A DNA stretch of 64,000 bases from the NCBI RefSeq assembly GCF_027359675.1, contig NZ_CP114786.1, forward strand, positions 4,376,501 to 4,440,500, in the 5' to 3' direction. Numbering within the stretch: the first letter of the stretch is position 1; the number at the start of each line of letters is the position of its first letter. Shown one piece after another: positions 1-64,000 of this stretch. This DNA comes from Roseibium sp. Sym1 (GTDB lineage Bacteria > Pseudomonadota > Alphaproteobacteria > Rhizobiales > Stappiaceae). Position numbers and translations under genes: made by a program. The notes beneath the pieces are model-generated. The model was given only the letters and a program-made list of their open reading frames with translations, had not been told where the DNA came from and searched no databases.

Positions 1-534
1 ACCAGCGAAAGCATGTCGCTCGGATTTGACGCCGGCAAGGACGACTACCGTGATCTGGTGACACAGCTCGCTCTTGAGAATGTCAGTGTGGTCTATCTTG
101 GCGGGTATCATCCCGAGGCGGGTTTGATCAGGCTGGAAATGGAGCGTCAGGGGCTTGAGGCGGCCTTGATTTCCGGCGATGCGCTGATGACGGACGAGTT
201 CTGGTCGGTGGCCGGACCGGCGGGCGAAGGGACCTTGCTGACCTATCCCGAAATTCCGCGCCAGATGCCATCGGCCCAAAAGGTGGTTGCCGCGCTTGAG
301 GAAGCCGGGTTGCCGGCGGAACGGTATGCGCTGACCACCTACGCGGCGGTCCAGACATGGGCCAGGGCGGCCGAAAATGCGGGCAGCACCACGTTGAAGA
401 ACGTGGCCGCCGAGCTTGAGACAGGCGTCTTCGAGACTGTCCTTGGCTCGATCTCCTTTGATGACAAGGGCGATGCCGGTGTACCTGCCTATGTCTGGTT
501 CGAGTGGCGTGACGGTGCTCCCCAGCGCCGATAG
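1..534 (+). CDS. Branched-chain amino acid-type ABC transporter substrate-binding protein (C-terminal part)
   Basis: The reading frame is open from the first base of the window, so the N-terminus, with its signal peptide, lies outside. The 177 visible residues resemble the second half of LivJ-type periplasmic binding proteins (Periplasmic_binding_6): a D-Y-x-x-L-V-T-Q-L segment typical of the inter-lobe helix, a GGYHPEAG stretch like the AGYYPEA region of Leu/Ile/Val-binding proteins, and a terminal block ending ISFDDKGDAGVPAYVWFEW, which matches the usual closing motif (G-x-I-x-F-D-x-x-G-D). The family captures branched-chain or other amino acids for a Liv-type permease; the ligand cannot be read here. 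A strong terminator follows at 573-605, so it is the last gene of its transcript. Confidence 0.85.
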   Translation, partial: TSESMSLGFDAGKDDYRDLVTQLALENVSVVYLGGYHPEAGLIRLEMERQGLEAALISGDALMTDEFWSVAGPAGEGTLLTYPEIPRQMPSAQKVVAALEEAGLPAERYALTTYAAVQTWARAAENAGSTTLKNVAAELETGVFETVLGSISFDDKGDAGVPAYVWFEWRDGAPQRR

Positions 535-572
535 ACTGTGCGCGGGTCGAATTTGGACACCGGAACGGAAAA

Positions 573-605
573 GCGCGCACCTGGAGCAGGGTGCGCGCAT
601 TTTTC
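573..605 (+). terminator. Rho-independent terminator after the binding-protein gene
   Basis: A perfect 9-bp stem GCGCGCACC (573-581) / GGTGCGCGC (590-598) with an 8-base loop is followed by ATTTTTC. It sits 39 bases past the stop codon of the ABC binding protein. Confidence 0.85.
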
Positions 606-626
606 TGGAATGGAAACAGACCCGGA

Positions 627-1241
627 TCAGCTTCGGCGACCGGTCCCGCTGATCTTCAGGTTGACCTTGTCCGCATAGAGCGGCTGGCCGGCCTTCATGC
701 CGTAAAAACTTCTGAAGAAGCCACCTGAAACCTCAAAGCCGACGCGGCCGTTACCCTTGGTGCCGGTGAGCTTGACGGAAAGCTTGGTGCGTTTGGTCTG
801 GCCGCGCAGGGTGAGAACACCTTCGACATCCGCGCTGTTGGCACCGGTGATGCGCACGCGTGTGCTCTTGAAGGTCGCGACCGGGTATTTGGCGACGTCG
901 AACATGGCCGCGCTCTTCAGGAAACCGGTGACCTTGTCGTTGTTGGTGTGAACGCTTGTGAGGTCGACCTTGACGCTGACCCGGCTATTTTCGGGTCTGG
1001 ACTGATCGAGGATCATCTTGCCGGACACGGTCTTGAACTCGCCTGTGACCGGACGACCGCCAAGCACCTTGACGGAAAAGCCGGTATCGACATTCGCCGG
1101 GGAGAGCGTGTAGGTGCCAGTCAGCGGGCCGGCTGTCGCTTGCAGGGGGACTGCGGCGACGGCAAGCAGGCCGGCAACGGCGGTGAAGGATGCCCTGAGC
1201 AGGCGTTTGATGCCAATGGGTCGGGATTGGGTACTGATCAT
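627..1241 (-). CDS. YceI family periplasmic protein
   Basis: Start chosen at the ATG at 1241 because a GGAC-type ribosome site lies 7 bases upstream and the protein then opens with a normal signal peptide (R-L-L-R core, hydrophobic stretch, ATAG cleavage region near residue 35). The upstream in-frame extension is basic and low-complexity. The 204-residue product has the YceI lipocalin-like pattern: GTYTLSPANVDTGFSVK at the start of the mature domain, then a TSVHTNNDKVTGFLKS-like segment matching the family's D-x-R-D-x-H-L-x-S-x-x-F block, then MFDVAKYPVATFKST, and a late GFFRSFYGM motif. Family members bind polyisoprenoids in the periplasm; the physiological role here is not known. It stands alone between divergent or convergent neighbours. 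Confidence 0.85.
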   Translation of the reverse strand: MISTQSRPIGIKRLLRASFTAVAGLLAVAAVPLQATAGPLTGTYTLSPANVDTGFSVKVLGGRPVTGEFKTVSGKMILDQSRPENSRVSVKVDLTSVHTNNDKVTGFLKSAAMFDVAKYPVATFKSTRVRITGANSADVEGVLTLRGQTKRTKLSVKLTGTKGNGRVGFEVSGGFFRSFYGMKAGQPLYADKVNLKISGTGRRS

Positions 1242-1515
1242 AACAAAGGTCCTCGATCGGGCGTCTTGACGCCTTTGGAAACGGTGAATTCTCCCCGAGG
1301 TTCGGGGCGGCCTTCTTGTCCGGAGCCGTTGTCGAAGTATCCCTGTAAAGTCCGGCCGGCATAGTGACACGCGTCACTCTGGACGCTGCACATGTCGCGC
1401 GCAGGTCTGTTGCGTGCCCGTTATCTCATTAACCTTCGATTAAGAAAATAGCGCGCTGGCCGTTCTTTCAAGCCCTGTCGCAGGCTAGTGTCTCTCCGAA
1501 ACATCGGGGTTTGTC

Positions 1516-2037
1516 ATGCGTCCGGCCATATTGTTGCGCGTTCTCCTGCCGACATTTGCATTGCTGAGTTGCCTTGTGGCCAGCGAGCCTGCGGATGCGG
1601 CCGAGCTGGTCGGTTTCGCCGATAACCGGTTCCGGCCCGGCACCATCGTCATCAGGAATTCCGAAAAGCAGCTTTACCTGGTCCTGCGCGGCAACAGGGC
1701 AATCCGCTACAGGGTGGCGGTTGGCAAACGCCGGAAATCGTGGACCGGGCAAGCTTTCATCACGGCCAAATACATCAAGCCGGATTGGGCGCCCTCGGCA
1801 GAAGTCCGCCGGGATCACCCGCATTTGCCTACCTTGATCAAGGGGGGCGCGCCGAACAATCCCATGGGCGTGGCCGCCATGACGCTTTCAAACGGCAATT
1901 ATGCCATCCATGGCACCAACAGGCCGGGCTCCATCGGACGCGCCGTGTCCTATGGCTGCATCCGCATGGCCAATCACGACATCAAGGACCTGTTTCAACG
2001 GGTGAATGTCAGAACGCCCGTTGTGGCGCTTCCCTGA
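1516..2037 (+). CDS. L,D-transpeptidase (YkuD domain)
   Basis: The 173-residue product has a signal peptide (hydrophobic residues about 5-25, cleavage near PADAAE). Its YkuD catalytic domain contains the HGTN motif at about residue 136 and the catalytic cysteine motif SYGCIRM near residue 152. Such enzymes make 3-3 cross-links in peptidoglycan or attach proteins to it in the periplasm. A second YkuD protein lies at 40361-41044. The gene converges on the membrane-protein gene to its right with only 9 bases between the stop codons. Confidence 0.93.
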   Translation: MRPAILLRVLLPTFALLSCLVASEPADAAELVGFADNRFRPGTIVIRNSEKQLYLVLRGNRAIRYRVAVGKRRKSWTGQAFITAKYIKPDWAPSAEVRRDHPHLPTLIKGGAPNNPMGVAAMTLSNGNYAIHGTNRPGSIGRAVSYGCIRMANHDIKDLFQRVNVRTPVVALP

Positions 2038-2046
2038 AGCCGTCAC

Positions 2047-2961
2047 CTAGACCTTCCGTGTTTTTCGCCGTGCGGGATCAGACCTTCGGGTGTCTGCCGG
2101 TGACTTGCCGTTTGACCCGATCATAGAGGATGCCGATTCCCCGGCGCTATCGCGATCCAGGTAGGTGCCGAGCGTGACCACGATTGCAAGCAGCACGCAG
2201 CTCGTCGCCGCGAAAACGAGTTCGAACGGTGCGCTTTTTTCCGCAGTGATATGCAGCTTGTTGAGCAGCACGGCACCCAAGATCATCGGCAACAGGTAAA
2301 GCGCAAGCGCGGTGAACTGCAGATAGAAGTTCGGTTTGCCTGGAGAGAAAAAACTCCGCAGGGGCTGCTGGTTCCGAATCCTGACAAGGAGGTCCACCGA
2401 GACCAACCACATGGCGAACTGGGTGATGACGGAAAGCTCGTTGCCCCACAGAAAGAACGCGTAGACGGTCTCCGTAAATCCGAGCGAGAGCACCGCCAGA
2501 CAAATCGAAACCAGAAGCAGCCTGAGCGTTCCCTGGCGTTCATGGGTCAATTCAAAACAGAAACACGCGGCAAGGAAGACAGCCGTTTCGACGGAAAAAC
2601 GACCGTGGAGACCGGCACTTTCCAGAAAGGTCGTCATGCTGCCTGCCGCAAAAAAGGATATGTGCGAGGGAAACAGGGCTTCGGCGACGCGGAGCCCGGA
2701 AATCAGGATCATGGCAAGGCACAGGGGCACCCTCAGCCAGGCTGCCTGGTGCCATTGCGCGCGGAAGAACATCGCAATTGCCAGAATGACAAGGCCCGCC
2801 GCGGTCAGCGGATGCGTGGAGGGCAGCGGTGCGCCGAGCATCCCTCCGGCCGACAGGAAAAAATTGTGGGCCAGGCCGAACAGGGCAACAAGCAGAACCG
2901 AACAACCAAGCGCCTGATTATAAAGCATTCTTTCCAGACTTGATTGGTCAGGTTTGGTCAT
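2047..2961 (-). CDS. Polytopic membrane protein of unknown function
   Basis: I do not recognise the family. Read from the ATG at 2961 (five codons after the first possible start) the product is about 304 residues with roughly eight hydrophobic helices and a polar C-terminal tail of about 35 residues rich in Ser, Arg and Lys. The layout (eight helices, no catalytic domain) resembles the membrane-embedded sensor modules (MASE type) usually joined to GGDEF, PAS or kinase domains, but no output domain follows here. This comparison is topology only. No operon partner: the left neighbour is convergent and a 347-base gap lies upstream. Confidence 0.6.
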   Translation of the reverse strand: MTKPDQSSLERMLYNQALGCSVLLVALFGLAHNFFLSAGGMLGAPLPSTHPLTAAGLVILAIAMFFRAQWHQAAWLRVPLCLAMILISGLRVAEALFPSHISFFAAGSMTTFLESAGLHGRFSVETAVFLAACFCFELTHERQGTLRLLLVSICLAVLSLGFTETVYAFFLWGNELSVITQFAMWLVSVDLLVRIRNQQPLRSFFSPGKPNFYLQFTALALYLLPMILGAVLLNKLHITAEKSAPFELVFAATSCVLLAIVVTLGTYLDRDSAGESASSMIGSNGKSPADTRRSDPARRKTRKV

Positions 2962-3308
2962 TGTCAAAAACAACAATCAGGTTCGTGTGGTCAGGGAATA
3001 CAGCTTTCGAGTGTAGTGTGGATTGTCTTTGCGTTCGAGTGTGATTTTTAACGATCCCAATCAGGTCCGTGCGGGACAGCGTGTCGCATTTAGTTTCATA
3101 ATATTGAATATATTGTTGCCACGGGTCCCCAACGACCCCTCCAAAGACCCTGCCGGCGTCTAGTGCCCCAACACGACGCCGGTGGGGTTTCGGGGGCTTG
3201 ATACACATTGCGACAAAGTCAGCATCTTTCCGGCAAAGATGCGCGACACCTGCCTGCTAGTCTTTGAAAATCAAAGGCGCAAGATATTGCAAACGGGCAA
3301 GTGACGTC
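2962..3308. other. Intergenic region between divergent membrane-protein genes
   Basis: This 347-base stretch should hold the promoters of the unknown membrane protein (leftwards) and msrQ (rightwards). One stem-loop is visible: CCGGCGTC at 3153-3160 pairs with GACGCCGG at 3175-3182, without a T tract. An 86-codon minus-strand frame crosses it but has no family resemblance or ribosome site, so I do not call it. The stretch at 3095-3120 is AT-rich. Confidence 0.5.
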
Positions 3309-3923
3309 ATGCGAAGCATCTTGAATTCACGTTTATTTCTCTGGGCACTCCTGGCACTGCCTTCGATACCGATGGTGGTGGCGCTGGTGAGCGGAACCAC
3401 TGCGGAAGACGGCCGTCCGGCCACGGAATTTCTGCTTCATCCGACCGGCGAGTTTGCCGCACGTTTCATGATCGTCGCCATGCTTATCTCGCCATTCCGG
3501 TTGTTGTTCCCGAAATCGGGATTCTGGTTCTGGATGGTTCGGCGGCGCCGGTATTTCGGCGTTGCCGCCTTTGCTTATGCAGCGCTGCACACGGTGCTCT
3601 ATCTGGTTGACATGGGGTCGGCGAAAGCCGTCATGGGCGAATTCTGGAGCCTCGGCATCTGGACCGGCTGGCTGGCATTTTTCATTTTCATTCCCCTGGG
3701 TCTGACCTCCAACGATGTCTCCGTGAGGCTGCTTGGACGCAGCTGGCGGCCACTGCAGCGCACGGTCTATGTCGCCGCGGTTGCAACGCTGCTTCACTGG
3801 ATTTTCGTGCACAACAATCTCGGCGCCGCACTGGTGCATTTGCTGCCGCTTGCCGGCCTGGAGGCCTATCGCGTCTTCCGTCTGTCAGGGGCGGGGACAA
3901 GCTCCACACCCGTTTCGTCATAA
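3309..3923 (+). CDS. msrQ: MsrQ-like heme-binding ferric-reductase transmembrane protein
   Basis: Start at the ATG at 3309; a longer frame from 3264 adds a basic, unlikely N-terminus. The 204-residue protein has about six helices, with heme-ligand histidines in the expected places (FAYAALHTVLYLV, and LLHWIFVHNN in a later helix) and the LGRSWRPLQR loop typical of the family. In the known system MsrQ is an inner-membrane b-type cytochrome passing electrons to the periplasmic molybdoprotein MsrP, which repairs oxidised methionines. No msrP lies next to it here; a PepSY protein follows 23 bases downstream, probably in one transcript. Confidence 0.8.
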   Translation: MRSILNSRLFLWALLALPSIPMVVALVSGTTAEDGRPATEFLLHPTGEFAARFMIVAMLISPFRLLFPKSGFWFWMVRRRRYFGVAAFAYAALHTVLYLVDMGSAKAVMGEFWSLGIWTGWLAFFIFIPLGLTSNDVSVRLLGRSWRPLQRTVYVAAVATLLHWIFVHNNLGAALVHLLPLAGLEAYRVFRLSGAGTSSTPVSS

Positions 3924-3946
3924 CCACGCATCGAAGGAGATTTGAG

Positions 3947-4252
3947 ATGAATTACACGGTCTACACCGTCCAGTCCCTGCTGGCCGGCCTGTTCGCCTTT
4001 CCCGCCTGCGCAACCGGTGTCTTTGAATGCGAGCCGACCGACCGGGCGTCCTGGCTGACGGAGGCCCAGGTCAGCGAGAAACTGGTCAATGAAGGCTGGC
4101 AGGTGCGCCGCATGAAGGAAGATGGCGGCTGCTGGGAAGTCTATGGAACGACCCCTGAAGGCCAGCGCGTCGAGGTCTATGTGCATCCCGTGTCGGGCGA
4201 GGTCATGCTGATCAACCAGCGTGGGACGATTCTCTATCGCAAGGAGAGCTAG
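3947..4252 (+). CDS. Small secreted PepSY-domain protein
   Basis: A 101-residue protein preceded by an AAGGAG ribosome site 8 bases before the ATG. It begins with a short hydrophobic signal (residues 8-22) ending near ACATG. The mature part reads as one PepSY fold: LTEAQVSEKLVNEGWQVRRM, then a CWEVYG strand and EVYVHPVSGEVMLINQRG at the end. PepSY domains are periplasmic, often regulatory or inhibitory, and frequently accompany flavocytochrome or ferric-reductase systems. Its position right after the MsrQ-like gene suggests a shared function; this is inference. Confidence 0.8.
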   Translation: MNYTVYTVQSLLAGLFAFPACATGVFECEPTDRASWLTEAQVSEKLVNEGWQVRRMKEDGGCWEVYGTTPEGQRVEVYVHPVSGEVMLINQRGTILYRKES

Positions 4253-4332
4253 GACGTGCCCGGCGGCAAAGTCCTGCGCCGCTGCAATTATCTGCCTGGC
4301 CGGCGTGGGAGAATGTGAACCCGGCAGCAAGG

Positions 4333-5547
4333 TCAGGCCCGAAGCCAACGTCTCGGATCGGTTTGTTCCGTGACCTTGCCGGAGCCCGTCAGAGCCGCGA
4401 CCAGATCTTCCACCGCCTCGAGCGAGTGTACTGCGCGGAATTCGTCGACGTGAGGCAGCATGGCGCGGATGCCCTTGGCCTTGGCCTCGAAGCCTTCGAA
4501 GCGCAGCAGGGGATTGAGCCAGATCAGGCGGCGGCAGGACCGGTGAAGCCGGTCGATCTCGCGTTCGAGATCCTCGTCCGAGTCGCGTTCAAGCCCGTCG
4601 GTGATCAGCAGCACCGTCGGTTTTCCGGATAGAACCCGGCGCGACCAGTGCCGGTTGAAATCGTGCAGCGCCGAGGCGATGCGCGTCCCGCCCGACCAGT
4701 CCTCGACACCTTCCGAACACGCTTCCAGGGCCTCGTCCGGGTCCTTCATCCTGAGCTGCCGAGTGACATTGGTCAGCCGCGTGCCGAACAGGAACGTGTG
4801 CACATCGCGCCGTTCCGCTGTTGCCGCATGGAGAAAGTGAAGCAGCAGGCGCGAGTACTGGCTCATGGAGCCCGAGATGTCGCAGAGAACGACAAGGGGC
4901 GGGCGCTTTTCGGCCTGCTTGCGGAACTTAAGGTCGATGATGTCGCCGCCCGCGCGCATGGAGGCGCGCAGGGTGCGGCGCGGGTCGACCCGGCCCTTGG
5001 GCGCAGGCTTCAGGCGCCGCAGCCGGATCCGGTCCATCGGCAGGGTCATGGACCGCAGGGCCTTCTTGGCGTCCTCTATTTCGGCCGCCGTCATCTGTGC
5101 AAAGTCTTTGGTCTGAAGAAGTTCCCGGCCGGAAACAGTGAACTTGGCATCCACCTCGATCTGCGGCACGGTTTCCTCCGCCACCCGCTCCTTTGCCGCT
5201 TCGAAGGCCTGGGAGACCCGGGTCTGTCCGGCCTTCGGCTTTTCCGGTTCGCCGCGGGGCGGGGCAACCGGCGACAACACGGCCAGCATCTTCTCGATCA
5301 GGCCGCGGCTCTGCCAGTAGATCCGGAAAGCTTCGTCGAACAGGATCCGCTGTTCGCGTTTTCGCACGAAGACCGCATGCAAAGTCCAGTAGAGATCGTC
5401 CCGGTTCTCGATGCCGGAGACCTCCACCGCGGTGACGGCATCGACCACCGAGGCCGGCCCGACCGGTACTCCGGCCTTGCGCAGCGTGCGGGCGAAATAG
5501 ACGATGTTGTCCGTGATCCGGGAGCGCAATTCAGGGGAGGCGGGCAT
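4333..5547 (-). CDS. VWA-domain CoxE-like protein
   Basis: Start at the ATG at 5547, with a clean GGAGG five bases upstream. The 404-residue protein has an N-terminal helical region (residues 1-190, with a Pro/Glu/Lys-rich linker near 105-125) and a C-terminal von Willebrand A domain whose MIDAS motif DISGSMSQYS is intact, followed by TFLFGTRLTNVT and LLITDGLERD. CoxE proteins work with MoxR-type AAA ATPases in metal-centre assembly or protein remodelling (first seen in CO dehydrogenase clusters). The MoxR gene lies just upstream on the same strand, separated by an inverted-repeat element. The actual client is not visible. Confidence 0.88.
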   Translation of the reverse strand: MPASPELRSRITDNIVYFARTLRKAGVPVGPASVVDAVTAVEVSGIENRDDLYWTLHAVFVRKREQRILFDEAFRIYWQSRGLIEKMLAVLSPVAPPRGEPEKPKAGQTRVSQAFEAAKERVAEETVPQIEVDAKFTVSGRELLQTKDFAQMTAAEIEDAKKALRSMTLPMDRIRLRRLKPAPKGRVDPRRTLRASMRAGGDIIDLKFRKQAEKRPPLVVLCDISGSMSQYSRLLLHFLHAATAERRDVHTFLFGTRLTNVTRQLRMKDPDEALEACSEGVEDWSGGTRIASALHDFNRHWSRRVLSGKPTVLLITDGLERDSDEDLEREIDRLHRSCRRLIWLNPLLRFEGFEAKAKGIRAMLPHVDEFRAVHSLEAVEDLVAALTGSGKVTEQTDPRRWLRA

Positions 5548-5592
5548 GAGAGCCTCCAAAGATGAGCGGGCTCATGTCACCGCTTCTCACGC

Positions 5593-5743
5593 TGTCACCC
5601 CGGACAAGTGCAGCGCAGATCCGGGGCCTACTCGGCTTGCCGCTTGTCGACAGGGGAGAGTGTGCCGCAGTACCACAAAGGGCCATGGAAACTCTCTGGA
5701 AATGAGTGGGCCCCGGGTCTCGCGCTGCTCGCCCGGGGTGACA
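5593..5743. repeat. Long imperfect inverted repeat (RIME/RPE-like intergenic palindrome)
   Basis: The arm at 5593-5633 starts TGTCACCCCGG and its partner at 5704-5743 ends CCGGGGTGACA, an exact 11-base complement. The inner parts AGATCCGGGGCCTACTC and GAGTGGGCCCCGGGTCT are complementary except for two positions. This resembles the palindromic intergenic elements scattered through rhizobial-type genomes (GTCA-CCCCGG ends, GATCCGGGG core). It occupies most of the 285-base gap between the MoxR and VWA genes. Short frames crossing it on both strands are products of the palindrome. Confidence 0.75.
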
Positions 5744-5832
5744 CTGAAGATCATTGCGCCTCTTTCCTGCACATGAACGCGTGATCTTGCAGGCGCTGGG
5801 GGGCGGTAAATGCATCAGGCGATCCAATGCAC

Positions 5833-6765
5833 TCAAACCGCCGGCATGGATTGCTGCTGGGGGGCTTCCTTGCGGATGTCCTCGACCATCTGGCGCACCT
5901 TGGATCCGCGGACGCGTTCGATGTCGTCCTGGTATTTCAGGAGAACGCCGAGCGTGTCGGAAGCCATGTCGGGGTCGAGTGCGATTTCGTTGAGTTCGGA
6001 TAGCGCTGTGGCCCAGTCCAGCGTTTCGGCAACGCCCGGCTGCTTGAAGAGATCCTCGTCGGCGCGCAGTTTCTGGACAAAGGCGACGACGTCCGCCGCC
6101 AGCCGTTCGGCGGCGCCGGGCACCTTGCGCCGGACGATTTCCAGCTCGCGCTCGGCATCGGGGTAGTCGACCCAGTGATAGAGACAGCGGCGTTTCAACG
6201 CGTCGTGGATCTCACGGGTGCGGTTGGTCGTGATGATGACGATGGGCGGTTCGGCCGCCTTGACCGTGCCGAGTTCGGGGATGGTGACCTGGTTGTCGGC
6301 AAGCACCTCCAGCAGGAACGCCTCGAAGGCCTCGTCGGCGCGGTCGAGTTCGTCGATCAGGAAGACCGGAGCGCCATTGAGCGACGGCTCAAGGGCCTGC
6401 AGCACCGGCCGCTTGATGAGGAACCGCTCGTCGAAGATCGACTTGGAGAGTTCAGAATGGTCGGTGTCGCCGGCGGCTTCCGCCACCCGGATTTCGACCA
6501 TCTGGGCCGGATAGTTCCATTCATAGACCGCGGAAGAAACGTCCAGGCCCTCGTAGCACTGCAGGCGGATCAGGTCGCGGCCGAGTGTCGAGGACAGAAC
6601 CTTGGCGATTTCCGTCTTGCCGACCCCTGCCTCGCCTTCCAGGAAGAGCGGCCGTTTCATCTTGAGGGCAAGATGCAGGACGGTGGCCAGAGACCGGTCC
6701 GCCACGTAGCCCGCCTGGTCCATCAGGGCGAGGGTGTCATCAATGGAATCGGGCAGCGGGATCAT
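5833..6765 (-). CDS. MoxR-family AAA+ ATPase
   Basis: A 310-residue ATPase with a GGAGG ribosome site five bases before the ATG. Visible motifs: Walker A GEAGVGKTE (about residues 43-51), Walker B VFLIDELDRAD (about 135-145), sensor-1 region IIITTNRTREI and an arginine-containing block DALKRRCLYHWVDYPD, all typical of MoxR. These ATPases act as cytosolic chaperones with VWA proteins; the CoxE-like partner is the next gene downstream. The pair probably matures one enzyme or complex encoded elsewhere. Confidence 0.93.
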   Translation of the reverse strand: MIPLPDSIDDTLALMDQAGYVADRSLATVLHLALKMKRPLFLEGEAGVGKTEIAKVLSSTLGRDLIRLQCYEGLDVSSAVYEWNYPAQMVEIRVAEAAGDTDHSELSKSIFDERFLIKRPVLQALEPSLNGAPVFLIDELDRADEAFEAFLLEVLADNQVTIPELGTVKAAEPPIVIITTNRTREIHDALKRRCLYHWVDYPDAERELEIVRRKVPGAAERLAADVVAFVQKLRADEDLFKQPGVAETLDWATALSELNEIALDPDMASDTLGVLLKYQDDIERVRGSKVRQMVEDIRKEAPQQQSMPAV

Positions 6766-6930
6766 GTTTCCTCCGGCGGGGTAAGGCGTTTGTTCCGGTT
6801 ATATAGGGTATCGAACACCAACAACATTGCGCAGGGACCACAAATTGTGGCGTCCCCCGTGTTCCTCCTTATGGGCATTCCTGTCCGAACCTTCTATAAA
6901 AGCGCAAACGATTCAAGGGAGGGGATTGCC

Positions 6931-7278
6931 GTGTTGCGTCTCAAGCCGCACTTATGTGCCGCCGCTGTCCTGTTTGCCGCACCGGCCGCCCTGGCCTCCG
7001 ACGGCGCGTATCCGGATGATCCCGTCAGCCTGGCGACGGGCCGGGAGCTTGCCGAAATCCACTGCGCGGCTTGCCACGCCGTCACGGCGGAGGACGTCAG
7101 CGCCCAGGAGGGGGCGCCGGCTTTCCGCGACCTGTCCAAACGCTATCCGCTGGAAAGCCTGGAGGAGCCTCTGGCGGAAGGCATCGTCACCGCGCATGAC
7201 AACATGCCGGAATTTGCCTTCGCACCGGAAGACATCGACGCGTTTCTGGGCTATCTCAGCTCCATCCAATCCAGGTGA
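6931..7278 (+). CDS. Small periplasmic c-type cytochrome
   Basis: I place the start at the GTG at 6931, because AAGGGAGGGG ends six bases upstream and the product then begins with a clear signal peptide (LRLKPHLCAAAVLFAAPAALA). The 115-residue product has one heme-binding CAACH (about residue 47) and a methionine ligand in NMPEFAF about 45 residues later, with FLGYLSSIQ at the end; this is a class I cytochrome c of normal length (about 90 residues mature). It is probably a soluble electron carrier; no oxidoreductase gene is adjacent. The frame stays open far upstream, antisense to the MoxR gene, which is an artefact. Confidence 0.85.
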   Translation: MLRLKPHLCAAAVLFAAPAALASDGAYPDDPVSLATGRELAEIHCAACHAVTAEDVSAQEGAPAFRDLSKRYPLESLEEPLAEGIVTAHDNMPEFAFAPEDIDAFLGYLSSIQSR

Positions 7279-7426
7279 CGCGGTCTTCAAGTCCCTGGAC
7301 ACGATTGTTAGCAGTGGCGTAAGTGTGCTGCTAAAGTTCTGTTTATGAACAATAATTCTCCCAAAGTCGGGTTTGGTTAACCGGAGATACGTGACACTCT
7401 TTTCTTCCAACGAAGAAAGGATTGGC

Positions 7427-7699
7427 ATGAAAACCAGCTCTGACTTTGAAAAACGGCTTCTCGGATTCGGATTGCTGACCGCGGAGATCCTCTACCATCT
7501 GCCGGATCATCCCAGGCTCCTGCAGAGCTTTCTGTGGCAGACGGAAGACCTTGCGCCCAAATTCCCTGAACTGAACCGCTTTCTGAGCTTCTGGGAACGG
7601 GAAATCGACGGCAGCATCCATTCGGTGCGCGTTGCCCATCAAAAGCTGATTCAACCAGTCGATTTCTGCTATGCGGACGGCGAAATCGTGATCCACTGA
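7427..7699 (+). CDS. usg: Usg family protein
   Basis: Ninety residues from the ATG at 7427, with GAAGAAAGG six bases upstream. It matches the small alphaproteobacterial Usg family: an N-terminal FxKxLxGFGLxTAEILYHLPDHP, then LLQSFLWQTEDLAPKFP, and a late REIDGSIHSVRVAHQKLI followed by DGEIVIH. The family was named from a gene upstream of trpF in Caulobacter and has no established biochemical function. The gene is monocistronic here, with no trp gene nearby. Confidence 0.88.
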   Translation: MKTSSDFEKRLLGFGLLTAEILYHLPDHPRLLQSFLWQTEDLAPKFPELNRFLSFWEREIDGSIHSVRVAHQKLIQPVDFCYADGEIVIH

Positions 7700-7714
7700 T
7701 CGGGCGCGGCGGCT

Positions 7715-8515
7715 TCAGCGCGCCGTCAGCCCGAGACCTTCGCCGTCGCGCATGACGGCGCGGGACTGAGGTGTGAAGTCGGATCCGTCGCCCTCGTGCA
7801 GGACAAAACCCGGCAGGAGCTGCATGGGACCCCTGCTGGCACGGATCGCACGAACCAGGACACGGGTGGCAGGGGCTTCCGGCCGTGGACGCAGGGGAAT
7901 GACATCGATTGCCCCGAACCGGCCCTGAAGCACATTCAGGAGCTCCCGCAGGCCGTCGGCGCGGAATATCACCGTCAGGCTGCCGCCTTCGCGGACAATG
8001 TCCGTTGCGGTTCGCGCCCAGGGTTCGAGCCCGCGATCATCCAGCATGTGAGCACCGGCACGCGCCGTGTTCGGCGACGCGCGGAACCGGTCGGCTTCGT
8101 AATAGGGCGGGTTCATGATGACATGATCGGCGAAAGACGGGGTGAGGCCGGCGGCGTGCCGCAGACTGCCCTTGGCGGTGATGTCGGCTTCAAGAACGGA
8201 CACCCTTCCGGCAAAGGCCGCATTTGCCGGATCTTCCAGGCCGAGCCGCGCCAGGTCCAGCACGGCGGCATCGATTTCGACCAGCGTGACCTGAATGTCT
8301 TCAAGGCGTGCCGCGGCGCAGAAACCCGCGGTCCCGACGCCCGCGCCAAGGTCAACAACATGACCTCGCGTGCCGTCCGGCAACGCGGCGGCCAGGTAGA
8401 CCGCATCCAGGCCTGCCCGGTGCCGGCCGCGCCTGGGCTGGCGCACATAGACCTTGCCGCCGAGAAAGGCATCGTGTGTGGTTTCCTGGCCGGTTGGTTC
8501 CGAAGGCACGGTCAC
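7715..8515 (-). CDS. TrmN6-like tRNA adenine-N6 methyltransferase
   Basis: A 266-residue class I SAM methyltransferase. SAM-binding motif I reads VDLGAGVGTAGFCAAA (about residues 55-70); motif IV is NPPYYE at about residue 135, the N-P-P-Y signature of enzymes that methylate exocyclic amines of nucleic-acid bases. The N-terminal LGGKVYVRQPRRGRHRAGLD matches the substrate-binding opening of the YfiC/TrmN6 family, which modifies A37 of tRNA1(Val). Substrate assignment is by family. It follows the DUF2007 gene by two bases, so they are co-transcribed, and diverges from the polyprenyl synthase. Confidence 0.82.
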   Translation of the reverse strand: MTVPSEPTGQETTHDAFLGGKVYVRQPRRGRHRAGLDAVYLAAALPDGTRGHVVDLGAGVGTAGFCAAARLEDIQVTLVEIDAAVLDLARLGLEDPANAAFAGRVSVLEADITAKGSLRHAAGLTPSFADHVIMNPPYYEADRFRASPNTARAGAHMLDDRGLEPWARTATDIVREGGSLTVIFRADGLRELLNVLQGRFGAIDVIPLRPRPEAPATRVLVRAIRASRGPMQLLPGFVLHEGDGSDFTPQSRAVMRDGEGLGLTAR

Positions 8516-8517
8516 CG

Positions 8518-8754
8518 TCAGTCCTCTCCGCGTTCCGGCCGCAGCTCATGTTCCAGTCCGGCTTCGCGCACCAGCATGCGTGCCTTCTGGACCTGGTCGC
8601 TGTCCACGAGAATGCGCCGCGGGATCATGGCGAGAGAACCTTCCAGGATGCTCATGTTGCCGTCTGCGACAAAATGTTTGATGCCTGCCTCTTCGAGAAT
8701 CGATTCCAGAAAGGAAATCAGGACGGGATCATTGGTTCTGACGAGTTCTTCCAT
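8518..8754 (-). CDS. DUF2007 family small protein
   Basis: Start taken at the ATG at 8754, giving 78 residues beginning MEELVRTNDPVLISFLESIL. The pattern of a helix followed by AGIKHFVADGNMSILEG and RRILVDSDQVQKARMLVREAG matches DUF2007, an ACT-like small fold annotated as putative signal-transducing protein; no function is proven. The gene is two bases upstream of the methyltransferase and transcribed with it. This pairing beside a divergent polyprenyl diphosphate synthase is common in alphaproteobacteria. Confidence 0.85.
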   Translation of the reverse strand: MEELVRTNDPVLISFLESILEEAGIKHFVADGNMSILEGSLAMIPRRILVDSDQVQKARMLVREAGLEHELRPERGED

Positions 8755-8929
8755 TAGTTTCCCGGCGTTAGCGGTTCGGCCCTTGCAGGCACGGTGTCGG
8801 GCCCCTGGCCACAGGCGGACAGCAAAACCTGCTGATCGCGGCATTTCAACAGTTTGTCAATGGATTGGCGGCTTGCCCCGGAGGCGTTCGCGCCATATTG
8901 TCCGCACAAATATTCAGGGAGTGCCGTAA

Positions 8930-9946
8930 GTGGCCGTTGTTGCAACCTATTCTGACGATCAGCCGCGCCAGCCGAGCATCCAGGCTCTGGTGGACCTCGT
9001 GTCCGCGGGAATGGCCGATGTCAATGAACTGATCCTGTCGAAAGCCGGCTCGAATGTCGAGTTGATCCCGGAGATCGCCAAACACCTGATCTCGTCAGGC
9101 GGAAAGCGGCTGCGGCCGATGCTGACGCTCGCCTGTGCCGAAATGTTCGGCTACGAGGAAAAGGGGCACGTCACGCTGGCCGCGAGTGTCGAGTTCATGC
9201 ACACGGCCACGCTTCTTCATGACGATGTCGTCGATGAAAGCGACATGCGCCGCGGCAAGCTGGCCGCGCGCAAGCTCTGGGGAAACCAGGCAAGCGTTCT
9301 GGTCGGTGACTATCTCCTCGGCCAGGCCTTCAAGATGATGGTCGATGTGGGCTCGCTTGAGGCCCTGCGCATCCTTTCGAGCGCGTCCGCTGTCATCGCG
9401 GAAGGGGAGGTCCTGCAACTGGGCGCCGCCAAGAACATCACCACCACGGAAGCCGATTACCTGCGCGTGATCGAGGCCAAGACAGCGGCGCTGTTTGCCG
9501 CTGCCGCCGAGGTCGGGCCGGTGATCGCCGGACAGCCGGAGCCGATGAAGCAGGCCGCGCGCACCTACGGCATGGAACTGGGCTATGCCTTCCAGCTCGT
9601 CGACGATGCCCTCGACTATGGCGGGTCATCGGCGGATCTCGGCAAGGATGTCGGCGACGACTTCCGGGAGGGCAAGATCACGCTGCCGGTGGTGCTGGCC
9701 GTGGCTCGTGGAACCGATGCTGACCGGGCCTTCTGGAAACGCTGCCTGGAAGGCGAGGAGGTTGCCGATGGCGACCTGGAACAGGCTATCGCGCTTTTGA
9801 AGAAATACGACGCCCTGGCCGACACCGTGGAGCGGGCCCGGACGTATGGCAGCAACGCGCTGAAAGCGCTGGAAACATTGCCGCCGGGTGCGCATAACAA
9901 CGCTCTGGCAGATGCGGTGGCATTTTGTATCTCTCGTGTGAGCTAA
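8930..9946 (+). CDS. ispB: Polyprenyl (octaprenyl-type) diphosphate synthase
   Basis: A GTG-started 338-residue prenyltransferase. Both aspartate-rich motifs are intact: first LLHDDVVDESDMRRG (about residues 94-108), second LVDDALDYGG (about 223-232), with GGKRLRPMLTL near the N-terminus and a KTAALFAAA block between. These are trans-prenyl elongating enzymes that add isopentenyl diphosphate units to farnesyl diphosphate, making the ubiquinone side chain in the cytosol. Chain length cannot be decided from sequence alone. It converges on ispE, another isoprenoid gene. Confidence 0.93.
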   Translation: MAVVATYSDDQPRQPSIQALVDLVSAGMADVNELILSKAGSNVELIPEIAKHLISSGGKRLRPMLTLACAEMFGYEEKGHVTLAASVEFMHTATLLHDDVVDESDMRRGKLAARKLWGNQASVLVGDYLLGQAFKMMVDVGSLEALRILSSASAVIAEGEVLQLGAAKNITTTEADYLRVIEAKTAALFAAAAEVGPVIAGQPEPMKQAARTYGMELGYAFQLVDDALDYGGSSADLGKDVGDDFREGKITLPVVLAVARGTDADRAFWKRCLEGEEVADGDLEQAIALLKKYDALADTVERARTYGSNALKALETLPPGAHNNALADAVAFCISRVS

Positions 9947-9964
9947 TCCACGCAAGGTATTGAA

Positions 9965-10000
9965 AAAATGAATAAAATCCGCCCTCTGGCGAAGGCGGGT
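9965..10000 (-). terminator. Possible terminator downstream of ispE
   Basis: On the minus strand a short stem (GGCGG at 9994-9998 on the plus strand pairing with CCGCC at 9979-9983) is followed by ATTTTATTCATTTTTT. The stem is only 5-6 bp, so this is tentative. Confidence 0.4.
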
Positions 10001-10011
10001 TCAGGGCCGGT

Positions 10012-10893
10012 TCAGGTCAGCGGACCGGACGCAATCCACCAGTCCGGATGATCGGCTCGCAGGCTCCGCTCGATATCCATGGCATTGGAACGTTCGCACA
10101 GTCCGAAACAGGTCGCGCCGGAGCCGGACATCCGGGCGAGCTCGATTCTGCCGTCCGCTTCCAGGGCGGTAAGCACCGAGCCGATCTGCGGGCACAGGCC
10201 AGCCGCCGGTGCCTGAAGGTCGTTGCGGCACCCTTCCAGATAAGCGGCCAATTGGGCAAGCGTTTCGAATCTTTCCGGCAGGAGCGGCAGGGCGGCATTG
10301 TCCCGCTTGTCCAGTGCAGCGAAGACTTCCGGCGTTGAGACGCCGACCTTGGGGTTGACCAGCACGATGCCGCAAGCGGGCAGGGCGGGAGCGGTGGACA
10401 GCTCGTCGCCGATCCCGCACATGCGCTGCGGTTCGGGAAAAAGGCACACGGGCACATCGGCCCCGAGAGAGAGCGCGAGCGCGTGCATGTCGTCTTCCGG
10501 CAGGTAAATGCCCGTGAAGTCCTCCATAAGGCGCAAGGTTGTGGCCGCGTCGCTGGAGCCGCCCCCGATACCGGAGGCGACCGGCAGTCGTTTGGTCAGG
10601 GTCAGCTGAACGTCGGGCAGGGCAATGCCTGCCTTTTCGCAGAAGCGTCTCAGGGCCTTCAGGACGAGATTGTCGTCGGTGGGGCCGGCCAGGTCCCGGG
10701 CAAAGGGACCTTCCAGCTTGACGTCCAGGCCAGGGGCCGGTTCAAGGGCGACGCGGTCGCCAATTTGAGGAAAGGCGACGAGAGAGTCGATCAGGTGGTA
10801 ACCGTCAGGCCGCCTGCCGGTGACGTGCAGGGCAAGATTGACTTTCGCCCGGGCGAGTTCCACCCGGGGCCCGGACATTGAGGCAAGCACCAT
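10012..10893 (-). CDS. ispE: 4-diphosphocytidyl-2-C-methyl-D-erythritol kinase
   Basis: A 293-residue GHMP kinase. The N-terminal ARAKVNLALHVTGRRPDGYH holds the family lysine and substrate histidine, and PVASGIGGGSSDAATTL (about residues 105-121) is the GHMP ATP-binding loop; a late RMSGSGATCFGLC forms motif 3. It phosphorylates CDP-methylerythritol in the MEP pathway. An alternative start five codons inside (10878) is possible. It lies 13 bases after the TPR gene on the same strand, an arrangement common in alphaproteobacteria. Confidence 0.94.
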   Translation of the reverse strand: MVLASMSGPRVELARAKVNLALHVTGRRPDGYHLIDSLVAFPQIGDRVALEPAPGLDVKLEGPFARDLAGPTDDNLVLKALRRFCEKAGIALPDVQLTLTKRLPVASGIGGGSSDAATTLRLMEDFTGIYLPEDDMHALALSLGADVPVCLFPEPQRMCGIGDELSTAPALPACGIVLVNPKVGVSTPEVFAALDKRDNAALPLLPERFETLAQLAAYLEGCRNDLQAPAAGLCPQIGSVLTALEADGRIELARMSGSGATCFGLCERSNAMDIERSLRADHPDWWIASGPLT

Positions 10894-10906
10894 GGCGCGG
10901 GTCCTG

Positions 10907-12694
10907 TCAGCCGCCGTTCTTGCCGGTCTCGGCCTTGGCCGCGTCTGTTCCCGGCACGTCCTGCAGGCCGTCGGCGATCTTTTTCAGGATCTTAGGAAGT
11001 TCCTTTTCCTCCGGCCCGAGATCGCGGGCATGGTTCCACTGGAACCGTGCTTCGTTGCGGCGTCCAACCATCCAGTAGGCATCGCCCAGATGGTCGTTGA
11101 TGACCGGATCCGCGGGACGCAGTTCGATGGCGCGTTCCAGTTCCTTGACCGCTTCCTCATACCGTCCGAGGCGGAAAAAGACCCAGCCGAGACTGTCGAC
11201 GATGTATCCGTCCGTAGGCCGCAGTTCGACCGCCGTCTTGATCATCTCGAGCGCTTCGTCGAGTTTGAGGCCCTGGTCGACCAGTGAATAGCCGAGATAG
11301 TTCAGGACCAGCGGCTGGTTTTCATTGAGCTCGAGGGCCTTGCGGAAATCGGCTTCGGCCTGTTCCCACTCGCCAAGGCGTTCACGCGCAATGCCACGGA
11401 AATACAACAGCGGCCAATGCTTCTCCTCGAACGCGTCGAGGGTGTCGATGCCCTGGGTGTAGACCTTGTTGGCATCATCGTAGATCTCGTGTGACCGAAG
11501 AATGTTGCCGAGCGCGATGACGGCTTCCAGGTCGGAAGGGTCGTCTTCGATCAGCGCTTCCAGGTGGGCTCTGGCTTCATCGAGCTTGTCGAGTTCGTTG
11601 TAGTTCAGACCGACCTGGATCTCGGCTTCCCGCTTGAGAACACTGTCGGCGGGAACCATCACCAGCGCCTCTATGGCACGGTCCGGCTGTTCCATGCGTT
11701 CGAACACGCTGCCGAGAGCGATTGCCGCGAATTCGGCAGTCGGGTCGAGATAAAGCGCAAGCTGAAGATAGGACGTCGACAGTTCCTCGCCGCCGTCCCG
11801 TCCGATCACGGCTCCGAGACCATACAGAATTTCCGACATGCCGGACGCCGGGTCGGTCACCATCGGCGGAATTACATCGCCATTGCCGATCATGGCACGG
11901 GTCTGATCGAGCTTGGGATGTCCCCGGAATTGTTCGTCGTAACGGTCCAGGGCTTCCAGGGCTTCCTTCTGCCGGCCGTTGGCAGTCAGGACGCGGGCAT
12001 AGACATCCACAACACGGATGGCACCCTGATCGACCGCGTAGGCGTTTTCAGCGGCCTCGAGCGCTTCCTGGTTGCGGCCGGCGGCAAACAACAGGTGGGT
12101 CTTGTGCGTGGCCTTGAACACTTCGAACCAGTCGGGCCCGTTGAGGCCGTCAATGACCTCCAGAGCTTCGTCGATCTTGCCATTGCCGAAAAGCGCCCAG
12201 GCTCGCGAAATGCCGATGGAAAGCTGCGCCAGCGGACCGTTGCGGCCCTTGGAAAGAGCCGTGTCGGCTTCTGCATACTTGCCTTCGACCATCTTGGCGC
12301 CGCCGAGTGTCAGCTGGGCAAGGAAGTTTTGCAGACCGGCGGCCTCGAGGTCGCCGGCATACCGGACGGCCTGATCGACATCGCCATTGGCCAGCTTCAG
12401 CAGAAAGGTCCGCTCGAGCAGCATGGTGTTGGCCGGGTCTGCCGCCAGTGTTTCCTCATAAAAAGCCGCTGCCTGGGCGTAGTCCTTCTGAAATCCGGCG
12501 AGACGGCCGGACAGGTAGCTTCCGGACAGGGTGAAAGGCAGGCCGGACGGCGTTCCGTAGTTTTCCGGTTCCGCTGTCGTCTCCGCGACGGCCGCGGCCG
12601 GAACAAGGGCAAGCACGCTGACCAGCGCAAGGAGTTTCAGCCTGAGCTGCCTGCGGCTCGATTTCGCAACAGCGCCGGTCTTTTGTGTCATCAT
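10907..12694 (-). CDS. Secreted or periplasmic tetratricopeptide-repeat protein
   Basis: Start at the paired ATGs at 12694/12691, with GAGGA just upstream; longer frames extend antisense into the ppdK leader without support. The 595-residue protein has a basic N-terminus and a hydrophobic signal segment (LKLLALVSVLALVPAAAVAE, about residues 20-40). The rest is TPR-like helical hairpins with recurrent A-x-A-Y-x-x-x-L-x-x-D-P, clearest in the last 200 residues (EKHWPLLYFRGIARERLGEW, LNYLGYSLVDQG, LGWVFFRLGRYEEAVKEL). TPR arrays are protein-interaction scaffolds; the partner is unknown. It is upstream of ispE. Confidence 0.88.
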   Translation of the reverse strand: MMTQKTGAVAKSSRRQLRLKLLALVSVLALVPAAAVAETTAEPENYGTPSGLPFTLSGSYLSGRLAGFQKDYAQAAAFYEETLAADPANTMLLERTFLLKLANGDVDQAVRYAGDLEAAGLQNFLAQLTLGGAKMVEGKYAEADTALSKGRNGPLAQLSIGISRAWALFGNGKIDEALEVIDGLNGPDWFEVFKATHKTHLLFAAGRNQEALEAAENAYAVDQGAIRVVDVYARVLTANGRQKEALEALDRYDEQFRGHPKLDQTRAMIGNGDVIPPMVTDPASGMSEILYGLGAVIGRDGGEELSTSYLQLALYLDPTAEFAAIALGSVFERMEQPDRAIEALVMVPADSVLKREAEIQVGLNYNELDKLDEARAHLEALIEDDPSDLEAVIALGNILRSHEIYDDANKVYTQGIDTLDAFEEKHWPLLYFRGIARERLGEWEQAEADFRKALELNENQPLVLNYLGYSLVDQGLKLDEALEMIKTAVELRPTDGYIVDSLGWVFFRLGRYEEAVKELERAIELRPADPVINDHLGDAYWMVGRRNEARFQWNHARDLGPEEKELPKILKKIADGLQDVPGTDAAKAETGKNGG

Positions 12695-13067
12695 TCCTCG
12701 CACTTTGGTCTTTCGTCTGGTTGATTGTTGCTTATTGCCTTTGACAATGGCGTCTTTAAGGCTGACCGGCAAGGCGGCCCCGACAACTTTCTGAGGGATT
12801 AAATCCTTTTGATTTTGCACATCGTCGGATTTACCGGGTCTTTTGGTATGAGGATGCGGCTTTATGCCAAAAAAGGCTTGAAGGTCGGGACCTGCCGTAG
12901 CAGGAATGTGCGGTGCAATATGACCGGGCGGCTCCGAGCCTTGCCCGGCGGATTGACTGATTTCGTGCGAAAGCACTTCGGGCAGGCGGACAAGCGACTG
13001 TCGAACGGGAATGCATCCCGGGTGCGGTGACACAACCGCCGGGTGCCGCAAGTGAGGAGAGTGACAT
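12695..13067. other. Divergent intergenic region (TPR gene / ppdK)
   Basis: A 373-base region that must contain the promoters of the leftward TPR gene and rightward ppdK. It is moderately AT-rich around 12720-12850. I see no clear operator palindrome, terminator or small gene; frames crossing it are extensions of neighbours. Confidence 0.5.
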
Positions 13068-15740
<2,673 letters not shown>

Positions 15741-15781
15741 GCAGCCGGACCGGGCACGGCCGAGGGGCGAGGGAGGTCCTG

Positions 15782-16744
15782 TTGAGCGGAGAATTTCCGC
15801 AACTGAAGGATTTGCGCGCAGGCGGCAAGCGTCAGCTTGCGCGTGTCCTGACCCGTCTGGAAACCCACGCGGACGAGGCGGAGACAGCCGCCTTTCTGGA
15901 CGCGGTGGCCGCACAGCCGCTTGCACAGGTCCTTGGCCTGACCGGGCCCCCGGGCGTGGGCAAGTCCAGCTTGACGGATGCCCTGATCAGGTCCTTCAGG
16001 GCGGACGGACTGCGGGTCGGCGTTCTGGCGATCGATCCGTCGTCGGCCTTGACGGGCGGTGCGCTGCTCGGCGACCGGACCCGGCTGAAGACCGATCCTG
16101 CCGATGACGGGGTTTTCGTGCGCTCCATGGCCGCGCGTGACCGTCTCGGTGGCTTGTCGGACGAGGCCGTCGCGGCGATCGCGGTGCTTCGGGCCGTCTG
16201 CGACCGTCTGATTGTCGAGACGGTCGGGATCGGCCAGTCGGAGGGCGACCTGAAACACGCGGTCGACACGGTGGTGCTATGTATCCAGCCCGGGTCCGGA
16301 GACAGCCTTCAATTCATGAAAGCCGGGATCATGGAACTGCCCGATGTCGTCGCGGTGACCAAGGCCGACATGGGCGCGCTGGCGCGCCGGGCGGCCTCGG
16401 ATGTTGCCGGGGCACTGTCGCTGGCCCGCGCCGGTGGCGATGGCTGGAAAGTGCCGGTGTGTGAAGTCTCGTCCCAGACCGCTGCCGGTGTTCCGGAGCT
16501 GGTGGACCACCTGAACCTTCACAAGGCACACCTGACTGCATGCGGCCGGTTGGAAGAGCGCCGGAATGCCCAGCATGTGGCCTGGTTCAGGGACATGGTG
16601 CGGGGAGAGTTCGGGCAGGCGGGTCTGCGGCTCGTCCAGCAGGATCCGGACCGACCCTGGCTGAGTCGCGCGCGGACCGCGCCGTTTGCGAGCTTTGCGT
16701 CATTTGCCGTTGAGACCAGGACCCTGATGGGGCTTCAGACCTAG
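15782..16744 (+). CDS. meaB: MeaB/ArgK-family G-protein chaperone of methylmalonyl-CoA mutase
   Basis: The start is a TTG at 15782, preceded by GAGGGAGGT. The 320-residue GTPase has a P-loop GPPGVGKSSL (about residues 57-66), an AIDPSSALTGGALLGDRTR block characteristic of MeaB, VETVGIGQSEGD as the switch region (about 145-156) and the VTKADMG guanine-specificity motif (about 195). MeaB gates cofactor loading and rescue of B12-dependent methylmalonyl-CoA mutase in the cytosol. The mutase genes are not in this window; the neighbour is ppdK. Confidence 0.92.
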   Translation: MSGEFPQLKDLRAGGKRQLARVLTRLETHADEAETAAFLDAVAAQPLAQVLGLTGPPGVGKSSLTDALIRSFRADGLRVGVLAIDPSSALTGGALLGDRTRLKTDPADDGVFVRSMAARDRLGGLSDEAVAAIAVLRAVCDRLIVETVGIGQSEGDLKHAVDTVVLCIQPGSGDSLQFMKAGIMELPDVVAVTKADMGALARRAASDVAGALSLARAGGDGWKVPVCEVSSQTAAGVPELVDHLNLHKAHLTACGRLEERRNAQHVAWFRDMVRGEFGQAGLRLVQQDPDRPWLSRARTAPFASFASFAVETRTLMGLQT

Positions 16745-16785
16745 GGGCTGGCGTTCTGACGGTGTTCCGGATCCGGGCTGATTGT

Positions 16786-19065
16786 TCAGGCCTTGGCCAC
16801 CCGTGCCTGAAGGGTCAGGTCGGTGCCGAAGGTGCCCGGGCCATCGGAATTGAACTCCTCCAGAAACTGGGTGAGCGCGGCCTCGTTCAGGGGCCTGGAG
16901 ATGAAATAGCCCTGCATCCGGTGACAGTCGTGGGCCTGCAGGAAGCGGATCTGTTCGATGGTTTCGATGCCCTCGGCGACAATGGTCATGCCAAGCGCCT
17001 TGCCCAGTTGGATGATCGACACGAGGATGGCTTCCGCCTCCGGGTTTCCGTTCATGTCGGAAACGAAATCGCGGTCGATCTTGAGCGTGTCGAACGGGAA
17101 GCGGCGCAAATAGCTGAGGCTCGAATAGCCGGAGCCGAAGTCGTCCAGGGCAACCTTCACGCCCAGGTTCTTCAGGCGGCGCAGCGCCTGCAGGACAGAA
17201 TCGTTACGGCCCGCGAAGACGGATTCCGTGACCTCGATTTCAAGACGCTGCGGCGGCAGGTTGTTGGACGCCAGGATCGCCATCACCTTTTCCACAAAGC
17301 GCGGATGCTTGAACTGGTTGGGCGAGACATTGACCGACACGACGATGCCCGGCCATTCGTGCGCCTTGGCACAGGCCTTGTTCAGCACCCACAGGCCCAG
17401 ATCGTTGATCAGGCCGGTCTCTTCGGCGACGGGAATGAACTGGGACGGGGCGATGACGGTGCCGTCTTCCTTGGTCCAGCGGGCAAGCGCTTCCACGCTG
17501 ACAATGCGTTTAGCACTGGTGTCGGACTGCGGCTGGTAGGCCAGGTCCAGCTCGTCGTTCTTGAGCGCCATCCGGAGTTCCCGGGACATCTTGTCCTTGG
17601 ACTGGACGTGATGTTCCATGTTGGCCTCGAAGAACGAGCGCCGGTTGCGTCCGTTGGCCTTGGCGTCATAGAGGGCGATATCCGCCTTGCGCAGCAGCTC
17701 GTCCGGATCATTGCCGTCCCGCGGGGCGACGGCGGCACCCATGGACAGGCTGGCGAACAATTCGCGGCGCCCGATCATGATGGGGCGGCCGATTTCGTCC
17801 TGGACCTGGTCGAGGATGTATTCCAGCCAGACATCGTCCTCGCAGTCCTTGATGACCATGGCGAATTCGTCGCCGCTGATGCGCGCGACGATGCCGGTCT
17901 CCGGAATCACCCGGCGCAGGCGCTGGGCCACGGCGACAATGACCTTGTCGCCCGCTGAATGGCCAAGCGTGTCGTTGATGTCCTTGAAATGGTCGAGGTC
18001 AATGTAGACAACTGCCGTGTTGGATCCGTTTTCGCTGCTTTCGTCCAGAATATCGGTGAGAAGAGCATGAAACCGCGACCGGTTCGGCAGGCCGGACAGG
18101 GCATCATGGTGAGCCGCATGCACCGCCTTGGATTCACTTCTGGCCAGGCGCCGGGTCATCTGGCGGGTGAAGAGGGTCACGACGATCACCACGGCCGCAA
18201 TCATGAACGCAGCCAGGGCAAGAAACGGGTTGATCCGCTGCATCATCTGTGTGCCCGGCGCCGTGGTCTGCCAGGCGATGATGCCGACGTCCGCACCCAG
18301 TGGCGATCTGAGCTGGAACCGGCCTACGCCGGGACGTTCGTTCTGCATGCTCGCAAGCACGAAACCGTCCAGCCGCGACATTTCCGAGATGTCCTTCAGC
18401 TTTTCCCCGCGCAGAGGCACCATGCTCACGAGAACGGACGGAGGAAACCGGTCCCTGGAGATCGACTGGATCTGCGGGATCACGGCTGCGGCACTGAACA
18501 GGAAGGGTTCACCATCCAGGGCGACGATGCCGGTTTCGGCAATCGAGCGGCGCGCGTCGCTGCTTTTGGGAATGTAGCTGAAGAGGCCGGACGGCGTTCG
18601 CTTGAACGAGGTGATGTAGCGCGCCCGGACCTTGGCGACCGAGGGACGCAGGGCGTCGAACAGGTCAGGGGTCATCCACTTGCTGGTGTGGTTCTGGGCG
18701 TAGATCGACACCAGCTCGAAATCGCGATCAATGAGAATCGACTTTGTGAAGCCGTGGTTCTGGAACAGCCAGTGCATGACATTGTCGTAGATCCAGCCCT
18801 GGTCGGGCTCGGAGCCGTTGATGCGGTGGTAGGCTTCGTCCCAGATGACGACACCGCTCTGAAGCTTGACCAGATAGTTCTTCGTCAGCTGCAGCGCGCC
18901 GGCAATCAGCTTGTGCTGGGACTGGACAGCGGTTTCGTCCGACAGGCGCGCCGACCAGTGCATCAGACCGAAAATGCTGATTACAGATGTCGTGACAACC
19001 ACGACCATCGGAATGATGATCGCGTTGGCTATCCGTCTGCCGGAGTTTTTAGACGAATTGTACAT
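16786..19065 (-). CDS. CHASE4-GGDEF-EAL c-di-GMP signalling protein
   Basis: A 759-residue inner-membrane protein. TM1 (about residues 14-36) leads into a periplasmic CHASE4-type domain (about 40-270; GVVIWDEAYHRING and WIYDNVMHWLF are typical), then TM2 (about 283-303). A GGDEF domain (about 315-475) follows, with the signature as SGDEF in ARISGDEFAMVIKD, still a catalytic-type sequence. The EAL domain (about 490-740) has SVEALARW, VSVNVSPNQF, EIEVTES, DDFGSGYSSLSYL, VAEGIET and MQGYFISRPL, all key residues present. It could therefore both make and degrade c-di-GMP in response to a periplasmic signal. Confidence 0.92.
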   Translation of the reverse strand: MYNSSKNSGRRIANAIIIPMVVVVTTSVISIFGLMHWSARLSDETAVQSQHKLIAGALQLTKNYLVKLQSGVVIWDEAYHRINGSEPDQGWIYDNVMHWLFQNHGFTKSILIDRDFELVSIYAQNHTSKWMTPDLFDALRPSVAKVRARYITSFKRTPSGLFSYIPKSSDARRSIAETGIVALDGEPFLFSAAAVIPQIQSISRDRFPPSVLVSMVPLRGEKLKDISEMSRLDGFVLASMQNERPGVGRFQLRSPLGADVGIIAWQTTAPGTQMMQRINPFLALAAFMIAAVVIVVTLFTRQMTRRLARSESKAVHAAHHDALSGLPNRSRFHALLTDILDESSENGSNTAVVYIDLDHFKDINDTLGHSAGDKVIVAVAQRLRRVIPETGIVARISGDEFAMVIKDCEDDVWLEYILDQVQDEIGRPIMIGRRELFASLSMGAAVAPRDGNDPDELLRKADIALYDAKANGRNRRSFFEANMEHHVQSKDKMSRELRMALKNDELDLAYQPQSDTSAKRIVSVEALARWTKEDGTVIAPSQFIPVAEETGLINDLGLWVLNKACAKAHEWPGIVVSVNVSPNQFKHPRFVEKVMAILASNNLPPQRLEIEVTESVFAGRNDSVLQALRRLKNLGVKVALDDFGSGYSSLSYLRRFPFDTLKIDRDFVSDMNGNPEAEAILVSIIQLGKALGMTIVAEGIETIEQIRFLQAHDCHRMQGYFISRPLNEAALTQFLEEFNSDGPGTFGTDLTLQARVAKA

Positions 19066-19225
19066 ACATCTGCCCAGTTGTTTGGGCGAGTATTGTCGAT
19101 CTCGGTTAAGGAAAGACCCAGAACTATAGTAAAATATTGGTAAATCAGAAAAAATGCCGTTTCTGTTTTTCTAATTGGTAAAAGACGTTTTATTGTTTTT
19201 CGGGGCTTAGTCGAAAAGACTGGGC

Positions 19226-19933
19226 TCAGATCAGGTTGAGACTTCTAAAACTGATATTTTTACGCAGGCCGACGACAATATGGTCGTGAACGGTGATGCC
19301 GAGCGGTTCGGCAATGTCGATGATCTGCCGGGTCATCCGGATATCGGCACGGGACGGCGTCGGGTCACCCGACGGATGATTGTGAACCAGGATGATCGCC
19401 GTCGCGGCATGTTCGAGGGCCCGCCGGATCACTTCGCGCGGATAGACCGGCGTGTGGTCGACGGTCCCGGTCTGCTGGACCTCATCGGCGATCAGGGCGT
19501 TTTTCTTGTCCATGAAAAGCACGCGAAACTGCTCGACATCGCTGTGGCCCATGGCGGCCTGAAGGTAATCGGTCACCGATTGCCAGCTGTTGAGGACCCT
19601 TTTGCGGTCAAGTTCGGCGGAGTGATACCGGATGACGGCGGCATGCACGGCCTGGAGCGCATCGATGCTGATGTCGGAAAGGCCGGGGATTTCCTTCAGC
19701 CGTTCCCTCGGAGCGGCGAGGGCGGCCGGAAAGGAGCCGAAACGCTGCAGCATCGCCTTGGCGATCGGCTTGGTGTCCCGGCGGGGCAGGGCGGAGAATA
19801 AAAGGAATTCCAGAAGCTCGTAATCGGCGAGACCCTGCTCGCCCGTTTTACGGAACCGTTGCCTCAGTCTGAGGCGGTGGTCCTTGTGGTCCGGAGCCGC
19901 CGGGGCGGCCTCTTCGGAAGTCCTTTCGCTCAT
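19226..19933 (-). CDS. radC: RadC family JAMM-domain protein
   Basis: A 235-residue RadC/MPN protein: N-terminal helix-hairpin-helix-like part (LLFSALPRRDTKPIAKAMLQ, LKEIPGLSDI) and the C-terminal JAMM zinc site HNHPSGDPTPSRAD (about residue 182), with a conserved glutamate region before it (YPREVIRRALEH). The old role in DNA repair is not supported by later work; the family's function is unsettled. It lies seven bases downstream of the methionine aminopeptidase gene and is likely co-transcribed. Confidence 0.93.
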   Translation of the reverse strand: MSERTSEEAAPAAPDHKDHRLRLRQRFRKTGEQGLADYELLEFLLFSALPRRDTKPIAKAMLQRFGSFPAALAAPRERLKEIPGLSDISIDALQAVHAAVIRYHSAELDRKRVLNSWQSVTDYLQAAMGHSDVEQFRVLFMDKKNALIADEVQQTGTVDHTPVYPREVIRRALEHAATAIILVHNHPSGDPTPSRADIRMTRQIIDIAEPLGITVHDHIVVGLRKNISFRSLNLI

Positions 19934-19939
19934 GGGCTC

Positions 19940-20770
19940 CTAGTCGTCAGGCCGTCCGGGCTTGTGAATGCCTCCCGGCGAAGTGGTGAAAATCTGGCAG
20001 GCGTCCGGCGTGATGCCGATGGAATGCTCGAATTGGGCCGACAGGGAGCGGTCGCGCGTCACTGCGGTCCAGCCGTCGCTCAGGACCTTGACGTGCGGAC
20101 GGCCGAGATTGACCATCGGTTCGATGGTGAAGATCATGCCAGGCTTCAGCTCGACGCCTTCGCCCGGACGGCCGTAATGCAGGATGTTGGGCGTGTCGTG
20201 AAACAGAAGCCCGAGACCATGGCCGCAGAAATCGCGGACCACCGAACAGCGCTGCGCTTCCACATAGGTCTGGATCGCATGGCCGATATCGCCTGTGGTG
20301 TTGCCGGGTTTCGCCGCCTCGATGCCGCGCATCAGCGACTCGTAGGTGACATCGATCAGGCGCTCGGCGGCGCGTTTCAGCTGGCCGACCGGGTACATGC
20401 GGCTGGAATCGCCGTGCCAGCCGTCGAGAATGAAGGTCACGTCGATGTTGACGATGTCGCCCTCGCGCAGGGCCTTGTCGTTGGGAATGCCGTGGCAGAC
20501 CACGTGGTTGATCGAGGTGCAGCAGGACTTGGTGTAGCCGCGATAGTTCAAGGTCGCCGGCAGGGCGTTGTGGTCGCGGCCGTACTGATAGACGAAATCG
20601 TCGATCTCCTGGGTGGTCGTGCCCGGCTTGACGATCGCGGCCAGTTCATCAAGGCAGGCCGCCGTCAGCTGCCCTGCACGCATCATGCACTCGAAATCCT
20701 CGGGACCGTAAAGGCGCACCTGGCCGGTGTTCTTCAGGGGGGCTTCGGCTGCGTCGATATAGCTGACCAT
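19940..20770 (-). CDS. map: Methionine aminopeptidase, type I
   Basis: A 276-residue enzyme of normal type I length. Metal ligands appear in the usual order: IDVTFILDGWHGDSSR (two Asp), CGHGLGLLFHD (His), FTIEPMVN (Glu) and QFEHSIGIT (Glu). It removes the initiator methionine from new proteins in the cytosol and is normally essential. RadC follows directly. The C-terminal tail (ITPDACQIFTTSPGGIHKPG) is slightly longer than in E. coli. Confidence 0.95.
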   Translation of the reverse strand: MVSYIDAAEAPLKNTGQVRLYGPEDFECMMRAGQLTAACLDELAAIVKPGTTTQEIDDFVYQYGRDHNALPATLNYRGYTKSCCTSINHVVCHGIPNDKALREGDIVNIDVTFILDGWHGDSSRMYPVGQLKRAAERLIDVTYESLMRGIEAAKPGNTTGDIGHAIQTYVEAQRCSVVRDFCGHGLGLLFHDTPNILHYGRPGEGVELKPGMIFTIEPMVNLGRPHVKVLSDGWTAVTRDRSLSAQFEHSIGITPDACQIFTTSPGGIHKPGRPDD

Positions 20771-20996
20771 GGGGTGTCCGTGTCTCGCACTGGTCCGGGC
20801 AGGCCGACTTGTCAGTTCAGTGCCGCGGCCGGGCCGGTTGTTTTTGAGTTACCTGATCACATACCGCCAGCAGCCGCCAATTTCCAGCATCAGTTACGTC
20901 AAAATGCGACGAGCGTGGAAACTTGATCCCCGATCGGGCAAATCCGGTGCTCCCGACTTGCGCTTTTTTTTCAGGGCCGCTACGTGAAATGGGTCT

Positions 20997-21082
20997 GCGG
21001 GCGTGGTGGAATTGGTAGACACAAGGGACTTAAAATCCCTCGGCCCTAGGCTGTACGGGTTCGAGTCCCGTCGCCCGCACCA
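20997..21082 (+). tRNA. tRNA-Leu (anticodon TAA)
   Basis: The acceptor arms GCGGGCG (20997-21003) and CGCCCGC (21072-21078) are perfectly complementary, followed by A and an encoded CCA at 21080-21082. The D-arm region TGGTGGAATTGGTAGACAC, the anticodon loop CTTAAAA with anticodon TAA, a long variable arm (CTCGGCCCTAGGCTGTAC) and the T-arm GGGTTCGAGTCCC are all recognisable. Length and long variable arm fit a class II leucine tRNA. Confidence 0.97.
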
Positions 21083-21480
21083 TTCTTTGTTGCGCTGTCG
21101 CGCTTTGCGCTACATGAGCGCGGTTCCGGTTTTAGGTTACTCCTTTCACCTGCACGATATCTGTTTGCGCTACCGGCCTTCGGCCTGCTTGAGCGCGGAA
21201 TTGACTTCAGGTTGTTCGTTTCTCCTTCCATGTCAGGTCGTGCATGTACAGGCGCGGACCCCCAAGGATCTTTCCACGCGCCCTTGTGCCTCTTGCAGTT
21301 AGAAAGGAACTGCCTGCGCGCCGAAAAGTCTTTGCAAAGCCGTCCCGGCATTGTCACTGTCTTTTGCCCAAACTGTCACAATTCACGCGGGAAATGGAGG
21401 TAGAAGGCTGTTCCGCCCGACGCCCAGCCGATGCCCCGGTCACCAGACCGCCTATTGTCAGTCGCCCACGAGGACCCCCG
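21083..21480. other. Region between tRNA-Leu and phnM
   Basis: This 398-base stretch holds no gene I can support. It contains an imperfect spaced repeat: TTTGCGCTAC at 21104-21113 and 21164-21173, followed in both copies by TGAGCGCGG (21115-21123, 21190-21198) and an AGGTT-containing tail. A candidate Pho box precedes phnM (21351-21379). The minus-strand frame over the tRNA end is a translation of the tRNA itself. Confidence 0.55.
21351..21379 (+). promoter_or_regulatory. Candidate Pho box upstream of phnM
   Basis: Two PhoB-type half-sites, TTGTCAC (21351-21357) and CTGTCAC (21373-21379), are exactly 22 bases apart, with a degenerate TTTTGCC at the 11-base midpoint. PhoB sites are 11-base direct repeats related to CTGTCAT. 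It lies about 100 bases before the phnM start. Confidence 0.45.
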
Positions 21481-22656
21481 ATGACCTTTGCCGACAAAAC
21501 CGTGCCGACCGGCAGCGAGTTGACCGTCCTGAAAAACGCCCGGATCGTGCTTGGCGAAGAGGTTGTCTGCGGGCACCTGTCCGTTGCCGACGGCAGGATC
21601 GTGGCCGTCGACACCGGGCGCGCGCCGCAGGCCGGGCTGGATCTTGACGGCGACTACCTGCTGCCCGGGCTGGTCGACATCCACACCGATCATTTCGAGA
21701 AACACCTTTATCCCCGGGCCCATGTGCGCTGGGACCCCTTGCGCGCGGCGATGGCCCATGACGCGCAGATCATCGGCAGCGGCATCACCACCGTGTTCGA
21801 CAGCCTGTGCGTCGGCGCCACCATCAAGAACCCGGAGCGGCGGGAGATCCTGGCGCCGATGATCGACGCGCTGGAAAGGGCCCAGGCGGCCGGCATGCTG
21901 CGCGCCGAACACCTGGTGCATCTGCGCTGCGAAATCACCGACGACCAGACCGCGCGGCTGACGGAAGAAAATATCGGCAAGGCCATCGTGCGCATGGTCT
22001 CCGTGATGGAGCATCTGCCGGGCCGGCGGCAGAGCAAGAACATCGAGGGTTATATCCAGCGGCGGATGGCCGATACCGGCGAGCCGCGCCACGAGGCCGA
22101 GCGGGTGACGCAGGAATTGCTCAATCACTCCGATGAGATCAGCGCCGGGGTTCGCCCCGCCGTGGTGGCACTGGCGCATCTCAACAAGTTGCCGCTGCTC
22201 AGCCACGACGATACCGAACTGGAGCATATCGACGAGGCGCTGGCCGAGGGCATTTCCGTCTCCGAATTTCCCTGCACCCTGGAAGCGGCGCGCAAGGCCA
22301 GGCAACATGGCATGCATGCGGTCGGCGGTGCGCCGAATGTCATCCGGGGCGGGTCGCAATCCGGCAATGTCGCGGTCAAGGACCTGCTGGCCGAAGACCT
22401 GGTCGACATTCTCGCGTCCGACTACGTGCCGCGTTCGCTGCTCGACTGTGCCTTCATGGTGGCCGCGGACGACCGTCTGGCGGCGGATCTGCCGGCGGCC
22501 GTGCGCATGGTCACGAAAAATCCGGCGGCGGTGGCCGGCCTGGCGGACCGCGGCGAGATCGCGGCAGGCAAACGCGCCGACCTTCTCCATGTCGGCGTCC
22601 ATGACGGCCACCCGTTCGTGAAACAGGCCTGGCGGGCCGGAACGCGGGTGCTCTGA
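21481..22656 (+). CDS. phnM: Alpha-D-ribose 1-methylphosphonate 5-triphosphate diphosphatase
   Basis: Start at the ATG at 21481 with GAGGA about seven bases upstream; the frame is open further upstream but without support. The 391-residue amidohydrolase has the opening LKNARIVLGEEVVCG, metal-binding PGLVDIHTDHFEKHLYPR (about residue 62), AQIIGSGITTVFDSL, DDTELEHIDEAL and a late LASDYVPRSLLDCAF, all typical of PhnM. The enzyme removes pyrophosphate from the C-P lyase intermediate to give ribose 1-methylphosphonate 5-phosphate. The core lyase genes (phnGHIJKL) are not in the window; the importer phnCDEE converges on it from the right. Confidence 0.94.
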   Translation: MTFADKTVPTGSELTVLKNARIVLGEEVVCGHLSVADGRIVAVDTGRAPQAGLDLDGDYLLPGLVDIHTDHFEKHLYPRAHVRWDPLRAAMAHDAQIIGSGITTVFDSLCVGATIKNPERREILAPMIDALERAQAAGMLRAEHLVHLRCEITDDQTARLTEENIGKAIVRMVSVMEHLPGRRQSKNIEGYIQRRMADTGEPRHEAERVTQELLNHSDEISAGVRPAVVALAHLNKLPLLSHDDTELEHIDEALAEGISVSEFPCTLEAARKARQHGMHAVGGAPNVIRGGSQSGNVAVKDLLAEDLVDILASDYVPRSLLDCAFMVAADDRLAADLPAAVRMVTKNPAAVAGLADRGEIAAGKRADLLHVGVHDGHPFVKQAWRAGTRVL

Positions 22657-22702
22657 GCGGGCGGATCACGGCGCTTGCTGAGACCGCATTTCGTGGAAAC
22701 GT

Positions 22703-23066
22703 AACGGCATGGATCCCATGGTCAAGCCCACTGCTGTCCGGTTTAACTCGGTCCATGTTCAACAGGTCATTGATTCATTGTCGATATTTCCGCTTTTTCC
22801 GATCCGGGACACGTAGCGCCTTACCGCTTGCGCCCCTCTCCCCCCTGGAGGGGGAGATGTCCGGGAACCGGACAGAGGGGGGGCGCAGCGGTTCCGCGAA
22901 TTCGAAAAAGGCCTTGTTTGCCGAGAGGTTGAGCCCCCCTCTGTCTCCTATCGGAGACATCTCCCCCTCCAGGGGGGAGACTGGAACAAGCGGCATAGCC
23001 TGATTGTGGTCAGAGGTTCCTGCTTAACCGGACAGCAGTGGGCTTGACCATGGGATCCATGCCGTT
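22703..23066. repeat. Nested palindromic intergenic element between phnM and phnE
   Basis: The outer arms are an exact 41-base inverted repeat, 22703-22743 (starting AACGGCATGGATCCC) and 23026-23066. Inside them a second inverted repeat pairs TCTCCCCCCTGGAGGGGGAG at 22837-22856 (25 exact bases to 22861) with 22956-22980, and its arms continue with GACAGAGGGGGG near 22871 against CCCCCCTCTGTC near 22933. Together they fill most of the 472-base gap. The inner unit resembles CCCTCC-type dispersed palindromes of alphaproteobacteria; the outer one may be a different element into which it inserted. Frames seen on both strands here are palindrome artefacts. Confidence 0.8.
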
Positions 23067-23128
23067 CACTGGCGGTACATGCAGGTGTCTCCAACATCAA
23101 GTTTACGGATGATCCCCATCCGCAATTC

Positions 23129-23971
23129 TCACTCCCCGATGATCCTTTTGCGCAAGTACCCGGACAGGCCGTCGATCAGGTAGACCATGAAGATGATCAG
23201 GAAGATGATCGTCCAGGCTTCCGGCCAGCGGTAGGCGTTGATGCGGTCGGCGAGGAGGAAGCCGATGCCGCCGGCGCCGACGATCCCGAGGATGGTGCCG
23301 GAGCGCGTGTTGCTCTCGAAATTGTAGAGAATGATCGACAGGATCACCGGCAGGGCCTGGGGCAGGATGGCGAAGCGCACGGTTTGCAGGTTGCCGCCGC
23401 CGGAGGCCTTTACGCCGTCGACGGGCTTGGTCGAGGTGTTCTCGATGGCTTCGGAAAACAGCTTGGAAAAGGTGCCGATCTCCGAGACGGCGATGGCAAG
23501 GATGCCCGCGAGCGGGCCGAGGCCGAAGGCGCGGATGAAGACCAGGGCGAGGATCAGTTGCTCGATCGCGCGCAGCGCATCGAAGCCGCGCCGGACACCG
23601 AGACGGAACCAACTGGACGGCATGATGTTCCTGGCGCCGAGAAAGGCGAGCGGGAAGGCGATGACGGCGCCGAGCAGGGTGCCCATGAAGGACATGGCAA
23701 CGGTCTCGCCGAGCCCCTTCAGGATCTCGCGCCACTCCGCCCAGGTGGTCCAGACATGCGGCGGGAACATGAAGGACAGCACGTTGCCGAAGCGCATCGC
23801 GCCTTCCAGCAGGCGCGCGGGCGAGAAGCCGAAGGCCCACAGGCACCAGACGGTCAGGCCGAGGAAGGCCGCCCAGCCGGCCAGGCGGAGGACAACGGTC
23901 CTGCGCGGCGTCACGAAGGCTCCGGGGACGAGGGATCTTGCCCGCTCCAGGTCAGGTGTCAGGTCGGTCAT
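23129..23971 (-). CDS. phnE: Phosphonate ABC transporter permease (second PhnE)
   Basis: The ATG at 23971 lies two bases after the stop of the preceding phnE. The 280-residue protein has about six helices and the BPD_transp_1 EAA-type loop (ASGGGNLQTVRFAILPQALP, then GIVGAGGIGFLLADR). It pairs with the other PhnE to form the membrane channel of a PhnCDEE importer for phosphonates or related organophosphorus compounds. It is the last gene of the operon and ends next to a large palindrome. Confidence 0.93.
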   Translation of the reverse strand: MTDLTPDLERARSLVPGAFVTPRRTVVLRLAGWAAFLGLTVWCLWAFGFSPARLLEGAMRFGNVLSFMFPPHVWTTWAEWREILKGLGETVAMSFMGTLLGAVIAFPLAFLGARNIMPSSWFRLGVRRGFDALRAIEQLILALVFIRAFGLGPLAGILAIAVSEIGTFSKLFSEAIENTSTKPVDGVKASGGGNLQTVRFAILPQALPVILSIILYNFESNTRSGTILGIVGAGGIGFLLADRINAYRWPEAWTIIFLIIFMVYLIDGLSGYLRKRIIGE

Positions 23972-23973
23972 GG

Positions 23974-24888
23974 TCAAACGCCCTTTCCGGTCAGGCCGAT
24001 GATGCGGTGGCGGACCTTTTCGCTCAGCATGTCGATGACGATCACCGTCACGAAGATGATCAGGAACAGTGCGGACAGGTCGGTGTATTCCTGCAGGGAC
24101 ATGGCCACACGGATCTCCTGGCCGAGGCCGCCGGCGCCGACAAAGCCGATGATGGAAGAGGAGCGCACGTTGATCTCGAAACGCAGCAGCGTGTAGCTGA
24201 TGATGTTCGGGATCACCTGCGGGACGATGCCGTAGCGGATCTGGTCGAACCAGGAGCCGCCGGAGGCCTTGATGCCTTCCAGCGGGCGCATGTCGGCGTT
24301 TTCATTGGCTTCGGAATAGAGCTTGCCGAGTGCCCCGGTGGCATGCAGTCCGATGGCGAGCACACCGGCGAGCGGACCGACGCCGAAACAGAAGACGAAG
24401 ATCAGCGCCCAGACAAGATCGGGCACGGTGCGCAGGATTTCCAGGGTGCGCCGCGTGATGTTCAGGACGAACCGGTTCGGCGACAGGTTGCGCGAGGCCG
24501 GAAAACTCAGCAGGAACGCGCCGACAATGCCCAGAAGCGTTGCCATATAGGCGATCAGGATGGTCTCGACCAGAAGCTTCAGCCAGACCTTCCAGCGCCA
24601 GAACCAGTCGGCGATGTCAGCGCCGAGCGTGTCCCGGTGCAAAACGGGCAGGGTCTTGTAAAGATATTCTCCAAGCCGTGGCAGTCCGGCCCAGATCTTC
24701 CACATCGACACCCGGTCGCCGTTGGCCAGCGTCACGTCGGTCATGTCGAAGAAACCGCCGACCCAGGCGGCCGCAAAGAAGCAGGTGGCAAAGAGGACGG
24801 CCGAAACCGTGTTCACGCGCAGCGCGTGCCTGCGCGCCGCGGCGTAGTCGACCTCGAACCGGCCGATGGTTGGCGAGAGTGTCGTCAT
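23974..24888 (-). CDS. phnE: Phosphonate ABC transporter permease (first PhnE)
   Basis: Start at the ATG at 24888 (MTTLSPTIGRFEVDY); an upstream in-frame extension is less likely. The 304-residue permease shares the family loop ASGGSWFDQIRYGIVPQVIP followed by FVGAGGLGQEIRVAM and has a longer periplasmic N-terminal loop than its partner. It forms the heterodimeric channel with the downstream PhnE. Confidence 0.93.
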   Translation of the reverse strand: MTTLSPTIGRFEVDYAAARRHALRVNTVSAVLFATCFFAAAWVGGFFDMTDVTLANGDRVSMWKIWAGLPRLGEYLYKTLPVLHRDTLGADIADWFWRWKVWLKLLVETILIAYMATLLGIVGAFLLSFPASRNLSPNRFVLNITRRTLEILRTVPDLVWALIFVFCFGVGPLAGVLAIGLHATGALGKLYSEANENADMRPLEGIKASGGSWFDQIRYGIVPQVIPNIISYTLLRFEINVRSSSIIGFVGAGGLGQEIRVAMSLQEYTDLSALFLIIFVTVIVIDMLSEKVRHRIIGLTGKGV

Positions 24889-24954
24889 GACTGGGAAATT
24901 CCGTTGAGGAAAAAGGGAGCCGCCGTGCGCGCCTCCCTTCAATGAGTGGAACAA

Positions 24955-25866
24955 TCAGCCGCCGCGGCGCTGTTTCTTCAGCCAGTCGCGCATGTCGACG
25001 ATCCACTGGTACCGGTCATGGTCGACCTCGATCCAGCCGTCCTGGGTGCTGTCTGCGCCGCCGGTCATCTCGATGAAGGCCAGGGTGTCGTTTTCGGGGA
25101 TGTCCATGATGGCCTTGCGCATGTCCTTGATCAGGCCGTCCGGCAGGTTGGTGCGGGCGGCCAGCGGACCGGAGGTGATTTCCGGGGACTTCCAGATGGT
25201 GCAGATCGAGCCTTCGTCGATCATGCCCTTGGTGACCATGCGCTGCGGGATGCCGTCTTCCTCATTGGTGATGTAGGTGGCCGCTGCGTCATACTGCTTG
25301 TTGTAGACGCCGAGCACACCGGTCTCGTGCGCGCCGGAGAACGGGATCGCGCCGAAATAGGTTTTCGGCTCGTAGCCCTGTTTGCTCAGGTTGAAATAGG
25401 GCACCGCGTAGCCGGAGGTGCTGTCCGGGTCGGCGAAGGCCAGGGTCTTGCCCTTCAGGTCTTCCAGCGTCTTGTAGCCGCTGTCGCAGCGTACGGCGAC
25501 GACGGAGAAATAGCCGGTGGAACCGTCCTTCTGCAGGCGGGAGACCAGCGGCACGACACCGCCGTTGGTTTCGGTGTAGGCGGCGGCGTAGGACGAGGAG
25601 CCGAAGAAGGCGAACTCGATCTGGTCGGCGGCAATCGCCTGGATCACGCCGTCATAGGACCCGGCGGTGAAGATCTCGACTTCGACGCCGAGTTCGTTCT
25701 CCAGGTATTTTTCGAACGGCGTGTAGCGCGCGATCCGGTCCTTTTCGTTTTCACCGGACAGGATGCCGAACTTGACGGTCTTGTACTGATCCTTCCAGCT
25801 GTCCGCGAGGGCAGGGGACGCCGCCAGGACGGCTGCGGAAACGGCTGCTGCGAGAATGGCCTTCAT
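24955..25866 (-). CDS. phnD: Phosphonate ABC transporter substrate-binding protein
   Basis: Start at the ATG at 25866, with GGAGCACTAC upstream and a standard signal peptide (MKAILAAAVSAAVLAASPALA, cleaved near ADSWKD). The 303-residue protein shows PhnD features: FGILSGENEKDR, ADQIEFAFFGSSSYAAAY, then DLKGKTLAFADPDSTSGYAVP, the loop whose Ser/Thr residues bind the phosphonate group. It captures the ligand in the periplasm for PhnC-PhnE-PhnE. Confidence 0.95.
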   Translation of the reverse strand: MKAILAAAVSAAVLAASPALADSWKDQYKTVKFGILSGENEKDRIARYTPFEKYLENELGVEVEIFTAGSYDGVIQAIAADQIEFAFFGSSSYAAAYTETNGGVVPLVSRLQKDGSTGYFSVVAVRCDSGYKTLEDLKGKTLAFADPDSTSGYAVPYFNLSKQGYEPKTYFGAIPFSGAHETGVLGVYNKQYDAAATYITNEEDGIPQRMVTKGMIDEGSICTIWKSPEITSGPLAARTNLPDGLIKDMRKAIMDIPENDTLAFIEMTGGADSTQDGWIEVDHDRYQWIVDMRDWLKKQRRGG

Positions 25867-25957
25867 CGTAGTGCTCCTTTGGTGCCGGCTGCGCCGGCGG
25901 AAGATGCGGGTGTGTCCGCGGGGTTGGCGTGGCTGGCGGCGGACCGCTGCCGCGCGC

Positions 25958-26779
25958 TCAGGTTCCGACCGCCTTGAACGGTTGCGGAGACGCTTGTGAG
26001 GCGAGGGATGTCGAGGTGACGGCTTCGTCGATATCGCCTTCGAAATCGTCCGTGCCATAGATCGCGCGTACCCTGTCCGTGGTCAGCGCCTCCGGCGTGC
26101 CGTCGAAGCGGACCTGTCCGGCACGCATGGCGACGATGCGGTCGCAATAGGCGCGAGCCGTGTCGAGCGTGTGCAGGTTGACCAGGACGGTCAGGCCGTC
26201 GGTACGGTTGATCTCGCGCAGGGCTTCCATCACCCGGGTGGCGTTCGCAGGGTCGAGCGAGGCGATCGGCTCGTCCGCCAGCATGATGCGCGGGTTCTGG
26301 ACAAGGGCCTTGGCAATCGCGACGCGCTGCTGTTGACCGCCAGAGAGCGTCCCGGCGCGTTGAAGCGCCTGGGGCACGAGATCGAGCCGGTCCAGAGCCT
26401 CGATGGCACGGGCCCGGTCTTCATCCGTGAAGGAGCGGGCCATGGAACGCAGAAAACCGGTATGGGCGATCCGTCCGACCATGACATTGGTCAGGACGTC
26501 CATGCGTTCCACCAGATTGAACTGCTGAAAGATCATCGCGCAATTGGCGCGCCACAGGCGCAGGTCGCGGCCCCTGAGGGACGTCACCGGCTGCCCTTCA
26601 TTGGTGATCGTGCCCCGGGTCGGGTCGGCGAGCCGGTTGATCATGCGCAGCAGGGTCGACTTGCCCGCACCCGACCGGCCGATGACACCGACCATCTGTC
26701 CCTTGGGGATGGCAAGGGAAACGCCGTCCACCGCCGTCAGATCACCGAATGTCTTGGATAATTGCTCAATAACCAGCAT
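25958..26779 (-). CDS. phnC: Phosphonate ABC transporter ATP-binding protein
   Basis: A 273-residue ABC ATPase with Walker [14 protein letters not shown] (about residues 35-47), signature [15 protein letters not shown] (about 147) and Walker [14 protein letters not shown] (about 170). [11 protein letters not shown] and the overall spacing match PhnC. It is the first gene of phnCDEE; a 91-base spacer separates it from phnD. A candidate Pho box and -10 element lie upstream at about 26836-26869. The C-terminus carries about 35 extra residues ([14 protein letters not shown] onward). Confidence 0.94.
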
Positions 26780-27079
26780 GCGCCCCTCCGAGAAACGGGG
26801 AGCGACCTAGCAAAAAACCACGGAATGCAGATGTCTATACGATTATACTTTTATGAAGTTTTGCGACAGCTTCCCTAAAGTATTTTGCCAATTAAGAAAT
26901 ATCATCAAGCAGATTATATCGAATTTGATGCCAACTTGTCCGGCGTGACTGGTTGGATGATTGTTTCCCGGTGTAAATGTCGTTGTTTTTACATAAAAGG
27001 TTCATTTTCGGCGGCGCGCTTGTCGTTACGCTCCTGTCGCCTTGCCGGTACTGCCCCGGCATCCAAAGGAGTTTCCGAT
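26780..27079. other. Divergent regulatory region between the two phosphonate-type transporters
   Basis: This 300-base, AT-rich region separates the leftward phnCDEE from the rightward second importer. The leftward side has a Pho box candidate. The rightward side has no 11-base PhoB repeat that I can see, but it has a dyad TGTAAA (26972-26977) / TTTACA (26988-26993) about 90 bases before the second binding-protein gene, which could be an operator. Confidence 0.5.
26852..26869 (-). promoter_or_regulatory. phnC: Candidate Pho box of the phnCDEE operon
   Basis: Read on the minus strand: CTGTCGC, AAAA, CTTCATA, a 7-4-7 arrangement matching the alphaproteobacterial Pho box (CTGTCAT repeats at 11-base intervals). 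TATAGA follows 12 bases later as a plausible -10 element. This is consistent with induction by phosphate limitation. Confidence 0.5.
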
Positions 27080-27952
27080 ATGCGCTTTTTGAAAACCGCC
27101 GCGGTCGCGGCCGCCGCTCTCGCCGTTTCCTTCACGTCTTCCTTCGCCGACACCTTCAAGATGGCTGTCACGGATGTTGAAGGCCTGGAGCGGCTTCAGG
27201 TCGAATGGGGTCCGTTCAAGCAGGCTCTTGAAGATGCCACCGACCACACGTTCGAGTTCTTCCCGGTGACGAGCCGCACCGCAGCCGCCGAGGCCCTGCG
27301 CGCCAAGCGGGTTGATTTTGTCGTTACCGGTCCGGCCGAGTACATCGTCATCAACACGTTGACCGAAGCGACGCCGCTGATCGGTCTCGGCCGCCCGGAC
27401 TATTTCTGCGCCATCGTCGTGCGCGCCGACAGCGGCATCATCCGCCCGGCGGATCTGAAGGGCAAGAAGGTCGCCTTCGGTGACATCGGCTCCACCTCCA
27501 ACATGCTGTGCCCGATGCAGCTGATGTCTGACTATGGCGTCGATCCGGTCAAGGACATCGACAAACTGCACACCTCGCGCAACATTGCCCACGAGGCGCT
27601 CAAGAAGGGCGATGTCGCTGCGATCGGCACCAATCACAATTCCTGGCTGAACGTGCGCAACAAGGACGACAGCGTGCCGAACGGCTTCTTCCGCGTGATT
27701 GCCCGTTCCGGCGATCTGCCGAACGACATGCTGATGGTTGCCGCCCATGTCGACCCGGACGCCGCCAAGGGTGTGCGCGATGCCATCCTGGAAAACAAGG
27801 ACGCGATCATCACGGCGATCCTGCAGCATGAGGAAAACGACAAGTATTCCGGCATGGACCTGGTGGCCATCGAGGATGGTGCCTACGACCTGGTCCGCTC
27901 CATGTACACCACCGCCGGTTTCCCGCAATACGACAACTTCATCGGCGAATGA
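27080..27952 (+). CDS. PhnD-like periplasmic substrate-binding protein of an uncharacterised importer
   Basis: Start at the ATG at 27080 with AAAGGA nine bases upstream. The 290-residue protein has a signal peptide (residues 1-23, ending SSFAD). It shows PhnD-family features: AEALRAKRVDFVVTGPAEYI, then IVVRADSGIIRPADLKGKK and FGDIGSTSNMLCPMQL in place of the STSGY ligand loop. Two cysteines (about residues 110 and 144) sit at or next to the segments that line the pocket. PhnD relatives are known for phosphonates, phosphite (PtxB) and arsenite sensing (AioX), so the ligand here is open. It starts a four-gene operon with overlapping genes. Confidence 0.85.
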   Translation: MRFLKTAAVAAAALAVSFTSSFADTFKMAVTDVEGLERLQVEWGPFKQALEDATDHTFEFFPVTSRTAAAEALRAKRVDFVVTGPAEYIVINTLTEATPLIGLGRPDYFCAIVVRADSGIIRPADLKGKKVAFGDIGSTSNMLCPMQLMSDYGVDPVKDIDKLHTSRNIAHEALKKGDVAAIGTNHNSWLNVRNKDDSVPNGFFRVIARSGDLPNDMLMVAAHVDPDAAKGVRDAILENKDAIITAILQHEENDKYSGMDLVAIEDGAYDLVRSMYTTAGFPQYDNFIGE

Positions 27953-28767
27953 TGCCGCAAGTCCTGCTTCAGACCGTCGGCGTTTCCGCGCCGGCGGTTC
28001 ATGACGAACCGCATACCGAAGCGGCTCCGTGCGAGCTTCGTGTGGAAGGTCTTCGAAAGTCCTTCGGCAAGGACCGTGCCGTGTTGCGAGGCGTTTCCTT
28101 CGCTGTGCATCGGCGCGAGGCGGTCGCCCTGATCGGTTCCAACGGCGCGGGCAAGTCGACCGCGCTGCGCTGCGCGCTCCGGCTGGTCGAGCCTGAAGCC
28201 GGATCCCTGACACTGTTTGACGAGGACATCTCGTCGGCAAAGACGCACCAGCTGCGGCACATCCGGGCTGACGTCGGCTTTGTCTTTCAAAAACACAACC
28301 TGGTGCCGCGTGTGTCGGCGCTGACCAACGTCATTCACGGCAATCTCGGCAGGGCAGGTGGCATGCGTGGCTGGTCGCAGGTGCTCGCCCCGTCGCATCT
28401 GCGCGAGCGCGCCATGGCCTGCCTGGAGCGGGTCGGTCTCGCGGATCAGGCCAGAAAACGTGCGGATCAGCTTTCCGGTGGCCAGTCCCAGCGTGTGGCC
28501 ATCGCCAGGGCCCTGATGCAGGACCCCAGGATGATCGTGGCGGACGAACCGGTTGCCAGCCTCGACCCGGTCGCCGGTCGGGAGGTCATGGATCTCTTTC
28601 ACCAGTTGACCCGGGAAGAGGGCATCACGTTGCTGTTCACCTCCCACAATGTGCAGCAGGCGCTCGACTATTCCGATCGGGTGCTGGCCATCAAGCAGGG
28701 CGCCATCGTTCTGGACCAGCAAAGCGCAACCCTCGCGGCAGCAGATCTGGGCAAACACTATGGCTGA
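27949..28767 (+). CDS. PhnC-like ABC transporter ATP-binding protein
   Basis: The ATG overlaps the stop of the binding-protein gene (ATGA), indicating translational coupling. The 272-residue ATPase has a leading 25-residue extension before LRVEGLRKSFGKDRAVLRGV, Walker A GSNGAGKSTALRCAL, signature LSGGQSQRVAIARAL, Walker B MIVADEPVASLDP and the H-loop TSHNVQQAL. Closest in layout to PhnC. It should energise the permease encoded immediately downstream. Confidence 0.9.
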   Translation: MMPQVLLQTVGVSAPAVHDEPHTEAAPCELRVEGLRKSFGKDRAVLRGVSFAVHRREAVALIGSNGAGKSTALRCALRLVEPEAGSLTLFDEDISSAKTHQLRHIRADVGFVFQKHNLVPRVSALTNVIHGNLGRAGGMRGWSQVLAPSHLRERAMACLERVGLADQARKRADQLSGGQSQRVAIARALMQDPRMIVADEPVASLDPVAGREVMDLFHQLTREEGITLLFTSHNVQQALDYSDRVLAIKQGAIVLDQQSATLAAADLGKHYG

Positions 28768-29593
28768 GGCATTTCTTTCAAGACATGGCCCGATGCCGAC
28801 CCGGTTCGAACGCCCGGGCGCGCTGCAATTCACGGCCTATGTGGCGCTGGCCGCCTTCGTCATCTGGTCGTTCCAGGGCGCAGGCTGGTCGTTTTCCGCG
28901 CTGGTCTCCGGCGGTCCGGCCATGGCCGATTTCCTGTCCCGCACCTGGCCGCCTTCGCTCGAACGGCTGCCGCAGCTCACCAGGGCTCTGATCGAGACCT
29001 TCCAGATGGCGCTGGCCGGCACCATCATCGGGATCGTCATCAGTCTGCCGCTGGCTCTTCTGGCAGCGAAAGGCCTGACGCGGCAGACGGCCGTCTCCCG
29101 GGTGTTCTACAGCGCATCGCGGCTGCTGATCGCCCTGTTCCGCACCGTTCCGGACCTCGTCTGGGCGCTGGTTTTCGTCATCACCGTCGGGCTCGGGCCG
29201 TTTGCCGGAACCCTCGCGATTGCGGTCGACACGGTCGGCTTCTGCGGCCGGTTCTTCGCCGAATCCATGGAGGATGTCGAAAAGGGGCCGAGCGAGGCGC
29301 TGATGGCCGCGGGCGCGGGCAAGTTCGACACGATCTTCTGTGCGGTGGTTCCGGCCGCCATGCCGTCCTTCATCACCACCTCCCTGTTCGCGCTTGAAAA
29401 GGCGACCCGGTCTTCGGTTGTGCTCGGTCTTGTCGGGGCCGGCGGGATCGGTATCGAGCTGAAGGTGGCGATGGACTTTTTCGACTACCAGCTCGCCATG
29501 ACCATCATCCTGATGATCTTCGTGCTGGTTCTTTTTGTTGAACGGCTCGGCAGCTTTGCCCGCAGCCGTATTCTGGAGGGATCATCCCGATGA
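28760..29593 (+). CDS. PhnE-like ABC transporter permease
   Basis: The ATG lies inside the end of the ATPase gene (8-base overlap). The 277-residue membrane protein has about six helices, a PhnE-like core (LFRTVPDLVWALVFV, AAGAGKFDTIFCAVVPAAMP, then LVGAGGIGIELKVAM). Only one permease is present, so the channel would be a homodimer, unlike the PhnE pair of the neighbouring operon. Confidence 0.9.
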   Translation: MAEAFLSRHGPMPTRFERPGALQFTAYVALAAFVIWSFQGAGWSFSALVSGGPAMADFLSRTWPPSLERLPQLTRALIETFQMALAGTIIGIVISLPLALLAAKGLTRQTAVSRVFYSASRLLIALFRTVPDLVWALVFVITVGLGPFAGTLAIAVDTVGFCGRFFAESMEDVEKGPSEALMAAGAGKFDTIFCAVVPAAMPSFITTSLFALEKATRSSVVLGLVGAGGIGIELKVAMDFFDYQLAMTIILMIFVLVLFVERLGSFARSRILEGSSR

Positions 29594-30264
29594 GTGACAT
29601 GCAGACCCTTGAAAAGACCGACACCGCCTATTTTGCCTGGGACAAGCGCTGGCAAACGGAAGAAGGCCGGGCCGACTGGGTGAAACCCGCCGATGATGTC
29701 GCGGCGCTGATCGTCTCGCTGCAGCAGACTGGACCTGTCAGAGCGCTGGATCTCGGCTGCGGCGTCGGCCGCCATGCGCTTGCCTTTGCCCGGGCCGGCT
29801 TTGACACACATGCCGTGGACATGGCGGAAGCCGGTCTGGCGGAGCTGAGAAAAAACGCCGGGGCCGAAGGCCTGACCATCACGGCGCAGCCAGCTCCGAT
29901 GACGGACCTGCCGTTCGAGGACAATTCCTTCGACTACGTGCTTTCTTTCAACGTGATCTATCACGGCGATCCGCAGATCGTGAAAAGCGCCATTTCCGAG
30001 ATCGCGCGGGTGCTGAAGCCGGGCGGAACCTACCAGGGGACCATGCTGTCCAAGCGCAACGGAAATTTCGGCCTTGGAACGGAAGTGGCGCGGGACACGT
30101 TCGTGCGTGACGGCGACGACGACAAGGATCACCCGCATTTCTATTGCAACGCGGCCGAGCTGGTGGAGCTCTTCGGCGGCTTCGAACTGCGCTCCCTGGA
30201 AGACAAGCTGCACCGCAAGCCGGGCTCATGGCATTGGCACATGATTGCCGAGCTGCTGGAATAG
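29590..30264 (+). CDS. Class I SAM-dependent methyltransferase coupled to the importer
   Basis: A 224-residue cytosolic methyltransferase whose ATG overlaps the permease stop codon (ATGA). SAM motif I is LDLGCGVGRHALAFARAGFD (about residues 53-72), motif II TAVDMA-like (HAVDMAEAG), motif IV DYVLSFNVIYHG and post-IV ARVLKPGGTYQGTML. The overall layout resembles TehB/UbiE-like small-molecule methyltransferases. The acidic, histidine-rich stretch RDGDDDKDHPHFYC may shape the acceptor site. Strict coupling to the importer suggests it modifies the imported compound or a product of it; the substrate cannot be read from the sequence. Confidence 0.8.
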   Translation: MSDMQTLEKTDTAYFAWDKRWQTEEGRADWVKPADDVAALIVSLQQTGPVRALDLGCGVGRHALAFARAGFDTHAVDMAEAGLAELRKNAGAEGLTITAQPAPMTDLPFEDNSFDYVLSFNVIYHGDPQIVKSAISEIARVLKPGGTYQGTMLSKRNGNFGLGTEVARDTFVRDGDDDKDHPHFYCNAAELVELFGGFELRSLEDKLHRKPGSWHWHMIAELLE

Positions 30265-30275
30265 CTGAAGGCCAC

Positions 30276-30302
30276 ACCTGCCGCGAAATTTTCGCGGCAG
30301 GT
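30276..30302. terminator. Near-perfect palindrome between convergent genes
   Basis: ACCTGCCGCGAAA (30276-30288) and TTTTCGCGGCAGGT (30289-30302) form a 13-bp stem with almost no loop, 11 bases past the methyltransferase stop and 16 bases before the peptidase stop. There is no long T tract, but the position between converging genes suggests a bidirectional terminator. Confidence 0.5.
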
Positions 30303-30318
30303 ATCTTCCGGACAAGAC

Positions 30319-31503
30319 CTATTCGGCGGCCGGCTCCGCAGCCGGCTCGGGCAACGGCTCGTCCACTTCCGGGGCCAGCGTCTGGTCCGCGTCCGCCGTC
30401 GGCTGGCGGGTGAAGCCCTTGAGGTCGGCGAATTCACGGGCGTCGCGCTGGATCTCGACCGGGCTGAGCACGTAGCCGGTGGCCAGCTCGGCCAGGGACC
30501 GCAGCGCATGCATGTGGATGCGCTCGTAGCCGTGGCTGGCATCGACGCCGAAGGTGATCAGGGCCGTGCGCACATCCGCGCCCGCCTCGATCGCGGTGGC
30601 CGCATCCGAGCGGTAATAGCGGAACACGTCCTTCTGGAACTTGATGTCGTTGTCGCGGCACAGCTGAACCATTTTCCGCGTCAGGTGGTAATCGAACGGG
30701 CCGGTCTGATCGGCCATCGCGACGGTGACACCGAACTCGTCCGAATTCTGGCCCGGGGCGGTCGTGCCGTTGTCGATTGCCACGAGCGAAGCGATGTCAG
30801 GTGTCAGGATCGACTGGGCACCATGACCGGTTTCCTCGGCAATCGTGAACAGCCAGAACACGTCCACCGTCGGTTCGATGTCCGACTCCACCAGCGCCTT
30901 CAGCGCCGCCAGCATCACGGCCACCCCCGCCTTGTTGTCGAGATGGCGCGACACGATGAACCCGTTGTCCAGGAATTCCGGTGCCGGATCGATCGATACA
31001 AAGTCTCCGACATCGATTCCGAGACGGTGCAAGTCGTCGGTGCTCTTGGAATAGGCGTCAACCCTCAGCTCGACGAAGTCCCAGCCGACGGGCAGTTTGT
31101 CGACTTCGTCGTTATAGGTATGACCGGATGCCTTCAGGGGCATGATCGTGCCGGTGTAAGCTCCGCTTTCGGAGAAGATCGTGGTCCTGGCGCCTTCGGC
31201 GAAGCGGGCGGACCACGCCCCGATGGGCACCAGTTCCAGGCGGCCATTGTCCTTCAACGACTTCACCTGGGCGCCGAGCGTGTCCAGATGCGAGACGAAG
31301 GCTCGGGCCGGCTTGCGCTTGATGCCGGACACACGTGCACGTACGCCGCCGCGGCGCGTGATTTCGTAAAAGACGCCGAGTTTTTCGAGTTCCTTGCAGA
31401 CGTGCCGAACGATTTCGTCTGTGTACCCCGTGGGGCTCGGGATTTTTAGAAGGTCCTGAAGTTTCTCCGTCAGATAAGGAATGTCGATGTTCAGAAGGGT
31501 CAT
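30319..31503 (-). CDS. M42-family peptidase of the NAGGN osmoprotectant system
   Basis: A 394-residue metallopeptidase-like protein. The N-terminal LLKIPSPTGYTDEIVRHVC, metal-site SHLDTLGAQVKSL (about residue 71), SRHLDNKAGVAVMLAAL (about 185) and the catalytic FTIAEETGHGAQS (about 218) follow the M42/M20 plan, and DASHGYERIHMHAL supplies the last histidine. The C-terminal 40 residues are Glu/Pro/Ala-rich. It is the third gene after asnO and ngg, and its ATG overlaps the ngg stop (ATGA). In NAGGN clusters this peptidase is conserved; it may turn over the dipeptide osmolyte, which is unproven. Confidence 0.9.
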   Translation of the reverse strand: MTLLNIDIPYLTEKLQDLLKIPSPTGYTDEIVRHVCKELEKLGVFYEITRRGGVRARVSGIKRKPARAFVSHLDTLGAQVKSLKDNGRLELVPIGAWSARFAEGARTTIFSESGAYTGTIMPLKASGHTYNDEVDKLPVGWDFVELRVDAYSKSTDDLHRLGIDVGDFVSIDPAPEFLDNGFIVSRHLDNKAGVAVMLAALKALVESDIEPTVDVFWLFTIAEETGHGAQSILTPDIASLVAIDNGTTAPGQNSDEFGVTVAMADQTGPFDYHLTRKMVQLCRDNDIKFQKDVFRYYRSDAATAIEAGADVRTALITFGVDASHGYERIHMHALRSLAELATGYVLSPVEIQRDAREFADLKGFTRQPTADADQTLAPEVDEPLPEPAAEPAAE

Positions 31504-33284
31504 GTCCCGGCTCTGTTCAAGGTCGTCCTGACCGGCTGTGGCACCGACAGGGGGAAAAGGAAATCCACGAAGCGCTCGGCCGTGGGCTGCGGTTCGTGAT
31601 TTGCCAGCCCCGGCCGTTCGTTCGCTTCGATGAAGCGATACTCAGGTTGTCGGGGGTCTTTGACCATCAAGTCAATGCCTGTGACGGGAATTTCTATCGC
31701 CCGGGCCGCCTTGATGGCGGCATCAATGAGCGTGTGGTGGGTCTCTCCGGTGACATCGTGAATGGTACCGCCGGTGTGCAGGTTGGCCGTTCGCCTGACG
31801 GGCAGGACCTGGCCTTCCGGCAGGACATCCTCCAGGGTGTAGCCGTTTGCCTGCAGGCACCTGTCGACCTCGTCGTCGATAACGATTCTTGATTCACCGC
31901 CGGTGGCCGCGGAGCGTCGTCGGGACTGGAATTCGATCAGCTCCCGGATGGTGGCCTTGCCGTTCCCGGTGATTTCGGCAGGCTTGCGCAGGGCTGCGGC
32001 AACGACCTTGTAGTCGATCACCACGAGCCGCAGATCCTGGCCGGTGACGCATTCCTCGATCAGGACATCGTTGGAGAAGGTCCGTGCAACCTCGACGGCC
32101 GCCATGATGTCTTCGGTCGTGGTCAGGCCGATGGCGATGCCCTTGCCCTGTTCGCCGCGCGCCGGCTTGACGACCACCGAACCGTGCTTGTCGAGAAAGG
32201 CCGAGATCTCGTCGGCCGAACCGGCAAGCACCTGGTCAGGCACCTCGACGCCGGCACGTTCGACGATCCGGCGTGTGGTGGCCTTGTCGTCGCAAATGGA
32301 CATGGCGACGGCACTGGTGAATTCGCTCAAGGATTCCCGGCACGCGACCGACCGGCCGCCGTAGGACAGCCGGAAAAAACCGCCCTGGGCGTCTATGATC
32401 TCGGTCTGGATGCCGCGGCGGCGCGCCTCGTTTACGATGATCGTTGCGTAGGGATTGAGCTTGTCCTCGAGCGCCGGGCCGGCGAACAGGGACTCGTTGA
32501 TCGTGTTCTTGCGCTTGACCGTGAAATACGGCACGCGCTCGAATCCCAGTTTCTCGTAAAGTCCGATCGCAAGTTCGTTGTCATGCAGGACCGAGAGGTC
32601 CATGTGCGGTATGCCCTTGCCCTTGAAGACCTCGGCCAGACGGCGTACCAGCGCTTCACCGACACCGGGAAAACGGGCCTGGGGCGAAACGGCCAGGCAC
32701 CAGAGCGAGCTGCCCTGGTCGGCTCCGCTGGTGGCCCGGTTGTGATCGATCCCCATGGCCGTGCCGACGATCGTGCCGGTGTCGTCCTCCTCCGCCACAA
32801 GGATCGTCGTGGTGCGCGGATCGAGGTCCGACCAGAAGAATTCCGGCGGCACCGGAACCATGCCCCGGCTGATATAGAGCTCGTTGATTGCCTCCGCGTC
32901 GCTGCGCGAGGACAGCCGGCGCACGGTGAACCCCCTGCGCCGGCTGCGCGCCGGACGGTAGGTCGCCAGGTTCAGCCGGAACGTGTGGGACGGATCCAGG
33001 AACAGTTCCTGCGGTGCCGAGCCCACCAGCACATGCGGATCGCGCACGTAGAAGGCGATGTCGCGCCGGTCCGGGCGCTCGTTGCGCAGGACCTCGACCA
33101 GCTTGCCGGTGTCCTGATAGGTGTTGGCGAACACGAGGCGGCCCCAGCCGCAATTGATGTAGCGGTCCTTCTGGGCCTCGGTTTCCTGTTCAAGCCGGTA
33201 TTCCGGCTTGAGCCCGTGCTCGCGCATGCGCTTCAGGCGATGGTCGAACGCGCCCTTCGGGCGGGAAGGTTCATTTTCGGCCAT
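31500..33284 (-). CDS. ngg: N-acetylglutaminylglutamine synthetase
   Basis: A 594-residue two-domain enzyme. Residues about 110-280 form a GNAT acetyltransferase (LWCLAVSPQARFPGVGEALV, GLYEKLGFERVPYF); residues about 300-590 an ATP-grasp ligase (VVKPARGEQGKGIAIGL, LVVIDYKVVAAALRKPAEI, IDLMVKDPRQPEYRFIEANE). The enzyme acetylates glutamine and joins a second glutamine, making the precursor of N-acetylglutaminylglutamine amide, a compatible solute. asnO lies three bases upstream on the same strand and the M42 peptidase downstream. Confidence 0.94.
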   Translation of the reverse strand: MAENEPSRPKGAFDHRLKRMREHGLKPEYRLEQETEAQKDRYINCGWGRLVFANTYQDTGKLVEVLRNERPDRRDIAFYVRDPHVLVGSAPQELFLDPSHTFRLNLATYRPARSRRRGFTVRRLSSRSDAEAINELYISRGMVPVPPEFFWSDLDPRTTTILVAEEDDTGTIVGTAMGIDHNRATSGADQGSSLWCLAVSPQARFPGVGEALVRRLAEVFKGKGIPHMDLSVLHDNELAIGLYEKLGFERVPYFTVKRKNTINESLFAGPALEDKLNPYATIIVNEARRRGIQTEIIDAQGGFFRLSYGGRSVACRESLSEFTSAVAMSICDDKATTRRIVERAGVEVPDQVLAGSADEISAFLDKHGSVVVKPARGEQGKGIAIGLTTTEDIMAAVEVARTFSNDVLIEECVTGQDLRLVVIDYKVVAAALRKPAEITGNGKATIRELIEFQSRRRSAATGGESRIVIDDEVDRCLQANGYTLEDVLPEGQVLPVRRTANLHTGGTIHDVTGETHHTLIDAAIKAARAIEIPVTGIDLMVKDPRQPEYRFIEANERPGLANHEPQPTAERFVDFLFPLSVPQPVRTTLNRAGT

Positions 33285-33287
33285 GTT

Positions 33288-35063
33288 TCAGACCTCCTGT
33301 GCCTGCAACCACATCTCCAGCAGCGCGACCTGCCACAATTCGGAGCCGCGCAGCGGCGTGATGTATTTGGTCGGATCCGCATACAGCTTGTCGAGGTAAG
33401 CCTGATTGAAAAGGCCGCGGTCCCTGGCTGCCTGGCTGGACAGCGTGTCGCGCACCATGTCCAGATAGTCGCCCTGAATGTATTTCAGCGCCGGCACGGG
33501 GAAATACCCTTTCGGGCGGTCGATCACCGCGCTCGGGATCACCTGGCGGGCGGCTTCCTTCAAAACGCCTTTGCCTTCCTGGGCAAGCTTGAACTCCGCC
33601 GGTATGCGGCCGGCCAGTTCGACAAGCTCATGATCGAGGAAAGGCACCCGTGCCTCAAGCCCCCAGGCCATGGAATGATTGTCGACCCGCTTGACCGGGT
33701 CGTCCACCAGCATCACGTTGGTGTCGAGCCGGAGCGCCTTGTCGACCGGATCCTCGGCACCGGCCTGTGCGAAATGGGCCTCGGCAAAGGCAAGGCTTTC
33801 GTCGCGGTCGCAGTGATAGGCGGGCGACACGGCTTCCGCCATCTGCGCTTCGGTCCGGTCGAAAAAGGCGGCGGCATAGTCCTGGACCGGCTGGTTCGAC
33901 CCGGTCATTTTCGGATACCAGTGATAGCCGGCAAAGACCTCGTCCGCCCCCTGGCCGGACTGGACCACCTTGATGTGCTTGGAGACTTCCCGGGACAGCA
34001 GGTAGAAGCCGATATTGTCGTAGGAGACCATCGGCTCCGACATCGCCCTGATCGCGCCGGGCAGGTTTTCCTGAAGCTGCGAGGACGGGATGAAGATCTT
34101 GTTGTGATTGGTGCCGTAATGGTCGGCGATCAGATCCGAATACTGGAATTCGTCGCCCTTTTCGCCGTGGGCTTCCTCGAAGCCGATGGAGAAGGTCGCC
34201 AGGCCCTTCTGGCCTTCCTCTGCCAGGAGACCGACGATCAGGCTGGAATCGACCCCGCCGGACAGGAGCACGCCGACAGGAACATCCGCAACCATGCGCC
34301 GGCGCACGGCGGTGCGCAGGCTTTCCAGCACCGCGTCGCGCCAGTCGTCGGCGCTGCGGGCCAGGTCTTCGGCGGACTTTTCAAAACCCGGTGCCCAGTA
34401 GGTGTAATCGTTCGAGCTTCCGTCGGTTTCGATCGAGCGCACCGTGGCGGCGGGCAGCTTGCGCACGCCGTTCAGGATCGTGCGCGGCGCGGGAACCACT
34501 GCGTGCCAGCTCATGTAGTGGTGCAGGGCGACCTTGTCGATCGAGGTGTCGACGCCGCCGCCTGCCAGCAGTGCGGGCAGGGACGAGGCAAAGGCCAGGC
34601 GGCCGCCGGCCTCGCTCAGGTAGAACGGCTTGATGCCGAACCGGTCGCGGGCCAGGTGGATGCGGCCGCTCTCGTGCTCGTGAATGGCGACGGCGAACAT
34701 GCCGTGAAAGCGGGAGAAGCAGTCCTTGCCCCATTCGGCCCAGGCCTTGAGAATGACCTCGGTGTCGCTGGTGGAAAAGAAGGCGTACCCCTTGGCGCTC
34801 AGCTCTTCGCGCAGTTCCTGGTAATTGTAGATGCAGCCGTTGAACACAAGGGACAGGCCAAGCGCCATGTCGGTCATCGGCTGTGCACCGCGCTCGCTCA
34901 AGTCAATGATTTTGAGGCGCCGGTGGCCAAAGGCGACCCGGCCTCGCTGGGTCACGCCCATGCCGTCGGGTCCGCGCGCTTCCATCGCCTCGGCCATCCG
35001 GGAAACCCGGACGACGTCCGCTTGAGCGCCACCAAAAACCACTTCGCCGCAAATGCCGCACAT
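33288..35063 (-). CDS. asnO: N-acetylglutaminylglutamine amidotransferase (asparagine synthase-like)
   Basis: A 591-residue class II amidotransferase. Cys2 of MCGICGEVVFGG is the glutaminase nucleophile; GHRRLKIIDLSERGAQPM and FNGCIYNYQELREEL complete that domain. The synthetase part has the ATP loop VLLSGGVDSSLIVGLLAEEG (about residue 258) and KVVQSGQGADEVFAGYHWYP (about 355). It amidates N-acetylglutaminylglutamine to the amide, the last step of NAGGN osmolyte synthesis. First gene of the operon; its promoter is overlapped by a palindrome shared with the divergent MarR gene. Confidence 0.94.
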   Translation of the reverse strand: MCGICGEVVFGGAQADVVRVSRMAEAMEARGPDGMGVTQRGRVAFGHRRLKIIDLSERGAQPMTDMALGLSLVFNGCIYNYQELREELSAKGYAFFSTSDTEVILKAWAEWGKDCFSRFHGMFAVAIHEHESGRIHLARDRFGIKPFYLSEAGGRLAFASSLPALLAGGGVDTSIDKVALHHYMSWHAVVPAPRTILNGVRKLPAATVRSIETDGSSNDYTYWAPGFEKSAEDLARSADDWRDAVLESLRTAVRRRMVADVPVGVLLSGGVDSSLIVGLLAEEGQKGLATFSIGFEEAHGEKGDEFQYSDLIADHYGTNHNKIFIPSSQLQENLPGAIRAMSEPMVSYDNIGFYLLSREVSKHIKVVQSGQGADEVFAGYHWYPKMTGSNQPVQDYAAAFFDRTEAQMAEAVSPAYHCDRDESLAFAEAHFAQAGAEDPVDKALRLDTNVMLVDDPVKRVDNHSMAWGLEARVPFLDHELVELAGRIPAEFKLAQEGKGVLKEAARQVIPSAVIDRPKGYFPVPALKYIQGDYLDMVRDTLSSQAARDRGLFNQAYLDKLYADPTKYITPLRGSELWQVALLEMWLQAQEV

Positions 35064-35100
35064 ATTGACAAATTTCTCCGTTTCCTGAAAAGACGAGCAC

Positions 35101-35129
35101 TATATAGAACTCTAATCATTAGAGTTCAA
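35101..35129 (-). promoter_or_regulatory. asnO: asnO operon promoter with MarR-type operator in its spacer
   Basis: On the minus strand TTGAAC (35124-35129) and TATATA (35101-35106) are separated by exactly 17 bases, a good sigma-70 promoter for asnO. The spacer and part of the -35 box are a perfect palindrome at 35107-35127: arms GAACTCTAAT and ATTAGAGTTC around a single central C. A dimeric MarR protein binding there would block the promoter. The site also lies 21 bases before the marR start at 35148, so it probably autoregulates. Confidence 0.75.
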
Positions 35130-35147
35130 ATGAATAGGGGGGTAACA

Positions 35148-35624
35148 ATGCAGGCGATGGAATCATCGCAAGTGGTCAAGGCCATCCGCAAGATCGTTCG
35201 GGCCATTGACTTGCGCTCCAGGGAGGTGTCCAGGCAGACCGGACTGACAATCCCGCAAATCGTTGTTCTTCAAGGCGTTCGCGATCTTGGAGAAGTAACC
35301 ACCAAGGCGCTTTCGGAGAACGCGGATCTCAGCTCGGCGACGGTCGTGACAATCCTAGACAAACTGGAGGAAAAAGGGCTCATCGAACGCTACAGGTCGG
35401 TCTCTGACCGTCGAATCGTTCATGCCAGGCTGACCAGCGAGGGGGAGGTGGTCGCGTCCGACCTGCCGGGACTGCTGCATGAGGAATTCGAGAAGAAATT
35501 CGACGCGCTCGCACCGGACGACCGGGAGCAGCTGGTCTCGGCGATCGAACGCATTGCAGAAATGATGAATGCGCATCAGCTGGATGCCGCTCCCATCCTC
35601 ATGACCGGGAAACTCTCGGGCTGA
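35148..35624 (+). CDS. MarR family transcriptional regulator
   Basis: Start at the ATG at 35148 with AGGGGGG six bases upstream; another ATG at 35130 lies closer to the operator. The 158-residue protein has the MarR winged helix: helix-turn-helix LTIPQIVVLQGVRDLGEVTTKALSENADLS followed by SSATVVTILDKLEEKGLIER and the wing RSVSDRRIVHARLT, then a C-terminal dimer helix. It is divergent from asnO-ngg-M42 and separated from it by a perfect palindrome, so I infer that it controls the osmolyte operon and itself. The long open frame upstream of this start is antisense to asnO and ngg. Confidence 0.9.
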   Translation: MQAMESSQVVKAIRKIVRAIDLRSREVSRQTGLTIPQIVVLQGVRDLGEVTTKALSENADLSSATVVTILDKLEEKGLIERYRSVSDRRIVHARLTSEGEVVASDLPGLLHEEFEKKFDALAPDDREQLVSAIERIAEMMNAHQLDAAPILMTGKLSG

Positions 35625-35633
35625 GGTGCCGCG

Positions 35634-35658
35634 GTTTCCTGGCCGAACGGCAGGAAAC
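35634..35658. terminator. Stem-loop between convergent marR and EAL genes
   Basis: GTTTCCTG (35634-35641) pairs with CAGGAAAC (35651-35658) around a nine-base loop. It lies 10 bases after the marR stop and 30 before the opposing stop. There is no clear T tract, so its role as terminator is tentative. Confidence 0.45.
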
Positions 35659-35687
35659 AACGGCGCGCCGGATCGGCTTGAAGGCGT

Positions 35688-37853
35688 CTAGGCGCGTTTG
35701 CGGGCCGCTCGTCCCTGTGTGCCCCGGCGCCTTTCCAGCGCGTCATGAAAGGCCTTGTACCGTGCCTGAACGTCGCCGGCAGGAACCGCCGGTGCGCAGT
35801 AGTAGCCCTGCAGCACGTCGCAGCCGTGGGTCACTGTCAGGGCAAATTCCCCCTCCGTTTCGGCGCCTTCCGCGATCACGCGCAGGCCCAGGCTTCGGCC
35901 GAGGCCGACAATTGCCTGGAACAGTTGTTCCTTCTGCGTGTTCTGGTCCGCGCCGGCAATGAAGGAGCGGTCGATCTTCAGCTCCTGGAAAGGCAGCTTG
36001 TGAAGATAGGTCAGCGACGAATAGCCCGAACCGAAATCGTCCAGGGACAGCTGAACCCCGATCCTCTGCAGTTCGGACAGAATGTCGTGCACCGACTGCT
36101 CACTGGTGTCGAAGAAGACGTTTTCCGTGACTTCCAGGCACAATTGGTGCGGTGGCATGCCATGAAGGTCCAAGGCCTTCCGCACGGTCCGGGCAAAATT
36201 GGGCTGGCGGAACTGCAACGGGGAAACGTTCACCGAAATATGTCCGAAATCGAAGCCGGCGCGGCGCCAGTCGCCGGCCTGCCTGCAGGCCTCTTCCAAT
36301 ACATATTGTCCGAGTTCCAGTATCAGGCTCGTCTTTTCGGCGATCGGAATGAATTCACCCGGTGGAATGAAACCGCGCTTTTCGCTTGGCCAGCGGATCA
36401 GAGCCTCCAGTCCGACCAGGCGTCCGTCCGCGGGACAGACCTGCGGCTGGTAATGCAGGGTGAGTTGTCTGGTCTTGAGGGCGGCTCTCAGCAGCGTTTC
36501 CGTGAGCATTTCCTTCTGGACGCGCTCGTTGAGCGGCGGCGAGAAGAATTCGTAGCATGCCCCGTCCTTGTCCTTGGCCGAGCGCAGCGCCAGGCCCGCG
36601 ACCCGATGCGCGGTTTCGACATCTGCGGCATCACGGGGAAGTAGCGCGATGCCGATGCTCGGTTCCACCCGGATTTCACCCTCTTCGAGGTGAAACGGTG
36701 CGGACAGCATGTCGAGCGCCTGGACGGCATAATCCTCGGCAACGCTGCCTTCGCCGTCGAACGGCAGGAGAATACAGAAGTCATCCGCGGAAATGCGGGC
36801 TATCTGCGCGTGGGGACCGAAGATGTTGGCCAGACGCACATAGGCTTGCAGCAGGATCCGGTTGCCGACCTGTTGGCCGAATGTGTCGTTCACCTTGGCG
36901 AAGCCGTTGAAATCCAGGTGAATGAGAGAGGCAGAAAAGGTCTCGTCCTGGCTGCGCTTGAGCGATTTCCTGAGATCGGAGAAATAGCGTGCCCGGTTGC
37001 CGGCTGTCGTGACCGGGTCCGTATAGGCAAGCTTTTGAAGCTTGTCCTGCAGGTCGGTGACCTTTTCCAGTCCATGGGCGAGGTCGCCGATTTCGTCCTT
37101 GCGCTCCGTGAAGGGAATGTCCTTTGGCTGCGTGCCGCCTGCCAGTTCGTCTGCCATGCGGGCGAGTTGGCGCAGGGGCAGCAGTTCAAAGCGCAGCAGC
37201 AGTCCGCCAACCAGAATAACCGCGACAAGGATCATGATTGCGGCTGTCGCCATCCGGGTCTGCAGGCGTTGTTCCGCAAGCATGAGATCGTCAACCCAGC
37301 CGACATCCACCGCCAGGGCCCCTGCGATGGCACCACCTCCCTCCAGAACGGGTGTCAGGTAGGCCAGCCGCAACCGGCCCTGTACCGGAACGTTGCCGAC
37401 ATAGGGATGGCCCGAGGCCAGGCTGACGAATGCCGGATGTCCCTCGACGATCGAGAAGGCCGGAGGCGGGCTGCCGTCAGGAGACCGGAAGGTTGTTGCA
37501 AAACGGTCGAAGGACCTGGTTTCGGGAACCCATTTGAACAGATTGGCCGCGCCCTGGTTGGTCTGGCCCATGGCCTGAACAAGGCGGGTCAGCCTGTCGC
37601 TCGGACCCATCAGTTCCGCGCCGGACCCGGCGGCGATGCGCAAGGCGAGGGGGTTGCCGCTGTCATCATAGTCCGGATGAAAGGCGGAGTCGGTTCCGAA
37701 ACACAGGATCGCAACCGCCGCACGCGCCGCGCGGTCAATTCGGATCTTGGAGTTATCCCGCGTCGTTTCGGACAGTTCGTAATAGCTCAGCCCCGAAACC
37801 AGGCCGATGCTGCAAAGCACCATTATGACGAGGATGCAGCTGATCCGAAACAC
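35688..37853 (-). CDS. Membrane EAL phosphodiesterase with degenerate GGDEF
   Basis: A 721-residue protein. TM1 (about residues 1-22), a periplasmic sensory domain (about 25-195) of probable Cache type, TM2 (about 200-220), a HAMP-like linker (LLPLRQLARMADELAGG) and a GGDEF domain whose signature is degraded to SADDF (ARISADDFCILLPF), so it should not make c-di-GMP. The EAL domain is intact: LVGLEALIRW, ISVNVSPLQF, CLEVTENVF, LDDFGSGYSSLTYL, IAEGAET and LQGYYC. It is likely a c-di-GMP phosphodiesterase tuned by the periplasmic domain and possibly by the inactive GGDEF. Single-gene unit. Confidence 0.9.
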   Translation of the reverse strand: MFRISCILVIMVLCSIGLVSGLSYYELSETTRDNSKIRIDRAARAAVAILCFGTDSAFHPDYDDSGNPLALRIAAGSGAELMGPSDRLTRLVQAMGQTNQGAANLFKWVPETRSFDRFATTFRSPDGSPPPAFSIVEGHPAFVSLASGHPYVGNVPVQGRLRLAYLTPVLEGGGAIAGALAVDVGWVDDLMLAEQRLQTRMATAAIMILVAVILVGGLLLRFELLPLRQLARMADELAGGTQPKDIPFTERKDEIGDLAHGLEKVTDLQDKLQKLAYTDPVTTAGNRARYFSDLRKSLKRSQDETFSASLIHLDFNGFAKVNDTFGQQVGNRILLQAYVRLANIFGPHAQIARISADDFCILLPFDGEGSVAEDYAVQALDMLSAPFHLEEGEIRVEPSIGIALLPRDAADVETAHRVAGLALRSAKDKDGACYEFFSPPLNERVQKEMLTETLLRAALKTRQLTLHYQPQVCPADGRLVGLEALIRWPSEKRGFIPPGEFIPIAEKTSLILELGQYVLEEACRQAGDWRRAGFDFGHISVNVSPLQFRQPNFARTVRKALDLHGMPPHQLCLEVTENVFFDTSEQSVHDILSELQRIGVQLSLDDFGSGYSSLTYLHKLPFQELKIDRSFIAGADQNTQKEQLFQAIVGLGRSLGLRVIAEGAETEGEFALTVTHGCDVLQGYYCAPAVPAGDVQARYKAFHDALERRRGTQGRAARKRA

Positions 37854-38156
37854 AAGCGTGTGTAGACCAAAACGTTTGATTTCACCGTATCCTTGTTAAA
37901 TTCACGTATAGGGAGTTTTTTCTATCATAGCACGTAAAGGTAATTGACATTCGCTACGAAATTCTGAACACGAGGAAAAAATTCCGGCCCAAAAGCCGGA
38001 TTGCGGTGACGCGGGCAGATTGCGGTGCGCGATCGCCGGGCCATCTTCCGGGGACGGCGCGCGCGCCCCATTGGAAATTGACCCGAAAGCGGGTAGGACG
38101 GGAGGCGGAAACGGCTTGGAAACCGTCCGGTCCGGTATTTTTGGGATGATTGCCGC
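37854..38156. other. Divergent intergenic region (EAL gene / trkH)
   Basis: A 303-base gap. The left part (37870-37960) is AT-rich, as expected for promoters of the leftward EAL gene; the right part is GC-rich up to the TTG start of the Trk gene. I see no small gene or conserved operator. Confidence 0.5.
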
Positions 38157-39602
38157 TTGATTTCTCTCCGACCCGTTTTGAATGTTCTTGGCTTCCTCTA
38201 TGTCGGCCTGGCCACCGCCATGCTCATTCCGGCGATCGTGGACGTTGCCCAGAAGAACGCGGATTGGCAGGCTTTCGTGTTCTCGGCGCTTCTGACCGGC
38301 ATGGTCGGCATGCTCCTGTCAATTGCCGTCGGAGGTTCGCTGCGCGAAGGGCTGGACACGCGCCAGACCTTCATTCTCACCACACTTGCCTGGACAACAT
38401 TGCCCGCATTCGGGGCCTTGCCGTTCCTGTGGCTCGGCGTCGGCTACGCGGATGCCGTGTTCGAGGCCGTTTCCGGGTTTACCACCACGGGATCCACCGT
38501 GCTGACAGGCCTCGACGGCCTGCCGCCGGGACTGCTCGTGTGGCGTTCGCTGATGCAGTGGATGGGCGGGATCGGCATCGTCGTCATGGCGATCGTGCTT
38601 CTGCCGTTCCTCAGGATCGGCGGAATGCAGCTGTTTCAAAGCGAAAGTTCGGACCGCTCGGAAAAGATCGTCAGCCGTTCCGTGGAGTTGATCCGGCTGA
38701 TTGGCCTGGCCTACCTGTTCCTGACCGTTTCCTGCATCGCCGCCTACCTGGCGACGGGCATACAGCTTTTCGATGCCTTCAACCACGCGCTGACGACCAT
38801 CGCCACCGGTGGGTTTTCCACCCATGACCTGTCCTTCGGTTATTTCACCAACCCGGCTTCGGGCTGGGTCGCGGTGTTCTTCATGGTGGTCGGGGCCCTG
38901 CCTTTCGTTCTGATCGTGCAGGCGCTGCGCGGACATCCACTGCAGCTCTGGCGCGACCCGCAGGTGCGGGCCCTGCTCGGGTTCCTGGCACTCGTTTCCC
39001 TGACACTGACGGTCTATCTCGGCGTCAACATGCAATTCCCGTTCGATGAGGCGTTGCTCAAGGCGACCTTCAACGTGGTGTCGATCGTAACGGGGACCGG
39101 CTACGCGCTCGGCGATTTTTCCCAGTGGGGTGCGCCGGTGGTCGGCATTACCTTGCTGCTGATGTTTGTCGGTGGTTGCACCGGGTCGACGACCGGGGGG
39201 ATCAAGATCTTCCGGTTTCTCGTGTTTTTCGGGACGGTGCGCGCGCATTTGCGCCGCATGGTACGGCCGCACAGAATTATGTCGGAAGAATATGGCGGCA
39301 CGCGGCTGACCCCCGAACTGTCTTTCTCGGTCCTGGCCTTCCTGGTGGTCTATATGGGATCGGTCGGCATCATCACGGTGGCCCTGTCCTTCTTCGACCT
39401 GGATCTGGTGACCGCGATTTCCGCGGCCGCGACCTCGGTCGGCAATGTCGGGCCGGGTCTCGGTCACATGATCGGTCCGGCTGGCCATTTCGCACCTCTG
39501 CCCGATGGCGCCAAGTGGCTTCTGTCCTTTGCGATGCTGGTCGGCCGCCTCGAGCTGTTCACCGTTCTCGTGCTGCTGGATCCCGATTTCTGGTCGAAGT
39601 GA
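38157..39602 (+). CDS. TrkH-family potassium uptake protein
   Basis: A 481-residue transporter, with TTG at 38157 as the likely start because the first helix begins right after it. Four pore loops with selectivity-filter glycines are visible: SGFTTTGST (about residue 105), TTIATGGFSTHD (about 219), SIVTGTGYAL (about 310) and TSVGNVGPG (about 430). These are the four MPM repeats of the TrkH/KtrB superfamily, which moves K+ (or Na+ with K+) across the inner membrane with a TrkA-type NAD-binding subunit. No trkA is adjacent. sfsA follows 42 bases downstream. Confidence 0.92.
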   Translation: MISLRPVLNVLGFLYVGLATAMLIPAIVDVAQKNADWQAFVFSALLTGMVGMLLSIAVGGSLREGLDTRQTFILTTLAWTTLPAFGALPFLWLGVGYADAVFEAVSGFTTTGSTVLTGLDGLPPGLLVWRSLMQWMGGIGIVVMAIVLLPFLRIGGMQLFQSESSDRSEKIVSRSVELIRLIGLAYLFLTVSCIAAYLATGIQLFDAFNHALTTIATGGFSTHDLSFGYFTNPASGWVAVFFMVVGALPFVLIVQALRGHPLQLWRDPQVRALLGFLALVSLTLTVYLGVNMQFPFDEALLKATFNVVSIVTGTGYALGDFSQWGAPVVGITLLLMFVGGCTGSTTGGIKIFRFLVFFGTVRAHLRRMVRPHRIMSEEYGGTRLTPELSFSVLAFLVVYMGSVGIITVALSFFDLDLVTAISAAATSVGNVGPGLGHMIGPAGHFAPLPDGAKWLLSFAMLVGRLELFTVLVLLDPDFWSK

Positions 39603-39644
39603 GATTGCCGGCGGCCTCCGAGCTTCGAAAAGGAAATACCTGGC

Positions 39645-40349
39645 ATGAAATTCTCAGCGCCGCTTGTCAGCGGCCGTCTCGTGAAGCGGTACAAGCGATT
39701 CCTGGCCGACGTGCTCCTGGATGACGGCAATGCGGTCACCGCCCATTGCGCCAACCCGGGGTCGATGCTCGGCCTGAAGGAACCCGGATCCCGCGTCTGG
39801 CTGTCGCAGTCGGACAATCCGAAGCGCAAGCTCAAGTTTTCCTGGGAAGTGATCGAGGCAGATGGCGCCCTTGTCGGCATCAACACGGCGCATCCGAACA
39901 GGCTCGTGGAAGAAGCACTCGCCGCGGGCCGCATCGACGGGCTTGCCGGCTATGACGCCCTGAGACGGGAAGTCAAATACGGCAAGAACTCGCGGATAGA
40001 CATCCTTCTGGAAGGCGGCGAGGGGGACAGGACCTATGTCGAGGTCAAGAATGTGCACCTGATGCGTCAGCCCGGGCTTGCGGAATTTCCGGACAGCGTG
40101 ACGGCACGCGGTGCGAAGCACCTTGTCGAATTGGCGGACATGGTGGCAGAAGGCCACCGGGCCGCCATGGTGTTCCTGGTCCAGAGGCCGGATTGCGCCC
40201 GCCTCAACCTGGCGGGAGACATCGATCCGGCCTATGCGGCAGCCTTTGCTGCCGCCCGCAAGGCGGGTGTCGAGGTCTATGCCATTGGCTGTGACGTACG
40301 CCTCGACGGGATCGACGCGGTCAAGCCGGTGGTCATCGAGATCGGGTGA
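39645..40349 (+). CDS. sfsA: SfsA family DNA/RNA nuclease-like protein
   Basis: A 234-residue protein of normal SfsA length. Family blocks: GRLVKRYKRFLADVLLDDG, HCANPGSMLGL, VGINTAHPNRLVEEAL, YVEVKNVHLM and SVTARGAKHLVEL. SfsA was first linked to sugar-fermentation gene expression; it has an OB-fold plus a PD-(D/E)XK-like nuclease fold, with the E-V-K of YVEVKNV as catalytic residues. The physiological role is unclear. Confidence 0.93.
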   Translation: MKFSAPLVSGRLVKRYKRFLADVLLDDGNAVTAHCANPGSMLGLKEPGSRVWLSQSDNPKRKLKFSWEVIEADGALVGINTAHPNRLVEEALAAGRIDGLAGYDALRREVKYGKNSRIDILLEGGEGDRTYVEVKNVHLMRQPGLAEFPDSVTARGAKHLVELADMVAEGHRAAMVFLVQRPDCARLNLAGDIDPAYAAAFAAARKAGVEVYAIGCDVRLDGIDAVKPVVIEIG

Positions 40350-40360
40350 CGACGCGCTTC

Positions 40361-41044
40361 TCAGGCCTGCCTGACGACAATCGGCGTTCCTTCCGGGACA
40401 CGTTTGTAGAGGTCGATCACGTCCTGCTGCAGCAGGCGGACGCAGCCTGACGAAACCGCCCGTCCGATGGACCAGGGCTCCGTCGTGCCGTGCAGGCGGT
40501 AAAGCGTGTCCCGGTTGCCTTCGAAAATATAGAGCGCACGTGCGCCGAGCGGGTTCTGCGGGCCGGGCGGCATGCCATCACGGTATTTTTCGAGCTTCGG
40601 TTCGCGGGCGATCATTTCCGCCGGCGGGGTCCAGGTGGGCCAGGCTTTCTTGTGCTGGATCCTGGCCCGTCCACCCCAGGAAAAGCCCGCCCGGCCAATC
40701 CCGACGCCGTACCGCATCGCCTTGCCGCCCTCCATGGTCAGGTAGAGGAAACGGTTGGGGGTGTCGACGACGATGGTGCCCACCGGTTCCGGCGCCGAGT
40801 AGTCGACCAGCTGACGGTAGTAGACGGGATCGATCTTGCTCAGATCGACCGCGGGGATCGGAAAGCGTTCCTCCGGCATGGCCCGGTACAATTGCTGGTA
40901 TTCCGGCGCAATGCTGCTGCCGGTCGTCGCCGGCGCGTTGGCGGGCGAAGGTCGCGGCGGCAGCGGTCCCTTGTGATGGCCTGACTGGCAGCCAGCGGCG
41001 AGAGCAGCCGCTGCAGAGGCTAGGAACAGGCGTCGGTTGAGCAT
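40361..41044 (-). CDS. Lipoprotein L,D-transpeptidase (YkuD)
   Basis: Start at the ATG at 41044: the product then begins MLNRRLFLASAAAALAAGCQ, a lipoprotein signal with lipobox AAGC (Cys19). The 227-residue protein has a proline-rich linker and a YkuD domain with HGTTEPWSIGRAVSSGCVRL, holding the catalytic His and Cys. It should cross-link or decorate peptidoglycan from a membrane anchor. The RR near the N-terminus also fits a Tat-like signal, but the lipobox is clearer. Confidence 0.9.
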   Translation of the reverse strand: MLNRRLFLASAAAALAAGCQSGHHKGPLPPRPSPANAPATTGSSIAPEYQQLYRAMPEERFPIPAVDLSKIDPVYYRQLVDYSAPEPVGTIVVDTPNRFLYLTMEGGKAMRYGVGIGRAGFSWGGRARIQHKKAWPTWTPPAEMIAREPKLEKYRDGMPPGPQNPLGARALYIFEGNRDTLYRLHGTTEPWSIGRAVSSGCVRLLQQDVIDLYKRVPEGTPIVVRQA

Positions 41045-41183
41045 TCCGTATCCCGTTGAGGTCTTCGTGATTGCACGATGCATGTCTGTGAACAACGGAT
41101 CGCAACCACGAAGGGGCTTCGCTTTTGCGGCATTGAACCGGATTCGCGACGTCTTGACATCCCTCTTGGATGGTTCATGCAGA

Positions 41184-41220
41184 CAAAAACGGCCGATCGA
41201 ACAGGATGCTCGATCGGCCG
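41184..41220 (-). terminator. gpt: Rho-independent terminator of gpt
   Basis: On the minus strand CGGCCGATCGA (plus 41210-41220) pairs with its complement at 41190-41200 around nine bases and is followed by GTTTTTGTC. It lies about 85 bases past the gpt stop. Confidence 0.8.
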
Positions 41221-41304
41221 GTGTAACTGATGTCGGGAATATGCCGGCAATGGCCGCCTTCTCGGTTCGCGGCCGGTTGCGGTGCCTCGTGCCGGGGCGG
41301 CAGA

Positions 41305-41814
41305 TCAGCCGGCGGTTTCCTTCGAGAGCGGCGGCTGGAATTGCCATCCCATGTCCCACGGAAAATAGATCCAGGTGTCCTGGGAAACTTCCGTGATGAA
41401 CGTGTCGACCATCGGCACGCCGACCGGCTTGGCATAGACGGTGGCGTAATGTGCCTTGGGCAGCATTTCGCGCACAACCTTCAGGGTCTTGCCGGTGTCG
41501 ACCAGGTCGTCGATCACCAGAACGCCGCTGCCTTCTCCCCCTTCGAGATCAACGACCTTGGGGTCGATCGGCTTGATGACCTTGAGCGATCCCTGGCTGT
41601 CATAGTCGTGATAGGACGCAATGCAGACCGTTTCGATGGTGCGAATGCCCAGTTCGCGGGCGACGATGCCGGCCGGCACAAGTCCGCCGCGGGTGATGCA
41701 GACGATCGCTTTCCATTCACCTTCGCTGGACAGGCGCCAGGCAAGGGCGCGCGAATCCCTGTGGAACATGTCCCAGGAGACCGGGAAGGCTTTGTTTTGG
41801 GCGGGGTTTTCCAT
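41305..41814 (-). CDS. gpt: Xanthine-guanine phosphoribosyltransferase
   Basis: A 169-residue PRTase close to E. coli Gpt: [19 protein letters not shown] at the start, [20 protein letters not shown], the PRPP loop [17 protein letters not shown] (about residue 101) and a C-terminal [15 protein letters not shown]. It salvages xanthine and guanine to their nucleotides in the cytosol. It lies 15 bases downstream of the MoaB/CinA-like gene on the same strand. Confidence 0.95.
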
Positions 41815-41829
41815 GTCTGGTCCTTCAAA

Positions 41830-42573
41830 TTATCCCGAGAGCTCGGCAACGGCTGCGGCGACGTCCCTGACGGCGGCCTGCAGGACGGCCTCGTCCCGTG
41901 AACGAACAACGATCTGGGTTGTGAATCTGCCGTCGGTGGCTCTCGGATAGGAACCGATCAGCGTTTCCGGATGGGCATCCTGAATCGCGGACAGCCGCTC
42001 GGCGATCCGGCTTTCGGGCATGTCGGCGGCGACGGTTTCGGACAGCATTTTCGTACCCGTCGAAAGGGTCGGCGCAATTGCGTCCATCATCGCCTGCATG
42101 ATGGACGGAACGCCGGCCATCACATGCACGTTGCCGATCCTGAAACCCGGCGCCTTGGAGACCTTGTTCTCAATCAGGTCGGCGCCTTCCGGGATGCGTG
42201 CCATGCGCTGGCGTGCGGGGGTGAACTGACCGGGGGCATAGTGCGTTTCGAGAAGGGCCACGGCCCTGGGATCCAGGTTCAGCGGTACGCCGAAGGCCGC
42301 GGCGATGCTTTCCGCGGTGATGTCGTCATGGGTCGGTCCGATGCCACCCGACGTGAAGACGTAATCGTATTTAGACCGGAGTGCGTTGACCGCCTCGACG
42401 ATTTCAGGGGTTTCGTCGGGAACAATGCGGACCTCTTTCAGGTCGATTCCGAGAGAGGTCAGATAGTCGGCGACAAACCCGACATTCTTGTCCTTGGTAC
42501 GGCCGGAGAGGATCTCGTCGCCGATCACCAGAAACGCTGCGGTCACAACGTTGACTGTCTTCTGACCGGTCAT
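41830..42573 (-). CDS. CinA/MoaB-like molybdopterin-binding domain protein
   Basis: Start at the ATG at 42573, with CAGGGAG seven bases upstream. The 247-residue protein carries the MoCF_biosynth domain seen at the N-terminus of CinA: FLVIGDEILSGRTKDKNV, then VFTSGGIGPTHDDITAESIA (about residue 68) and VMAGVPSIMQAM. It lacks the C-terminal deamidase domain of full CinA. Stand-alone forms may be nucleotide or FAD pyrophosphatases; the substrate is not clear. It is upstream of gpt and likely co-transcribed. Confidence 0.88.
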   Translation of the reverse strand: MTGQKTVNVVTAAFLVIGDEILSGRTKDKNVGFVADYLTSLGIDLKEVRIVPDETPEIVEAVNALRSKYDYVFTSGGIGPTHDDITAESIAAAFGVPLNLDPRAVALLETHYAPGQFTPARQRMARIPEGADLIENKVSKAPGFRIGNVHVMAGVPSIMQAMMDAIAPTLSTGTKMLSETVAADMPESRIAERLSAIQDAHPETLIGSYPRATDGRFTTQIVVRSRDEAVLQAAVRDVAAAVAELSG

Positions 42574-42646
42574 CTTCAAACTCCCTGGCACCTGGATGGG
42601 GATTGGCTTTATCGCAGCTTACGGCGCGGCTCAAGCAAAAGCGGGG

Positions 42647-43849
42647 TTATTGTTCCGGTGTCCAGCCATAAATGTCGTCGAAGCGTGTCGCGAGGCTGGT
42701 GGGTTTTGACAGCCGCAGGACGGTATCGCGCGCCAGGGCAAGCGCGCCCGAATAGTGGTAGGTGCGGGCGTTGTCGAAAGAAACCTTCTGGACGTGGGTT
42801 ACCCTGGCCTTGCGATGGAACTCGAAAGCGCGCAAGGCGGCCGGCACGTTCTCAACATCCACCGGCAAATGCCTGGCGAGGATGGCAGCGTCCTCTATGG
42901 CCATTGCGGCGCCTTGTGCCATGTAGGGCAGCATGGCATGGGCCGCGTCGCCGAGGAGGGCAACATGGCCGTGTGACCAGGGGCCGGACGCCTTGACGCT
43001 GCAGAGCGCCCATTTCAGCCATTCGTCCGAAGATCCGAGCAGGTTGCGTATTTCCGCGGGCCAGTTTCTGAACAGGTGCAGCAGCGCTTCCCTGTCGGCC
43101 CTGGTCGACCACCTCTCGTCCTGCCAGTTCTCTTCGGCCAGGGCGACGATATTGAGGTGCCGTCCTCCCTTGACGGGGTAATGCACGAGATGGGAATCGC
43201 GGTGCAGCCACAGTCCGGGGTCGGTGGTCCATCGACGGGGCACGGCGTCAATGGGCACCGTCGTCCGGTAGGCGACCTGACCGCTGAAGCGCGCGTTTTC
43301 ATGGCCCGGCACCAGGCGCCTGACCCTTGACCAGACCCCGTCGGCGCCAATCAGCGCCTTGCAGGCGAGATTTCCCGTCATGTCGGCATCCTGATAGATA
43401 CAGGTCAGGTTCCCGTAGGGCGTGGACGTGAGATCCATGACCTCACAAGCCAGCTTGATGGAAATTCCCGGTGTTGCCCGGGCCTTGTCGAGCAACACCC
43501 GCTGCAGATCCGCCCTGTGGATCTGCCAGAACGGGTAGCCGTGACGCATCTTGAGAAAAGACCCCATGCGCACGGTTGCCAGCTGGCGGCCGGATGTGCC
43601 GGACCAGATGCGCAAATTGTCCGGTGCATTCGCGTGAGGCTCGAGTTCCTGCAAGAGCCCGAGGCGGTCAAGCACAGCGCAGGCATTGGGCGAGAGCTGA
43701 AGTCCGGCGCCGACTTCACTGAGCACGTTCGCCTTGTCCAGCAAGACGACCTGGTGGCCTCTGTCACGCAAGAACAAGGCCGCCGTCAGGCCGCCAATTC
43801 CCGCGCCGGCAATGATGATCGGGAGGTCGGCCTCGCCATTCGCGCTCAT
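42647..43849 (-). CDS. FAD-dependent aromatic-ring monooxygenase-like protein
   Basis: A 400-residue class A flavoprotein monooxygenase. Nucleotide fold GAGIGGLTAALFLRDRG at the N-terminus, second FAD motif ALIGADGVWSRVR (about residue 160) and the GD motif ALLGDAAHAMLPYMAQGAA (about 295). The family includes salicylate and 3-hydroxybenzoate hydroxylases, which use NAD(P)H and O2. No aromatic catabolic genes lie near, so the substrate is unknown. The zinc-finger protein gene lies downstream on the same strand. Confidence 0.88.
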   Translation of the reverse strand: MSANGEADLPIIIAGAGIGGLTAALFLRDRGHQVVLLDKANVLSEVGAGLQLSPNACAVLDRLGLLQELEPHANAPDNLRIWSGTSGRQLATVRMGSFLKMRHGYPFWQIHRADLQRVLLDKARATPGISIKLACEVMDLTSTPYGNLTCIYQDADMTGNLACKALIGADGVWSRVRRLVPGHENARFSGQVAYRTTVPIDAVPRRWTTDPGLWLHRDSHLVHYPVKGGRHLNIVALAEENWQDERWSTRADREALLHLFRNWPAEIRNLLGSSDEWLKWALCSVKASGPWSHGHVALLGDAAHAMLPYMAQGAAMAIEDAAILARHLPVDVENVPAALRAFEFHRKARVTHVQKVSFDNARTYHYSGALALARDTVLRLSKPTSLATRFDDIYGWTPEQ

Positions 43850-43863
43850 GACACCGTTTCTTT

Positions 43864-44109
43864 TCAGGCGGCGGCCGGCGCCCAGGTGCAGTCCGAAGGC
43901 GAGGACTCAGTTTCCTTCAGGGTCGCGTCAAACTTGTACAACGTGGAGCAATAAGGACAGACCACTTCGTTTTCGCTGCCCATGTCCAGGAAAACATGCG
44001 GATGATCAAACGGAGGATTGGCTCCGATACACATGAATTCCCGTGCACCGATCGCAACGGAATCGTGTCCGCTCGAATTCTGAAAATGCGGGACGACGTG
44101 ATCCGCCAT
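43864..44109 (-). CDS. CHCC-type zinc-finger domain protein
   Basis: Start at the ATG at 44109 (MADHVVPHFQNSSG), with GAGG upstream; 81 residues. The zinc motif C-x8-H-x14-C-x2-C is seen in FMCIGANPPFDHPHVFLD and EVVCPYCSTLYKFD. This matches the CHCC zinc-finger family (NDUFS6-like), which in alphaproteobacteria resembles a complex I accessory subunit. It lies 14 bases after the monooxygenase stop in map order but is transcribed before it, so both may share a promoter at 44110-44321. Confidence 0.9.
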   Translation of the reverse strand: MADHVVPHFQNSSGHDSVAIGAREFMCIGANPPFDHPHVFLDMGSENEVVCPYCSTLYKFDATLKETESSPSDCTWAPAAA

Positions 44110-44321
44110 TGTCAAATTCCTCTTCTTGAAAGGGTCGGTTCCCGATAGCAAATTTCCCGGACCATATCCATTTGTTAAAGGCGTGTGTAGGGGCTTTGTG
44201 TTGCGATCCACCGCCGCAGACCCGTACCGGGCCGCCGTGAAATGGGCTTTACCTTACAGACCCAAACCCCTTACTGTGTCCCACAATTGCGTTTTCCGTT
44301 TACGTAAGGGTTAGCAAATTC

Positions 44322-45077
44322 ATGCCGCAGTTCGAATTCGATGGTGTCAGGATCGCATATCTGGATGAGGGAGAAGGGGATCCGATCCTGCTGATTCACG
44401 GATTTGCGTCCAACAAGCAGGTCAACTGGCAATATCCCGGCTGGGTGGATCTCCTTGTCCGCGACGGACGGCGCGTGATTGCCATCGACAATCGTGGTCA
44501 CGGCGACAGCCAGAAATTCTATGACCCGGCTGCTTACGGGGCGCCCGTCATGGCGGAAGACGCCAGGCGGCTCCTGGATCATCTCCAGATCGAGCGTGCG
44601 GATGTCATGGGCTATTCCATGGGCGCCCGGATTTCGGCATTCCTGACCCTCAACCATCCGGCACGGGTGCGCCGGGCAGTCTTTTCAGGTCTCGGCTACG
44701 GCATGATCTCGGGGATAGGCGATCCGGAACCGATTGCATCGGCACTGGAAGCCGAGCGGCTGAAGGACATCACCGACCGGACCGGCAAGGCCTTCCGCGC
44801 CTTCGCCGAGCAGACCGGGTCGGACCGCCGGGCTCTGGCGGCCTGCATGCGCTCTTCTCGCCAGAAGATCAGTGAAGAGGACGTTGCCCGTATCGAGCGT
44901 CCGGTGCTGGTCGCGGTTGGAACCAAGGACGATGTTGCCGGTTCGCCCCAGAAACTGGCGGCCCTGATCCCGCATGCGGACGTGCTGGAGATCCCGGGGC
45001 GGGACCACATGGTGGCCGTCGGCGACAAGGTCCACAAGCAGGGCGTGCTTGCCTTCCTGAACAACGTCGAAGCTTAA
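44322..45077 (+). CDS. Alpha/beta hydrolase (first of a pair)
   Basis: A 251-residue cytosolic alpha/beta hydrolase. Oxyanion region LLIHGFASNKQVNW, IDNRGHGDSQKF, nucleophile elbow MGYSMGARIS (Ser about 97), acid region GTKDDVAGSP and catalytic His in GRDHMVAVGDK (about 230). No signal peptide. Substrate unknown; likely an ester or a peroxidase-like function, which sequence alone cannot decide. A second hydrolase starts about 60 bases later. Confidence 0.9.
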   Translation: MPQFEFDGVRIAYLDEGEGDPILLIHGFASNKQVNWQYPGWVDLLVRDGRRVIAIDNRGHGDSQKFYDPAAYGAPVMAEDARRLLDHLQIERADVMGYSMGARISAFLTLNHPARVRRAVFSGLGYGMISGIGDPEPIASALEAERLKDITDRTGKAFRAFAEQTGSDRRALAACMRSSRQKISEEDVARIERPVLVAVGTKDDVAGSPQKLAALIPHADVLEIPGRDHMVAVGDKVHKQGVLAFLNNVEA

Positions 45078-45134
45078 AGGTCTGGCGGATGCCCTGGAAT
45101 GGCATCCGCGGCAAGAAAGGATGTGGTTGGTCTC

Positions 45135-46019
45135 ATGGGTCCGAAGCGTGTTGAATTCCAGGGTGTCGAGAAGAACAGGCTGGTTGCGGACCGGTACGGG
45201 TCGGGCGAACAGCCGGTGATCATGCTGCATGGCGGAGGGCAGACGCGCCATTCCTGGGATGCCGCCTCCAAGCGCATCGCCGATCTGGGCCATCCTGTTT
45301 ACTCGCTGGACCAGCGCGGGCACGGCGAAAGCGACTGGGTACCCTCCGGCAACTATGCCTTTGAGGATTTCGCGCGGGATCTTGTCGGTGTGACCCGTCA
45401 GGTCGGCGCGCTCCATCGTCAAAAACCGGTTGTCGTCGGAGCTTCCCTCGGCGGTTTCGCCGGCATGCTGGCGGAGGGGCAGGAGAATCCCGGAGGCCTG
45501 GCGGCCCTTGTTCTCGTCGACATCACGCCCAGGATCGACATGGGCGGCGTCAGCAAGATCATCGGATTCATGAGCGACCGGGTCGAGCAGGGTTTCGCCA
45601 CGGTGGAAGAGGCGGCGGATGCCATCGCCCGCTACCTGCCGAACCGCGCGAGGCCGAAGGATCTGTCAGGTCTTTCGAAGAACCTGAGGCTGCACGAGGA
45701 CGGCCGCTACCGCTGGCACTGGGATCCGGCGTTCCTGAAGACCAAGCGGCATGAGGATCCGGACCAGGCCGACCATGCCCAGGACGAGGTGCTGAGCGCT
45801 GCCGGCAACCTGTCCTGCGCCGTCCTGCTGATCCGGGGACAGAATTCCGAGCTTGTGTCCATGGACCACGTGCGCGAGTTCCAGGAGCAGGTGCCCCATG
45901 CCAGGTTCACGGATATCCGCGATGCCGGCCACATGGTCGCCGGCGACAAGAACGATGTTTTCGCGGGCGCGGTCGAAGAGTTCCTGATCGGATTGAATGC
46001 CGGCGCCGAGCCCGCGTGA
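45135..46019 (+). CDS. Alpha/beta hydrolase (second of a pair)
   Basis: I prefer the ATG at 45135 (MGPKRVEFQGVEKNRLVADR); an ATG at 45099 in the same frame would add 12 residues. The 294-residue hydrolase has MLHGGGQTRHSWD, LDQRGHGESDW, elbow VVGASLGGFAG (nucleophile Ser), acid after LLIRGQNSELV and His in RDAGHMVAGDKNDVF. It differs enough from the preceding hydrolase that they are related neighbours, not a recent duplication. Probably in one transcript with it. Confidence 0.87.
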   Translation: MGPKRVEFQGVEKNRLVADRYGSGEQPVIMLHGGGQTRHSWDAASKRIADLGHPVYSLDQRGHGESDWVPSGNYAFEDFARDLVGVTRQVGALHRQKPVVVGASLGGFAGMLAEGQENPGGLAALVLVDITPRIDMGGVSKIIGFMSDRVEQGFATVEEAADAIARYLPNRARPKDLSGLSKNLRLHEDGRYRWHWDPAFLKTKRHEDPDQADHAQDEVLSAAGNLSCAVLLIRGQNSELVSMDHVREFQEQVPHARFTDIRDAGHMVAGDKNDVFAGAVEEFLIGLNAGAEPA

Positions 46020-46088
46020 GGGAAAAACGCGAGTCCCGCCAGCGGGTTGTCTTCGGTTTCGAACGTCTTGATTCAGAAGGGGCGGGGG

Positions 46089-46907
46089 TCAACCGCCCGT
46101 GAACCGCGGCGACCGTTTTTCAAGGAAGGCCTTGCACCCCTCGCGGTAGTCCGCACTGTCAATGCAGAGTTCCGCATCCTCCAACAGGTCTGCCATTTCA
46201 CCGGCGACATTTGGCCTGGACAGGTGGTTGATGGCCCGCTTTGCGGCTTTCAGCGACAAGGGAGCGTTGTTGGACAGGATGGAGCACAAGGCGTCGATCC
46301 GCTGGTCCAGTTGCGTGTCGTCGACAACTTCGTTGATAAGGCCGGTGCGCAAGGCCTCGTCCGCGGCGAGGCGCTCCGCCGTGAAGAGAAGCCTCTTGGC
46401 GTCGGACGGGGAGACGGCTTCCAGCAGATCCCCGAGGGCTTCCGGCGGATAGGCCAGGCCCAGCCGGGCCGCGGGAATGGCAAAAAACGCCGAACGCGCG
46501 GCAATGCGCATGTCACAGGCCAGGGCCAACCCCAAACCACCGCCAAGGCAAGGGCCCTCGATGGCCGCGATGACCGGAACGGCCACGGCTTTCAGGGCCT
46601 TGAAGGCAGCCACGTTGATATCGTCATAGTGCTTGGCGGCTGCCGGTGTGGATCGGATCTCGGCAAACTCGGAGATGTCCGCCCCGGCGCAGAAGCTCTT
46701 GCCGCCGACCCCGCGCACGACGCAGACGCGGACCGAAGCGTTCTTACCGAGTCCGTCCAGCAGAGCGGGTATTGCCTGCCAGGCGGACAGGGGGAGGGCA
46801 TTCTTCCTTGCCGGGGCGTTGAGCCACAGTTCGGCAACCGCGCCGTTGACCGTCAGACGCGGGTTTTCATGACCGGTGGACCCGGTGGCTTGCGAAGTCA
46901 TGCTCAT
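46089..46907 (-). CDS. Enoyl-CoA hydratase/isomerase family protein
   Basis: A 272-residue crotonase-fold protein. Oxyanion-hole segments SFCAGADISEFAEI (about residue 68) and AAIEGPCLGGGLGLALACDM (about 105), followed by IPAARLGLAYPPEALGDLLE. At the position of the second catalytic glutamate the sequence reads LGLAYPPEAL, so it may not be a classical hydratase. It acts on CoA thioesters in the cytosol; substrate unknown. It is convergent with the hydrolase and divergent from cysE. Confidence 0.88.
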   Translation of the reverse strand: MSMTSQATGSTGHENPRLTVNGAVAELWLNAPARKNALPLSAWQAIPALLDGLGKNASVRVCVVRGVGGKSFCAGADISEFAEIRSTPAAAKHYDDINVAAFKALKAVAVPVIAAIEGPCLGGGLGLALACDMRIAARSAFFAIPAARLGLAYPPEALGDLLEAVSPSDAKRLLFTAERLAADEALRTGLINEVVDDTQLDQRIDALCSILSNNAPLSLKAAKRAINHLSRPNVAGEMADLLEDAELCIDSADYREGCKAFLEKRSPRFTGG

Positions 46908-47070
46908 TCCTCAAAACCTGGTTTTCAAATATGCAATCGGCCGGAAATCCAGCACTTTGCTACTTCATAACAGGAGGTCATATCTGATATCAGCAAGTTT
47001 CATTTTGGAATATCAGACGACAGTCCTATGTTAGGGACACGAACGTGACGGCTTGAAAAGGAGACAGGCC

Positions 47071-47904
47071 ATGTCGGCACCGATCAGCAAGTCCGACTTG
47101 AAACAGGTTTCGACCCATGATCCGGTCTGGCAGCAATTGCGGGATGAGGCGCAGGCGATGGTGGCGCAGGAGCCAGCCCTGTCTTCGTTTGTCTATGAAA
47201 CCGTGCTGAACCATGACAGCCTGGAAGAAGCGGTGCTGCACCGCCTGGGTGATCGTCTCGGCCGGGACATTGTTTCCGCATCGCTGATCAGGCAGACCTA
47301 TCTCGAAGCGCTGGCGGACGAGCCGGAGCTTGCCAAGATCTTCCGGGTCGATATCGTTGCCGTTTTCGACCGCGATCCCGCCTGTTTCCGGTACCTGGAG
47401 CCGGTGCTCTATTTCAAGGGCTTTCACGGTCTTCAAACCCATCGGCTCGCCAACTGGCTCTGGCGCAAGGGCCGCAAGGACTTCGCGCTTTATCTGCAGA
47501 GCAGGGCCTCGGAAGTTTTCCAGATCGACATCCATCCGGCCGTTCCGGTCGGCCGGGGTATCTTCATCGACCATGGCACGGGGATCGTCGTTGGCGGTAC
47601 CGCGGTGATCGAGGACGAAGTCTCCATCCTCCAGGGCGTCACCCTTGGCGGCACCGGCAAGGTCGGCGGGGATCGTCATCCGAAAATCCGCCATGGCGTG
47701 CTGCTGGGAGCCGGAGCGAAGGTGCTCGGCAATCTGGAGATCGGCCATTGCTCGCGGATCGCCTCGGGCTCCGTGGTGCTCAAGGATGTCCCGGCCAATA
47801 CGACGGTTGCCGGCGTTCCGGCCAAGATCGTCGGCGAAGCCGGATGTCCGGAACCCGCACGCAGCATGAATCAGCTTCTGGGCGAGGAAGACCCGGCCGA
47901 GTGA
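47071..47904 (+). CDS. cysE: Serine O-acetyltransferase
   Basis: Start at the ATG at 47071, with AAGGAGA five to ten bases upstream. The 277-residue protein has the helical N-terminal CysE domain (LAKIFRVDIVAVFDRDPAC) and a hexapeptide left-handed beta helix with catalytic DIHPAVPVGRG, GIFIDHGTGIVVGG and HPKIRHGVLLGAGAKVLG. It makes O-acetylserine for cysteine synthesis. A DUF3126 gene follows. Confidence 0.95.
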   Translation: MSAPISKSDLKQVSTHDPVWQQLRDEAQAMVAQEPALSSFVYETVLNHDSLEEAVLHRLGDRLGRDIVSASLIRQTYLEALADEPELAKIFRVDIVAVFDRDPACFRYLEPVLYFKGFHGLQTHRLANWLWRKGRKDFALYLQSRASEVFQIDIHPAVPVGRGIFIDHGTGIVVGGTAVIEDEVSILQGVTLGGTGKVGGDRHPKIRHGVLLGAGAKVLGNLEIGHCSRIASGSVVLKDVPANTTVAGVPAKIVGEAGCPEPARSMNQLLGEEDPAE

Positions 47905-48021
47905 GCCATGTTGCAGGCGCACAGGAAGACGGGGATAGATGCGGGAAAGGCTTTGGCAATTGCGCGTGGTCCTGTAGGGTCCCGGCCAGTCAAAAAGCCA
48001 AGGCAATAACAGGAGATCGCC

Positions 48022-48237
48022 GTGAAGCCCGATGAAATCCGCAAGATCGAAGCCTATATGCGTTCGAAATTCGAATTGCCGAGCCTTCAGGTCCGCGCGC
48101 GGCCGCGCAAGGACGACAGCGCGGAAGTCTATATCGGCGAGGAATTTATCGGCGTGATCTTCCGTGACGACGAGGACGAGGATCTCAGCTGGAACTTCCA
48201 GATGGCCATTCTGGAAATCGATCTGGAAGAGGTCTGA
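48022..48237 (+). CDS. DUF3126 family protein
   Basis: A GTG-started 71-residue acidic protein with AGGAG six bases upstream. It matches DUF3126: IRKIEAYMRSKFELPSLQV, RPRKDDSAEVYIGEEFIGVI and DLSWNFQMAILEIDL. The family is restricted to alphaproteobacteria and is typically found next to cysE, as here. No function is established. A terminator follows. Confidence 0.9.
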   Translation: MKPDEIRKIEAYMRSKFELPSLQVRARPRKDDSAEVYIGEEFIGVIFRDDEDEDLSWNFQMAILEIDLEEV

Positions 48238-48262
48238 TTTCCACACGCCCCGAGATTGAAGC

Positions 48263-48300
48263 ACGGCCTTTCGATCAGATCGAAAGGCCGTTTCATTTTT
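48263..48300 (+). terminator. Rho-independent terminator after cysE-DUF3126
   Basis: ACGGCCTTTCGAT (48263-48275) pairs perfectly with ATCGAAAGGCCGT (48279-48291) around CAG, followed by TTCATTTTT. Confidence 0.92.
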
Positions 48301-48331
48301 GGGTCCAAGAGGCTTGCCGCGGGCCGTGCGC

Positions 48332-49033
48332 CTACTGGTTGACCAGGAAAGTCCGGGCCCTGGCGTAGAGGGCCGCGTCCAGCCGCCGCCAGTCCGGCAG
48401 CAGGGTCTGGTCAAAGCGGTAGCGCAGTTCCAGTCCGGGGGTAATGCCGATGGCGCGATGGCAGACTGCCGTGCCGGCAGGTGTTTCCTTGCGGCAGCGG
48501 GTGATGAAACCGCCCTGGATCGAGGGATCATGCGCGATCAGGTCGGTGGCCGGCGCCGCGCGTGCCGACAGGGTCAGGATCTTCAGGCCATCGGGACCGG
48601 GCTGCTCGCCGCCCCTTGCAAGGCGGCGGTAAAACGGTTCCAGCCGCGCCCGGAGGCTTTCCCGTCCGGGGTTGCTTTCAAGATCCACCAGGATGGCACT
48701 GCCTTCCGGGACTGACGCGTATTCCTCCATGGCGGAGAGATCCGGCCAGTGCAATGCCAGCCGCAGGCTGCCGAAGCGGGCATTTCCGGATCGGGACAGG
48801 CGGCGCTGCTGTTGCGATGCGATCAGGTTCTCCGGCAGGCGGATCCGGACGGGGCCAACCGAAACGGCGACCGGTTCGCGGGCGCGTGCCGCCGACGTCT
48901 CCCGCCACGCCGCCGACAGGCTGAGTGCTTTTTCAGCAAACAGGACAGCGGAGAGAATGCAGATGGCCAGCCACAACCAGGTGAAATGACGCGGCTTGGA
49001 GTTGCTGGGTTCCGGCAGGGACAGCGGGATCAT
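48332..49033 (-). CDS. Single-pass membrane protein of unknown function
   Basis: Not recognised. From the ATG at 49033 the product is 233 residues: a short polar N-terminus, one hydrophobic helix (WLWLAICILSAVLFAEKAL, about residues 18-37) and an extracytoplasmic region containing PVRIRLPENLIASQQQRR and four cysteines, two of them near RCRKETPAGTAVCH. The layout (N-in anchor, periplasmic domain) fits a cell-envelope protein. It stands alone between the cysE terminator and the rightward small membrane protein. Confidence 0.6.
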   Translation of the reverse strand: MIPLSLPEPSNSKPRHFTWLWLAICILSAVLFAEKALSLSAAWRETSAARAREPVAVSVGPVRIRLPENLIASQQQRRLSRSGNARFGSLRLALHWPDLSAMEEYASVPEGSAILVDLESNPGRESLRARLEPFYRRLARGGEQPGPDGLKILTLSARAAPATDLIAHDPSIQGGFITRCRKETPAGTAVCHRAIGITPGLELRYRFDQTLLPDWRRLDAALYARARTFLVNQ

Positions 49034-49246
49034 GGCACGACCTGCCTTCGGGCAAGCGCACTGATCTGGCACATAGTGTCCTGAAACGGAACATCTGTCC
49101 CGGCAGGGGAAACCTGCATGGCCGCGTTTATCGGCCTGTTGTCGAGGATTTGGCCCATTTGCCGATCCGGCACAGTCTTTGCTCTTGACCCTTTAGGAAT
49201 TCTTAATCACTTTCCGCGGGAAAGAGTTAACAAGGGGTTAACGGCT

Positions 49247-49573
49247 GTGCTGTTCGATTTTCTTATCGTTGGATATATCGCCTGTGCGGGCTTTGTGGCC
49301 GCCGGTGTCCTTGGCAGTCTTTATCAGCTGATCACCCAACAGCCGCCCCGGTTCGCATTTGACGGAGAGGGACTTCTGCCCTTCCTGGCGGGTCTCTTCC
49401 TGTGCGTGTTTGCCGGCCCCTTCATCATCATGCGCAACGCCATTCGCGGCCGCCGGATCGAGAAGCGGCCTCTGGGCTGGCTCGTTGCCTCCTCGACCAT
49501 CGCCGGTATGTGGAGCATGTGCTCCGGTGTGATGGTCATCAACGTCGCCCTGATCATGATCGGTTTTTCCTGA
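49247..49573 (+). CDS. Small four-helix membrane protein
   Basis: GTG at 49247 preceded by AAGGGG; 108 residues with about three to four hydrophobic helices and a central basic loop RNAIRGRRIEKRPLGW. It seems to be a conserved uncharacterised membrane protein of Hyphomicrobiales (possibly DUF6949), but I cannot confirm the family. It is followed seven bases later by the carbonic anhydrase-like gene, probably in one transcript. Confidence 0.65.
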   Translation: MLFDFLIVGYIACAGFVAAGVLGSLYQLITQQPPRFAFDGEGLLPFLAGLFLCVFAGPFIIMRNAIRGRRIEKRPLGWLVASSTIAGMWSMCSGVMVINVALIMIGFS

Positions 49574-49579
49574 GGTCAC

Positions 49580-50107
49580 ATGCCGGTTTACGCTCTCGAC
49601 GGACGTGTTCCCGTTTTCCCGGAAACAGGGGACTACTGGGTGGCGCCAAACGCGACCCTGATCGGGCACGTGGTTCTTCACGATGCTGCCAGCATCTGGT
49701 TCAATTCGGTTCTGCGCGGCGACAACGAGCCCATAACGGTCGGTGCCCGGTCCAATGTGCAGGACGGCTGCGTCTTTCACACCGACATGGGCTTTCCGCT
49801 GACGATCGGTACTGATTGCACCATCGGCCACAAGGCCATCCTTCACGGTTGCACCATCAAGGACAATGCGCTTGTCGGCATGGGAGCGACCGTGCTCAAC
49901 GGCGCCGTGATCGGTTCGAATTGCATCATCGGTGCAAATGCGCTCATTCCCGAGGGCAAGGTCATCCCGGACAATTCTCTGGTGGTGGGCGTGCCCGGCA
50001 AGGTCGTCAAGACGCTGCCGGACGAGATTGCCGCGAGCATCGCCGGTTCCGCCGAGGGCTACGTGCGCAACTGGCGCCGTTTCAAGGCCGGACTGAAAGA
50101 ACTCTGA
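49580..50107 (+). CDS. Gamma carbonic anhydrase family protein
   Basis: A 175-residue left-handed beta-helix protein. The trimer-interface metal histidines are in GCVFHTD, IGHKAILHG and the hexapeptide ladder continues through ALVGMGATVLNGAVIGSNC. The spacing matches the gamma-CA/PaaY/YrdA group. Many members bind zinc but have no proven carbonic anhydrase activity. Confidence 0.9.
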   Translation: MPVYALDGRVPVFPETGDYWVAPNATLIGHVVLHDAASIWFNSVLRGDNEPITVGARSNVQDGCVFHTDMGFPLTIGTDCTIGHKAILHGCTIKDNALVGMGATVLNGAVIGSNCIIGANALIPEGKVIPDNSLVVGVPGKVVKTLPDEIAASIAGSAEGYVRNWRRFKAGLKEL

Positions 50108-50279
50108 TACCGCCGGAACGGCTTGTACCCTTTGCCAGGGGATCGAAGGGTGGGGAGGGCCGAATTCCTGGTGTTGTCTTCCGTGTGCGGACCTTACGCC
50201 CGATGCTCCAGTGCGCGGGGTGAGAGGATTTTCGGAGCGCGGCCGTGCATTTGTTGCTCATGAGAGCTTTCCGCCGGCG

Positions 50280-53018
50280 TCAGCTCAAGCCTGGAAATCC
50301 CGGGCGAGCTTCCGGAACTGCCGCAAGGCGGGCGAGGAAATGGCAGACACCGCCGCTGCCGCACATGAGGTCGGCCGTCGCGTGAGGGGCGTCGTCGACC
50401 TGCCACACACGGCTGTCTTCGCCCCGCAGCCGGGAGAGCGCGGCCAGGGTTTCCCCGATCCGAAGCGCCTTGCGCAGATCCTCCTCCCGTTCCAGGATCT
50501 GCCAGGCGCTGAGGTGAATCTCGCCCAGCCCGGTCAGTCCACAGCAAGTGCTGTAGTTGGTCAGACGGACATATTCGCCGAAATGCGAAAGAGCGGCGAT
50601 TGCCTTCTCCTTGAAGTGGTTCTCTCTTGTCGCCTCATAGGCGTCGAGATAGGCCATGGCGATGCCGGGTGAGCCGTGACACCAGCGGAACCAGCGTGTC
50701 TCCTCGTCCGAAGCAATCGGCCAGACAAGCCCGTTGTCACCATTGTGGGCGGCCAACCGATCGAGCCAGGCAAAACCGCGTCTCCAGGCAGCGTTGACCG
50801 CTGCATCCGGACAGCGGTGGTCGTAGCGTACCAGAAACGCCAGGATACCGGCGACACCATGCGCAAAGCCGGTGTATTGCTTGCCCGTCATGCCGGGTAC
50901 GCCATCGGGCATATCCCACCCTCCGTCCTCCCGCTGCGCGTCCAGGAGGTATTGCGCGGCCCTGCGCAAAGAAGGACGGAAATCAATGACCGGACCAGCA
51001 ACCGCCTCGCAGGCAAGCGCCGCCAACCCTTGGCCCGCGGCGCCATGAGTGAGGTCGGGCCAATCCAAAGGCCCGCTCAAGGCTTCCTCCAGATATCCGC
51101 TGAACCAGGCCCCCCCCGAGACCAAGCCTGAATTGACTGCATGGGAGATCGCGAGTGCCACGCCCGCTTCACCGAAGTAAAGTCCGGGAAGCTGGTCGTC
51201 GCGGGTCCTGTAGTGCGCCAACAGCCAGTCGATCGCCCGCACCAGCATGTCGCGCCGGGAAGGGGTCAGCCAGGACGGGTCGGCGAATTTCGCGCAGACA
51301 TAGACCGGGCCGGCCACGCCGCGGTAAAGGCTGCGCAAATTGCCAAGTTGGCCGCCATTCTGGTGTTGGGCACGGCCGTCCCGCCTCGGTTTTTCGTCGA
51401 GATGCGACAACCACAGTCCTGTTTCGTCTGACCGGGGAACCGCTTCGAACAGACCGTGAAAGGCCTGCGTCAGGAAGTCCCGCCGTGGCGCCCTCGCGAC
51501 CTCGGAACGGACGGCTTTCCCTGGAGCGGAAAGGGACTGTGCCTCTGATTCGAGGAAAGCCTTCAGGTCTGAAAGCGCCGGACGATCGCCGGGTCGCTCG
51601 GCCCAGCAATCCGCAATCAGCCTGCAGAGCTCCGGTCGCGCCGGCACAAGCTTCCGCAGCCTCCGCTCCAGGTCCGCGGCATCGTCCGCAACCAGATACT
51701 GGGGATCCACGTTGCCGAGGGACCAGATCAGCAGACTGCCGATCGAATAGACATCGTCCGCCGGATCGGGTCGCTCGTTCCTGAGCTGCTGCGGCGAGAC
51801 AAACCCAGGCGTGCCCTGGGTGAACGGCACCCCCTCGTCGCCAGGGCTCCAGGACAACTCGAAATCGAGAAGCGCAATCGTCCCGGAGGAAGTGATGCGC
51901 ACGTTGCGAGGGGTCAGGTCGCGATGCACGATACCCTGGGCATGCAGGTCGGCAACCGCTTCGCACAAGCGCGCGAAAAAAAGCAGGCGGTCGCGTTTTT
52001 CCTCATCGCTCCAGACATTGCAGGGATAGGTGCCGAAAGTGGTCTCAAAATCGTAACCCTCCACGAAATCCATCGGCAGATAGCCGTGGCCCTTGTCTGT
52101 TTCGAAATAGTCGTCAACCGTGGGCACAGACTTGAGGTCGCGCACCGCGTTCTGGACCTTCCATTGGTGTTTCAGCCGGTCACGCATGTCGCGCCCGTTC
52201 GGGTCGGAGGACGTATGTTTCCGGCCTTCCTTGACGATGCAGTATCGAACCGCCTCCTGCCTGCGCAGGTCGAGCGCCAGGAAGATGGAGCCCTTGGCGT
52301 TGACACGAAGCACATTGAGCAACAGGTAGCCGGGACCGAGTAATTCCGAGCCTCCGGAAAGGGAAAGTTCATCGGTTCCTGTGTCCGGCACCAGGCCGGA
52401 GAACGGGTGCTCAAGGCCTTCTGGAACGCGATAGGGTGCCTCATACTGATCCGTTCGGAGCGATCCGTCAGGAAACCGGATCTGTTCCACGATCTGGCCG
52501 AGCCGGTTGCGTGTCATGATCGGATTGTAGCTGCCGAAGCGGGAATGGACCGTACCGCCCAGTGCAAGGTCCGTTATCACTTCAGGTCCGCGAAGGCCTG
52601 CTGTCAGCGGCACGAGTTCCGCCGCAAGCGCCGCCGCACGGTCGTCGTTCTCCGGATAAATTGTAACCGCCTTGCCGACCTGCGTTTCGCCGAATCCCGC
52701 CTCGTTCAAGGTCCGCAGAAGGGAGGGGGTCGCGATGAACTTGAAGGCGGTGTTGCCGCGCGCAAGGAGCGGAAACAGCAGCCTGAACAGCTTCGGTCCG
52801 TCCTGGGGGGTGACGGAAACATGCAGTTTCCATCCCTGCGACCCCACAGCCCTGCCGCAACTCGCCCAAATACCCCGACGAGACCATGTCAGACCGGCTT
52901 CCTCGGCAAGGGCGGTGTAGGCGTCCTCATCATCCGCGCGAAAGAATCCGTCCGGATCGGAAGCCTTCTCCAGGCCGGGCGCAGGTTCGGACTCAAACGG
53001 CGGCGTCAGCTCGGTCAT
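50280..53018 (-). CDS. Class III/IV-type lanthipeptide synthetase (lyase-kinase-LanC)
   Basis: A 912-residue three-domain enzyme. Residues 1-200 are the phosphoSer/Thr lyase domain (GWKLHVSVTPQDGPKLF at 62, FKFIATPSLLRTLN at 93, GKAVTIYPEN at 115, HSRFGSYNPI at 158). Residues 230-490 are the kinase (Lys263 in YCIVKEG, HRDLTPRN at 365, DFE at 385 as in LanKC). Residues 555-905 are LanC-like (THGAAGQGL 657, GFAHGVAGI 717, RWCHGSPGIAMAYL 778, STCCGLTG 823). Cys780, Cys825 and Cys826 can bind zinc; the usual CHG third ligand is Cys here. It should phosphorylate and dehydrate Ser/Thr of a precursor and close lanthionine rings in the cytosol. The likely substrate is encoded 167 bases upstream. No clear ribosome site precedes the ATG. 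Confidence 0.92.
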   Translation of the reverse strand: MTELTPPFESEPAPGLEKASDPDGFFRADDEDAYTALAEEAGLTWSRRGIWASCGRAVGSQGWKLHVSVTPQDGPKLFRLLFPLLARGNTAFKFIATPSLLRTLNEAGFGETQVGKAVTIYPENDDRAAALAAELVPLTAGLRGPEVITDLALGGTVHSRFGSYNPIMTRNRLGQIVEQIRFPDGSLRTDQYEAPYRVPEGLEHPFSGLVPDTGTDELSLSGGSELLGPGYLLLNVLRVNAKGSIFLALDLRRQEAVRYCIVKEGRKHTSSDPNGRDMRDRLKHQWKVQNAVRDLKSVPTVDDYFETDKGHGYLPMDFVEGYDFETTFGTYPCNVWSDEEKRDRLLFFARLCEAVADLHAQGIVHRDLTPRNVRITSSGTIALLDFELSWSPGDEGVPFTQGTPGFVSPQQLRNERPDPADDVYSIGSLLIWSLGNVDPQYLVADDAADLERRLRKLVPARPELCRLIADCWAERPGDRPALSDLKAFLESEAQSLSAPGKAVRSEVARAPRRDFLTQAFHGLFEAVPRSDETGLWLSHLDEKPRRDGRAQHQNGGQLGNLRSLYRGVAGPVYVCAKFADPSWLTPSRRDMLVRAIDWLLAHYRTRDDQLPGLYFGEAGVALAISHAVNSGLVSGGAWFSGYLEEALSGPLDWPDLTHGAAGQGLAALACEAVAGPVIDFRPSLRRAAQYLLDAQREDGGWDMPDGVPGMTGKQYTGFAHGVAGILAFLVRYDHRCPDAAVNAAWRRGFAWLDRLAAHNGDNGLVWPIASDEETRWFRWCHGSPGIAMAYLDAYEATRENHFKEKAIAALSHFGEYVRLTNYSTCCGLTGLGEIHLSAWQILEREEDLRKALRIGETLAALSRLRGEDSRVWQVDDAPHATADLMCGSGGVCHFLARLAAVPEARPGFPGLS

Positions 53019-53185
53019 TGCAGGAATTGTGCGGCGGTACGAGAGGGTAACCGGTCCACGGTGCCATCGGGTGTGTCTCCGGATGTGGCCATTCGGTCGA
53101 ACGGAAGGTTCTTGCAGGCCGGTTCGGCAGCGGCTTTATACCTTCCTCGTCCGGCACAGCGACGGTGCTCTTCCCGAGACACGGA

Positions 53186-53845
53186 TCAATCGGGAAATTT
53201 CGGCGCGGGTGCCGGAATGAGTTCCGGCGGGTCGATGTCGCGCGTCCTGGGCAGAAAACTCACGTAGGGCGCAAGGCCCGATCCCTTCAACATGTGTTTG
53301 ATCGACTCGAAGGCGGGTTCGCCGACATCGACGATGAATGGCCTTGTCATGTCACAGGATTCGCCGGAGCAAGTGTTTCCGCAGGTGTCGGTCCCACAAG
53401 TGTAGTTGCAGCTTTCGCCGCTGCAGGTTTCGTTGCAGGATTCCCTTGCGCATGTCGAGCTGCAGCTTTCTCCGGAACAGGTTGCGTTGCCGCCATAACA
53501 GGAAGTGTCACACGTTATTTTGCAGGTGTCGCCCGAGCAGGTGCCGTGGCAGCTTCCGTCGCAGGTGCTGTCGCAGCTCTCCGACGTACAGGTCGTGCCG
53601 CAGGTGCTGCCGAGACAGGTGTTTTTCGTGCAGGCTTCGATGGATCCCGATATGTCGCCCAAAGAACGCCCGGTCAGGACACCCAGTACATCTTCCGGCG
53701 ACAGTGCGCGAAACCGTTTTTCTTCCCGCTTCTTGAGGCCCTGAAATTCCGATAACGCTGCGTCAGTGTCAAATACCAGCCGGTGAAAGAACTGGGGGTC
53801 TGATCGTGCCCGTTCAATTAATTCAACATAAATATTATTTTGCAT
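53186..53845 (-). CDS. Candidate lanthipeptide precursor with NHLP-like leader and Cys-rich repeat core
   Basis: Start at the ATG at 53845, with ACAGG five bases upstream. The 219-residue product has three parts. Residues 1-70: a leader-like helix region, ELIERARSDPQFFHRLVFD then DAALSEF, close to the NHLP (nitrile-hydratase-like leader) consensus. Residues 72-164: 21 cysteines, 20 of which directly follow Ser or Thr, in alternating 3/4-residue spacing; an 18-residue unit beginning CSGESC recurs at 123, 141 and 159. Residues 165-219: a Cys-free, Pro-rich tail. No signal peptide. It is transcribed just before the lanthipeptide synthetase, which makes it the obvious substrate; this is inference. 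A structural disulfide ladder is the alternative. A promoter candidate lies at 53883-53911. Confidence 0.8.
   Translation of the reverse strand: MQNNIYVELIERARSDPQFFHRLVFDTDAALSEFQGLKKREEKRFRALSPEDVLGVLTGRSLGDISGSIEACTKNTCLGSTCGTTCTSESCDSTCDGSCHGTCSGDTCKITCDTSCYGGNATCSGESCSSTCARESCNETCSGESCNYTCGTDTCGNTCSGESCDMTRPFIVDVGEPAFESIKHMLKGSGLAPYVSFLPRTRDIDPPELIPAPAPKFPD
53354..53632 (-). repeat. Cysteine-rich tandem repeat segment of the precursor
   Basis: Residues 72-164 of the precursor. Two 54-base units (53426-53479 and 53372-53425) encode 18-residue repeats starting CSGESC, and a partial third begins at 53371. Earlier, more diverged units (CSGDTC at residue 103, CTSESC at 86) follow the same C-x3-[ST]-C-x2-[ST] plan of nine residues. 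Confidence 0.85.
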
Positions 53846-53882
53846 GATACCTGTCCAAATTGAAAGGTAAGAATACGTTAAT

Positions 53883-53911
53883 AAAGTAGCCGGAAAAGCT
53901 CGGATAGTCAA
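53883..53911 (-). promoter_or_regulatory. Candidate promoter of the lanthipeptide locus
   Basis: On the minus strand TTGACT (53906-53911) and TACTTT (53883-53888) are 17 bases apart, about 40 bases before the precursor ATG in an AT-rich stretch. The -10 match is weak. Confidence 0.4.
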
Positions 53912-54176
53912 TTCTGGGTGGTGCTGTAAACAATTCCCTTTTCGGTTGCGGCTGCTGCCTCGTGAAGACGTAAGCCGGCGGCAAAACCTCGGGTGCAGGC
54001 GAACGAAACGGTCGCGCGCGTGTCCGAAAATCTGTCATTCCAGGTGGAGATCCCTGCTGGAACAGGGATGTTTTGAAGGCCGCTGCAAAAGGCGTGACAC
54101 GAAGCGCGCACAATCGCCCTTTTTTACAAGTCCGGAACATGATCGGCGGCCGCCCGGTTTCACGGTGTCGGTCCCG

Positions 54177-54216
54177 AAAAAACGGGAACCGGCCTGCGGG
54201 GGGCGGGCCGGTTCCC
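54177..54216 (-). terminator. Rho-independent terminator of the BTLCP gene
   Basis: On the minus strand GGGAACCGGCC (plus 54206-54216) pairs with GGCCGGTTCCC (plus 54184-54194) and is followed by GTTTTTTC. It separates the peptidase transcript from the lanthipeptide locus. Confidence 0.88.
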
Positions 54217-54301
54217 TGGATCCGGTCGTGGTAGGGATGGGGAGGGTGGGGACGCGACCGGATCGTCCTAGAGGCCGGAGGTCCCGGCCAATTCCCAAAC
54301 C

Positions 54302-54916
54302 TTAGTTGGACACGCTGCTGACCGTCGTCACACGGGTGTCCGAAATGCCCGTCCATTGCACGGGCGAACGCGCGGACTGGCGCTTGATGTAGCGGTAAGG
54401 CGTCGAATACCAGGGCAGCACGGCCTCGATCTGGTTGTCGAGGATCATGTCGCCATGATCGGTGCGCACCGTCAGTACGGCATGGCCCGAGTTCTGAAGG
54501 TCCTTGGCAACCGTGATCAGCAGCGCACTTTTGGGCCAGCCGGCCTCGATCAGGACGCGCTGCTTCTCCAGAACGTATTCCTCGCAGTCACCGTAACCGT
54601 CGACCGGATAGGTCCAGAATTCCTCCTGGCCGAACAGGTCGGCATCTGTCATCGGACGTATCCTGCGGTTCACGTCCTTGTTGATGGCGATCAGTTCGTT
54701 CCATCGTTCTTCGTCCAGGCGGACGACAACCGGATCATAGCGTTCCCTGGGACAGGCCCAGTTGTTGTCGCGGCAAAACTGGACATATCCCACCGGCGCC
54801 TTCACGTCGGTGCGCATGATCATGAAACGGCCGGGATCCGCCTGCACAGATGTGCCGCAAACGACGGAGCTCAAAGCCAGGATTGATGCCAGTAAAGTAG
54901 ACTTAAGTAATTTCAT
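54302..54916 (-). CDS. BTLCP (transglutaminase-like cysteine peptidase) family protein
   Basis: Start at the ATG at 54916 (GGGGAGG upstream). The 204-residue protein has a signal peptide (MKLLKSTLLASILALSSVVC, cleaved near VQADPG). The catalytic triad of the family is visible: Cys111 in GYGDCEEYVLEK, His145 in NSGHAVLTVRT and Asp160 in MILDNQ. This family (DUF920) includes LapG, a periplasmic protease controlled by c-di-GMP, but most members are uncharacterised. It lies upstream of the lanthipeptide precursor on the same strand, but a terminator intervenes, so shared function is only a possibility. Confidence 0.9.
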   Translation of the reverse strand: MKLLKSTLLASILALSSVVCGTSVQADPGRFMIMRTDVKAPVGYVQFCRDNNWACPRERYDPVVVRLDEERWNELIAINKDVNRRIRPMTDADLFGQEEFWTYPVDGYGDCEEYVLEKQRVLIEAGWPKSALLITVAKDLQNSGHAVLTVRTDHGDMILDNQIEAVLPWYSTPYRYIKRQSARSPVQWTGISDTRVTTVSSVSN

Positions 54917-55333
54917 CGTCACGCCCTCCCCAAGGCTGACGTAACGATGACTCAATGCCTTTTACTTCGAGAAAATCTTCAAAGTAAAACTGTATGTTTA
55001 TTTGATTTTTATTTTAGGATAATTTGATTTATGTTTGAGTTTTATTTGAATAGAATTTGCCGAAAATTTTCCTAAAATTGAATCGATCCTCTGCAAGTTA
55101 TTGAAAAACGGTCGGGTTGCCGGGAGGCGCCGGTCATCATGCGTGCCTGCCAGGCAGGCCATGGCAGGTGCGCAGAAGCGTCGTGGCGTCTCTTTCAGGC
55201 TGGCTGAGGACTGAAAAAAAGTTGAAAAACTGAGGTCAGGGCGCAGTGATAGCCTGAATTTTGCAAGAAAAAACCGTCCTGATGCTCATGGAGCAGGACG
55301 GTTGCATGTCGTTGTCGGCGAGGCGCGCGTGGT
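54917..55333. other. AT-rich intergenic region between BTLCP and PilZ genes
   Basis: A 417-base gap. Positions 54957-55080 are unusually AT-rich for this genome and should hold the BTLCP promoter. The terminator of the PilZ gene occupies 55266-55303. I see no gene; a 66-codon minus-strand frame has no support. Confidence 0.5.
55266..55303 (-). terminator. Rho-independent terminator of the PilZ gene
   Basis: On the minus strand AACCGTCCTG (plus 55294-55303) pairs with CAGGACGGTT (plus 55272-55281) across a 12-base loop, followed by a T run (plus-strand AAGAAAAAA). Confidence 0.85.
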
Positions 55334-55969
55334 TCAGTCGTCTTCCGGAGCGGAAATGTGGAGTTCCAGCAATTCCCTGCTTTGGACCGCGGCAAATTCC
55401 ACGGCGATGCCGCCCTCGATGGGGCGGATCACGCGGGCGGTCATCTTGCCGAGCGTGATCGGATCGCCCATTCCGGGAACGATATCGGTGGCCAGAGCCG
55501 CGCCGGACAGGGAGACATCGATAATCCGGCAGACATGTTCGGAACCGTCCGGCAGGATCATCTTGGTCATCGGGTTCTTCGGCACGAAGCGGTCGTGACG
55601 GCGGTCTTCGGGAAGATTGAGCTCATCCCGGTTCGCCAGCCATGTCAGTACATTGGCAATCTTGTCGCGTTTTCGCGCCGTGTTGCGCAGTTCAACAGCG
55701 AAGCCGCCATCGATCTGGCGTGAGATGCGTCCTTCGACGCGGCTCAGGTGATCGAGATAGGCGACCACGCGCTCGCCGACCTTTCCGGACACGGGTGTAA
55801 TCATGGCCATGCCGCCCGGCGACATGTCGATAACCTGGCAGGGATATTCGCGACGGTCCTCAAGCATGAACCGGCCCAGAATATTAACCTGAACCCGTTG
55901 ATGTCGCCGGCGATCAGTGACTTGAAGCGATTTGCTTCCTTCTGGTGCTGTTGCCACTCCGGCGCTCAT
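55334..55969 (-). CDS. Tandem PilZ-domain protein
   Basis: I choose the ATG at 55969 over a TTG nine codons upstream. The 211-residue protein has two PilZ domains. The first has the c-di-GMP motif RRRHQR (about residue 20) and DMSPGG (about 50); the second has RRHDRF (about 121) and DVSLSG (about 154). Both fit the R-x3-R / D-x-S-x2-G pattern. It is likely a cytosolic c-di-GMP receptor; the target is unknown. Both EAL proteins in this window could feed the same pool. Confidence 0.9.
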   Translation of the reverse strand: MSAGVATAPEGSKSLQVTDRRRHQRVQVNILGRFMLEDRREYPCQVIDMSPGGMAMITPVSGKVGERVVAYLDHLSRVEGRISRQIDGGFAVELRNTARKRDKIANVLTWLANRDELNLPEDRRHDRFVPKNPMTKMILPDGSEHVCRIIDVSLSGAALATDIVPGMGDPITLGKMTARVIRPIEGGIAVEFAAVQSRELLELHISAPEDD

Positions 55970-56314
55970 GCCTGTTCTATCCAAAACCGTGCGCAAAATG
56001 CGCTTCCCCCGGCTGAGATGCGATTGTGAAGACGTCTCTTAATCACATTAAGCAGCTGGGGTTAACGATGTGTAAGAGTGTAGCCGTTACGGCGCTCAGG
56101 TCTAGACACGGTGGCCATAAAAATCAACGCCTGGTCCTTGTGCGGGCCACTTGAGGCGATTGGAGCGCGTTTTCCCCAAGTTCGGGGGGCGAAACACGCG
56201 CCGGCAATATATCCGGAGCAAGGGGGGGCGACCTTGCGGGCCCAAGAAAATGCCGGACCGGGCGAATCCCGATCCGGCACGAATCCGGCAAAGATGTGAA
56301 ACAGGCAGGCGGCG
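55970..56314. other. Intergenic region between PilZ and PAS_5 genes
   Basis: A 345-base gap holding the PilZ promoter and, at its right end, the PAS_5 terminator (56243-56279). No gene or further repeat is evident. Confidence 0.5.
56243..56279 (-). terminator. Rho-independent terminator of the PAS_5 gene
   Basis: On the minus strand TGCCGGATCGGG (plus 56268-56279) pairs with CCCGGTCCGGCA (plus 56251-56262) apart from one wobble, followed by TTTTCTTG. Confidence 0.8.
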
Positions 56315-56959
56315 TCAGGTCTTGCCGCCGGAATAGACGGTAAGATGCCCCACCTTGCGCTCGGCGCCCTGCGGCAGGGGCGGTGTCGGCATGGTCATGC
56401 CTTCAGCGGTGAAACGCGGCAGAATCGGATTAACGGTTGCCGGCGAATCGACGAAATACGGCCGTTCATCCGGCCAGACCAGGCGCAGGCTGGTGATCGA
56501 CTGGTTCAAAATGGGATGCAGGCCGATCCAGTAGGGCTTTTCCATTGGTGTGCAGCTGCCGAGGATGCGGATGCGGCCTTCGCCGGGCACGTTGAGCGGT
56601 ACGAGCAGCATTTCCATGTGCAGGATCTGGTCCCGTTCCGTGTGACCGCTGATGCCGATGACGGCGGCCGCCGCGTCTTCCGTTATCGCGGCGATCAGGC
56701 TTTCCAGGGCCTCGCGGTCCTTCACGCTCCAGCCACGCAGGAAATTGCGGCCCTTCAGTTCACGGCAATGGGCCGAGCAGAGCCGGGTGCCTGCAAGCCT
56801 GTAGCGTATATCCTGCGGTCCGTTCGTTTCCAGGATGAAGGTGTCGCCCAGAAGACCGCGGATCTCGCCCGGATCGATTTCACTCCGGTTGGGGGCAGGC
56901 CGCGCACCGCGCAGGTTGTCCCAGTAGTTATAGAGAGTTTGCGTGACGCCATGTTTCAT
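56315..56959 (-). CDS. PAS_5 family protein
   Basis: Start at the ATG at 56959 (MKHGVTQTLYNYWDNLRG), with AGAGG upstream. The 214-residue protein matches the PAS_5 family of alphaproteobacteria: YNYWDNLRGARPAPNRSEIDP, then FILETNGPQDIRYRLAGTRL and CSAHCRELKGRNFL, then a C-terminal region with PMEKPYWIG. PAS_5 proteins are small stand-alone sensors, sometimes fused to PilZ domains; the PilZ gene is its downstream neighbour here. No ligand is known. Confidence 0.85.
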   Translation of the reverse strand: MKHGVTQTLYNYWDNLRGARPAPNRSEIDPGEIRGLLGDTFILETNGPQDIRYRLAGTRLCSAHCRELKGRNFLRGWSVKDREALESLIAAITEDAAAAVIGISGHTERDQILHMEMLLVPLNVPGEGRIRILGSCTPMEKPYWIGLHPILNQSITSLRLVWPDERPYFVDSPATVNPILPRFTAEGMTMPTPPLPQGAERKVGHLTVYSGGKT

Positions 56960-57129
56960 CTGGTTTCGCCTCTGTGCCAAATCTCGTCCCGTGTTTCGTC
57001 TCAAGACAGTGCCTGTTTCAAAACGGGACGAATACGTTTCCCTGTTTGTTTCTGACGGGTACTAAGCAGGGGGCGTGCCAAGTGCTCCGGCGAGCGTGTG
57101 CGACGGTTTTCCGGGGTGGGTTAAGGTTA

Positions 57130-57388
57130 ATTTTCGGTAAAGCTTGTTTTGCCGTGTTCGGGCTGGCAGCTTAACGCCTGGTTTACGAAGTCAGCGGGTG
57201 GGAGGACCCTGTTGTTACAGGCAAGGCCGCGGGCCTTCGGAAACAGCCACCAAGAGCCGGTCCGAGGGAATACAAGCGCCAACCGTTCGTGAACTGTTTG
57301 TCCGATGACGGACGCGTGGGGACGCGACCGAATTTCGGGGGGCATCGCAAGGCGCCGGTCATCTGGGGATGGCCGGCGTTTTGTTTTT
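57130..57388 (+). ncRNA. Candidate structured non-coding RNA ending in an orphan terminator
   Basis: A good rightward terminator (57353-57388) has no plus-strand gene before it. The sequence upstream contains local hairpins CCTGT-TGTT-ACAGG (57208-57221) and AAGGCC-GCG-GGCCTT (57223-57237), and GGGTGG (57196) can pair with CCACC (57247). I cannot name the family. The 5' end is not known; the coordinates are approximate. Confidence 0.35.
57353..57388 (+). terminator. Rho-independent terminator without an upstream gene
   Basis: CGCCGGTCAT (57353-57362) pairs with ATGGCCGGCG (57369-57378, one G-T pair) and is followed by TTTTGTTTTT. Confidence 0.8.
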
Positions 57389-57524
57389 CATTTGACAGCA
57401 GTGCAGAGCCGGGGGCCTGAATTCACCATAGTGTGCGAACTGCACCGACGCACGACGCACTGCCCTTGTTTTGTCCCAGATCTTGCTTAGAAGAAGACAT
57501 GGACCCGGGAAAGGCTGAGGCTTC

Positions 57525-58313
57525 ATGAACGTTTATGAATTCGACAAGGAACGTGCCCGGCGCGAACAGGCCAAACGGGAGCGGAAACCCCAGGGACCTT
57601 CCGCGCCGCCGATGTTCAATCTGCCGAACGTGATCGTGTGGCTTGGAGGTATCCTGGTTGCGATCCACGTCGTGCGCGTTTTTTTGCTGCCGACCGATCT
57701 GGACAATCTGATTGTCTACCTGTTTGCCTTCTTCCCACTGAAATATTCAGAGTTCTCCAGCCTGACGCCACTCGACATGATGTCCAGCATCTGGGGCTTT
57801 GTCACCTATGGGCTGCTGCATGGCAGCGCGATGCACATCATTTTCAATCTGCTGTGGATGGCCATTTTCGGTACGGCCGTTGCCCGCCGCTTTGGTGTCG
57901 GCCGGTTCCTGGTCTTTTCGGCCCTGTGCGCCATCGGTGGGGCCGTTGCTCACCTGGCAACCAATTGGGGGGACCGCGCTCCGATGATTGGCGCGTCGGC
58001 GGCGATCTCAGGTCAGATGGCGGCCGCCATCCGTTTCGTGTTTGAACTCGGCGGCCCGTTGGGGGCCTTCCGGAGGTCCGACCGCAATGCCTATTTCGTT
58101 CCCGCGCAGCCGCTCGGCGAATGTTTCAGAAATCAGCAGGTTCTGGTGTTTATTGCCGTCTGGTTCGGGTTGAACCTGGTCTTCGGCCTGACAAGCAGTT
58201 CGGGGCCGGGCATGTCGGCAAGCATCGCGTGGCAGGCCCATATCGGCGGCTTCCTGGCCGGGCTTGCGCTGTTCCCGTTGCTCGATCCGGTGCCGCAGCG
58301 GCGCAGCCGTTAG
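57525..58313 (+). CDS. Rhomboid-family intramembrane serine protease
   Basis: A 262-residue membrane protein with a 30-residue charged N-terminus and about six helices. Rhomboid features: HGSAMHIIFNLLWMAIFG (the H-x3-N region), catalytic serine in MIGASAAISGQMAA (GxSx type, about residue 159) and catalytic histidine in WQAHIGGFLAG (about residue 237). The protease cleaves within membrane helices; its substrates are unknown. The insert RSDRNAYFVPAQPLGEC between the last helices is typical of alphaproteobacterial members. Confidence 0.92.
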   Translation: MNVYEFDKERARREQAKRERKPQGPSAPPMFNLPNVIVWLGGILVAIHVVRVFLLPTDLDNLIVYLFAFFPLKYSEFSSLTPLDMMSSIWGFVTYGLLHGSAMHIIFNLLWMAIFGTAVARRFGVGRFLVFSALCAIGGAVAHLATNWGDRAPMIGASAAISGQMAAAIRFVFELGGPLGAFRRSDRNAYFVPAQPLGECFRNQQVLVFIAVWFGLNLVFGLTSSSGPGMSASIAWQAHIGGFLAGLALFPLLDPVPQRRSR

Positions 58314-58432
58314 GGCGGGGCCGCCGGGACGCACAGGAACATCGCCACAACGGTTTGCGCGGACAGATTTTTTTGCCATGATGGTTCTGTCCCGTATGAC
58401 GCGAGGCCGCTGATGCCATGGGAGGTGTTTGA

Positions 58433-58864
58433 ATGACCGTAGCCGCGATCCTGAGTGGGAAAGGCCACGAAACGATAACTGCGCAAAGCGATGCGCTGCT
58501 CGCCGAAATTTGTGAAACCCTGGCAAAGTACAAGATCGGTGCCGTGGTCGTCTGCAGTGGCGACAACGCGATCGAGGGTATCATCTCGGAGCGTGACATT
58601 GTCCGCGTGATCGGTACGCAGGGCCCGTCGGCCCTCCAGTTGCCGGTATCCGGCGTGATGACCAAGAACGTGGTCACATGCTCGGAGGAAAACAACATCA
58701 ACGAGGTCATGGCGCGCATGACCCAGGGACGGTTCCGCCACATGCCGGTGGTGAAGGACGGCAAGCTGACCGGAGTGATCTCCATCGGCGACGTCGTCAA
58801 GTTCAAGATCGCCCAGGTCGAGCTCGAAGCCGAGCAAATGCGCAGCTATATCACCATGGCCTGA
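58433..58864 (+). CDS. Tandem CBS-domain protein
   Basis: A 143-residue protein made of two CBS motifs: AALCSG-like IGAVVVCSGDNAIEGIISER followed by DIVRVIGTQG (first), and VMARMTQGRFRHMPVVKDG followed by KLTGVISIGDVV (second). Such stand-alone pairs bind adenosine nucleotides and sense energy state; their partners vary. It follows the rhomboid gene by 119 bases and ends at a bidirectional terminator. Confidence 0.92.
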   Translation: MTVAAILSGKGHETITAQSDALLAEICETLAKYKIGAVVVCSGDNAIEGIISERDIVRVIGTQGPSALQLPVSGVMTKNVVTCSEENNINEVMARMTQGRFRHMPVVKDGKLTGVISIGDVVKFKIAQVELEAEQMRSYITMA

Positions 58865-58865
58865 C

Positions 58866-58900
58866 CAAAAAGGCTGGCCGTTGCGGCCAGCCTCCTGTTT
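58866..58900. terminator. Bidirectional terminator between CBS gene and nap operon
   Basis: AGGCTGGCC (58871-58879) pairs exactly with GGCCAGCCT (58885-58893), with CCTGTTTT to the right and AAAAA to the left, so it can serve both strands. Confidence 0.88.
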
Positions 58901-58938
58901 TCAGTTGGAACCTTCGGAATGTCTTTCGGAGAGCGACT

Positions 58939-59205
58939 TCAGACGGTCGCTCCCTTGTGCCGGATCGCACAGCCAAGGCTGCTCGCCAGAACTCCGACGA
59001 TAATCGCGACCGCAAGATCGAGGCTGCTGATTTCGACCAAATGAAACCCGGCAAAGACCACGGTTTCAAATACGCCGACCAGAGCACCCAGAATTGCCGC
59101 CACGATCCAGTTGCGTGTCATCATCCCGAGCGCAAGACCCAGGATGCCCGGCAGGCTGAGGATGTTTCCCCCAATCGTTCCGAGCAGATCGAGAATGCCA
59201 AGCAT
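58939..59205 (-). CDS. Small membrane protein at the end of the nap operon
   Basis: An 88-residue hydrophobic protein with about three helices and glycine-rich turns (LLGTIGGNILSLPGILGLAL, VVFAGFHLVEI), ending CAIRHKGATV. I do not recognise the family. It lies 41 bases after napC on the same strand and before the bidirectional terminator, so it is the likely last gene of the nap transcript. It might assist the membrane part of the electron-transfer chain; this is speculation. Confidence 0.6.
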   Translation of the reverse strand: MLGILDLLGTIGGNILSLPGILGLALGMMTRNWIVAAILGALVGVFETVVFAGFHLVEISSLDLAVAIIVGVLASSLGCAIRHKGATV

Positions 59206-59246
59206 GGTTTAGCCTTTTCTATCTATTGGGATGGCGGGCGCCGACC

Positions 59247-59948
59247 TCAGTTGGAGAGCTTGCCGACAAAGGACTGGATGGCTGCCACGTCATCGGTTTT
59301 CGGCAGGTCCGGTGCGTTCTCAGCCTGCAGTTCCTCCGTCACGCGCTTGTACTCCTCGAGATATCCCGGCGGCAGCTCGTGGGCGATGCCCTGGTGGCAG
59401 TCAATGCAGGTCATGTTTTCGTCGATGGCGCGCTGGTGCTCCGAAGCGGCACGGGTTTCCTGAATGGTGAAATCCATATATTCGAAATTATGGCAGTTGC
59501 GGCATTCCCGGCTGTCGGAAGCCTTCATCTTGCGCCAGACGAGTGCTGCCATATCCAGCCGGTGCTCTTCATATTTTTCAGGCGTCGATATCGTGCCCAT
59601 GATCTCGTGATAGACATCCTTGACCGCAATGACCTTGGCCTTGACCTTGTATTGCCATTCGTGCGGCACGTGGCAATCGGAGCAGATGGCCCTGACGCCC
59701 GAATGGTTGTTGTAATGGATCGTTTGCCGGTACTCACCCAGGTTCGTCTCCATCGTGTGGCACGAGGTGCAGAACTCTTCGGTGTTGGTGAGCTCCAGGC
59801 TCCAGTTGAATGCGCCCCAGAACAGGATCCCGCCCAGGAAACCGCCAATTACTATAAAGCCCACGCTGAATGCGGAGACCGGGCTCCAGAAGCCGTTCCA
59901 GAGCCTGCGGATCAGGCCGCCCTTCGGCGTTTCATTCGGATCTGACAT
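59247..59948 (-). CDS. napC: NapC/NirT tetraheme c-type cytochrome
   Basis: A 233-residue membrane-anchored cytochrome: one N-terminal helix (about residues 20-50), then four heme sites CTSCH, CSDCH, CRNCH and CIDCH. It oxidises membrane quinol and passes electrons to NapB-NapA in the periplasm. It lies 24 bases after napB. Confidence 0.96.
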   Translation of the reverse strand: MSDPNETPKGGLIRRLWNGFWSPVSAFSVGFIVIGGFLGGILFWGAFNWSLELTNTEEFCTSCHTMETNLGEYRQTIHYNNHSGVRAICSDCHVPHEWQYKVKAKVIAVKDVYHEIMGTISTPEKYEEHRLDMAALVWRKMKASDSRECRNCHNFEYMDFTIQETRAASEHQRAIDENMTCIDCHQGIAHELPPGYLEEYKRVTEELQAENAPDLPKTDDVAAIQSFVGKLSN

Positions 59949-59972
59949 GATCTCTTTTCTCCTGTTCCCGCG

Positions 59973-60416
59973 TCAGCGAACTGCGTTGGAAGGTTGAAAG
60001 CTGTTGCCGACCAGTTCAGGCGCATTGGCCTGGGGAACGTGGCACTGGTTACAGAACCAGCGGGTGCCGGCGACCGTGTCCAGCTGGTTGCCTTCGCGGT
60101 CGAGATAATGGGTCATGGACAGGGTCGGTGCGCCGCGTTCGCCGGCCACTGTCCAGTCGTGGCAGCTCAGGCACTGATTGGTGCGCTTGTCCATCTGGTA
60201 TTGAGAGATCGAATGCGGGATCAGGGGTGGCTGTTGGCGGTAGTTGCGCGCGATGCGGCCTTCCAGCTGCTTGTGAACGGTGTCGGCGGGAAGCGACTGT
60301 TCGATATCGGCGCCGCGCAGGCTCTGGACAGGCCCCGAAGACTGCGCAATCGCAAGTCCAGCGAGAACTGTCGTGATAGCAAGGGTGGATATTCCCACAA
60401 GGACCGGCAGTTTCAT
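59973..60416 (-). CDS. napB: Periplasmic nitrate reductase small subunit, diheme cytochrome
   Basis: A 147-residue protein with a signal peptide (KLPVLVGISTLAITTVLAGL) and two heme sites, CLSCHDWT and CNQCHVPQ, plus SMTHYLDREG and PLVGNSF-like (ELVGNSFQPS) ends typical of NapB. It is the electron-transfer partner of NapA. Confidence 0.96.
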   Translation of the reverse strand: MKLPVLVGISTLAITTVLAGLAIAQSSGPVQSLRGADIEQSLPADTVHKQLEGRIARNYRQQPPLIPHSISQYQMDKRTNQCLSCHDWTVAGERGAPTLSMTHYLDREGNQLDTVAGTRWFCNQCHVPQANAPELVGNSFQPSNAVR

Positions 60417-60437
60417 GTCAATTCTCCGTTGCTCCGT

Positions 60438-61349
60438 TCAAGCGGCGTATTCTGATGGCGCGTCCGCTGCCGGCTTGGCAGCCTCCCCGACGCGTTGGTC
60501 AAATCGGTGGGTGAAGGCGAAAACATCGACCGCGCAGATATCTATGCAGCGGCCGCAATTGGTGCAGTCAGGTGACAGGATCACGGGTGTCTCGCCCGGC
60601 TTGCCCTTCAAGGCGGGCGATATGACGTGGTTTTCCGGACAGACGGCGTAGCAGTCCATGCAATCGTCGCATGCGGCGCGATTTGCGGCGCTCACGCGCA
60701 GCACGCTCTTGCTGCCGACGAGGCCGTAAAAAGCGCCGACGGGACAGATATGGCTGCACCAACCGCGCCGGGAGACCACAAGGTCGAACAGGAACACGGC
60801 CGCAACGACGGCCCAGGCAAAGCCCATGCCGAAGATCAGGCCGCGGTGCACGATCGTGACCGGATTGACCATTTCCCAGGCGATCGTACCCGTCAGCGCG
60901 CTGACCATGAGAACGGTGCCCAGCACCCAAAGGCGTGTCGAGCGTTTCGGTTGCCAGCCTTTTTGCAGGCCAAGACGGTCATGCAGCCAATGGGCGGCAT
61001 CCGTTACCGGATTGATCGGGCAGACCCAGGAGCAATAGACCCTTCCGCCGACAAGCGCATAGACGGCCAGCACAATCACCGCGCCGACCAGGGCCGTCAG
61101 CTCGGGCAGATGACCTGCGGCGATGCTTTGCAGCAGGACCAGCGGGTCCGTCAGCGGCAGCACGTCGAATGTGCGCGATCCGGCAAGCGTGCCGGCGACC
61201 CACCAGATGCCGAACCAGGGACCGAGCAGAAACAGGCCAAGAAAGAAGGCCTGAGACAGGCGGCGGAGCACGAGATAGCGATGCGCTGCGAACCAGCCCT
61301 TGACCCGGGTCGCCTCCTGGCCGGTCGGAAGCCTTGTCTTGGCGCTCAT
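60438..61349 (-). CDS. napH: Quinol dehydrogenase membrane component NapH
   Basis: A 303-residue polytopic iron-sulfur protein: four helices, cytoplasmic motifs CSWVCPINP and [10 protein letters not shown], then two C-terminal 4Fe-4S motifs, [14 protein letters not shown] and [14 protein letters not shown]. With NapG it forms a second route from quinol to NapAB. Its ATG overlaps the napG stop (ATGA). Confidence 0.96.
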
Positions 61350-62164
61350 TGGCTACCTCCGGGCAGCTTGAAAGCCGGTTCGAAGCCGCCGGCGGCATCC
61401 GGCGCACTGCCGGCTGGAGCCGGCATCCGGTCGGGCAGATCGATGATGCCTTCGACGAGCGGGGCGCCCTTGCGCTCCTTCTCTTCCCAGCCCTTGCGGT
61501 AATGGTCGGCGGAAGATCCCCGCGCCAGACGCGTCGGCAGGACCTTGATGGCGGCTTCGGGCAAGACGCAGCTCTTTTCACACAGGCCGCAGCCCGTGCA
61601 GTAGTCGGCATGAACCGTCGGGGCGAAAAGGGCGTGTTTGCCGGACCGCGAATTGTGCGACGTCTCCAGCGTGATGGCTTCGTCGATCACCGGGCAGACC
61701 CGGTAACAGACATCGCAGCGCAGGCCGAGAAAATTGAGGCAATTCTCCTGGTCCACGAGAACGGCGGTTCCCATGCGGGCATCGTCGATCGTCTTCAAGG
61801 CAGGATCGAGCGCACCGGTCGGGCAGGCGACGACGCAGGGGATGTCTTCGCACATCTCGCAGGGCACATCGCGCGCCGTGAAATAGGGCGTTCCGGTGGC
61901 CGGGCCGTCCTCGCCGAGTTCGGCCAGCTTCAGCGTGTCGTAAGGGCAGTCCCGCACGCACAGTCCGCACCGGATACAGGCCGACAGGAAGTCGGCCTCC
62001 GGCATGGCTCCGGGGGGGCGCAGGGCCTCCGCGGGCAGAGCGCGGGCATCACGCGCCACATAGGCCAGGAAGGTGCCCGCAACCGCACAGCCACCGGCGA
62101 CGCGCGCCGTTTCCGTCAGGAAACGGCGGCGGTCGGGAGACTTTGGCTGCGAGGTGGCGGACAT
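61346..62164 (-). CDS. napG: Periplasmic ferredoxin-type protein NapG
   Basis: A 272-residue protein with a Tat signal ([15 protein letters not shown]) and four 4Fe-4S clusters: [44 protein letters not shown] and [11 protein letters not shown]. It hands electrons from NapH to the NapAB complex in the periplasm. napA lies 21 bases upstream. Confidence 0.96.
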
Positions 62165-62185
62165 GGCTGGCTACCTTGGTGCGCT

Positions 62186-64000
62186 TCAGGCGCGTTCGAC
62201 CTTACAGGCGCATTTCTTGAAGTCGGTTTCCTTCGACAGCGGGCAGGTCGCGTCGAGTGTCAGCTTGTTGATGAGCTGGCTCTCGTCGAACCACGGCACG
62301 AACACCAGACCTTGCGGCGGCTTGTTGCGCCCCCGGGTCTCGACCCTTGTGAGCATTTCTCCCCGGCGGGTGGAAATCAGGATTTCCTGGCCGCGGCGCA
62401 GGTCGCGCGCCCGGGCATCGTCCGGATGCATGTAGCAGACGGCCGACGGAAAGGCCCGATGAAGTTCCGGCACCCGTCGGGTCATGGAACCGGAATGCCA
62501 GTGCTCCAGGACGCGGCCGGTGCACAGCCACAGATCGAATTCCTCGTCGGGGCTTTCCGCGGCAACCTCGTAAGGTGCGAAGATGATGTTCGCCTTGCCG
62601 TCCGGCTTTCCGTAGAACTGGACGCCCTTGCCTTCCTCGACATAGGGATCATAGCCCTCGCGGAAACGGTAGAGCGTCTCCTTGCCGTCGACCACAGGCC
62701 AGCGCAGCCCGCGTGCCTGGTGGTAGGTCTCGAACGGTGCCAGATCATGACCATGACCGCGGCCGAAGCCGGCATATTCCTCGAACAGGCCCTTCTGGAC
62801 ATAAAAGCCGAAATGCTCGGATTCGTCGTTGTGGAAGCCTTCCGCCGTCTCCGAGACCGGGTATTTGTCGACGACGCCATTCCTGAACAGGACTTCGTAA
62901 AGCGTCTTGCCGGCCAGTTCCGGTTTCTTGGCAACCAGCTCCTCGCCCCAGGCCTCTTCAACCGTGAAGCGCTTGGAGAACTCCATGATCTGCCAGACAT
63001 CCGACCTGGCTTCGCCCGGAGCCTGCACCTGCTGCCGCCAGAACTGGGTGCGGCGTTCCGCGTTGCCGTAGGCGCCTTCCTTTTCCACCCACATGGCGGT
63101 CGGCAGGATCAGGTCCCCGGCCAGGGCCGTCACGGTGGGGTAGGGATCGGACACGACGATGAAGTTTTCCGGGTTGCGATAACCCGGGAAGCCTTCCTCG
63201 TTCATGTTGGGCGCGGCCTGCATGTTGTTGTTGCACTGGACCCAGTAGGCGTTCAGCTCGCCGTCCTTCAGCTTGCGGTTCTGCAACACGGCGTGAAAGC
63301 CAGGCTTCGGCGGAATGGTGCCGGCCGGGACGTTCCAGGCGGTTTCACAGATCTCGCGGTGCTTGTCGTTGGCGACCACCATGTCCGCCGGCAGGCGGTG
63401 GGCAAAGGTGCCGACCTCGCGGGCCGTGCCACAGGCGGACGGCTGGCCGGTCAGCGAGAAGGGCGAGTTGCCCGGCTCCGAAATCTTGCCGGTCAGGAGA
63501 TGCACGTTGTACATCAGTCCGTTGACCCAGGAGCCACGGGAATGCTGGTTGAAACCCATGGTCCACAGCGACATCACCTTGCGGTTCGGATCGGCATATT
63601 GCTGGGCCAGTTTCTCCAGCTGGGCAGCCGGAACGCCGGAGAGTTCGGAGACCTTGTCGACCGTGTACTCGGAAACCGCCGCGGCATATTCGTCGAAACT
63701 CATTTCCGACAGTTTGCCGGAATTCGGGTTGGCGGCCTCCATTTGGAGCGGGTTGTCGTCCCGCAGGCCGTACCCGATATCGGTATCCGTCTTCTTGATG
63801 TTCACATGGGCATTCAGGAAGTCCCAGTTCACCGCATCATTCTGGATGATGTAGTTGGCGATGTAGTTCAGGATCGCAAGGTCGGTCTGCGGCGCGAACA
63901 CAAGGCCATTGTCGGCCAGTTCAAAGGAGCGGTGCTCATAGGTCGACAGGACGTGGACTTCGCAACCGGGCTTGGTCAGGCGGGTGTCGGTGAGGCGCGA
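62186..64000 (-). CDS. napA: Periplasmic nitrate reductase catalytic subunit (N-terminus outside window)
   Basis: The frame is open to the right edge; 604 residues of an expected about 830 are visible, lacking the Tat signal and the 4Fe-4S domain. The rest reads as Nap[76 protein letters not shown], the molybdopterin-binding [20 protein letters not shown] and a C-terminal [10 protein letters not shown]. It reduces nitrate to nitrite at a Mo-bis-MGD centre. The order A-G-H-B-C implies further nap genes (such as napD, needed for maturation) beyond the window. Confidence 0.97.

Follow-up and report, generated by a model that had tools for sequence, protein, structure and literature searches.

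What kind of product is encoded where a long, cysteine-rich protein and a lanthipeptide synthetase lie side by side in Roseibium sp. Sym1? The window analysed here is a 64,000-nucleotide stretch of contig NZ_CP114786.1 (positions 4,376,501 to 4,440,500), for which a sequence-only reading had proposed a lanthipeptide system of two genes whose substrate would carry many rings. Both open reading frames and the enzyme's domains were recovered as that reading had described them: a 219-residue protein with 21 Cys, counted from its ATG and identified by translation and a leader HMM (positions 53186 to 53845, minus strand), and, 167 bp downstream on the same strand, an intact lyase-kinase-LanC synthetase of 912 residues (50280 to 53018), with both frames uninterrupted. 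From their sequence features, the two genes very probably form a self-contained lanthipeptide cassette, in which a separate class IV-like subfamily of synthetase would act on a precursor with a helical leader and build an array of rings from each Cys to a downstream Ser/Thr.

The domain order of the synthetase is that of LanL, with an N-terminal OspF-like lyase, a central kinase, and a C-terminal LanC domain. On the minus strand these are a RamC_N phospho-lyase domain (residues 39-206, 52401 to 52904; E 1.3e-34) with K64, H66, and Y121, a Ser/Thr kinase domain (approximately residues 224-494, 51537 to 52349; E 3.6e-15) with K263, HRD at 365-367, N372, and D385, and a LanC cyclase domain (LANC_like, residues 563-899, 50322 to 51332; E 1e-28) with D655, H720, and a zinc triad. 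The triad narrows the original choice between class III and class IV to class IV-like, C780/C825/C826 being the predicted zinc ligands that class IV (LanL) requires of its cyclase. A class III (LanKC) assignment was rejected on the basis of the triad and of a LanKC model score of 284.9 against a cut-off of 575, and a ProcM-like class II assignment because RamC_N and kinase domains stand in place of a LanM-type dehydratase, the LanM model covering only the cyclase (563-899). The closest full-length structure in a fold comparison was CuvL (curvocidin), which we take to be a class IV synthetase. In a tree, the synthetase clade was separate from known LanL enzymes (VenL, SgbL, and CuvL) with SH-aLRT support of 100, and because the window enzyme scored 485.1 bits against the LanL equivalog NF038150, below its cut-off of 650, we file it as a class IV-like sister subfamily and do not name it LanL.

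For VenL, the available text of PMC2843593 gives K51, H53, and Y108 as the lyase catalytic residues and R83 as the base. K64, H66, and Y121 correspond to these catalytic positions by motif and constant offset, rather than by direct alignment to VenL, and their equivalents are kept in 49, 49, and 54 of 56 in-clade rows, respectively; the counterpart of R83 lies near K93, an uncertain assignment. The zinc triad is CCC in the window, P0003, P0010, and L039 and CCH in 46 of the 56 rows. ProcM-like class II synthetases, which have a CCG motif according to the available text of a 2025 review (PMC12328550), share the three-Cys triad with these four enzymes but differ in dehydratase architecture, and the loci studied here carry one or two long substrates each.

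The precursor divides into a Cys-free leader (residues 1-71, 53633 to 53845), a core (residues 72-167, 53345 to 53632), and a Cys-free C-terminal tail (residues 168-219, 53189 to 53344), all on the minus strand. The leader is predicted to be helical over approximately residues 1-60, with AlphaFold2 pLDDT block means of 80-96 for residues 1-50 and 79 for residues 51-60, and no signal peptide was seen on inspection of the precursor by eye, in agreement with the sequence-only reading. All 21 Cys fall between residues 72 and 164, in 21 tandem C-x2/3-[ST] units (one of them C-x5-T). The C-x3-[ST]-C-x2-[ST] repeat originally read from this protein holds as the window's variant and fails as the family unit, which is C-x2-[ST]. 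Since the 96-residue core contains 16 Ser and 19 Thr, thus 35 potential partners for 21 Cys, the choice of rings is not unique.

The register of the repeat bears on that choice. Of 142 Cys blocks across the family, 140 carry Ser/Thr three positions past the last Cys (+3) and only 9 have one immediately ahead of the first (-1; flank background 10%); among 25 representatives at 50% identity, the corresponding counts were 29/30 and 2/30. Between Cys residues, Ser/Thr is present in 1103 of 1103 three-residue gaps and 38 of 39 four-residue gaps. The Myxococcales array at L039 fits less well: its units have 4-7 residues, and of its two blocks one ends with Ser/Thr in the +3 position and the other with T at +4. 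Because Ser/Thr follows the last Cys but seldom precedes the first, the register suggests that each Cys would close a small ring on a dehydrated Ser/Thr 3-4 residues downstream, and it points to core units of C-x2/3-[ST] in which the Cys is N-terminal to its partner.

Alternatively, the system may make lanthionines in the conventional direction, with Dha/Dhb attacked by a Cys further C-terminal ([ST]-C-x-x-[ST]-C, i to i+5). In most characterised lanthionines the Cys is indeed C-terminal to the dehydroamino acid, and within a repeat either pairing is possible; the conventional pairing would, however, leave the first Cys without a partner and the near-invariant Ser/Thr after the last Cys unexplained, and we regard it as possible but rather unlikely. 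For the preferred downstream direction we infer the following chemistry and ring pattern. The synthetase would bind the helical leader, its kinase domain would phosphorylate Ser/Thr of the disordered core, and its lyase domain would eliminate the phosphate to give dehydroalanine or dehydrobutyrine. The LanC domain with its zinc triad would then add Cys thiols to these residues, each Cys most likely to the dehydrated residue 3-4 positions downstream, so that as many as 21 small rings would form along the core.

A four-residue Cys repeat is also common to the Cys-Xaa-Xaa-Xaa targets of radical SAM enzymes (TIGR04117 and TIGR04114), and TIGR04117 matched 6 of 15 family members. This reading was rejected because no radical SAM gene was found in a Pfam scan of the ten window neighbours (one of them without an assigned family); at the other loci, no recurrent radical SAM gene was apparent from neighbour clustering, in which clusters were unannotated. 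A further 21 Cys-repeat matches, which need not be radical SAM targets, lie below a score gap outside the family and show the opposite register, with Ser/Thr at +3 in 5/22 and at -1 in 15/22 blocks; none of the five inspected has this leader.

The two genes are paired well beyond the window. A leader HMM built from 14 sequences of relatives, with the window sequence excluded, retrieved the window precursor among 12,834 ORFs (E 4.9e-17); a single-sequence search with that precursor returned zero relatives. Leader HMM matches lay directly upstream of the synthetase on the same strand in the window and at 25 of 30 in-clade loci. None of the remaining 32 loci had a match in that place (the tree puts 22 of them outside the clade, and 10 are more distant and absent from it; L066, a LanC-only fragment, was excluded). 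Eleven of the 25 fed the HMM seed, which leaves 14, and the window, as out-of-sample cases; the precursor relatives are statistically dependent on one another. At genome level, the precursor profile matched in 26 of 30 in-clade genomes (at L039 weakly and through Cys only) and in 2 of 23 control genomes, both weak and Cys-only. When neighbouring ORFs of at least 90 aa were compared by BLASTP, the synthetase recurred in all 21 lineage groups and the precursor in 10; next came an ABC-type ATPase cluster, which turned up in 5 groups at varying positions (immediately downstream in L046), and an oxidoreductase-like ORF in 3. This co-occurrence, which the sequence-only reading had proposed as a check, supports well its view of a two-gene system with a multi-ring substrate. 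Five in-clade loci have no leader match. Of the 25 with a match, three (L021, L029, and L041) encode precursors containing just 2-4 Cys; hence this leader is not confined to multi-ring cores.

In a second alternative, the synthetase only dehydrates or phosphorylates the substrate, most Cys remain free thiols, disulfides, or metal ligands, and the protein made would serve as a metal or thiol buffer. The very high Cys density, a cassette with neither transporter nor protease, and loss of the zinc triad in some in-clade enzymes (L041, L043, L048, L076, and P0025) would fit such a protein. Yet the triad is intact at all 22 loci, window included, whose precursor has at least 5 Cys, compared with 3 of 7 loci lacking one, the four loci without a triad having no such precursor; moreover, the Ser/Thr partner positions are conserved equally to Cys in the gap counts given above. 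We therefore consider buffering unlikely.

The locus itself looks like a clean insertion of approximately 4.06 kb (50112 to 54172): 11 same-genus loci were compared, and in 10 of them the flanks of the segment abut, 13-146 bp apart, the comparison at the other one (L129) stopping short of the left flank. On our reading of the ORF list the segment holds only the two genes, with no transporter or protease gene, and the adjoining Peptidase_C93 gene (54302-54955) belongs to flank also present in cassette-free same-genus genomes. No full-length relative of the synthetase was found in 36 other genomes of the genus, and samples of the class and of the phylum contained the enzyme only rarely. The system had been ascribed to alphaproteobacteria; that attribution fails, as the only clear precursor match in a sample of 385 genomes of the class (Alphaproteobacteria) is the window's own, yet the pair also occurs in Legionella, Massilia, Hyunsoonleella, and several further lineages. 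That the Cys-rich protein is no substrate, but an unrelated structural protein beside a LanL-like enzyme by chance, is scarcely credible: it occurs once in the genus genomes searched, and sizes and tails vary among relatives, but adjacency is conserved across lineages and one inserted segment carries both genes.

The enzyme is like a known group, whereas a product of this length and regular repetition appears to be undescribed. Cys-rich precursors in the sets examined span 100 to 281 aa, with tandem C-x-x-[ST] arrays that set them apart from those of LanL. One lanthipeptide survey dropped candidates of >120 aa (PMC7268733) and another gives precursors of 29-100 aa (PMC11251773), so longer ones would be missed. 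The long helical leader is shared with NHLP/Nif11 precursors and proteusins and probably belongs to the same clan: NF038399 (NH_RiPP_Os17) matched 9 of 15 family members (best E 4.3e-5; window E 0.19) and TIGR03793 matched 6 of 15 (best E 3.1e-4). The window leader is only distantly NHLP/Os1348-like, scoring 11.8 bits against the curated NF038399 cut-off of 40. LanM partners of NHLP/Nif11 precursors are among those described by Haft 2010 (PMC2887384), whereas the modifying enzyme here is LanL-like; the pair also has no recurring transporter, though the ABC-type ATPase cluster mentioned above is common to 5 of the 21 lineage groups.

Our guess is that the cell secretes the product as a rigid peptide bearing an array of thioethers, and that general host enzymes process it. 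The broader proposal is evenly poised: a widespread, mobile two-gene class IV-like family would make long arrays of tandem thioether rings of four or five residues, with anywhere from 5 to 21 or more rings, each having its Cys N-terminal to Dha/Dhb. Such products would rank with the largest lanthipeptides, show a new ring architecture, and be made without a dedicated transporter or protease. The available text of the 2025 review places class IV only in Actinobacteria and Firmicutes (PMC12328550), although PMC7268733 speaks only of 'the majority' of LanKC and LanL. If our reading is right, class IV-type lanthipeptides reach into Proteobacteria, Bacteroidota, and further lineages, and a whole family can stay hidden behind the length limits of mining tools. 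The register statistic opens the ring direction to a direct mass-spectrometry test. The enzyme may place approximately 20 small rings in strict register and, if so, could serve both the study of processive repetition by one cyclase and the making of stiff thioether peptides.

The two genes that the sequence-only reading picked out are both present and uninterrupted on the minus strand of the window. The precursor gene (53845..53186; 219 aa, 21 Cys) is followed, across a gap of 167 bp, by the synthetase gene (53018..50280; 912 aa), which encodes RamC_N, protein kinase, and LANC_like domains. By NCBIfam score, the enzyme lies nearest to LanL (485.1 bits, below the equivalog cut-off of 650, versus 284.9 bits for LanKC). 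Searching the window's own genome with A2, a profile of 15 aligned precursors, revealed one precursor only, at the window locus.

A protein search with the synthetase, in which only the 7998 candidates with the most shared words were scored, yielded 62 relatives at an E value of 1e-30 or better; 27 of these (P0003-P0029) reached 8.2e-134 or better, and the closest among the scored candidates was P0003 (56% identity). An alignment of 28 synthetases, excluding P0030 (a 509-aa fragment), was used to retrieve 63 genome loci. Among the 34 loci inspected for Cys-rich ORFs, picked as nearest or non-actinobacterial, many carried such ORFs immediately 5' of the synthetase with a common leader type, DPxFFHxLVF. 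A leader HMM seeded with 14 sequences from 11 loci, the window excluded, was then run against 12,834 stop-to-stop ORFs of at least 40 aa from the 63 loci and the window. There were 40 matches at E 10 or better, and 39 lay immediately 5' of a synthetase on the same strand, including the window precursor ORF (E 4.9e-17); the other match, not beside a synthetase (E 0.011), was taken as chance.

Counted by locus, with a LanC-only fragment (L066) excluded and upstream sequence short on a few contigs, the leader was found in 25 of 30 loci of the clade formed by the window synthetase and its relatives and in 0 of 32 others (22 outside the clade by tree and 10 more distant or partial, not in the tree), bearing out the conserved pairing that had been proposed as a check. 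Fourteen of the 25 loci, as well as the window, were out of sample for the HMM, several being congeners of seed loci. The tree placed 28 of the in-clade loci; for L045 and L047, whose synthetase frames are broken by assembly errors or pseudogenization and which therefore stand outside the tree, membership rests on identity (38-40%). Genome-wide, A2 matched in 26 of the 30 in-clade genomes, weakly and in the Cys part only for that of L039 (E 5.5e-6), and in 2 of 23 control genomes, derived from 25 of the 32 outside loci, again weakly and in the Cys part only (E 7.2e-6 and 4.0e-5). Two Legionella-group genomes held extra precursor-like matches far from the synthetase (G065:C1:1468101-1468514 and G082:C54:238349-238711).

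The in-clade loci missing a leader match were L039, L043, L048, L049, and L076. L039 has a Cys-rich precursor (281 aa, 30 Cys) despite this, with a different leader, and is the other locus with both a visible precursor and a three-Cys zinc triad. The zinc triad is lost in the in-clade synthetases of L041, L043, L048, and L076 (Paenibacillus, Bacteroidota), beside which no Cys-rich precursor was seen; these enzymes may now catalyze dehydration only. In L049 (Chitinophaga) the triad is kept, yet no precursor was seen beside the synthetase.

The precursor profile matched 152 proteins at an E value of up to 10 (120 of them listed); 99 (P0065-P0163) reached 5.4e-19 or better, followed by a wide score gap. 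These and the 15 A2 members formed a register set of 114 (90% identity clusters; A2 may duplicate some). In its 142 Cys blocks, Ser/Thr directly preceded the next Cys in 1103/1103 three-residue gaps and 38/39 four-residue gaps. Ser/Thr also stood at +3 past the last Cys in 140/142 blocks and at -1 ahead of the first in 9/142 (flank background, 10%), a pattern that held when distinct end or start sequences were counted once (49/51 and 9/105) and among 25 representatives at 50% identity (29/30 and 2/30). The unit thus starts with Cys and ends with Ser/Thr. Among the 21 matches listed below the gap, the pattern was reversed (+3 in 5/22, -1 in 15/22), so the register is not a trivial outcome of Cys repeats; the leader was absent from the five of these sequences that were read. 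The simplest ring chemistry would join Cys(i) to dehydroalanine or dehydrobutyrine at i+3, and the register argues strongly for an array of rings with N-terminal Cys. In the window core, 21/21 Cys open such a unit, at spacings (n=20) of 4 (ten), 5 (nine), and 7 (one) residues that alternate in the second half. The L039 units alternate near the end and are looser elsewhere, and only one of the two L039 blocks has Ser/Thr at +3 past its final Cys. A precomputed Pfam entry, PF27846, is attached to many of the precursors.

The leader is predicted with high confidence to be a helical domain; the unmodified core is not. NH_RiPP_Os17 was matched by 9/15 family members (best E 4.3e-5), the window leader scoring under the curated cut-off, and Os1348 ranked first in a fold comparison (E 0.78); sequence and modeled fold together hint at the NHLP clan. 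Haft 2010 ties NHLP leaders to LanM (PMC2887384), and in the dehydrazoles an NHLP leader and a core rich in Cys, Ser, and Thr go together with a LanM-type enzyme and a YcaO (PMC10676384). At the other end, 88/114 precursors terminate in Arg, often following an FSRFxR-like motif, an ending that may act as a signal for sorting or processing; in the window precursor the last residue is instead Asp. By eye, a cyanobacterial precursor (L029:7257-7736) has a signal-peptide-like hydrophobic stretch ahead of the leader, which suggests export in that lineage. At L037:5891-7366, the reading frame of the first precursor is preceded by a long low-complexity stretch of LQVLVALQ-like repeats that includes unresolved bases.

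The cassette had been placed in alphaproteobacteria, a range that proved too narrow. Cys-rich arrays occur, among other isolates, in seven Legionella-group species, five Massilia, and Hyunsoonleella, with Paraburkholderia and Sphingomonas added by source names of profile matches. Metagenome-assembled genomes, in which binning errors are possible, extend the range to Chloroflexota, Eiseniibacteriota, Bacillota, Microbacteriaceae, and further groups. In Neobacillus, Paenibacillus, and cyanobacterium PCC 7702, the leader-bearing ORF contains just 2-4 Cys. Near the window's organism the cassette is rare. Across 36 further genus genomes and 24 from the order, the enzyme search gave kinase-domain matches and one short N-terminal match but no full-length relative, and among 398 genomes of the phylum the enzyme appeared at E 1e-60 in the window's genome alone. 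Among 385 genomes of the class, the sole clear precursor match was the window's own; six others matched weakly (E 6.4e-6 to 5.2e-4), one of which (G389) extends into the leader and contains two stops.

At the DNA level, the right flank had a match in 26/26 genus genomes searched, the window's own included. Of the 11 relative loci retrieved, 10 have 13-146 bp between the left flank (to ~50111) and the right flank (from ~54173); the comparison did not extend to the left flank in the eleventh (L129). The missing ~4.06-kb segment, which on inspection holds just the two genes, was therefore most simply gained in the window lineage; the adjacent Peptidase_C93 gene is part of the common flank. When neighboring ORFs of at least 90 aa were clustered across 21 lineage groups, the synthetase was present in all 21 groups and the precursor in 10 of them. 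Five groups shared a cluster identified by eye as an ABC-type ATPase, at scattered positions and strands. Such an ORF, also by eye, lies directly 3' of the synthetase at one locus only (L046:9788-10810, a Chloroflexi contig), possibly as part of an exporter in that lineage. Three lineages share a related ORF directly 3' of the synthetase (L024:10693-11604, L031:6377-7402, and L045:10251-11210), likely an oxidoreductase, presumably of the luciferase-type flavin family from its appearance by eye, and possibly a tailoring enzyme.

One published survey discarded candidate precursors above 120 aa and states that Actinobacteria and Firmicutes account for the majority of LanKC and LanL (Walker 2020; PMC7268733), and another reported precursor lengths of 29-100 aa (2024; PMC11251773); a 2025 review gives class IV lanthipeptides as known only from Actinobacteria and Firmicutes (PMC12328550). 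No description of this precursor-synthetase family was found in the limited literature collection searched. The pair is a real, conserved lanthipeptide cassette, probably undescribed so far, and a new variant of class IV.
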